From the NCBI GenBank assembly GCA_030612505.1, contig JAUWNU010000011.1, positions 1-33,694 of the forward strand: 33,694 nucleotides of DNA, given 5' to 3'. The position numbers were made by a program, and so were the translations under genes. The notes under the pieces are model-generated. The model ran no database searches and was not told the DNA's origin. It saw only the letters and a program-made list of their open reading frames with translations. The stretch is from Methanomassiliicoccales archaeon (GTDB lineage Archaea; Thermoplasmatota; Thermoplasmata; SG8-5). Numbering within the stretch: position 1 is the first letter of the stretch; each line of letters begins with the position of its first letter. Shown piece after piece: positions 1-33,694 of the stretch.

Positions 1-2620
1 TCAGCCTGTGATGTGGCTATTATGTCCGCGATATCGAAATCTCCGGGTGGCGCGCCCCCCGGAATGGAAACGCGTGCGATGAAGTTATCATTTCCACCAA
101 GCGGAGCTAGTGGTCCAATTTGTGTAATTGGGTTCATTCCCATGTCTAAGATTGACACTGGCCAGATGCTTGTTGACGAAAGGTCGTAGGTATCCACGTT
201 CGGTCCTGTATTAGTCACAGTCAGTGTATAATCCACAGTTGTTCCTGGAGTGCCATAATCCATCTGTGATTCTGGCATCACATCTAATTCATATGCTGGA
301 GGTGCACCCATGTACACATCGTCCACATACATTCCATACCTATCCCTATCACATCCTCCCGATTCAGCGAAGTGGAATCTTATCTGAACTACCTGGCCAG
401 CATATGCCGATAAATCAAATTCGTAAAATTCCCAACCAGCGCTTGTGCCAGCGTATCCATCAACCCAATATCCACCTATATCTCCAGAGTCTGGGTAACC
501 TACAGTCGGGTCTATATGGGTCCAAGGACCTCCATTGCTAATTTCCACAAATCCGCCATCACGGGCGCACCCCTCCCTCCAAAAGTCGTACCATGTGTAG
601 AATTTCAATAATTGCGGTCCAGCACCCAGTTCGACATAAGGACTGACCAATGCTATATCTTCAACAACACCATTTCGATAATAAACACCATCTATGTTCG
701 TACCAGCACAGTTTGAGCCCTGGTAAGCAGTTTCAGGTCCTGTTCCAGCTGGGTCACCGATTTCCCATCTTGTTGGGCCAAAACCTATAATATCACTCGT
801 CCATGCGCCCCAACCGTCCTCGAAGTCTTCTGTCCAGTCTCCAGTGAATGCGACATTTGTCTCCACCTTTGCCGTGTTCGATACCAATGGGTCAGCCTGT
901 GCTGTGGCTATTATGTCCGCGATATCGAAATGTCCGGGTGACGCGCCCCCAGGAATGGAAACGCATGCGATGAAGTCATCATTTCCACCAAGCGGAGCTA
1001 GTGGTCCAATTTGCGTAATTGGGTTCATTCCAAGGTCTAAGAATGCCACTGGCCAAACACTTGTTGATGAAAGTTTGAATGTATCAGCGTTGAGTCCAGT
1101 GTTTGTTACAGTAAGTAAATAATCCACAGCCGTACCTGGGACTCCACCATATGCTTGTGATTTTGGTGTCAGCTCCACCCTGTATGCTGGCAGGACACCT
1201 ATGTAAACATCGTCCACATACCAGCCCCAGTACTCTCGGCAACTTTGAGCAGTAAAGTGGAACCGGATCTGAACTACCTGGCTCGCATATGCGGACAGGT
1301 CAAATTCGTAATAATTCCAGCCAGAGCTGGTGCCTGAGTATCCATCGGTGTTGTATCCACCCATTGTACCAGAATTTGGATAACCGCCATTTGGATATAT
1401 TTGCGTCCATCCACCACCGTCGTCAATTTCCACGAATCCTCCATCAACGTCATCGCATCCTTGATACATGTTGTACCAAGTGTAGAAATTCAATGTTTGC
1501 GAGCCAGTTCCCAGTTCCACGTATGGGCTATTGAGTGTTATGTCTGCATTATTTGGATATGAATAATAATAATCATTGATGTTCGTTCCAGCGCAGTTTG
1601 TACCTTCATATGCAGTACCAGGTCCAGAACCAGCAGGGTCACTTATTTCCCATTGAACTATACCGTGATTATTTTTGTTGAGAATTTCAGTGGTCCATTG
1701 ACCCCAACCATCCTCGAAATTTTCTTCCAAATCTCCAATTAATGCAATATTTGTCTCCACCTGTGCTGTGTCCGATGCCAATGGGTCTCCCTGTGATGTG
1801 GCTATTATGTCCGCGATATCAAAATCTCCTGGTAACGCAGCCCCGTCAACAGAGACCCGTGCGATAAAGTCATCGTTTCCACCAAGCGGAGCTAGTGGTC
1901 CAATCTCTGTTATTGGGTTCATTCCCATGTCGAAGAATGTCACCGGCCAAACACTTGTTGATGAAAGGCTGTATATGTCAGCGTTGAGTCCAGTGCTTGT
2001 TAGAGTAAGTAAATAATCCACAGTTGTGCCTGGGGCTCCGCCATGTGCTTGTGATTTTGGCGTCAGCTCAAGACTGTACTGCGGTGTGCTGCCTATGTAA
2101 ACATCGTCCACATACCAGCCCCAGTACTCTTGGCAGCTATCAGTAGCAAAGTGGAACCTGATCTGAACTTCCTGGCCCGCATATGCGGATAGGTCAAATT
2201 CGCAGAATTCCCAGCCAGAACTGTCACCTGCGTAACCATCGGTGCTGTACCCGCCAATTGAACCGGACTCTGGGTAACCTCCATTTGGATATATTTGTGT
2301 CCATCCACCGCCGTTGTCAATCTCCACGAACCCTCCATCAGGGACACATCCCCAGGAAGATGTGTGTGTGTCATACCAAGTGTAAAAATTCAATATTTGG
2401 GGACTGGCTCCCAGTTCCACGTGTGGGCTCACCAGCGTTATGTCCGCATCATATCTATAATAACGATTATCGATGTTCGTTCCAGCACAGTTTGTACCGT
2501 CATATGCAGTTCCTGGTCCTGTGCCCAGTGGGTCTCCTATTTCCCATTCTGTCGGGCCCTCACTGCTTGGGTTTATGATTTCCGTGGTCCATGCGCCCAA
2601 ACCTCCCTCAAAGTCTTCAG
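1..2620 (-). repeat. Coding tandem repeat, period 891-894 bp (297-298 codons), about three units in view
   Basis: Near-identical block TGTGMTGTGGCTATTATGTCCGCGATATCRAAAT at about 1, 892 and 1786; spacing 891 and 894 bp keeps frame. Confidence 0.88.
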
Positions 2621-2879
2621 TCAGTGTGGTAATCGCTGTGGATAATGGATGTTCCGCTTCATTTGGAATCGGGTCTGGTGATGTAGATGCTAATGTGACA
2701 TCATCTGTCTCCATGTTTTCATTAGTAACTGGCACCATCACAATCTGTGCATCGACCGATTCTAATTCCGCAGTCACCATTGGCGCTCCAACCATAATAA
2801 CCATAACAGCTACCAAAAGTATAGCTGACATTCTCTTCCATGACTCAGTTCCAAACTTAGTTGGGTTAGACTGGCTCAT
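1..2879 (-). CDS. Secreted surface protein (partial, runs off left edge) with tandem ~297-aa repeats: jelly-roll/MAM-like domain plus NEW3/CARDB-like beta-sandwich
   Basis: Manual reverse-strand translation is open from ATG at 2879 to position 1. N-terminus MSQSNPTKFGTESWKRMSAILLVAVMVIMVGAPMVTAE looks like a signal peptide. Repeats contain FEDGWGxWTTEI...WEIGDPxGTGPxTAYxGxNCAGTNI...VEIxxGGxWTxI...YEFDLSAYAGQVVQIRFHF...YVDDVYIG, then TVDYLLTVTNTGLN...SSTSVWPV...PITQIGPLAPLGGNDDFIARVSIPGG. Confidence 0.9.
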   Translation of the reverse strand, partial: MSQSNPTKFGTESWKRMSAILLVAVMVIMVGAPMVTAELESVDAQIVMVPVTNENMETDDVTLASTSPDPIPNEAEHPLSTAITTLTEDFEGGLGAWTTEIINPSSEGPTEWEIGDPLGTGPGTAYDGTNCAGTNIDNRYYRYDADITLVSPHVELGASPQILNFYTWYDTHTSSWGCVPDGGFVEIDNGGGWTQIYPNGGYPESGSIGGYSTDGYAGDSSGWEFCEFDLSAYAGQEVQIRFHFATDSCQEYWGWYVDDVYIGSTPQYSLELTPKSQAHGGAPGTTVDYLLTLTSTGLNADIYSLSSTSVWPVTFFDMGMNPITEIGPLAPLGGNDDFIARVSVDGAALPGDFDIADIIATSQGDPLASDTAQVETNIALIGDLEENFEDGWGQWTTEILNKNNHGIVQWEISDPAGSGPGTAYEGTNCAGTNINDYYYSYPNNADITLNSPYVELGTGSQTLNFYTWYNMYQGCDDVDGGFVEIDDGGGWTQIYPNGGYPNSGTMGGYNTDGYSGTSSGWNYYEFDLSAYASQVVQIRFHFTAQSCREYWGWYVDDVYIGVLPAYRVELTPKSQAYGGVPGTAVDYLLTVTNTGLNADTFKLSSTSVWPVAFLDLGMNPITQIGPLAPLGGNDDFIACVSIPGGASPGHFDIADIIATAQADPLVSNTAKVETNVAFTGDWTEDFEDGWGAWTSDIIGFGPTRWEIGDPAGTGPETAYQGSNCAGTNIDGVYYRNGVVEDIALVSPYVELGAGPQLLKFYTWYDFWREGCARDGGFVEISNGGPWTHIDPTVGYPDSGDIGGYWVDGYAGTSAGWEFYEFDLSAYAGQVVQIRFHFAESGGCDRDRYGMYVDDVYMGAPPAYELDVMPESQMDYGTPGTTVDYTLTVTNTGPNVDTYDLSSTSIWPVSILDMGMNPITQIGPLAPLGGNDNFIARVSIPGGAPPGDFDIADIIATSQA

Positions 2880-3032
2880 AATTTCACTTCCTCAATTTAA
2901 ATTATAATAAGGCAATAATAGTTGTCGTATATAATAATACCGGATAGATTTTTATCATCCTTAGATTAATACATATAGGCTGGGGAAACTATTAATTTAA
3001 GGCTGGTATTACGTGTGCCGGAGGCCGATATT

Positions 3033-4364
3033 ATGGCACAAGACAGGGACACGGAGGAAATGCTGGCATACCTGAAAATAAATTCAGTGGATGAATTATT
3101 CCAGGATATTCCAGAGACTGCAAGATCTGAATTAACCGGGCTTAAAAATGGCATTACAGAGCAAGAAGTTCGAAGAAATCTAGAAAATATACTCGACAAA
3201 AACATCTCATTAAAGGAAATGCCCAGTTTCCTTGGCGGCGGGGCCTATGATTATTATGTTCCTGCGGCAGTAAACAACATTGTTGGAAGGTCTGAGTTTA
3301 TTACCTCTTACACGCCCTATCAACCAGAAATAAGTCAAGGTCTTTTACAGGCACTTTTCGAGTATCAAAGCATGATGAGCGAATTAACTGGCATGGAGGT
3401 TGTGAATAATTCGCTTTATGATTATACCACTGGCCTGGGAGAAGCTGTTCTCATGGCAGCCAGGCTTCAGCGAAAGGCTAAAATCTTCCTAATTCCAGAC
3501 AATTTGCCAAGGTCCAGTATTTCGGTACTTGAGAACTACTGCAATGGCCCTGGTATTAAGTTTCAAAAATATGCAATTGACAAGAACACAGGCATGACAG
3601 ATCTAGAAGACCTAAAATCCAAAATTGATGATGACACGATCGGGGCCCTTGTTGAGACCCCGAATTATTATGGTGTTCTTGAGACCAATGTTGATAAAAT
3701 TCGTCAGGCACTCGATGGAAAGATTCTGGTGGTAGGGGCAGATGCAGTTTCCCTGGGCATTGTGAGGCCGCCGGGGGATTATGGCGCAGACATAGTTATT
3801 TCGGAAGGCCAAGTTTTCGGTAATCCTGTGAACTTCGGTGGTCCCTTGCTTGGGGTAATGGCTTGCAGGAAAAAGCATATCAGAAAAATGCCTGGCCGGG
3901 TAATTGGCCTGACTTCCGATACCGAAGGCAATCGCGCATTTTGCATGACCTTGCAGACAAGAGAGCAGCATATTCGCCGGGAAAAGGCAACTTCCAATAT
4001 CTGCTCTAATGAGGCATTAACCACCGTGGCAACAGCCGCATATATGGCATACATGGGCGGTTCCGGTCTCAGGGAACTGGCAATTAAAGTTATGCAAATT
4101 TCCCGGGAACTGGCCAACCAGATTGCACAAATTCCTGGCTGCCATGCCCCAAAGTTTATCGGTCATCATTTCAATGAGTTTGTAGCCAGTTTTCCTATCA
4201 ATGCAGAGGAACTTGTTCAGAAGATGAATGAAAAGGGTATTAATCCAGGTATCGAGCTTGATATTCCAGATATGGAAAATGATCTACTCATTGCTGTGAC
4301 TGATAAAACAAGCCCAGAGGATGTTCAAAATTTTGTTAAGGCGCTGAAGGAGGTAATTCAATGA
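3033..4364 (+). CDS. gcvPA: Glycine dehydrogenase (decarboxylating) subunit 1
   Basis: YLKINSVDELFQDIP, PSFLGGGAYDYYVPAAVNNIVGRSEFITSYTPYQPEISQGLLQALFEYQSMMSELTGMEVVNNSLYD are hallmark GcvPA motifs. Track starts at GTG 3015, but GGAGG at about 3020 sits before ATG 3033. Confidence 0.95.
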   Translation: MAQDRDTEEMLAYLKINSVDELFQDIPETARSELTGLKNGITEQEVRRNLENILDKNISLKEMPSFLGGGAYDYYVPAAVNNIVGRSEFITSYTPYQPEISQGLLQALFEYQSMMSELTGMEVVNNSLYDYTTGLGEAVLMAARLQRKAKIFLIPDNLPRSSISVLENYCNGPGIKFQKYAIDKNTGMTDLEDLKSKIDDDTIGALVETPNYYGVLETNVDKIRQALDGKILVVGADAVSLGIVRPPGDYGADIVISEGQVFGNPVNFGGPLLGVMACRKKHIRKMPGRVIGLTSDTEGNRAFCMTLQTREQHIRREKATSNICSNEALTTVATAAYMAYMGGSGLRELAIKVMQISRELANQIAQIPGCHAPKFIGHHFNEFVASFPINAEELVQKMNEKGINPGIELDIPDMENDLLIAVTDKTSPEDVQNFVKALKEVIQ

Positions 4365-5815
4365 GCTATCGCCAGGCAAAACATGATGAGCCCTTGATTT
4401 ACGAACTAACCTGCGATAATCCCCAGGAAATCCCGATTCCAAATGGGCTACTTCCTGACAATCTGGTTAGAAAAGAAGTGCCCAATGTTCCAGGCCTCTG
4501 CGAGAGGGACCTTGTGCGACACTTTGTGGCATTATCTCAGATGAACTTCGGTGTGGATTCAGGCTTTTACCCACTTGGCTCATGCACAATGAAATATAAT
4601 CCCAAGATAAACGAAGAAATTGCTGCATTGACAAAGGCCAGTACAATTCACCCGGGACAGCCAGTCTGCCAGATTCAGGGCACGCTTCAGATAATGTATG
4701 AGCTTCAGAAAATGCTTGCAATAATCACTGGCATGGGCGCAGTAAGCCTTCAGCCAGCTGCCGGAGCACATGGAGAGTTCACAGGCATGCTCATAACCAG
4801 GGCTTATCATGAGAAAAATGGGCAGGATAGAAACGAAGTAATTTTGCCAGATACGTCCCATGGCACAAATCCTGCAAGCGCCGCAATGGCTGGATATGAT
4901 ATTCTCACCATCCCTTCCAAAGAAGGTAAAGTGGACCTGGACGCATTGGCCTCTGCGGTCTCTGATAAAACAGCAGCTTTCATGCTTACAAATCCTAACA
5001 CTCTGGGAATATTCGAGCCAGATGCCGACGATATCGCAGATATAGTTCACGAAGCTGGCGGCCTAATGTACTATGACGGCGCAAACATGAACGCCATCAT
5101 GGGAAAAACTTCGCCTGGAAAGCTGGGTTTCGACATTGTGCATCTGAACTTGCACAAGACATTCGCAACGCCTCACGGTGGTGGCGGTCCAGGTTCTGGC
5201 CCTGTGGGCGTAACAAAAGAATTGGAAAGGTTCCTGCCTGTTCCGGTTGCTGCAAAATGCGGTGATAGCTATTACCTGAATCATGATATCCCAGATACTA
5301 TTGGCAAGGTTCATGGCTTCCATGGAAATTGGGGTGTTTTACTCCGAGCTTATACTTACATCCTATCCCAGGGCGCAGATGGGCTAACCCGGGCATCCGA
5401 AAGGGCGGTTCTAAATTCCAATTATCTTAGAGCGCTGGTTGAAAAGTTCATGGATGTACCGTACCCGGGCCTGAGAAAGCATGAATTTGTTGCTTCCGGT
5501 TCATCCCTTGAGAATGGAGTCAGAACAATGGATGTGGCTAAACGGCTAATTGACCACGGCTATCATCCGCCAACAGTCTATTTCCCGCTGATAGTTGATG
5601 AATCAATGATGATCGAGCCCACCGAGACAGAGTCAAAGGCAACACTGGATGGTTTTGCACAGGCACTGGAAAATGTGGTCAAGGAGCCTGCGGAAGTTCT
5701 TCATGATGCTCCCCAAAGTGCATCAGTGCGCCGGGTCAGCGAGGCAGAAGCTGCTAAAAATCTTATTCTATCGTATAAGGATTATCTGGAATATCAAGAA
5801 GGGTCTAGGGACTAG
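4361..5815 (+). CDS. gcvPB: Glycine dehydrogenase (decarboxylating) subunit 2
   Basis: PLGSCTMKYNPKINEE, DTSHGTNPASAAMAGY, DIVHLNLHKTFATPHGGGGPGSGPVGV (PLP lysine motif). ATGA overlap with gcvPA. Confidence 0.96.
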   Translation: MSYRQAKHDEPLIYELTCDNPQEIPIPNGLLPDNLVRKEVPNVPGLCERDLVRHFVALSQMNFGVDSGFYPLGSCTMKYNPKINEEIAALTKASTIHPGQPVCQIQGTLQIMYELQKMLAIITGMGAVSLQPAAGAHGEFTGMLITRAYHEKNGQDRNEVILPDTSHGTNPASAAMAGYDILTIPSKEGKVDLDALASAVSDKTAAFMLTNPNTLGIFEPDADDIADIVHEAGGLMYYDGANMNAIMGKTSPGKLGFDIVHLNLHKTFATPHGGGGPGSGPVGVTKELERFLPVPVAAKCGDSYYLNHDIPDTIGKVHGFHGNWGVLLRAYTYILSQGADGLTRASERAVLNSNYLRALVEKFMDVPYPGLRKHEFVASGSSLENGVRTMDVAKRLIDHGYHPPTVYFPLIVDESMMIEPTETESKATLDGFAQALENVVKEPAEVLHDAPQSASVRRVSEAEAAKNLILSYKDYLEYQEGSRD

Positions 5816-6027
5816 GGTGTTTGAAATATGTTTGGATTACGTTTAGGTCCAGGGTGTTTGGAAAACAAAAATATGCTGGCAAATTTATGGCCAGCATTTT
5901 TCTAGACCCTCTTTAGCAATAACCAAGCAAAGACCCTCACTAACGATAACCATACATAGACCCTATCACTTTTGTATAAAAACACAGCCCCTAGACCCTA
6001 ACTAACGATAACCAAACACAGCCCCTA
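5800..6027. repeat. Repeat locus 1 of the AGGGTCTAGG / TAACGATAACCAAACATAGACCCT family
   Basis: Left arm agggtctagggactagggtgtttgaaatatgttt (5800-). Right arm has units TTTAGCAATAACCAAGCAAAGACCCTC, ACTAACGATAACCATACATAGACCCTA, ACTAACGATAACCAAACACAGCCCCTA and variant TCACTTTTGTATAAAAACACAG. Same motifs recur at 9977-10616. Confidence 0.85.
5873..5900 (+). terminator. Hairpin ATGCTGGC/GCCAGCAT followed by T-run, downstream of gcvPB
   Basis: atgctggc aaatttatg gccagcat ttttc; 8-bp perfect stem with flanking A/T runs, between convergent genes. Confidence 0.6.
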
Positions 6028-6777
6028 TACTTTGCGCCCAAAACAAAGATACCCAGTATGCCCCAGCATATCAAAACTGGGCCTTGTCCCGCCCTTGCCT
6101 ACAACCAGTTCTCGCTGAATATTCTCAAGCACATGGGTTTCGATATATCCAGCCTCACGCATTGCCTTGATTATTTTTTCCACTTGGTTCATGGTTGGCA
6201 GGTAGGCACACATGTATCCTCCTGGTTTCAGGGCCAATGTCATTTGCTCCAGTATGCTCCAGGGCTCAGGCATGTCCATTGTCACGGCATCATATTCCTC
6301 TTTATCATTGCAGGTGGCACCATCTGCCAGCCGCATTTCCACAATATTATCCATGCCTGCCAGTTCAATATTTTTCCTGGCTATATTAGAATGTTTTTCA
6401 ACCATCTCATAGGATATTATTTTTCCTGAGGGGCCAACATAATGGGCCATTACTATTGTCAAAGCGCCAGTGCCGGTTCCTATTTCCAGTATTTTTTTTC
6501 CAGGGCCGATGCTACAATTGAAAACTATCTGGGCAGAATCTTTTGGCATAATCCACTGTGGCCCGCGCTTGATGCTGGCCATTATATCTGGCAATGAGGG
6601 TTTCATCACCAGATAATCCTTTCCTGCTATTGTGACTGAACTTCCTGCCTGGGCTAGATTATCTGTGTTCACAACACCAAGTCCGCTAATCTGTTTCATT
6701 CCATCTCCGATTTTAATGATGTATTTTTGTCCTTTTTCATCAATCAAAGTTATGGCTTTTTTTTCGGAGCCGCTCAT
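6025..6777 (-). CDS. trmI: tRNA (adenine-N1)-methyltransferase, TrmI/Gcd14 family
   Basis: GPQWIMPKDSAQIVFNCSIGPGKKILEIGTGTGALTIVMA (SAM-binding motif I), MDMPEPWSILEQMTLALKPGGYMCAYLPTMNQVEKI, TRPSFDMLGHTGYLCFGRK. Confidence 0.9.
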   Translation of the reverse strand: MSGSEKKAITLIDEKGQKYIIKIGDGMKQISGLGVVNTDNLAQAGSSVTIAGKDYLVMKPSLPDIMASIKRGPQWIMPKDSAQIVFNCSIGPGKKILEIGTGTGALTIVMAHYVGPSGKIISYEMVEKHSNIARKNIELAGMDNIVEMRLADGATCNDKEEYDAVTMDMPEPWSILEQMTLALKPGGYMCAYLPTMNQVEKIIKAMREAGYIETHVLENIQRELVVGKGGTRPSFDMLGHTGYLCFGRKV

Positions 6778-6987
6778 AAGGCCCCATAGACCCCCTTAAT
6801 TATAACGTTTTTCTGTGATTTTTTGATTTATTTTCTTTTTCTATATTCATTATTATATTTATCTATCTTATCTTTCTTTTCATTATTTATTATTAGTTTT
6901 TATTATTATTATGTTAAATATATTAGCCAGTCAATACCTTTTTTAGCCTTATTGGGATTATAAAAAAGTTCAAAAATAGAGCATAAT

Positions 6988-6999
6988 CTTTATATATAA
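6988..6999 (+). promoter_or_regulatory. TATA-box-like promoter of the 7083 surface protein
   Basis: ctttatatataacc, followed by SD ataggaggaaagaact before ATG 7083. Confidence 0.55.
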
Positions 7000-7082
7000 C
7001 CACAACTTACTCGCATTTAACCAACCAAATCAGACACAAATGAAATAATATATAACATAAAAAAACATAGGAGGAAAGAACT

Positions 7083-9878
7083 ATGAAAAATTGGAGGAAG
7101 GGAAGTGCCCTTCTTTTGGTGGGAATGATGGTAATGACTGGACTGGTAGCATTTAGCGCGCCAGTATTAGCCGACCAAGAGATCAAGGAAGACTGGCTTG
7201 AACTTGTGTTCAATGATGCAACTCAGGTTGATGGAGAACCATCACCTTATACAGACCGTGTATTCGACCGTCAAAACACATGGAACGAGTACAGACCTGG
7301 TGAGGGTGACGGTGTAAGAGACTGGATGACTGTAGGTGCATCAGAGAACGACTTGAATGTGCAAATAAATGTTTTGGACGTTAACTGTCAATTTTTGTAC
7401 ATAAACATCACTGGTGCAGAGAATCCAGAATGGTGGGACTTTGATGACTTTGGTGATACAACAACTCCAGATGCATTCCCAGTTGCCGGCTACTATAACG
7501 CTGCCCCTGGTGTAGGAACTATAACTGCCCAGTGGACCTTTGATATACTGGTTACAGATTTCATAGGTTACAGTGATGAGACAGAAATTACGTGCTCATA
7601 CTCATACTGGGACAATACAGCACCCGCTTTAAGAACAGGTTCCTTTGAAATCTACATATATCTGTCAACACTCTATGATAACTCTGGCTCAACCGAGGCG
7701 CACGTTGCAACACTTCCAGATTTGATGGAAACTCAGCCAGGTGACGCAGACACATTCTTCGAGGCCGGAGACAGCTTCGTTGCAACAACCTTGACTCTGC
7801 CAAATCACCTTGGAGAATCAGTAAGTGACATGTGGTTGAACATCACACCACCAGCAGCTTCAGGAATTACACTGGCAGCTGGCGGAACAGCATGGTTCCC
7901 AGGAACTCTGAATGGCGGTGGAAACACCCAGGTATTCAATTACAGGACAAACGTTGCAGCAGGTACAGCACCTGGTGTATACGAGGGTACTGCAGTTCTT
8001 GAGTACACAACTGAAGAAGGTCTAAGGATTACAGAACCAGCAGCACCAGTTAGCTGGAATGTTGACTTCTCATTCAAGGACCAGGACCCGGGTGACCCAA
8101 CTCTGGCATGGAGCGAGTTCCAGTGTCTGGCCACAAATGTGACAGTCACTGAAATGGACACAAGGCAAGTTGACTACGTGTCCCCATATGATATTCCAAC
8201 AATCGAACAGAGTACATACACAGACAGGATGATTCAGTTAAACATAACCATTCTGAACAATGGTAACTGTCCATTATATGCTGTTGAGTTCGAACTAGAC
8301 CCAACCGCAGGAGGCGGATGGGACTACTTTCGTAACCCACGATTCTTCTGGGAAGACATCAATTTTGGTACCCCTGCTCTTGATACTCTCTCTGACACTT
8401 TTGACCTGGCTGTGGGTGCATCGATTGACTTCACGATTGAAGTGATAGTAGTTTCTGATGTACCAATTGGCGAGCACAGGCTCCCAATTCTGTACCGTGG
8501 TTACTATTTCGATGATGGTTCCCTAGGAACAGCTACTGGTTTCTTCCAGACGAATGGCGGAAACGACCTTGAAGTAATCATAAGTATCATGGTTACAGAC
8601 AGCGTCATTGCTTGCCACGTTGGAGATATTACTGTAGGAACCGTAGGTGACAAGCTGAACCTTGTTGCTGAAGACATTACAGTAACTCTTGTCAACGATG
8701 AGGGATACGCTTTCATCGACATCATAGTAAGGGCAAACTTCACCGGAACACCATGGTACATGCCAGTTATTGGTATGTCAGACCCATGGGTATGGGCCAA
8801 TGCAGCAAACCCCGCATCGCCAGAACCGGCATGGGGGGCAGCAGTAGCAGGCGTAGGTGATGAAATCGATGTAACATTTACCGTCGATACAGACCCGAGC
8901 ATGACACCAGATAGGTATCCATTCCAGCTCGAGATAACCGCAGTTATTGAGGAAACCCTTGAAGTGGTCACAGTTATTGTTGACTACACCCAGGGCGCAG
9001 TCATTGACTATGTTGGATTCGGACCGGACATCTACATCACTGCCTTCGCTGGCGATGATGAAATTGTACCTGGAGAGGACTTTACCCTCACTCTGACACT
9101 TGAGAACCAGGGTGACGACACACTCAGGAATGTCATCATAATGATTGATGCAGATGACACTGTAGAGTATGACTGGATACTTGAGCAGAGTTTCAAGGCA
9201 CAGTTTGACTGGACCGAAGTGTTCAGTCACTGGGGTGGCACTGCTGGCGGAGAAGCTGGCGGAGTAACCTGGGATAATTCAGATTTCCCATCCGAGATGT
9301 TCTACACAATGGAGTCATTGGACGTTGACAATGTAAGGGAAATCGTCGAGATTAACCTTTACATGGATGGTGTCTACTCTGACCCAGGCGCAAGGATAGT
9401 AGCAATACGCATTCTTGACCTGGCACCAGGCGCAAGCACTGATGTTGTATTTGACATGTACGCAGACAAGGACTTGGTAAACGGAAAGCCATATGCCTTT
9501 AATGTGAACATACAGGGTATTGACTCAGAAGGTAACCTGTATGGAGGACCATTAGGTCTTGGCGTGGATCGCACAATATCTGTTATGAGCTCACTGCCAG
9601 GAAGCAGCTACAACCCAGTAGAACTTGACTGGTTTGACGCTGGAATAAAGGCACTTGGATTGTTCCTGTTCTTCGTAATAGTATTGGCAATACTCCTGTT
9701 CGTGTACAACATGTTCAAGGGTGACTCATACGATGAGGACGAGGAAGACTTCGACTTTGAGGAAGATGAAGAGCCGGACTTTGAGGCTCCAGATGAACCC
9801 GCACCAGTCGAGGAAGCTCCAGAAGTTCCAGAAGCTCCAGAACCAGAACCTGCAGCGGAAGAACTCGTAGAACCATAA
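7083..9878 (+). CDS. Surface glycoprotein-like protein: signal peptide, CARDB/NEW3-like repeats, C-terminal TM, highly acidic Pro/Glu tail
   Basis: N-term MKNWRKGSALLLVGMMVMTGLVAFSAPVLADQ; motifs LNITILNNGNCPLYAVEFELDP and LTLTLENQGDDTLRNVIIMIDADD; TM GIKALGLFLFFVIVLAILLFVYNMF; tail DSYDEDEEDFDFEEDEEPDFEAPDEPAPVEEAPEVPEAPEPEPAAEELVEP. Confidence 0.85.
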   Translation: MKNWRKGSALLLVGMMVMTGLVAFSAPVLADQEIKEDWLELVFNDATQVDGEPSPYTDRVFDRQNTWNEYRPGEGDGVRDWMTVGASENDLNVQINVLDVNCQFLYINITGAENPEWWDFDDFGDTTTPDAFPVAGYYNAAPGVGTITAQWTFDILVTDFIGYSDETEITCSYSYWDNTAPALRTGSFEIYIYLSTLYDNSGSTEAHVATLPDLMETQPGDADTFFEAGDSFVATTLTLPNHLGESVSDMWLNITPPAASGITLAAGGTAWFPGTLNGGGNTQVFNYRTNVAAGTAPGVYEGTAVLEYTTEEGLRITEPAAPVSWNVDFSFKDQDPGDPTLAWSEFQCLATNVTVTEMDTRQVDYVSPYDIPTIEQSTYTDRMIQLNITILNNGNCPLYAVEFELDPTAGGGWDYFRNPRFFWEDINFGTPALDTLSDTFDLAVGASIDFTIEVIVVSDVPIGEHRLPILYRGYYFDDGSLGTATGFFQTNGGNDLEVIISIMVTDSVIACHVGDITVGTVGDKLNLVAEDITVTLVNDEGYAFIDIIVRANFTGTPWYMPVIGMSDPWVWANAANPASPEPAWGAAVAGVGDEIDVTFTVDTDPSMTPDRYPFQLEITAVIEETLEVVTVIVDYTQGAVIDYVGFGPDIYITAFAGDDEIVPGEDFTLTLTLENQGDDTLRNVIIMIDADDTVEYDWILEQSFKAQFDWTEVFSHWGGTAGGEAGGVTWDNSDFPSEMFYTMESLDVDNVREIVEINLYMDGVYSDPGARIVAIRILDLAPGASTDVVFDMYADKDLVNGKPYAFNVNIQGIDSEGNLYGGPLGLGVDRTISVMSSLPGSSYNPVELDWFDAGIKALGLFLFFVIVLAILLFVYNMFKGDSYDEDEEDFDFEEDEEPDFEAPDEPAPVEEAPEVPEAPEPEPAAEELVEP

Positions 9879-9898
9879 ACAAACACAAACTAGAAAAA

Positions 9899-9925
9899 TG
9901 CGGCTCTTCGGAGCCGCACTCTTTT
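9899..9925 (+). terminator. Hairpin terminator after the surface protein
   Basis: TGCGGCTC TTCG GAGCCGCA followed by ctctttt; perfect stem with UUCG loop. Confidence 0.75.
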
Positions 9926-9976
9926 AACTTTATTTTCATTATTTTTATTCCATTAAGCTTTAGCTTTAATTTTATC

Positions 9977-10616
9977 AGGGTCTAGGGTGTTTGGAATATG
10001 TTAGGGTCTAGGGTCTTCGCAATTTTGACATTTAAATCCATGTGTGTGTCAAATTTGCGTATCTCCTATTTTTTACACTTAAAATAAATTGTAATCAAAA
10101 ATAGGATTTCAGGGTCTAGGGTCTAGGAAAATTAATTGGGCTGGAGGTTTAAAGCCAACAAGTAAGGGTCTAGGGTTCAGGGTCTTTGTTTATAGCTTAG
10201 TATAGAGGGTCTAGGAAAATTAATTAGGCTGGAGGTTTAAAGCCAACTTCCTAGACCCCCTTCTAACGATAACTAAACAAAGACCCTCATTAACAATAAC
10301 CAAGAATAGACCCCCTTTAACGATAACCAAACATAGACCCTCTTCTAACAATAACCAAACATAGACCCCCTTCTAACGATAACCAAACATAGACCCTCTC
10401 TAACGATAAACAAGCACAGACCCCCTCTAATGATAATTAAACAAAGACCCTTAATTAACGAAAACCAAATATAGACCCTCTCTAACGATAACCAAACATA
10501 GACCCTCATTAACAATAATTAAACAAAGACCCTATTACTTTTGTATAATAACTCAGACCCTCTCTAACGATAACCAAACATAGACCCTCAATAACAATAA
10601 CCAAGCACAGACCCTA
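9977..10616. repeat. Repeat locus 2: AGGGTCTAGG left arm, internal inverted repeats, 41-bp direct duplication and ~13-unit minisatellite
   Basis: Left arm agggtctagggtgtttggaatatgttagggtctaggg; 41-bp copies at 10119-10159 and 10207-10247 with one mismatch; array from 10261. Confidence 0.87.
10261..10616 (+). repeat. Spacerless ~27-bp tandem array, consensus YTAACRATAACCAAACATAGACCCYY, about 13 degenerate units
   Basis: Counted by eye, e.g. TTCTAACGATAACCAAACATAGACCCTC, TCTAACGATAACCAAACATAGACCCTC, ATTAACAATAATTAAACAAAGACCCTA. Confidence 0.9.
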
Positions 10617-10645
10617 ACGTACTCCAAACAGTAAATACCTATCCT

Positions 10646-10691
10646 CTAAATGACGGTGCCATGAGAACATATTAATAAAACCGTCATTTAG
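10646..10691 (+). promoter_or_regulatory. 12-bp perfect inverted repeat around a TATA-like element, just upstream of ATG 10705
   Basis: CTAAATGACGGT (10646-10657) and ACCGTCATTTAG (10680-10691), enclosing catattaataaaa. Confidence 0.55.
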
Positions 10692-10704
10692 GGGTGATAC
10701 TCAC

Positions 10705-11403
10705 ATGGCTAAGAAAAGAAAAAAACAAGAAGAACTCAAAGCCGAGAAAGATTACAAGCCCCCCAAGTTCGATAAAGAGGAATATATGCGCACAGAGGTA
10801 AACGTGGCAAAGGGGACAGTTTATGCTGCTATTATGGCGATTCCTATGGCGGCCGTGGCAATCTTCACCCTTCCGGTAGGTGGCGCAGGAGGCGGCCTTC
10901 TAATAGGCTTAGCCGGCATATCACTCATGTGGTTCTTGCTTCCCCTGTTGAAAGTTAATATCAATGAATTCAAAGTAACTCACTGGCTTGGTGCAATATC
11001 TACTTATTTCTTCTTATTCCTGGCAATCTGGGTCATGTTATGCAATCCCCCATTCAATGATTTTGCCTCGCCAGCCATAACCAATCTGGAAGTGAGCTGG
11101 GACGGCGGTGAATGGGAGCCAATAAACGTGACAGATGCAGGTGGTAAGGTGTTTTACATGTCAGTCAATGCAACTAATATGAGCATCCGTGCCATAGTGA
11201 CTGATAATTCTGACCTGGACGCAAGTTCAGTTATGATTGATTATGGTGCAGGCCCTATTCAAATGACAGGCGCTACAGATGATTATTTCACTTTAGAAGT
11301 TCCAAATCCTGTGGAATTAATGTCCCTAACAATAACTGCTAGTGATATTAAGGGAAATGATCCAGTATCATATACATTCAGTATCGCGGCTCAATCATCT
11401 TAA
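10705..11403 (+). CDS. Small membrane protein with Lys-rich cytoplasmic N-terminus, hydrophobic helices and C-terminal Ig-like beta domain
   Basis: MAKKRKKQEELKAEK; TM VYAAIMAIPMAAVAIFTLPVGG, GGLLIGLAGISLMWFLLPLL, WLGAISTYFFLFLAIWVMLC; C-term AITNLEVSWDGGEWEPINVTDAGG...SLTITASDIKGNDPVSYTFSI. Confidence 0.75.
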   Translation: MAKKRKKQEELKAEKDYKPPKFDKEEYMRTEVNVAKGTVYAAIMAIPMAAVAIFTLPVGGAGGGLLIGLAGISLMWFLLPLLKVNINEFKVTHWLGAISTYFFLFLAIWVMLCNPPFNDFASPAITNLEVSWDGGEWEPINVTDAGGKVFYMSVNATNMSIRAIVTDNSDLDASSVMIDYGAGPIQMTGATDDYFTLEVPNPVELMSLTITASDIKGNDPVSYTFSIAAQSS

Positions 11404-12747
11404 CCAGGGCATCCGTCTATCCAGATATTCTGAAAACATTTGATTGAGCAAAGGAGAATCAGGCATCTGGGCCATTATTTTTACAGAGTCCTTGAGCTTG
11501 TTCAAATCTTTACCCATATCCAGACTGGATAGTCCAGTGCTGAGCATTACCAGGGCAGAAGTGTATTTTCGTTTAACAAAGACATGCCAGGCCCCATCCC
11601 TCACAAAAGGTGCTGAAAGTGCATTCTCGCTCTCATTCCATTTGGCCAGGAAATTATCCGCATTATCTGTGGTCCAGGTGGGCGGGCCTTTGTGTAGCGC
11701 TGAAACCGGTAGGCTGGCATTCTCCAGCTCTATGAGTATGACCACCTCATCTCCAATAACATCACTGGAAGAATCCATTACCTGAAAACTACTATGGGAA
11801 AGCATCTGGCAAGCATTCTTTTCAAACTTTTTCAGCTGTGGATAAAGAATATCATCAATAATGTCTGGCTTTGGCATTGTTATTGCCAGCATATCTCCCC
11901 GGCTGGTCAGCATTTCCATTATTGCTTCATGGGATAGTATTTCCACGGAGTTCGGGAAAAAGAATTGAATTTTCTCGGAAACCAGATAATCCTTTGCAGC
12001 TGCAATGAAAGTTGCCAGACTATCTGTTGAAACTGCCGAAGCAACATTCCTGCCAGCATCAACCGGGTCTATGACTGTCAAAGGTTCATGAAACTTTTTA
12101 TCGGTTGCCTGGCCAATCTCCAGCCTCATACCTTTTTTCCAGGCATGGGTTTCAGCCAGTAATTTCTGAAATCCGCCGTATTTGATTATCAATATTTCGC
12201 AAAGATAGCCTGAGAACCCCAGAACCCTGGCTTCTGCGCTGTAAATTCCTATGCCCTTCATGAATGCCTTCAATAACCGAACATGGTCCTGAAGCTCTGG
12301 GGCAAGATTTGCTTTCACATATTCGGTGTGAAACGGTGTTCTATCAACAGCAGTCATTTTTTGACTGGGATCGAGAATTTTATAGGCTGGCACTATGTCA
12401 GCTTTCAGGCCTTCAAACTCCCCTTTGATGTATGGATGTTCGGCATAATGCTCCCTGCCAGTTATGGACTCCTTGCCAATGGCCAGTCCGTGTTTTTCAA
12501 GCTCTTCCCTGGGCATATCAGGGTTAAAAAGCAGGAATAAATCTGCATCTGGGTCTTTAAGATGCGTGTTCTTGGCAATTGAACCGACCAAGTACGGTTC
12601 AAACTCACATTTGCTGGCTGCCTCTGAATTCATCACCGTTTTTATTAGTCTTTCAACGATTCCCTGAATAAGGGCTTCATCTTTGGGGCTGGGTTTCAGC
12701 CTGGCTAGCACTTGCTCTTCCACATTCATGCAATTAACACTAAGCAA
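11395..12747 (-). CDS. cca: Archaeal class I CCA-adding tRNA nucleotidyltransferase
   Basis: EPYLVGSIAKNTHLKDPDADLFLLFN nucleotidyltransferase signature, GFSGYLCEILIIKYGGF, FFPNSVEIL. Confidence 0.92.
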   Translation of the reverse strand: MLSVNCMNVEEQVLARLKPSPKDEALIQGIVERLIKTVMNSEAASKCEFEPYLVGSIAKNTHLKDPDADLFLLFNPDMPREELEKHGLAIGKESITGREHYAEHPYIKGEFEGLKADIVPAYKILDPSQKMTAVDRTPFHTEYVKANLAPELQDHVRLLKAFMKGIGIYSAEARVLGFSGYLCEILIIKYGGFQKLLAETHAWKKGMRLEIGQATDKKFHEPLTVIDPVDAGRNVASAVSTDSLATFIAAAKDYLVSEKIQFFFPNSVEILSHEAIMEMLTSRGDMLAITMPKPDIIDDILYPQLKKFEKNACQMLSHSSFQVMDSSSDVIGDEVVILIELENASLPVSALHKGPPTWTTDNADNFLAKWNESENALSAPFVRDGAWHVFVKRKYTSALVMLSTGLSSLDMGKDLNKLKDSVKIMAQMPDSPLLNQMFSEYLDRRMPWLR

Positions 12748-12771
12748 TAGAGTATAAAATAATTTGCTGGT

Positions 12772-13833
12772 CTATTTTCGGTGTTTTCCACCTTTCTTCT
12801 TGGGCTTTGGCTTGGGATATTTCTTTTTAATTTCTTCAACCCGCTTGTTCAGGAGCTCTTCCAGCTCTGGCCCGATGAAATTATCTCCGTATCTGTCCAT
12901 CTTCACTGCAATGCTTATTTTGCCTGCAAGAGCTCTGGCAAGCTTTCCCCGCTGCCAGTGCGGCGCACGATGAATAATGGGATGCTGAAAAATAACCCCA
13001 TGTTTAGGAGGTTTGGCATTATCCTTGAGATGTTTGAACAGTGCCTTTTCTGCCCCAAGAAGCTGAATTGTGCTGGAAGGTACTTTTGAAAGCCGGTCCA
13101 GACCACCAGTTAGGGAAATCAATCTTGCACCCACCAATGGGCCTGCCAGATATGCAGTGTTTTTGGCAATCCCGTCCATTCTGGATATTATGTATTTCTC
13201 CATCTCATCCCTGCGCTGAACAGTTGCCTGCAAATTGCTGGCAAGGATTTTCATTGCCTCTGCATCTGCCTCCGAAATATCTGCTCCCAGGCTATAATTG
13301 ATGCTTACTTTTCCAGAATCTAGTATATTTTTCCTGTCGCCGAATTCTGATATAAGTTCGATATACTGGCTCTCATTCACCAGCCTGGTAAGCTCAGGAA
13401 AGTTCAATTCATGCCATTCGTGAAGCCTTTCTGACATGAGATTAATGATTTTAGCCAGGTCATCAATGGCTCTTATGGCCTGGACAATTTGCTCATCCGG
13501 CGATGTGCTGGCTTTGACCTTCTCTCGACCACGGGAAAGCATTGCCTTGTTCAGTATGGTCAAGCTAAATCCAAAATCCTCTGGCTTAATATCTGGCTGC
13601 TGAAAATCCGAGAATCCACCAAGAAGTTCAAGCCTTTTCTCGCCAACCTCAAGCTCCTTGCCGCCAGCCAATTCTTCCTCTTCAGCCAGAATTTCACCAT
13701 TATCAATAAGTTCCAGCCTGCTGGCTATCTCCTTCTCGTCCTTGGGAAAAAGCATTTTCTCGATTATCTGGCCTTCATCATCCAGAATAAACGTGCCGAA
13801 CCATGTTGTGAAGAGCTTCATGTTAATCAGCAA
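12772..13833 (-). CDS. nop5: Nop5 (Nop56/58-like) C/D box sRNP core protein
   Basis: ISRMDGIAKNTAYLAGPLVGARLISLTGGLDRLSKVPSSTIQLLGAEKALFKHLKDNAKPPKHGVIFQHPIIHRAPHWQRGKLARALAGKISIAVKMDRYG is the Nop domain; Lys-rich tail. Alternative start ATG at 13821. Confidence 0.94.
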   Translation of the reverse strand: MLINMKLFTTWFGTFILDDEGQIIEKMLFPKDEKEIASRLELIDNGEILAEEEELAGGKELEVGEKRLELLGGFSDFQQPDIKPEDFGFSLTILNKAMLSRGREKVKASTSPDEQIVQAIRAIDDLAKIINLMSERLHEWHELNFPELTRLVNESQYIELISEFGDRKNILDSGKVSINYSLGADISEADAEAMKILASNLQATVQRRDEMEKYIISRMDGIAKNTAYLAGPLVGARLISLTGGLDRLSKVPSSTIQLLGAEKALFKHLKDNAKPPKHGVIFQHPIIHRAPHWQRGKLARALAGKISIAVKMDRYGDNFIGPELEELLNKRVEEIKKKYPKPKPKKKGGKHRK

Positions 13834-13981
13834 TCAATAGTTCATTAAAAAGCTATTGTAGTTTATTTGGATTATGTAAACACGTCTTACAACCTTAGTT
13901 GCTAAGATGTATAGATACGGTGCAAGACAGCATTGGCTATGCAAGATCTTGAAATGCTTAGAACTATGCAAGAGTTTACAT

Positions 13982-15025
13982 CTACTGCAATTTTGCCTGG
14001 TCAAGTTCCCCGGGCTTGAAAATACCCGCCTCGGTGATTATGCCAGTCAGGAATTTTGCCGGTGTCATATCAAAGGATGGATTTCTGGCGGTTGCAGTTT
14101 CCGGACATATCAATTCGCTGCCCACGTATCTTACCTCGTCCTGGCTACGCTCTTCAATTGGAATATCAAAGCCAGATATTAGCGAGAAGTCGAAGGTGCT
14201 CACAGGCGCGGCGGTGTAAAATGGAACATTATTTTCCTTTGCACAAACCGCCTTTTCATATGTTCCTATCTTATTGGCAAAATCACCGCTGGCTGTGATT
14301 CTGTCGGCCCCGACAATGCATAGATCTATCTCTCCGCGCTGCATGAAATGGCCAGCAGCATTGTCCGGAATTATGTCATGGGGTATTCCTTCCTGCACAA
14401 GTTCCCAGGAGGTTAATGCTGCACCCTGAAGCCTTGGCCGGGTTTCATCCACGAAAACATGAATCTTTTTTCCGGCCTTGTGAGCTGCCCTTATAGGCGC
14501 AAGTGCGGTTCCATAATCAATGGTGGCCAGTGCTCCGGCATTGCAATGTGTGAGAATTCTTGCGCCATCTGGAATAATAGCATTTCCATGTTCGCCAATA
14601 AGCCTGCATTTTTCAGCAATCTCATCAACATAATCATCAGCTGCATCAACCATATCCACCCCATCATTTGCAGCAGCCAGCATCCTGTCAATAGCAAAGA
14701 AAAGGTCAAAGGCAGTTGGCCTTGTTCTCTTCAGCCTTTCTGCAGCTTCATTTAGATCCATGCCATTAATCTCTGCAAGGACCATTCCATAGGCTCCTGC
14801 GGCCCCGATACTGGGTGCTCCTCTAACAGTCATATCCTCGATAAAGACTGCAACATCCTCAACGGTTTCGGCATCGCGAAATTCGAATCTATGGGGTAAA
14901 ACCCTCTGGTCAATGAACCTGATGCTCTCGTTTTGATACCACAGCGCACGAAGGTCTCTCTCCTTGCCTTTATAAACTACTCTCATCTTATCACGGGCTT
15001 GAAAACTCTCTTTGGGTATTTCCAA
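13982..15025 (-). CDS. mtnA: S-methyl-5-thioribose-1-phosphate isomerase
   Basis: MTVRGAPSIGAAGAYGMVLA, THCNAGALATIDYGTALAPIRAAHKAGKKIHVFVDETRPRLQGAALTSWEL, IVGADRITASGDFANKIGTYEKAV, ARNPSFDMTPAKFLTGIITEAGI. Confidence 0.92.
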   Translation of the reverse strand: MEIPKESFQARDKMRVVYKGKERDLRALWYQNESIRFIDQRVLPHRFEFRDAETVEDVAVFIEDMTVRGAPSIGAAGAYGMVLAEINGMDLNEAAERLKRTRPTAFDLFFAIDRMLAAANDGVDMVDAADDYVDEIAEKCRLIGEHGNAIIPDGARILTHCNAGALATIDYGTALAPIRAAHKAGKKIHVFVDETRPRLQGAALTSWELVQEGIPHDIIPDNAAGHFMQRGEIDLCIVGADRITASGDFANKIGTYEKAVCAKENNVPFYTAAPVSTFDFSLISGFDIPIEERSQDEVRYVGSELICPETATARNPSFDMTPAKFLTGIITEAGIFKPGELDQAKLQ

Positions 15026-15083
15026 CTTTCTACATATTTTTTTCCAATTGATAGAAAATTATATATTGACATCTGGGGATTGA

Positions 15084-16112
15084 GTGCACATGGGCGCCGC
15101 ATCAGAATCTGGGAAAGAGCCAATGATTTCAGCAAGCGCGCTTGAAAAATATGGCTATTGCCCATTGAGTTGGTGGCTCAGTCGCAGCAAGGATGACAAA
15201 GGCTCACCTGAACTGGCTAAGGGTGAGAAGGCACATGAGGATGTTGCAACAGACCTTGGAGGAATTGTTCAGGACGAGAGCCAGGCGAAAGTTTTTGAGT
15301 CTGTGGTTCTCTGGTTCGCCATTGCCGCTACATTGATTTCCATTATTGGTGTTTCTTTCATTGTTGAGGTAGAAGTGGACATTGGAATGATTATGGGAGC
15401 TATAGCACTTATTTGGGTGCTGGCTGCTTGCTATTTCCTCTACAAGGCAGAGACAATGCCCAAGGGCATATCCACCCTTAGATATCAAAGAATAATACTC
15501 ATTTTTGCACTTGTGGCAACAGTCATTGGCGTATTATCGGTTACCCTGCTTTCAGATTTTTTCCACCCAGAGGTTGCCCAGATATTGCAGGCCATATCAT
15601 TAGCTTGGCTTGTTGGTGCCTGTTATTTCCTATATCATTCTCTGAAACGATTTGAACTTGCAATGTTCAAGCGAAGAAAGCACAAGGTTCGTCATGGTAT
15701 AGCCTATATTGATTCTCAGAAAAAGAAGCCCAAATTATTTGTTTCTGAAAAATACAGATTATCTGGCAGGCCAGATTTCGTGCTCCTGATTGAAGACGAG
15801 CATATACCTGTTGAACTCAAGACTGGCCGGATTCCCCGAGGGCCACTGTTCTCACACATTCTCCAGGTTGCAACCTATTGTGTTTTAATGGAGGAAGAGT
15901 TCGGCAGCCCACCGTCACATGGCATAATCAGATATGGCCAGGTGGAAAATGAAATAGAGTATGACGAAAGCCTCAAGGATATGGTCTTAAAAAAAGCGAA
16001 TGAAATGCGTAGTTTTTTGATATCTGGCGGAGATGTTCACCGAAATCACAATAAGCCAGGCAAATGTAAACATTGTTCCAGGAGAAATATTTGCTCTGAG
16101 AAATTAGCTTGA
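15084..16112 (+). CDS. Cas4/RecB-like PD-(D/E)XK nuclease-family protein with four embedded TM helices and Cys motifs at both ends
   Basis: MISASALEKYGYCPLSWWLSR near N-term; TM segments VVLWFAIAATLISIIGVSFIV, IGMIMGAIALIWVLAACYFLY, IILIFALVATVIGVLSVTLLS, ILQAISLAWLVGACYFLYH; SGRPDFVLLIEDEHIPVELKTGRIPRGPLFSHILQVATYCVLMEE; C-term GKCKHCSRRNICSEKL. Confidence 0.82.
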   Translation: MHMGAASESGKEPMISASALEKYGYCPLSWWLSRSKDDKGSPELAKGEKAHEDVATDLGGIVQDESQAKVFESVVLWFAIAATLISIIGVSFIVEVEVDIGMIMGAIALIWVLAACYFLYKAETMPKGISTLRYQRIILIFALVATVIGVLSVTLLSDFFHPEVAQILQAISLAWLVGACYFLYHSLKRFELAMFKRRKHKVRHGIAYIDSQKKKPKLFVSEKYRLSGRPDFVLLIEDEHIPVELKTGRIPRGPLFSHILQVATYCVLMEEEFGSPPSHGIIRYGQVENEIEYDESLKDMVLKKANEMRSFLISGGDVHRNHNKPGKCKHCSRRNICSEKLA

Positions 16113-16168
16113 TTTGTGCAGAATTTTTAGACTATAGTATTATTAATCAATGAATTATTCTATAATGC

Positions 16169-17650
16169 ATGGACGAGCCATTACCTGTTGATAAGGTTCC
16201 TGAAGTTCTGGAAACAGAATCATATTCTACAGAACCGAATTCTGTAGAATCAAATTCTGAAGAAACACCAGTGCCAGAACCCGAGATACCAAGAAATTAT
16301 TATCAACATCCACCTCCGTCGCCAGTGCCCCAAATGGTGTATCGGCCGCCCCAGGAGCCTATCAAAGAAATGTTCAGGATAATCAAGGCAATGCTCTGGA
16401 GCACTGCTTTCATATCTTATCTGATGATTCTGGTATTGAGTTTCATAATAGTGCTGGCCATGACCCCTGAAATACAGGAATGGATTACCACCCCATCAAT
16501 TCCATCGGCTGATGATCCCTCAGTGCTTCTGCTTCCTGAGGGTGTGTTTTTCCTTATATTTCCAGTTCCAGTTTTATTATTTACCTTCAGCGGAGCAGGA
16601 TTTCAAGCCTGGCATATTCTCATGTTGTCCATTCTAATATTGGCATTTTCCTATGGGAAATATGATTTAATCAAGGACTGGCTCTCCAGGAAAAACCAGG
16701 TTTTACTCTCATTAACAGCCCCGGAAAAGGCAAAGAGCAGCCTTGAAGGTGTGGCCAAATTATTCATGGCTAGCTCATTTTTCGGTATGGTTTATTTTGT
16801 ATTTCTGGCAATAACCAATGTTGAGATGAATACGCCAAATTTTGATGAGTTCTCCAGGCCTGAATTGATATATGGTCTGTTCAATGCTGCTGTCTTTGAA
16901 GAACTAATATCAAGACTTTTACTCATTGGAGTGCCTCTTTTAATAATCGCATTAGTCAAAAGATGGAATAATCCATTGAAAAAACTTATCGGAGGAGGGC
17001 TGGACATAAACTACATGACCATGGGATTGATCACTTTCTCGGCAATCTTCTTCGCCCTGGCCCATGTGGGAGGCTGGGACTTCTGGAAGGTACCTCAGGT
17101 TCTAGTCACTGGCTTCGCATTGGGATATGCCTTTGTTAGATATGGGCTGCATGCTTCAATCCTTGTTCATTTCTCGATTAATCTCACCAGTTCGGCCCTG
17201 GAAATCTGGCCTGATAATATTATCCTAGGCAGCATACTGGGTATGGCATACTTCATCTGGATAATCATTGGAGGATACTTCTTCTTTGATTATATCTGGA
17301 GATTATTGAAGAAATTAGGAACAATTCAGGAACCCAGGCCAGCTCAGCAGATGCCGCCTCAGCATGGTTATCCACCACAGCATCCAGGTTATTCGCCCCA
17401 GGCTGGCCAGCAATATCAAGGCCCGCCTCCGCAATATGCTTATAATCCACAAACAGGCCAGCAGCCGTACAATGTTCCACCTCCACCCATTGCTCAACCG
17501 GAACCCAAGGGTTTTGTCTGTCCAAATTGCGGCAATACCGGTGCAATCTATTCCCAGGGCAAGCTCACATGCATGAGATGCGGCACTTCCTTTGGAGACA
17601 GCAAGCCAACTGAGCCAGAAACAAATGAAAAAGAAATGTATGATTTTTAA
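16169..17650 (+). CDS. CPBP-family intramembrane metalloprotease with Pro/Gln-rich linker and C-terminal zinc ribbon
   Basis: FEELISRLLLIGVPLL, FFALAHVGGWDFWKVPQVLVTGFALGYAFVRYGLHASILVHFSIN; tail FVCPNCGNTGAIYSQGKLTCMRCGTSF. Confidence 0.88.
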   Translation: MDEPLPVDKVPEVLETESYSTEPNSVESNSEETPVPEPEIPRNYYQHPPPSPVPQMVYRPPQEPIKEMFRIIKAMLWSTAFISYLMILVLSFIIVLAMTPEIQEWITTPSIPSADDPSVLLLPEGVFFLIFPVPVLLFTFSGAGFQAWHILMLSILILAFSYGKYDLIKDWLSRKNQVLLSLTAPEKAKSSLEGVAKLFMASSFFGMVYFVFLAITNVEMNTPNFDEFSRPELIYGLFNAAVFEELISRLLLIGVPLLIIALVKRWNNPLKKLIGGGLDINYMTMGLITFSAIFFALAHVGGWDFWKVPQVLVTGFALGYAFVRYGLHASILVHFSINLTSSALEIWPDNIILGSILGMAYFIWIIIGGYFFFDYIWRLLKKLGTIQEPRPAQQMPPQHGYPPQHPGYSPQAGQQYQGPPPQYAYNPQTGQQPYNVPPPPIAQPEPKGFVCPNCGNTGAIYSQGKLTCMRCGTSFGDSKPTEPETNEKEMYDF

Positions 17651-17675
17651 AATACGAAATAAAAAAAGTAAAAAA

Positions 17676-17698
17676 AAGTGATGAACGAGTCATCACTT
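17676..17698 (-). terminator. Hairpin terminator for the minus-strand small ORF, overlapping its stop codon
   Basis: AAGTGATGA acgag TCATCACTT (9-bp perfect). On the minus strand it is followed by long T runs. Confidence 0.6.
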
Positions 17699-17911
17699 CT
17701 TCATTATCTTCATCCAGCCGCCACTCTCGTAGACCTGGAGTTTCCTCTTTCCAAGGGTTGTCTTGAACTCGTCCCAGTCAATAATCTCTAGACGTGGGTT
17801 CTTTCCCTTTGTAAATTGAACTCCCTTGGTGCCCTTCACACGACCGGGTTTCAGACCTTTCCTCTTGGCAATATCGATTGCCTTATCCACACTTATTGCT
17901 TCCATTACCAT
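17693..17911 (-). CDS. Small basic protein of unknown function (72 aa from preferred start)
   Basis: MVMEAISVDKAIDIAKRKGLKPGRVKGTKGVQFTKGKNPRLEIIDWDEFKTTLGKRKLQVYESGGWMKIMKK. Reverse strand has ggaggaaaaaagATG, so start 17911 is preferred over 17944. Confidence 0.75.
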   Translation of the reverse strand: MVMEAISVDKAIDIAKRKGLKPGRVKGTKGVQFTKGKNPRLEIIDWDEFKTTLGKRKLQVYESGGWMKIMKK

Positions 17912-18157
17912 CTTTTTTCCTCCAAGCTGTTTTTTTGAAACCAACTGGCCAAAATAGCCAGATAGGTGCCAGACCTATATGGATGCTATGAATATATAAG
18001 TTTTTGGGAACACTGGCTATGTTTTTGTCAAGTAAAAGCTCACTTTTTCAAAAAATGAGCCAGCATAATTTCATGGTGTATGGTGTTTATTTCGGTTAAA
18101 TTTCACATGATTATATATAGATGATTATTCATTTTCCTTTTAATAGGAGATAATCGT

Positions 18158-20767
18158 ATGAGTGGTGTTCAGGGCTTGAGGCGCAGTTTGGTTCCATATG
18201 CATTGATTGCAATATTAATACTCTCATTTTCATATTCTGGCTTGACCGTCACAATTGATGAGCCAGCGGTGGAGGAGGCATTCCCCTATGGGGATTCTGA
18301 TGGGCAGATTCAGATGATGCCAGATATTCCAGACCTTGAAGACCACTCTATATTTTTGAAGGAAAATGGAATCAATACAAAAGGTACTGGCTTGGTATAT
18401 GTCATTGTTGAGCCAACTCTGTACACCAGCATCCAAGTAGATATTGCCAGATATATCAATGACATAGAATCGGAAGGTTATACTGCAGAGATTCACACAG
18501 AGGGCTGGTCAAATCCCATAGAGGTCAGAACACTTCTCCAATCTGGCTATGGCAGTGGAATGATTGGTGCAGTGCTCTTTGGAGACATCCCGGCACCCAG
18601 ATATGAGATAGCCAATGATTTTAATGAGTATGGGTACACAGAATTCCCAATTGACCTGTTCTACATGGATCTGGACGGCGAATGGATAGATTCTGATTTC
18701 AATGAAATTTATGACGATCACACAGCAGGCACAGGAGACATTGAGGCAGATGTCTGGGTAGGCCGCTTGCTTCCTTCAACACTGACAATACCAGGCGAAG
18801 ATGAAGTCTCACTTATCAAAAATTACCTTTATAAAAATCATGAATATAGAATGGGCAACACATCATTGTATGACCGCGCTCTCGTTTACATAGATGATGA
18901 CTGGGAACCCTGGTCTGCTACCCATGACTGGGAAGTTTCCCTGAGATATGAAAATCGAACACTTGTTGACGATATCGAGGAAACAATAGCACCAGACTAT
19001 TTTTCTAGAATAACAAGAGATTATGTAACTTATTATATAGAGATAATAAATGAAACAGTATATGGCCCAAGCATTGGAGGTGAAACTGGCCCCATCTACT
19101 TGGCCAATATCCCGGTTATTAACTGCACTATATATGTAGATGTAGATGGTGAATGGATACCAATAGATGAAGGCCCTGAATACACGCTTGATTATGAAAC
19201 AGGAGAAATAGACATATCTCCAATTAGTCCAATGGATGCTGGCTGGACATTTTATGCTTATTACAATTATACCGTTTTGGAAGATATTGATGATGGTTCT
19301 CTTTTATTCACAGAAAACGAAACAGTATATGGGCCATCGATTGGCGGAGAGACTGGTCCTCTCTGGCTTGACAATGCACCAGTAACTGATTGTTCAATTT
19401 ATGTGGAAATTGAAGGAGAGTGGATATATATGGAACCCGGTGTAGAGTATTACATTGATTATGAAACTGGTGAAATTGATGTTTCTCCAATATGCCCAAT
19501 GGATGCTGGCTGGACTTTCTATGCTTATTACAATTGTTCACAAACCCTTTCCGGCTACTATGACTGGATTTCCCTGTTTGCACATTCAGCGTGGTATTAT
19601 CATGGCTTCTATTACAATTCAGGAGCTTCGTGGAGCACATTATACAACAATGAATTATCTGGCGCAGAGACCGTGGCCCATTTCTACAATCTCTTCTGTT
19701 GCAGTGCAGGCGAATTTACTGAATCCGCTAATGATGGCTGTTTGTCTGGCCATTATGTATTCTCAGGAACCCACAGTGTTTGTGCCATTGCTTCGGCAAA
19801 AACCGGCAGCATGTTGAACTTTGCAGATTTTTACAGTCCCCTGGGCCAGGGCGCTTCAATTGGAGATTCATTTCTACAATGGTTCCAGCTCAATGCAGAA
19901 TCAGGAGCAGGGAGCCAGTTTGATTCAAGATGCTGGTTCTATGGCATGACAATCACCGGAGACCCGACATTGGATACCATTGATGATGTTAAACCAGAAC
20001 CTCCAGTGAATTTTCAGTTGAACATTTCAGGTGATGACCTAGAACTTTCTTGGACCCAATCACCGAGCCCAGATATTCATCACTATGAGGTGTATCAGGC
20101 TCTTTCCCCAGATGATTTCGACTTTTCCAGTCCGGTGGAAATTATTGACGAATCTCCATTGTTTTCATCATATTGCTGTCTAGATGAGAATGCAGTGGCG
20201 GCAGGAAATTCCAGATATTACATAGTCAGGGCAGTTGATTATTCAATGAATGATGATGGCAATATGGATATTCATGGAATGTTCATTAATAATCTGGACA
20301 TAGATTCCTGGAACATGATATCTCTGCCCTTCCAGCCGTCATCAACAGATATTGCTGATGTTCTGGAAGATCTGGATATTGTTACGGTCAAACATTATGA
20401 CCCTGTAGATGGTTGGAACACCTATTCCAGCTTCAGGCCGGATGTTTTTAATGACCTTGATATTCTTGATAATAAAATAGGAGTCTGGCTTAAGGCAAAC
20501 ACAGATGCTATGATATCTCTGGGAACTGTGCCTGCCCCTACAAATATCACTCTTAAGGCCGGATGGAATCTTGTGGGCTACCCAACACTGAACAATTCAG
20601 TTATGGTCCAGGATGCATTCTGGGGCACAGGTGCTGACAGAGTCGAAAAGTTTGATGCGGCCAATCCATATTTGATTAGTGAAATATCCCCTACATACAT
20701 TATGCAGCCAGGTGAGGCATATTGGGTACATGTTTCTGCTGATGCTGTTTGGACCATTGATTGGTAA
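18158..20767 (+). CDS. Secreted C25 (gingipain-like) cysteine peptidase with duplicated insert, Fn3-like domain and C-terminal beta domain
   Basis: Hydrophobic N-term; YGSGMIGAVLFGDIPAPRYEI; WYYHGFYYNSG (His candidate); FYNLFCCSAGEF (C-x-x-G-x-F Cys candidate); YGMTITGDPTL; PEPPVNFQLNISGDDLELSWTQSPSPDIHHYEVYQA; KAGWNLVGYPTL. Confidence 0.82.
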   Translation: MSGVQGLRRSLVPYALIAILILSFSYSGLTVTIDEPAVEEAFPYGDSDGQIQMMPDIPDLEDHSIFLKENGINTKGTGLVYVIVEPTLYTSIQVDIARYINDIESEGYTAEIHTEGWSNPIEVRTLLQSGYGSGMIGAVLFGDIPAPRYEIANDFNEYGYTEFPIDLFYMDLDGEWIDSDFNEIYDDHTAGTGDIEADVWVGRLLPSTLTIPGEDEVSLIKNYLYKNHEYRMGNTSLYDRALVYIDDDWEPWSATHDWEVSLRYENRTLVDDIEETIAPDYFSRITRDYVTYYIEIINETVYGPSIGGETGPIYLANIPVINCTIYVDVDGEWIPIDEGPEYTLDYETGEIDISPISPMDAGWTFYAYYNYTVLEDIDDGSLLFTENETVYGPSIGGETGPLWLDNAPVTDCSIYVEIEGEWIYMEPGVEYYIDYETGEIDVSPICPMDAGWTFYAYYNCSQTLSGYYDWISLFAHSAWYYHGFYYNSGASWSTLYNNELSGAETVAHFYNLFCCSAGEFTESANDGCLSGHYVFSGTHSVCAIASAKTGSMLNFADFYSPLGQGASIGDSFLQWFQLNAESGAGSQFDSRCWFYGMTITGDPTLDTIDDVKPEPPVNFQLNISGDDLELSWTQSPSPDIHHYEVYQALSPDDFDFSSPVEIIDESPLFSSYCCLDENAVAAGNSRYYIVRAVDYSMNDDGNMDIHGMFINNLDIDSWNMISLPFQPSSTDIADVLEDLDIVTVKHYDPVDGWNTYSSFRPDVFNDLDILDNKIGVWLKANTDAMISLGTVPAPTNITLKAGWNLVGYPTLNNSVMVQDAFWGTGADRVEKFDAANPYLISEISPTYIMQPGEAYWVHVSADAVWTIDW
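19052..19540 (+). repeat. In-frame tandem duplication, 267 bp (89 aa) period, inside the peptidase gene
   Basis: NETVYGPSIGGETGPIYLANIPVINCTIYVDVDGEWI...DYETGEIDISPISPMDAGWTFYAYYNY and NETVYGPSIGGETGPLWLDNAPVTDCSIYVEIEGEWI...DYETGEIDVSPICPMDAGWTFYAYYNC. Confidence 0.92.
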
Positions 20768-22279
20768 TCAGGATTTTTTCTGGGCTTTTTCAAATCCTTT
20801 CTTTGCCTCGGAATTTTCTGGCTGTAATTCCAAAATCTTCCCATAACACTCATAGGCATCCTTGTACTGGCCATGCTTGAGGCTGGAATTGGCAAGGGTG
20901 AACCATGCTGGAATGAAATCCGGTTTCTGGCTTAGAATCTTCGATATTGTGTTTATTGCCCGGTCCCTGTCTCCCATCTCATATTGAACCTGGGCCATTA
21001 GGCATATTGCCATATCATCGTATGGATTAATCTTAAGAGCTTTCTTCAATGTGCTAGATGCTTCCTTGTAACTCTCCCTGTCAATGTAATGTCTTCCTTT
21101 GGTCACAAGGCCGTGGAAATCATTGCTAACACTAGATCCATCAAATTCCTCTGGTTCTTCAATTATTTCCTCCTCGATGCTTCCCAGCGCTTCAGTCTTT
21201 GCATAGAAGGTTCCCCTTCCGACCTGACTTGATGTTATGAGCCCTTTCTTTTCCAGACCTTCAAGCCCGCGCAGGACCGCTGGCATGCTCAATTTATTGC
21301 CTATTTCTTTCTTAAGTGCGGTTTTTGATTTTTCATCATCAGCAAGATATTCCAGAACTATCTTCTCTTCTTTAATAAGATGTTCATCTGGCCTCTCAAA
21401 TTCATCACCAATTATCTCAATTTCTGAACGTGGTTTGAGAATCTCTTTCTCGATGCTCTTTTCTATTTTCTTTTGCTCTCTATCGGTCCTTGGGCGTTTT
21501 TTCTCAGTTGACTCAACCTTCTTTCCTGGTGCCTCAACAAGCTTTTTCCTCAGTATATCCAGAGCTTTCTTTGCCTGATGAAAGTCTGGATTTAGACGAT
21601 TGGATCGTTCCAGGCACACCATTGCTTTATCAAACTTTCCCATGCCTATGTATGCCTTTCCTTTTACGTACCAGCCCTCAGAAAATAATGGTCTGCCTTT
21701 CAGAACTTTGTTTAGTAAAGCCAATGCCTCATCGTAACGTTTAAGATGAATTAGCTCCACTGATTTATTGTTCATGGCCGCCAGATAATTAGGACTAATC
21801 CCAAGAGCCTTGTCATAGCACTCCATTGCTTCCTCATATCTATTTAGCTTTGACAGCAAATTCCCTTTATTGTTCCATGTTGTTTCATGCTTTGGGTCAA
21901 TCTTTAGGGCTTTATCATACCATTCAATTGCCTCTTTCAAATTTTCTAGTTTGGTGTATGCCATACCGATATTTGAGATAGCATCAACATGTTTGGGATC
22001 CAGTTCGAATGCCTTGAGATGGCATTTAAGAGCTTCATTGAAGTTTCCTGCAACTGCCAGTATCAGCCCTTTATTATTCCAGGCCACCGGATTATCCGGA
22101 TCCATTTTTATGGCCTGATTATAGGCCCGAACCGCATCACCCAGCCTTCCTTTTCGATAATGTTCATTACCTCCTGAAATTAATTTAGTAACACTTCCTT
22201 TCCTTATGTTTCCTAAGGCCCCCACAGAACCAAGAAAAATCAATGTGCCAGTTAATCCTTGCTTTCCGAAACCTGACAT
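20768..22279 (-). CDS. TPR-repeat protein with hydrophobic N-terminus and internal winged-helix-like segment
   Basis: Repeated TPRs (AWNNKGLILAVAGNFNEALKCHLKAFELDPKHVDAISNIGMAY...); wHTH-like KIVLEYLADDEKSKTALKKEIGNKLSMPAVLRGLEGLEKKGLITSSQVGRGTFYAKTE. Confidence 0.88.
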   Translation of the reverse strand: MSGFGKQGLTGTLIFLGSVGALGNIRKGSVTKLISGGNEHYRKGRLGDAVRAYNQAIKMDPDNPVAWNNKGLILAVAGNFNEALKCHLKAFELDPKHVDAISNIGMAYTKLENLKEAIEWYDKALKIDPKHETTWNNKGNLLSKLNRYEEAMECYDKALGISPNYLAAMNNKSVELIHLKRYDEALALLNKVLKGRPLFSEGWYVKGKAYIGMGKFDKAMVCLERSNRLNPDFHQAKKALDILRKKLVEAPGKKVESTEKKRPRTDREQKKIEKSIEKEILKPRSEIEIIGDEFERPDEHLIKEEKIVLEYLADDEKSKTALKKEIGNKLSMPAVLRGLEGLEKKGLITSSQVGRGTFYAKTEALGSIEEEIIEEPEEFDGSSVSNDFHGLVTKGRHYIDRESYKEASSTLKKALKINPYDDMAICLMAQVQYEMGDRDRAINTISKILSQKPDFIPAWFTLANSSLKHGQYKDAYECYGKILELQPENSEAKKGFEKAQKKS

Positions 22280-22350
22280 TGTGCATCCACCATACCCATA
22301 ATGTAGTTTTTAATATATAAGCCTAGTCTCTATAAAAATACTTAATTGTT

Positions 22351-22591
22351 ATTATTAAACATTTGCTACGCCCTAATACCGCTGCTTTCGGGTATCGGCC
22401 CGAAAGCAGAGCTGCTATGGTCCAGTGAGACTATAGCAGTGTAACCTTCAGGTTTGCGGATACAGGGCGAGTTCGTCAAAATGAGCAATCATTTTATCGG
22501 ACTAGCATGTGTTTGATAAGGGCTCCAATCCCAGATGTCCTAGACGTCTGATAGGGATACCTCAGGCTTTAGCCTTGGGGAGCCCTCATTC
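22351..22591 (+). ncRNA. Structured element copy A (putative ncRNA or mobile/regulatory element), upstream of purH
   Basis: Long-range P1 TTATTAAACATTTGCTA / TAGCATGTGTTTGATAA; P2 CGCCCT/AGGGCG and CCGC/GCGG; P3 CTGCTTTCGGG/CCCGAAAGCAG; copy-specific hairpin CTGCTATGGTC/GACTATAGCAG; P4 AAAATGA/TCATTTT; 3' GGGCTCC/GGAGCCC domain. TATA-like ctataaaaatac at 22330-22341. Confidence 0.72.
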
Positions 22592-22675
22592 AGCAAGTAT
22601 AATGCAATATACACTCCCAAAGTTTATGACACATATTGCCATGTCAGTTCGGTATCCTCAATGGGAGGCTAGGAA

Positions 22676-24205
22676 TTGAAAAGGGCTCTTGTAAGCGTTT
22701 CGGATAAGACTGGACTGGTGGAATTTGTAAAGGAATTGGCTAGTATGGGCTATGAGATTGTTTCCACTGGTGGAACATTCAAAGAAATTCATGAGGCAGA
22801 AATACCTGTAAAACGCGTTTCCGACGTAACTGGATTCCCTGAGATACTTGATGGCAGGGTGAAAACCTTGCATCCCAATATCCACGGCGGTATTCTGGCC
22901 CGGGCAGATCAAGAAGAGGAATTAAAGGCCAAAGGAATTGACAGATTTCAGATTGTTATTGTGAACCTCTATCCATTTGAAAAAACCGTGGAAAAAACAG
23001 ATGCTAGTACTTCAGAATTAATTGAAAATATTGATATTGGCGGACCAACATTGATTCGGGCCGCAGCAAAAAATTATGAAAATGTGGCAATAATCATCGA
23101 CCCGTCTCAATATGAATGTGTAGTTTCCGAGCTTCGTGAACATGGCGAATTGCCCCTTAAGATTAGAAAGAGACTAGCCTGGATGGCATTCACCAGAACC
23201 GCGGAATACGATGCCATAATCTCCAATCAGCTAAAGCAGGCGCTGGACATTGATATTGAATATCCAGAAAGGTACATTTTACCATTCAGGAAAGTTCAAG
23301 ATCTACGATATGGTGAAAATCCTTATCAGAAAGCTGCTTTTTATCGGGACATTTTCCTGAAGGAGCCGTGCATAGCCAATTCAGAGAAATTGAAGGGGAA
23401 AGAACTCTCTTTCAATAATATACTGGATATAGACGCCACAATAGAGATGGTCAAGGACTTTGATGAACCCACGGTAGCGATAGTCAAGCACATGAATCCC
23501 AGCGGCATAGCCAGTGCTGATACAATTGCAGAGGCCTTCCAGATGGCATTGGGCGCGGATAAGCTATCATCTTATGGTGGCATAGTTGCCCTCAACAGGG
23601 AACTGGATATTGAAACTGCCCAGGCCATGCGTAAGTTGTTCCTGGACTCCATTATTGCTCCATCATTCCATTCAGATGCAATGCCTATTCTTGATAAAAA
23701 GAAAGTAATGCTTCTGGAGACTGGCAGCCTGTCTGGTGTGAAGATGCCTAATATTGATGTGAAGCGGGTAACTGGTGGCATTCTTGTTCAATCAAGAGAC
23801 CTGAGCCAGCTTGATGTTTCAACCCTGAAAACAGTTACAGAACGCCAGCCAACCGAGAAAGAAATGGCTGACATGCTATTTGGCTGGAAGGTTGTAAAAC
23901 ATGTAACATCAAATGCAATTGTGTTGGCCAAAGGCAAGGCAACAGTGGGAGTCGGAGCAGGCCAGATGAGCCGTGTTGGTTCCGTGGAGATAGCTACAAA
24001 AAAGGCAGGAGATAATTCAAAAGGTGCAGTCATGGCCTCGGATGCATTCTTCCCGTTCAGGGACGGCGTGGACGTTGCTGGCAAGGCCGGAGTAACAGCA
24101 ATAATTCATCCTGGCGGTTCAATACGAGACCAAGAGGTAATTGATGCTGCAAATGAATATGGCATAGCAATGGTCTTCACCGGAATGCGCTGTCTCAAGC
24201 ACTGA
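22676..24205 (+). CDS. purH: Bifunctional AICAR formyltransferase / IMP cyclohydrolase (TTG start)
   Basis: KRALVSVSDKTGLVEFVKELASMGYEIVSTGGT, VSDVTGFPEILDGRVKTLHPNIHGGILAR, VKHMNPSGIASADT, GAGQMSRVGSVEIA, SDAFFPFRDGVDVAGKAGVTAIIHPGGSIRDQEVIDAANEYGIAMVFTGMRCLKH. GGGAGG before TTG. Confidence 0.97.
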   Translation: MKRALVSVSDKTGLVEFVKELASMGYEIVSTGGTFKEIHEAEIPVKRVSDVTGFPEILDGRVKTLHPNIHGGILARADQEEELKAKGIDRFQIVIVNLYPFEKTVEKTDASTSELIENIDIGGPTLIRAAAKNYENVAIIIDPSQYECVVSELREHGELPLKIRKRLAWMAFTRTAEYDAIISNQLKQALDIDIEYPERYILPFRKVQDLRYGENPYQKAAFYRDIFLKEPCIANSEKLKGKELSFNNILDIDATIEMVKDFDEPTVAIVKHMNPSGIASADTIAEAFQMALGADKLSSYGGIVALNRELDIETAQAMRKLFLDSIIAPSFHSDAMPILDKKKVMLLETGSLSGVKMPNIDVKRVTGGILVQSRDLSQLDVSTLKTVTERQPTEKEMADMLFGWKVVKHVTSNAIVLAKGKATVGVGAGQMSRVGSVEIATKKAGDNSKGAVMASDAFFPFRDGVDVAGKAGVTAIIHPGGSIRDQEVIDAANEYGIAMVFTGMRCLKH

Positions 24206-24213
24206 GGTTTTTC

Positions 24214-26121
24214 ATGATAAGTCAGTCAGAATATGATGAGGCAATAAACTGGCTTTATGATTTGCAATTTTTTGGCATGAAGCTGGGCCTTTCAAATACA
24301 CTGACTTTGCTTGAAGAGCTTGGGAATCCTCATGAGAAGTTCAGTTCGATACATGTTGCCGGTTCAAACGGCAAGGGTTCTGTTTGTGCTTTTCTGACCT
24401 CAATTTTGAAAGAGTCTGGAAAAAAAGTTGGGACATATACCTCACCACATCTGAGCCAGTTCGGAGAACGCATATCAATCAATGGAATTCCAATGACCAG
24501 AACTGAAGTGGTCAAGGCAATTCAGTATATTCGCCCTCATGTCGAAAAGCTGCAAAAAAAAGACATCCAGTGCACATTTTTTGAGACCACAACCTGCATG
24601 GCGTTTCATCATTTTGCCAGGCGCAGAATCGACATTGCAGTCATTGAAGTCGGAATGGGCGGAAGACTGGACTCCACAAATGTCATAATACCAGAACTTG
24701 TGGTCATAACCAATATTTCCAAAGAGCATAGCCAGCATCTTGGCGAAAGTATAGAGGAAATAGCTGGAGAGAAGGCAGGAATTATTAAGAAAGGTGTGGC
24801 AACAATTACATCGGTACAAGACAAAAAAGCATTAACAGTCGTAGCCAGTCAATGCAAAAAAATGAAGTCCAAATTGTACAATATTCATGATAAAAAGCTT
24901 GAAATTTTAGATTCTGATCTATTTGGAATTACTCTTAAAAGTCATGGAGTTGAATTGCGAATAAAATTACCTGGCCAACATCAGGCAGTGAATGCTGCAA
25001 CCGCTGCCCTTGCTGCCGAAACCATGGGCATTAAAAAAGAGGCAATCAAAAAGGGACTAGCCAGTACTGAATGGCCTGGCCGGCTTCAGGTTATTCGAAG
25101 AAGCCCCACAATGATTCTGGATTCAACCCACAATCCCGGGGGTGCAGATGCACTGGCCGCCTTCCTCAAGCAGCAAAAAATCAAGCCGATTTTGATTATT
25201 GGCATGTTGGAGGATAAAGAAATTTTGCCAGTGGTCAAGGCTCTGGAACCGCTGGCCAGCAAGATTATTGTCACCCAACCCGATTATCATCGAAAAATGA
25301 ATGCGAAAGAATTAGCCAGCCATTTTTCCAGTAAGGTTGAAATTGTTTCAAAATTACCAAAGGCGGTTGATAAGGCAATGAAATCCGCCAATGAAAATGA
25401 TATAATTTTAATTACTGGCTCGATTTTTACGGCATCCCAGGCACTTGCCCATCATAATTTATTCAGAATCAATGAGGCAGTGGAGAAACTCTCTGATATT
25501 TACGGTATTGGGGCATATCCTGGCCGGGACCCTGTGACAGATGGACCTCCGCCTCCTGGCTCTCAAAATCCGTTCCGCGTGTTAATATCTACAATCCTCT
25601 CGCAGCGCACAAAGGATGAGAACACCCATATAGCTACAGAGCAATTATTTGCCAAATATGATACACCAAAGAAACTCTCTGCTGCAAAACCTGAAAATAT
25701 TTATGACTTAATTCGGCCTGCTGGTTTCTATAAACAAAAGGCAGAAAAAATCATCCAGACATCCAAAATAGTTTATGAAAAGTACAGCTCAAATGTGCCT
25801 GACACCATGGATGAGTTGATATCGCTGCCTGGTGTTGGCCGCAAAACAGCCAGCTGTGTTCTTGCATACGGCTTCGGGCTACCGGCAATTGCTGTTGACA
25901 CTCATGTTCATCGAATTTGTAATTTGCTGGGCCTGGTGAAAACCTCAAAGCCAGATGATACAGAAGAATCATTAATGTTCTTAGTGCCTCAGGAACATTG
26001 GCATGATATAAATCGGCTACTGGTACGGCATGGCCAGAGCATCTGCCGGCCTATTAATCCAAGATGTCATGAATGCCCAATAGCTCATATTTGTGATTTT
26101 GGAATTTACCGTTTAAAATAA
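24214..26121 (+). CDS. folC-nth: FolC-Nth fusion: folylpolyglutamate/dihydrofolate synthase fused to endonuclease III with 4Fe-4S cluster
   Basis: FolC: IHVAGSNGKGSVCAFLTSILKESGKKVGTYTSPHLSQFGERI, DSTHNPGGADALAAFL, LITGSIFTASQAL. Nth: PFRVLISTILSQRTKDENT, LPGVGRKTASCVLAYGFGLPAIAVDTHVHRI, CRPINPRCHECPIAHIC (C-x6-C-x2-C-x5-C). Confidence 0.93.
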   Translation: MISQSEYDEAINWLYDLQFFGMKLGLSNTLTLLEELGNPHEKFSSIHVAGSNGKGSVCAFLTSILKESGKKVGTYTSPHLSQFGERISINGIPMTRTEVVKAIQYIRPHVEKLQKKDIQCTFFETTTCMAFHHFARRRIDIAVIEVGMGGRLDSTNVIIPELVVITNISKEHSQHLGESIEEIAGEKAGIIKKGVATITSVQDKKALTVVASQCKKMKSKLYNIHDKKLEILDSDLFGITLKSHGVELRIKLPGQHQAVNAATAALAAETMGIKKEAIKKGLASTEWPGRLQVIRRSPTMILDSTHNPGGADALAAFLKQQKIKPILIIGMLEDKEILPVVKALEPLASKIIVTQPDYHRKMNAKELASHFSSKVEIVSKLPKAVDKAMKSANENDIILITGSIFTASQALAHHNLFRINEAVEKLSDIYGIGAYPGRDPVTDGPPPPGSQNPFRVLISTILSQRTKDENTHIATEQLFAKYDTPKKLSAAKPENIYDLIRPAGFYKQKAEKIIQTSKIVYEKYSSNVPDTMDELISLPGVGRKTASCVLAYGFGLPAIAVDTHVHRICNLLGLVKTSKPDDTEESLMFLVPQEHWHDINRLLVRHGQSICRPINPRCHECPIAHICDFGIYRLK

Positions 26122-26315
26122 TTATTAAACACGCGCCACGCCCTAAAACCGCTGCTTTCGGGTTAACGCCCGAAAGCAGAGCAACTTTCAGGTTTGCGGA
26201 TACAGGGCGCCTATCAAAATGATACCCATCATTTTATCGGATTGGCGTGTTTTTAATAAGGGCTCCAACACATTTGATGGAAGACCCCATGCTTTAGCGT
26301 GGGGAGCCCTCATTC
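26121..26315 (+). ncRNA. Structured element copy B (homologous to 22351-22591), directly after folC-nth
   Basis: P1 TTATTAAACACGCGCCA / TTGGCGTGTTTTTAATAA; shared P2 and P3; aactttcaggtttgcggatacagggcg; P4 AAAATGAT/ATCATTTT; CCCCATGC TTTA GCGTGGGG; AGGGCT/AGCCCT. Confidence 0.72.
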
Positions 26316-26951
26316 TGCAATCTGGTCTATCAATTCTACAAGATAGCTGGCTTTCGGATGTTCACCCTTTTCCATGAGTTTTTCAAGGCTTCTTTTTGCT
26401 GCTGCATAGTCTTTGGCATAGAAAAGTAATTTTGACTTCGCGAAAAGCGCATCATGATTGTTTGGGTTTATGAGCAATGCCTTCATTATCATGCTCATGG
26501 ACTCATCTGGGTGATTCAGTACCTGGAGGGCATTTGCCATCCTGGTATATATTGCAGATGTGGATATTGGGCCTCCGCTTTCAATATCTGCTTTTTCCTG
26601 AATCCTGTACATGAGCATTATGAAACTTATTTCTTGTTTGCTAAAATTCAGTTCATCATCCACACCTAAAACAATAGGTATTCTGAGGAATCCCAGAGAC
26701 TCTTCCAGCAAGGCAACTAGTTCTTCTTTTTTCAGGGTTTTTGTATCCATATTTTCAAAATAGGAACACAATCTTGTCTGTTTGATTTTGAGCTCTCTTT
26801 TAACCTCTTCCACGCTCTTTCCTTGGTATTTTTTCAGGATTGCCTCATCCCTTATATCTGACATAATGACTTTTGGGAACTCAAAACCACATCTTGGACA
26901 GCATTTCTGCTCTTCCGCAACATCGGCTCCACATAAATCACAGTATTTCAT
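26310..26951 (-). CDS. Zinc-ribbon protein with TPR-like C-terminus
   Basis: MKYCDLCGADVAEEQKCCPRCGFEFPK (CxxC...CxxC), then helical repeats YTRMANALQVLNHPDESMSMIMKALLINPNNHDALFAKSKLLFYAKDYAAAKRSLEKLM. Confidence 0.82.
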   Translation of the reverse strand: MKYCDLCGADVAEEQKCCPRCGFEFPKVIMSDIRDEAILKKYQGKSVEEVKRELKIKQTRLCSYFENMDTKTLKKEELVALLEESLGFLRIPIVLGVDDELNFSKQEISFIMLMYRIQEKADIESGGPISTSAIYTRMANALQVLNHPDESMSMIMKALLINPNNHDALFAKSKLLFYAKDYAAAKRSLEKLMEKGEHPKASYLVELIDQIAE

Positions 26952-27049
26952 TGCATATCTTGAATGGCTTTGAAATAGATAAAGATGTGGATTGGCATTA
27001 AATTCAATAATAAATTAGACCACCCATTTAATATGTGGCGTAGCGACAG

Positions 27050-27061
27050 TTATATATATAT
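27050..27061 (+). promoter_or_regulatory. TATA box upstream of the pilin-like gene and filament operon
   Basis: gttatatatatatt at 27049-27062, upstream of SD aggagg and ATG 27129. Confidence 0.55.
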
Positions 27062-27128
27062 TGTTTCTATTAATTGGAGCGAGAGGATGATAAGGTACTA
27101 TTTTTCATTCAAGAGTAGGAGGATAACC

Positions 27129-28121
27129 ATGTTTGACCATGAAGGGGGCAGGAAAATGAACATTAGGCGCCATCCAAACTGGAATAACGAAGGCGTAGCT
27201 TCCACCGTAGGTACCATAATGGCATTAATGGTATTTCTGGCATTCCTTTCAATGTTTACAAGCCAATATGTTCCTGTCTGGATGGAGGAGAACGAGGCAA
27301 GTCACATGAATGTTGTTTACAGCCAATTTGCAAACCTAAAACAATCTGTGGACATCCAGATACAGGCAGGCCTAATCCTTGGCAGCTCCCAGGTTCAGAT
27401 TTTCTCACCAATAAAACTTGGTTCCAATGGCATCCCAATGTTTGCAGCTCCAACGCCTGGCTACCTATCTATTCATCGTTCCACCAGCTATGATAATGTA
27501 AGTTTCAGCTTCGGTGCGGCAGCTTCTGTGATTGATTATGAATCATATACTGGCGGAACCGTAAGCTTGTATGCTCCTAACAGATACTATGTGAAACAGG
27601 AACTGGCATATGAGAATGATGCACTCATACTCAAACAGCCAGACGGCCAGTACATGAAGGCAAGTCCACAGTTTATTGTGAATCCTTCTGGGGCATTCTA
27701 TCAGATATCATATACTCAGCTGGATATAAGGGGCGACGATAGTTCATATATAGGATATGGTACCAGGGGAATCCAGACAACTCTCAAGGCAGCATCAACA
27801 ACCACATTCACGAATCTTACTGCTGGAGATGGAGTCAATGGAACTTATCCTTACATTTACATCAACCACACCACCTGGTATGAAAGTGCCTGGAATTCAT
27901 CATTCAATCAGACCCTCACCAATGCAGGCATGCAGTATGGAACAATGGCTGATCTTGAAGCTGGAACTGCCGATTATACCATAATTTCTACAATATTGGA
28001 GACCGACCTTATTGACTCATTCCAACAAGTGAGCGTAAGAATAAATCCAAATATAGTGTCCAGATTCTCTCTTACAGAGGCATATCTAGAGGTGACCACT
28101 ACTGAGTTGGGTGCAAATTGA
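27129..28121 (+). CDS. Archaeal type IV pilin-like surface protein
   Basis: MFDHEGGRKMNIRRHPNWNNEGVASTVGTIMALMVFLAFLSMFTSQYVPVWMEE: basic leader plus class-III-like hydrophobic helix. Track start 26985 lies upstream of the TATA box; SD taggaggataacc precedes ATG 27129. Confidence 0.75.
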   Translation: MFDHEGGRKMNIRRHPNWNNEGVASTVGTIMALMVFLAFLSMFTSQYVPVWMEENEASHMNVVYSQFANLKQSVDIQIQAGLILGSSQVQIFSPIKLGSNGIPMFAAPTPGYLSIHRSTSYDNVSFSFGAAASVIDYESYTGGTVSLYAPNRYYVKQELAYENDALILKQPDGQYMKASPQFIVNPSGAFYQISYTQLDIRGDDSSYIGYGTRGIQTTLKAASTTTFTNLTAGDGVNGTYPYIYINHTTWYESAWNSSFNQTLTNAGMQYGTMADLEAGTADYTIISTILETDLIDSFQQVSVRINPNIVSRFSLTEAYLEVTTTELGAN

Positions 28122-28131
28122 GGTGAGCTGA

Positions 28132-29841
28132 ATGGGAATAAAACAATCAATGATGAAAAAGATGCTCAAAAGCAAATCCATGACCATGAAGGTCAAGGTT
28201 CCCAAAGGCGAGATAGAGCTTCAGAAGAAATGGAAGGAAGGTAAAGGTTCTCCATTATGCCCGATTCCCGATATCATAAAATCTTATATTGAGGAAAAAG
28301 AAATTTACGCAATCAGAGAACCATACAGCTACTGCCGAATCATTTACAATAATATAGAATCCGAATTCGTCTATGAAATTCACGAGCCAGATCTCAGCGA
28401 TAAGGAGAGTGAGACACTAGCTCTAATCAAGGACTCGCTTCAGAGAACTCTGGAATATGAACTTGACAAGATGGAAATTAAAGACAAGAGCGAATACCTG
28501 AAAAAGAGTGTTGACAGCTTTATTAAGAGCCGCGAGATGCGTCTTGAACCTTCAACAATTAAGAAAATTCATTATTATATAATCCGTGATTATGTTGGAT
28601 ATGGCCATATTGATTCATTGATGAATGATGAGTATATTGAGGACGTATCCTGCGATGGGACTGCGGTTCCGCTATTTGTGTATCATCAAAAATATGAATC
28701 CATTAAGACCGATGTTCTCTTTGAAGAAGAAGTTGACCTCAACAGCTTTGTAATTTATTTAGGCCAGCGTTGTGGAAAGCAGGTTTCTGTGTCCATGCCT
28801 ATTCTTGATGGTACCACAAGAGAGGGTCACAGAGTTCAGGCTACATATGGCACAGAAGTTACCACGCGTGGTTCATCATTCACAATTAGACGTTATAAAG
28901 AGAAACCTTTCACTCCGGTGGAACTTGTTACATACGGAACAGCCTCTGCACAAATGGTTGCATATGCCTGGATGCTTGTGGAACATGGCCAGTCAATGAT
29001 TATTGCCGGAGGCACTGCAAGTGGTAAAACAGCAACTCTTAATGCATTGGCTTTGTTCATCAAGCCAGGTGCAAAAATTATTACAATGGAGGACACAAGA
29101 GAAATAAATCTGCCCCATGAGAACTGGATTCCAAGTACCACCAGAACTGGAACTGGAGCCAGAGATGCAGAAGGCAAAGTTGAGGGTGAGATAGACATGT
29201 TCGAGCTTGTCAGGGCAGCTCTCAGACAGAGGCCCGAGTATATCATTGTAGGAGAGGTCAGAGGAGCAGAGACCGCAACAATGTTCCAGGCAATGGCAAC
29301 AGGTCACACCACATATTCCACCATGCACGCAGATTCTGTCAAATCAATGGTCAATAGGCTTGAAAATCCGCCAATCAGCACTCCAAGGATTTTGCTTACC
29401 GCACTGAATTTCGTTATTATCCAGAAGCATGAAAGAGTGGGCGATAGCATTGTAAGGCGCATAGTACAGATTGTGGAGCTTGTTGGTTTCGAGCCAGAGA
29501 CAAATGAGTTAATCACCAATACAGTCTATGACTGGGACCAGCGCAATGATTCGTTCATCTACAAAGGTCACAGTTTCATTCTGGACCAGATCATGGAGAT
29601 GAAGAACATGACCCATGAGGAAATGGACGCTGAAATGAGACGCCGAGAAGATATAATCAAATACATGATTGAAACAGAAGTCTTGGATTTCAATGAAATA
29701 TCCAGAATTGTTGTTGCATATTACAAAGAACCAATGGAGACCATCCAGAATATAAGGGATGAGATGGGCTGGGTGGATCCGGCTACACTTATTGGAGAAG
29801 GAGAAGGAGAAGAAGGAGGAGGTTTAGGCATTGGCGCATGA
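28132..29841 (+). CDS. Type IV filament assembly ATPase, FlaI/TadA/GspE family (paralog 1)
   Basis: Walker A IIAGGTASGKTATLNALALF, EDTREINLPHENWIPSTTRTG, MFELVRAALRQRPEYIIVGEVRGAETATMFQAMATGHTTYSTMHAD. Confidence 0.94.
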   Translation: MGIKQSMMKKMLKSKSMTMKVKVPKGEIELQKKWKEGKGSPLCPIPDIIKSYIEEKEIYAIREPYSYCRIIYNNIESEFVYEIHEPDLSDKESETLALIKDSLQRTLEYELDKMEIKDKSEYLKKSVDSFIKSREMRLEPSTIKKIHYYIIRDYVGYGHIDSLMNDEYIEDVSCDGTAVPLFVYHQKYESIKTDVLFEEEVDLNSFVIYLGQRCGKQVSVSMPILDGTTREGHRVQATYGTEVTTRGSSFTIRRYKEKPFTPVELVTYGTASAQMVAYAWMLVEHGQSMIIAGGTASGKTATLNALALFIKPGAKIITMEDTREINLPHENWIPSTTRTGTGARDAEGKVEGEIDMFELVRAALRQRPEYIIVGEVRGAETATMFQAMATGHTTYSTMHADSVKSMVNRLENPPISTPRILLTALNFVIIQKHERVGDSIVRRIVQIVELVGFEPETNELITNTVYDWDQRNDSFIYKGHSFILDQIMEMKNMTHEEMDAEMRRREDIIKYMIETEVLDFNEISRIVVAYYKEPMETIQNIRDEMGWVDPATLIGEGEGEEGGGLGIGA

Positions 29842-30844
29842 AACACAAGACACGTTCCAACAACTGGAGACCAAAGACCGCCATCTTAAAACCAAGACTA
29901 CCAAGGAAGTGATAGACCATGGTCCACACCTTATCAGGCTTCCCAAGGGTGCAGTTCCTGAATATATCAAATTAACATCATTCAAGGAACTGAGCTGGAG
30001 AGTTATGGGAAATTATGTGAAAAAGAAGTATGAGGAAGATCAAGAACTAGAAGAAAATCTTCTTAAAGCTCATATGAAGATAAGGCCGGAAGAATACATG
30101 GCATTCATTTACATGACTGCTATTATTCTGGGCATACTTGGAGTTATAGGTGGAATAGTTCTGGCACTTGTACTTATTCTCTTTATGGACAATTTGGTCA
30201 TGGGCATTATGCTAGCCATTGCACTACCTATTGGTTTACCCATTATGGTCATGATTCTTTTGAAACACTCACCAGCTGGCAAAGCAAAATCCAGAGGCAG
30301 GGATATTGACAAGAGAATTTCCTCATCAATGAGTTTCATATCTGCAATGGCATCTGCAAATGTGCCTGTTGATACGATTTTCAAGGAACTATCCAGGCAG
30401 CCAGTGTATGGTGAGATTCAGAAAGAGGCAGAGTGGATTACAAGAGACACCGAGCTTTTGGGCATTGATATTCTCACTGCAATCAAGCGAGGTTCAATGC
30501 GCTCCCCATCACAGAAGTTCCAGGATTTCCTTCAGGGAGTGGTTACAACCTCCAGATCTGGCGGTCAGTTAAAACCATATTTCCTTCTCAAGGCAGAGGA
30601 ATATGAGAAGGAAAATAAATTAGCACTCAAGCAAACTATGGAAACCCTTTCCATGATGGGCGAATCCTATGTGACTGTGGTTGTGGCTTTCCCACTTTTC
30701 CTTGTGGTAATATTAGCGATTATGGCGATTATCGGCGGTAATTCCGAAAACACACTTATGATTCTGTGGCTGGTTGTGGGTCTGATGATTCCACTTTCCC
30801 AGTTCGGTTTCATATTTGTTGTATGGAATATTAGCCAGGAGTGA
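29831..30844 (+). CDS. Type IV filament platform membrane protein, FlaJ/TadC family (paralog 1)
   Basis: DKRISSSMSFISAMASANVPVDTIFKELSRQPVYGEIQKEAEWITRDTELLGIDILTAIKRGSMRSPSQKFQDFLQGVVTTSRSGGQLKPYFLLKAEEYEKE, with multiple TMs. Confidence 0.9.
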   Translation: MAHETQDTFQQLETKDRHLKTKTTKEVIDHGPHLIRLPKGAVPEYIKLTSFKELSWRVMGNYVKKKYEEDQELEENLLKAHMKIRPEEYMAFIYMTAIILGILGVIGGIVLALVLILFMDNLVMGIMLAIALPIGLPIMVMILLKHSPAGKAKSRGRDIDKRISSSMSFISAMASANVPVDTIFKELSRQPVYGEIQKEAEWITRDTELLGIDILTAIKRGSMRSPSQKFQDFLQGVVTTSRSGGQLKPYFLLKAEEYEKENKLALKQTMETLSMMGESYVTVVVAFPLFLVVILAIMAIIGGNSENTLMILWLVVGLMIPLSQFGFIFVVWNISQE

Positions 30845-30848
30845 TAAA

Positions 30849-31964
30849 ATGGCACAAATGACAAAGGACGAAATGAAAAAGGTCGTGATGGCGAAAAAGC
30901 GCGATTTTACCAGATTAATCCTTGTTTTGAGCGCTATTGGGTTTACAATATTCATATTATTTGGCTTCATGAATTTAACAAATCAGATTGACTGGTCATT
31001 GAAAAGCGTTCCCACTCAGGATCTCAATGGTGATGGTATTATTCAGATACCCGAGGAAATGGGATTAGATACAAATGAAAATGGCATGATTGATTCAGGC
31101 GATGTCTTTGATGGATATGATTCAGGAGATCCCTATGATATGGATGGTGATGGCGATTATGAAGAATTTGACGGCATTCCTGATCAAGGGCAATCGCCTA
31201 CCCAGCGCTTCCTTAACCTCCTGTTCTTGGGTCTTGCTGTCATGATGGGCCCATGGGCTTTCTACACTTCCAAGAAACAAGCAGATCTTCAGGCAATTGA
31301 GAGAAGATTGCCAGATTTCCTTAGAGATGTTGCAGAAGCAGGCAGATTCGGTATGACACTGGCTGACGCAATAGTAGTTGCATCATCTGGTCGTTATGGA
31401 AAGCTCACGCCTGAGATCAAGAAAATGGCGGCTCAGATAGAGTGGGGAGTCCCTGCAAGCGAAACCTTGAGGATGTTTTCAGATAGAATTGACACGCCTT
31501 TGGTGGCCAGAGTGGTCACCATTGTAATCAAGGCCAGTGATGCAGGCGGAAGCGTAGCAGATGTTCTTGCCATGGTTGCCCATGACACAAGAGAAGAACA
31601 ATTATCCCAGCGAGAGAGAGAGATTCAAATGAGTACTTATCTGGCTGTTATTTACATATCATTCGCTGTGTTCCTTGTTACAATTATCATTCTTCAGCTT
31701 ACTTTCCTGCCGAAAATACGGCTGGCAGGTACAAATGTAGCTCTAGCTGCAGAGGAAGCTGGCATAGCCGGTGGCGTGGGCGGAGCTTCATTGGATGTAA
31801 GTGCAATACCCAGTATTGAGATTGCATTTTTCGTGTCTTCAATGATACATGCCGTAGGTGACGGTGCAATGGCAGGTGTGCTTCAAAATGGCAGCATTCC
31901 CAATGGTTTACGGCATAGTGTTATCATGTTGATATTGGGTTTCTTAATATTGACTTTGATGTAG
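30849..31964 (+). CDS. Type IV filament platform membrane protein, FlaJ/TadC family (paralog 2), with EF-hand-like Asp-rich loop
   Basis: ERRLPDFLRDVAEAGRFGMTLADAIVVASSGRYGKLTPEIKKMAAQIEWGVPASETLRMFSDRIDTPLVARVVTIVIKASDAGGSVADVLAMVAHDTRE; loop DLNGDGIIQIPEEMGLDTNENGMIDSGDVFDGYDSGDPYDMDGDGDYEEFD. ATG 30849 preferred over TTG 30816. Confidence 0.9.
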   Translation: MAQMTKDEMKKVVMAKKRDFTRLILVLSAIGFTIFILFGFMNLTNQIDWSLKSVPTQDLNGDGIIQIPEEMGLDTNENGMIDSGDVFDGYDSGDPYDMDGDGDYEEFDGIPDQGQSPTQRFLNLLFLGLAVMMGPWAFYTSKKQADLQAIERRLPDFLRDVAEAGRFGMTLADAIVVASSGRYGKLTPEIKKMAAQIEWGVPASETLRMFSDRIDTPLVARVVTIVIKASDAGGSVADVLAMVAHDTREEQLSQREREIQMSTYLAVIYISFAVFLVTIIILQLTFLPKIRLAGTNVALAAEEAGIAGGVGGASLDVSAIPSIEIAFFVSSMIHAVGDGAMAGVLQNGSIPNGLRHSVIMLILGFLILTLM

Positions 31965-31977
31965 GGAGCGGAGAAAA

Positions 31978-33693
31978 ATGGCAGATTCGGTTACAGATGA
32001 ACAGGCAGTCATGGAAGACGATTCCATTGCCGAGGTTGATGTCAAAAAGAAAGGGCCTAGCTTCCTGGATAATATAAAAAAATCCTATATGAACAAACTC
32101 AAGGGCAAGAGACAAATTAAGATCATTGCTCCAAAGGGCGCTCAAGATGCTAGAGAGGTTCTAGAAGGCATCACCACCATACCGAAAATAGTTGAGAAAC
32201 ATATTCAGGAAATTGAAATAGACCCCATCATTGATGGATATTCCTATGTTCGAATCAAATATGACAATATTGCCAATGACTATCTTTATGAGGTTATTGA
32301 ACCAAAGCTAACCGAGGAAGAAGAAGATGTTCTTGAGGTGCTTAAGGAAACCATGATTGATTCCCTGGAATTCCTTGAAGATGCAACAATGGATGAGAAG
32401 GAAAAATATCTCAGAAAGGGTGTTGACAGCCTTCTTGTGGATATCGGAATTCAGCTTAATCCAATTTCCAAGGAAAGAATTGTATATTATATTCTAAGAG
32501 ATTTCACAAGGTATGGTGCAATTGACGTAACCATGATAGATGTCCAGGTAGAGGATGTGTCCTGTGATGGTATGAATGTACCTCTCTATATTTTCCACAG
32601 AAAATACGGCTCTATTCAATCCAATTTAAGATTCACAACCTCTGAAGAGCTTGATGGATTTGTTGTCTGGCTTGCACAGCGTTGTGGTAAGCATATTTCT
32701 GTGGCAGAACCAATGCTGGATGCAACGGTTCCAGATGGTTCAAGATTGCAGGCCACCCTTGGAACCCACGTTACAAAGCGCGGTTCATCTTTTACCATCA
32801 GACGATTTAGAGAGAATCCTTTCACACCACTGGACATGATTAAGTTTAAAACAATGTCAGTAGACATGATGGCATATCTCTGGCTTTGCATTGAGAATGG
32901 TAAATCTATTCTTGTATGTGGCGGTACAGCCAGCGGTAAAACTACTACTCTGAATGCGATTCTGCTGTTTATTCCGCCACAGATGAAAATTGTAAGTATT
33001 GAGGATACTAGAGAATTAAATCTGCCACACGAGAACTGGGTGCCGCTATTGACACGTTCTGGTTTTGGTGGAAAGGATGCCAGCGGAAAGACTGCTGGAG
33101 AGATTGATATGTTCGAACTTCTCACTGCTGCGCTAAGACAGCGCCCACAATACATGATGATTGGTGAGGTAAGAGGTTCAGAAGCCTATGTGGTTTTCCA
33201 GGCAATGGCCACTGGAAAGAGTGCTTACACCACTTTCCACGCTGAAGATGTTCAAGCTATGGTTCACAGAATGGAACAGCCGCCAATTGAGGTTCCAAGG
33301 GCACTATTAGCCGCTCTAAACCTTGTTCTCATGCAGGCTCAGGTGAAGGTCGGCACGCAAATGACAAGGCGTGTAAAGTCCCTTACAGAGATTGTTGGAA
33401 TCGACCCTGATTCCAATGAACTTATCACAAATGCAGTTTATGTCTGGAACCCGGCAGATGATACATTCAATTACAGCGGTCACAGTTATATCTACGAGCA
33501 GATATCCATGACAAAGGGCTGGAGCCAGAGGGAAATGATGCGCGAGGTAAAAAGGCGTACAAGATTACTCACATATCTCAAGGCCCAAAATGTCAGCTAT
33601 AAGCACGTTGCCAGATATGTCTCAGGTTATTACACCAATCCAGAGAAGCTAATGAAAGAAGTATCTGATTATGAGGACGCTGCTGCTGAATAA
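31978..33693 (+). CDS. Type IV filament assembly ATPase, FlaI/TadA/GspE family (paralog 2)
   Basis: LVCGGTASGKTTTLNAILLFIPPQMKIVSIEDTRELNLPHENWVPLLTRSG, MFELLTAALRQRPQYMMIGEVRGSEAYVVFQAMATGKSAYTTFHAEDVQAMVHRMEQPP. Confidence 0.94.
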   Translation: MADSVTDEQAVMEDDSIAEVDVKKKGPSFLDNIKKSYMNKLKGKRQIKIIAPKGAQDAREVLEGITTIPKIVEKHIQEIEIDPIIDGYSYVRIKYDNIANDYLYEVIEPKLTEEEEDVLEVLKETMIDSLEFLEDATMDEKEKYLRKGVDSLLVDIGIQLNPISKERIVYYILRDFTRYGAIDVTMIDVQVEDVSCDGMNVPLYIFHRKYGSIQSNLRFTTSEELDGFVVWLAQRCGKHISVAEPMLDATVPDGSRLQATLGTHVTKRGSSFTIRRFRENPFTPLDMIKFKTMSVDMMAYLWLCIENGKSILVCGGTASGKTTTLNAILLFIPPQMKIVSIEDTRELNLPHENWVPLLTRSGFGGKDASGKTAGEIDMFELLTAALRQRPQYMMIGEVRGSEAYVVFQAMATGKSAYTTFHAEDVQAMVHRMEQPPIEVPRALLAALNLVLMQAQVKVGTQMTRRVKSLTEIVGIDPDSNELITNAVYVWNPADDTFNYSGHSYIYEQISMTKGWSQREMMREVKRRTRLLTYLKAQNVSYKHVARYVSGYYTNPEKLMKEVSDYEDAAAE

Positions 33694-33694
33694 T

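Follow-up and report, generated by a model that had tools for sequence, protein, structure and literature searches.

A predicted membrane-embedded Cas4-family nuclease encoded away from CRISPR loci in the Thermoplasmatota

The common view of Cas4-type nucleases is that they are soluble and assist CRISPR adaptation or, if encoded alone, that they are presumed repair enzymes. The locus described here raises the question of what such a nuclease would do if it were built into a membrane and encoded away from any CRISPR system. It lies in a window of 33,694 nucleotides, the whole stretch of DNA that was analysed, from a Methanomassiliicoccales archaeon (GenBank assembly GCA_030612505.1, contig JAUWNU010000011.1). 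An initial annotation of this window had proposed a membrane-tethered Fe-S nuclease with a role in DNA uptake, degradation of incoming DNA or membrane-linked repair.

Identity, membrane module and predicted fold

The open reading frame (Table 1) is predicted to encode a Cas4-family PD-(D/E)XK nuclease. Its C-terminal half is matched by Pfam PDDEXK_1 (E 3.8e-12) and Cas_Cas4 (PF01930; E 2.8e-7, 31.2 bits against a cut-off of 22.7), by NCBIfam cas4 (TIGR00372; 79.4 bits against a curated cut-off of 65) and by the PADLOC Cas4 model, and the sole notable sequence match in the PDB is a type I-C Cas4 (8d3l, E 0.0037). The Cas4-like cysteine motifs and nuclease core of the initial annotation could be located, with Cas4 profiles above their cut-offs; the C-terminal motif CKHCSRRNIC spans residues 328-337 of the 342-residue product. 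ATG 15090 is likelier than GTG 15084 to be the translation start, and the closeness of a TATA-like box to this ATG suggests a leaderless transcript.

Table 1. Features of the nuclease gene and its downstream neighbour, in window positions; residue numbers are those of the 342-residue product.
Feature	Position	Strand	Basis or remark
Predicted membrane-embedded Cas4-family nuclease gene	15084..16112	+	342 aa from GTG; open reading frame and profile matches
Probable true start, ATG	15090	+	would give 340 aa; homolog alignment and upstream TATA-like box
TATA-box-like sequence (TATATA)	15060..15066	+	about 26 nt 5' of ATG 15090
YCPLSWW with Cys1 (C26), residues 25-31	15156..15176	+	invariant or nearly so in 28-90 orthologs
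Motif I, G47-x-x-x-H51	15222..15236	+	invariant in orthologs
Predicted transmembrane hairpin 1: TM1 ~73-93, TM2 ~100-121	15300..15446	+	hydropathy, loop charge bias, AlphaFold2 helices
Predicted transmembrane hairpin 2: TM3 ~134-155, TM4 ~164-185	15483..15638	+	duplicate of hairpin 1 by shuffle test
GRPD motif with predicted catalytic D231 (GRPDF, residues 228-232)	15765..15776	+	ortholog conservation
PVELKTG (residues 242-248) with predicted catalytic E244-x-K246	15807..15827	+	E-x-K in 69/73 orthologs
Q261-x-x-x-Y265, RecB-type QxxxY motif (QVATY, 261-265)	15864..15878	+	SHxxQ in 70/73
HRNH, family-specific and conserved	16038..16049	+	73/73 orthologs
C328-x2-C331-x5-C337, putative Fe-S ligands with C26	16065..16094	+	73/73 orthologs
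Rce1-like CAAX-type membrane protease, C-terminal zinc ribbon	16169..17650	+	Pfam PF02517; 56 nt downstream

Hydropathy places four hydrophobic segments, at residues of about 75-93, 100-118, 137-155 and 164-182, between motif I and the catalytic Asp, and both hydropathy and AlphaFold2 predict four transmembrane helices inside the nuclease, as expected from the two helix pairs that the initial annotation had described. The internal duplication that it had read in these pairs was also borne out, in that the two hairpins aligned at an offset of 64 with a profile-profile score of 28.2, a value reached by none of 2000 controls in which columns were shuffled within helices (mean -9.7, sd 4.9). Among 83 sequences, Lys or Arg occurs in the TM1-2 loop in 37% and in the TM3-4 loop in 31%, and in both the TM2-3 loop and the C-terminal flank after TM4 in 100%. 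By the positive-inside rule, this charge distribution would place both halves of the nuclease, and with them the active site, on the cytoplasmic face of the membrane.

The AlphaFold2 model (mean pLDDT 84.8 with 90 relatives and 76.9 with 28) has the PD-(D/E)XK fold, the absence of which from a predicted structure the initial annotation had named as counter-evidence. In it the motif I helix runs unbroken into TM1 (residues 42-91, or 40-89 in the numbering of the 340-residue form), and TM4 leads through a long helix to the first strand of the nuclease core. Cas4 came first when the model was searched with Foldseek, the top match being the type I-C Cas4 8d3q_J (E 4.5e-5, rmsd 2.4 Å over 135 columns), with Cas4/1 fusions, the Argonaute-associated ACE1, Pcal_0546 (4r5q), MGME1, Dna2 and AdnAB at later ranks.

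The nuclease shares with CRISPR Cas4 (COG1468, PF01930, TIGR00372; 8d3q, 4r5q) the PD-(D/E)XK core, the GxxxH, D, E-x-K and QxxxY motifs, and the arrangement of one N-terminal and three C-terminal cysteines. Unlike CRISPR Cas4, it is encoded away from cas genes and either carries 2, 4 or 8 helices inside the domain or is split. A compact, helix-free domain is typical of Cas4 without being a curated criterion, and as such we file the helix-bearing nuclease as a variant. MGME1, Dna2 and AddB/AdnAB-type RecB nucleases fall in the same Foldseek fold group, but are soluble, usually have helicase domains or partners, and are without a membrane insert; a 4Cys Fe-S cluster is present in Dna2 and in nucleases of the AddAB type. 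DruK and other PD-(D/E)XK defence nucleases in PADLOC show weaker similarity, confined to the catalytic half and far below the Cas4 scores, and the nuclease described here has no defence context. To our knowledge, the solo-Cas4 proteins for which there is biochemistry are soluble.

Archaeal solo-Cas4 genes are common and inherited mainly vertically (Hudaiberdiev et al. 2017, PMC5704561), and resemble the present gene in lying outside cas loci, in this largely vertical inheritance and in having a function that is obscure or repair-like. The main text of that study contains the word "membrane" once, in an unrelated gene abbreviation, and describes no membrane-embedded or split Cas4. The terms nuclease, RecB and Cas4 are all absent from a survey of archaeal membrane proteins (PMC5898192), and a search of open-access full text likewise returned no membrane-embedded or split Cas4. 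As far as this literature goes, the membrane-embedded and split Cas4 architecture appears to be new, though an annotation-level mention may exist elsewhere.

Distribution, conservation and split forms

Orthologs are present in 50 of the 61 genomes of relatives, in 249 genomes of a phylum-wide sample of 390 from the Thermoplasmatota (E <= 1e-10) and in 269 of 400 genomes of a class-level sample, totals that count split forms and whose weakest matches may include a few other Cas4-type proteins. A scan of 84,980 species with two motif patterns returned 175 relatives, of which the 80 listed bear names such as Thermoplasmata, Methanomassiliicoccales, DHVE2 group, halophilic Thermoplasmata or euryarchaeal MAG, and we infer that these 80 belong to the Thermoplasmatota. 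A tree of the catalytic half groups sequences largely by family, and the families are largely monophyletic. The nuclease is a mostly vertically inherited, chromosomal gene that is nearly always single-copy; one genome of family f12 (G050) has C-halves at two separate loci (L048 and L050), each with its own upstream N-half. The gene has been lost from most of family f8 and from some genera of family f18, and so is not essential everywhere.

Cys1, GxxxH, G[RK]PD, HRNH and CxxC-x5-C are each present in all 73 named orthologs, with E-x-K in 69 of these (D-x-K in the other four) and SHxxQ in 70, and the same motifs are near-invariant in an alignment of 90 sequences. The catalytic residues and cysteines are kept down to about 33% identity. 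Since the catalytic motifs and four cysteines are retained in all or nearly all orthologs, the loss of catalytic residues that the initial annotation had named as evidence against a nuclease was not seen.

The hydrophobic insert occurs in a series of sizes. Two helices are found at L154-L161, L170 and L175, eight at L043, L045, L046, L152, L153, L162 and L165, and four in most other rows of the comparison, including the protein of the window; these counts come from a simple hydropathy window applied to rows that are mostly MAGs, and in a few rows a weakly hydrophobic last helix led to a count of three. In families f12, f18 and f42 the nuclease is split into two adjacent or overlapping genes. 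The N-half (about 80-111 aa) has Cys1, GxxxH and one C-terminal helix, and the C-half (about 166-195 aa) has one N-terminal helix, GKPD or GRPD, E-x-K, Q and three cysteines, such that each half carries one helix at its broken end. In the 23 split loci the two genes are mostly spaced by -19 to +26 nt, and each of the three relative frames and each of the three stop codons is represented, which argues that the halves are separate genes. This variety of frames and stops, with the terminal helices, rules out frameshifts, sequencing errors and programmed recoding as sources of the split. At L194 the N-half was found, and L193 is without an ordinary start close to the junction. The split pairs are genuine two-gene forms, in which translation of the halves is probably coupled. 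In the tree, splitting falls in at least two places (f12, and f42 with f18) and at least 11 changes of architecture are needed, in a tree of 145 columns only, which for that reason leaves many forks unresolved. The series suggests that separation of the nuclease halves is tolerated provided that both are bound to the membrane, and the split two-subunit forms are small and suited to biochemistry.

Variation of this kind might be taken to mean that the membrane module is the functional part and that the nuclease fold acts as a sensor, a scaffold or an RNA cutter. The helix number of the hydrophobic part does vary freely, and the family-specific HRNH and PRGPxFSH motifs lack explanation. However, D, E-x-K, Q and the four cysteines are near-invariant across the phylum and in every architecture, split ones included, which argues for catalysis, and we regard a non-catalytic or non-DNA role as very improbable.

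Gene neighbourhoods and genomic context

The initial annotation had advised a survey of the neighbours of homologs, and these proved to be specific to clades, with none universal. In the window, the gene upstream of the nuclease encodes a divergent protein of the MTNA/IF-2B family (an MTNA-type isomerase), and the CAAX protease downstream keeps its place beside the nuclease in no family but that of the window. Elsewhere, a TPD/CDIN1-type nuclease (PF14811) lies directly upstream on the same strand with short or overlapping spacing at 22 loci. A further 19 loci, including two weak matches in family f17, have in this position a C-terminally anchored protein that carries a signal peptide, a PKD domain, lamin-tail domains (LTD) and two PLDc domains (LTD-PLDc), in several families with a spacing of about 1-24 nt or an overlap; at L069 the LTD-PLDc gene lies at +3 genes instead of adjoining the nuclease gene. 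In f17, a gene for a giant LTD-containing protein precedes the nuclease gene. The gene for a 2098-residue protein that combines HhH, TPR, zinc-ribbon and lamin-tail domains (L045:496-6789) extends over the start of a nuclease gene of the 8-helix type.

The gene order in family f18 is SMC (Pfam match 1.1e-26), a kleisin-like gene, N-half, C-half and a class I W/Y tRNA synthetase-type gene. The kleisin-like gene (L195:479-1249, L192:488-1258 and other f18 loci) overlaps the start of the split nuclease. From its position after SMC, its DPWD motif and a weak Pfam match (ScpA, E 0.0012, below the cut-off, at one locus; Rad21_Rec8, E 0.21), it looks like a diverged kleisin. The split pair of f42 sits beside ABCE1/RLI and an aRF1-like gene.

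The recurrence in separate clades of neighbours that act on DNA or chromosomes, namely TPD/CDIN1, LTD-PLDc and SMC with the kleisin-like protein, counts in favour of a housekeeping role in membrane-tethered DNA processing. Against this, the window's own neighbours say nothing about DNA, and no neighbour is common to the whole family. TPD is present in 49 of the 61 relatives' genomes, and being near-universal its adjacency may be less telling; families f11, f12 and f18 are without a full-length LTD-PLDc protein, and f8 mostly has LTD-PLDc without the membrane nuclease, so that neither partner is obligate. A conserved operon partner throughout the phylum was sought and not found. On balance, we consider a housekeeping role in DNA processing at the membrane about evenly poised between right and wrong.

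The LTD-PLDc operons make DNA scavenging the main rival, in which LTD-PLDc nucleases at the cell surface would cleave DNA from the environment and the Cas4-type enzyme in the membrane would degrade or trim the entering strand for nutrients or recombination. In its favour are the direct succession of an anchored, signal-peptide-bearing LTD and two-PLDc protein and the nuclease in several families and the giant LTD-containing protein of f17; the membrane location itself would suit the entry of DNA, and the window contains an operon-like run at 28132-33693 that encodes two ATPases of the type II/IV secretion or archaellum type as well as two T2SSF membrane proteins. This run is possibly a duplicated pilus assembly system. 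However, ComEC (PF03772) was found in none of the 61 genomes, in a search that was positive in 10 control genomes, and no channel was identified. ComEC-based uptake was rejected on this absence, which disfavours classical DNA uptake and with it the uptake role suggested by the initial annotation. In addition, f11, f12 and f18 have the nuclease without full-length LTD-PLDc, f8 mostly shows the reverse, and PLD domains may act on lipids. We therefore judge scavenging unlikely, and retain housekeeping DNA processing as the preferred reading.

Neither cas genes nor a CRISPR-like array were seen in the window, in agreement with the placement of the nuclease outside any CRISPR context by the initial annotation. 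The gene is as such not encoded with cas1, cas2 or an array, the context that defines CAS-Cas4. At 10252-10615 a 27-nt unit (TAGACCCTCTTTAACGATAACCAAACA) is repeated in tandem about 13 times, with stray copies 4 kb away at 5904-5966 and 5993-6028; the tandem units stand head-to-tail without spacers and hence are not a CRISPR array. The genome of the window does have a type I-E-like cas locus on another contig (C133 of G000; L213:827-3504), with Cas5/6/7-like genes, cas1, cas2 and three repeats of 61-nt period, and without cas4; genes there were named from order and sequence, and cas1 from a cas1 search. Among the 61 relatives, cas1 is found in 19, some of them without the membrane nuclease, and in one of the genomes (G040) a gene for a soluble Cas4 adjoins cas1 (L215) and the membrane form lies on a different contig. 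On the genomic context and the lack of association with cas1, a CRISPR adaptation nuclease was rejected.

Mobile origins were also considered. Neither the IMG/VR scans of viral contigs nor the phage records contained a relative, and plasmid matches were distant Cas4-type proteins that covered less than 45% of the query, such that a mobile-element or viral Cas4 was rejected. In a paper on casposons in which Aciduliprofundum is mentioned, the one Cas4-like domain belongs to another element, HenMar-C1 (PMC4046053), and in a presumed relative of Aciduliprofundum (G024) a distance of about 80 kb or more separates the membrane nuclease from either cas1; casposon cargo was rejected on these grounds.

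A nuclease stationed at the membrane could alternatively serve defence, by degrading injected viral or plasmid DNA or by trimming prespacers for CRISPR adaptation. Cas4 homologs act in adaptation, solo-Cas4 genes lie near restriction-modification genes in some DPANN archaea (PMC5704561), and a membrane position would meet entering DNA. The pattern of cas genes described above runs counter to this, with cas1 in a minority of genomes and not confined to those with the membrane nuclease, no cas4 in the window genome's own CRISPR locus, and at least one genome with a separate soluble Cas4 next to cas1. The nuclease is moreover a near-universal, mostly vertical, single-copy core gene in ordinary neighbourhoods, which makes dedicated defence less likely, and with it the degradation of incoming DNA that had been suggested for this locus. 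Defence is in our estimation decidedly unlikely, and housekeeping DNA processing is again the reading that we carry forward.

Several other features of the window may be recorded. A direct repeat of about 890 nt is present in three copies at 1-2548, with 64-86% likeness between them; the copies probably encode a repeated surface-protein domain that extends past the window start. A single ORF at 24214-26121 fuses folylpolyglutamate/dihydrofolate synthase (FolC) with an endonuclease III (Nth) domain. An element of 150-180 nt occurs twice, 3.7 kb apart, at 22351-22528 before purH and at 26121-26268 after the folC-nth ORF; it holds a strong hairpin (CTGCTTTCGGGT...GCCCGAAAGCAG) and has no Rfam match, and no RNA families were found in the window.

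Possible role at the membrane

Among the roles offered by the initial annotation, membrane-linked DNA processing is the best fit. The N-terminal half of the nuclease would contribute Cys1 and motif I, and the C-terminal half D, E-x-K, Q and Cys2-4, both from the cytoplasmic face. An even number of helices would join the two halves, or in the split forms one helix from each, and as such the active site would assemble at the membrane surface, together with a probable 4Cys Fe-S cluster that is predicted from the cysteines. Most probably the enzyme would there serve the routine processing of ends, flaps or single strands of DNA on the inner side of the membrane, for chromosome maintenance, replication or repair rather than CRISPR adaptation. 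One CAS-Cas4 is a 5' to 3' exonuclease that cleaves flaps and splayed arms (PMC12538437).

A more speculative proposal, to which we assign a low chance of being right, is that the membrane module is more than an anchor and that the two nuclease halves, each tied to the membrane, build a composite active site and share an Fe-S cluster only once the helices pair. If this were true, the nuclease would be gated by the membrane or by redox state and would thread or sense DNA there, a form of control not described before for a PD-(D/E)XK enzyme, and split forms that share one Fe-S cluster across two polypeptides would be unusual composite enzymes.

One archaeal phylum thus appears to keep a Cas4-type nuclease in the form of a membrane protein, whose splitting into separate genes apparently arose at least twice. 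This raises the question of which DNA an archaeal cell must cut at its membrane.
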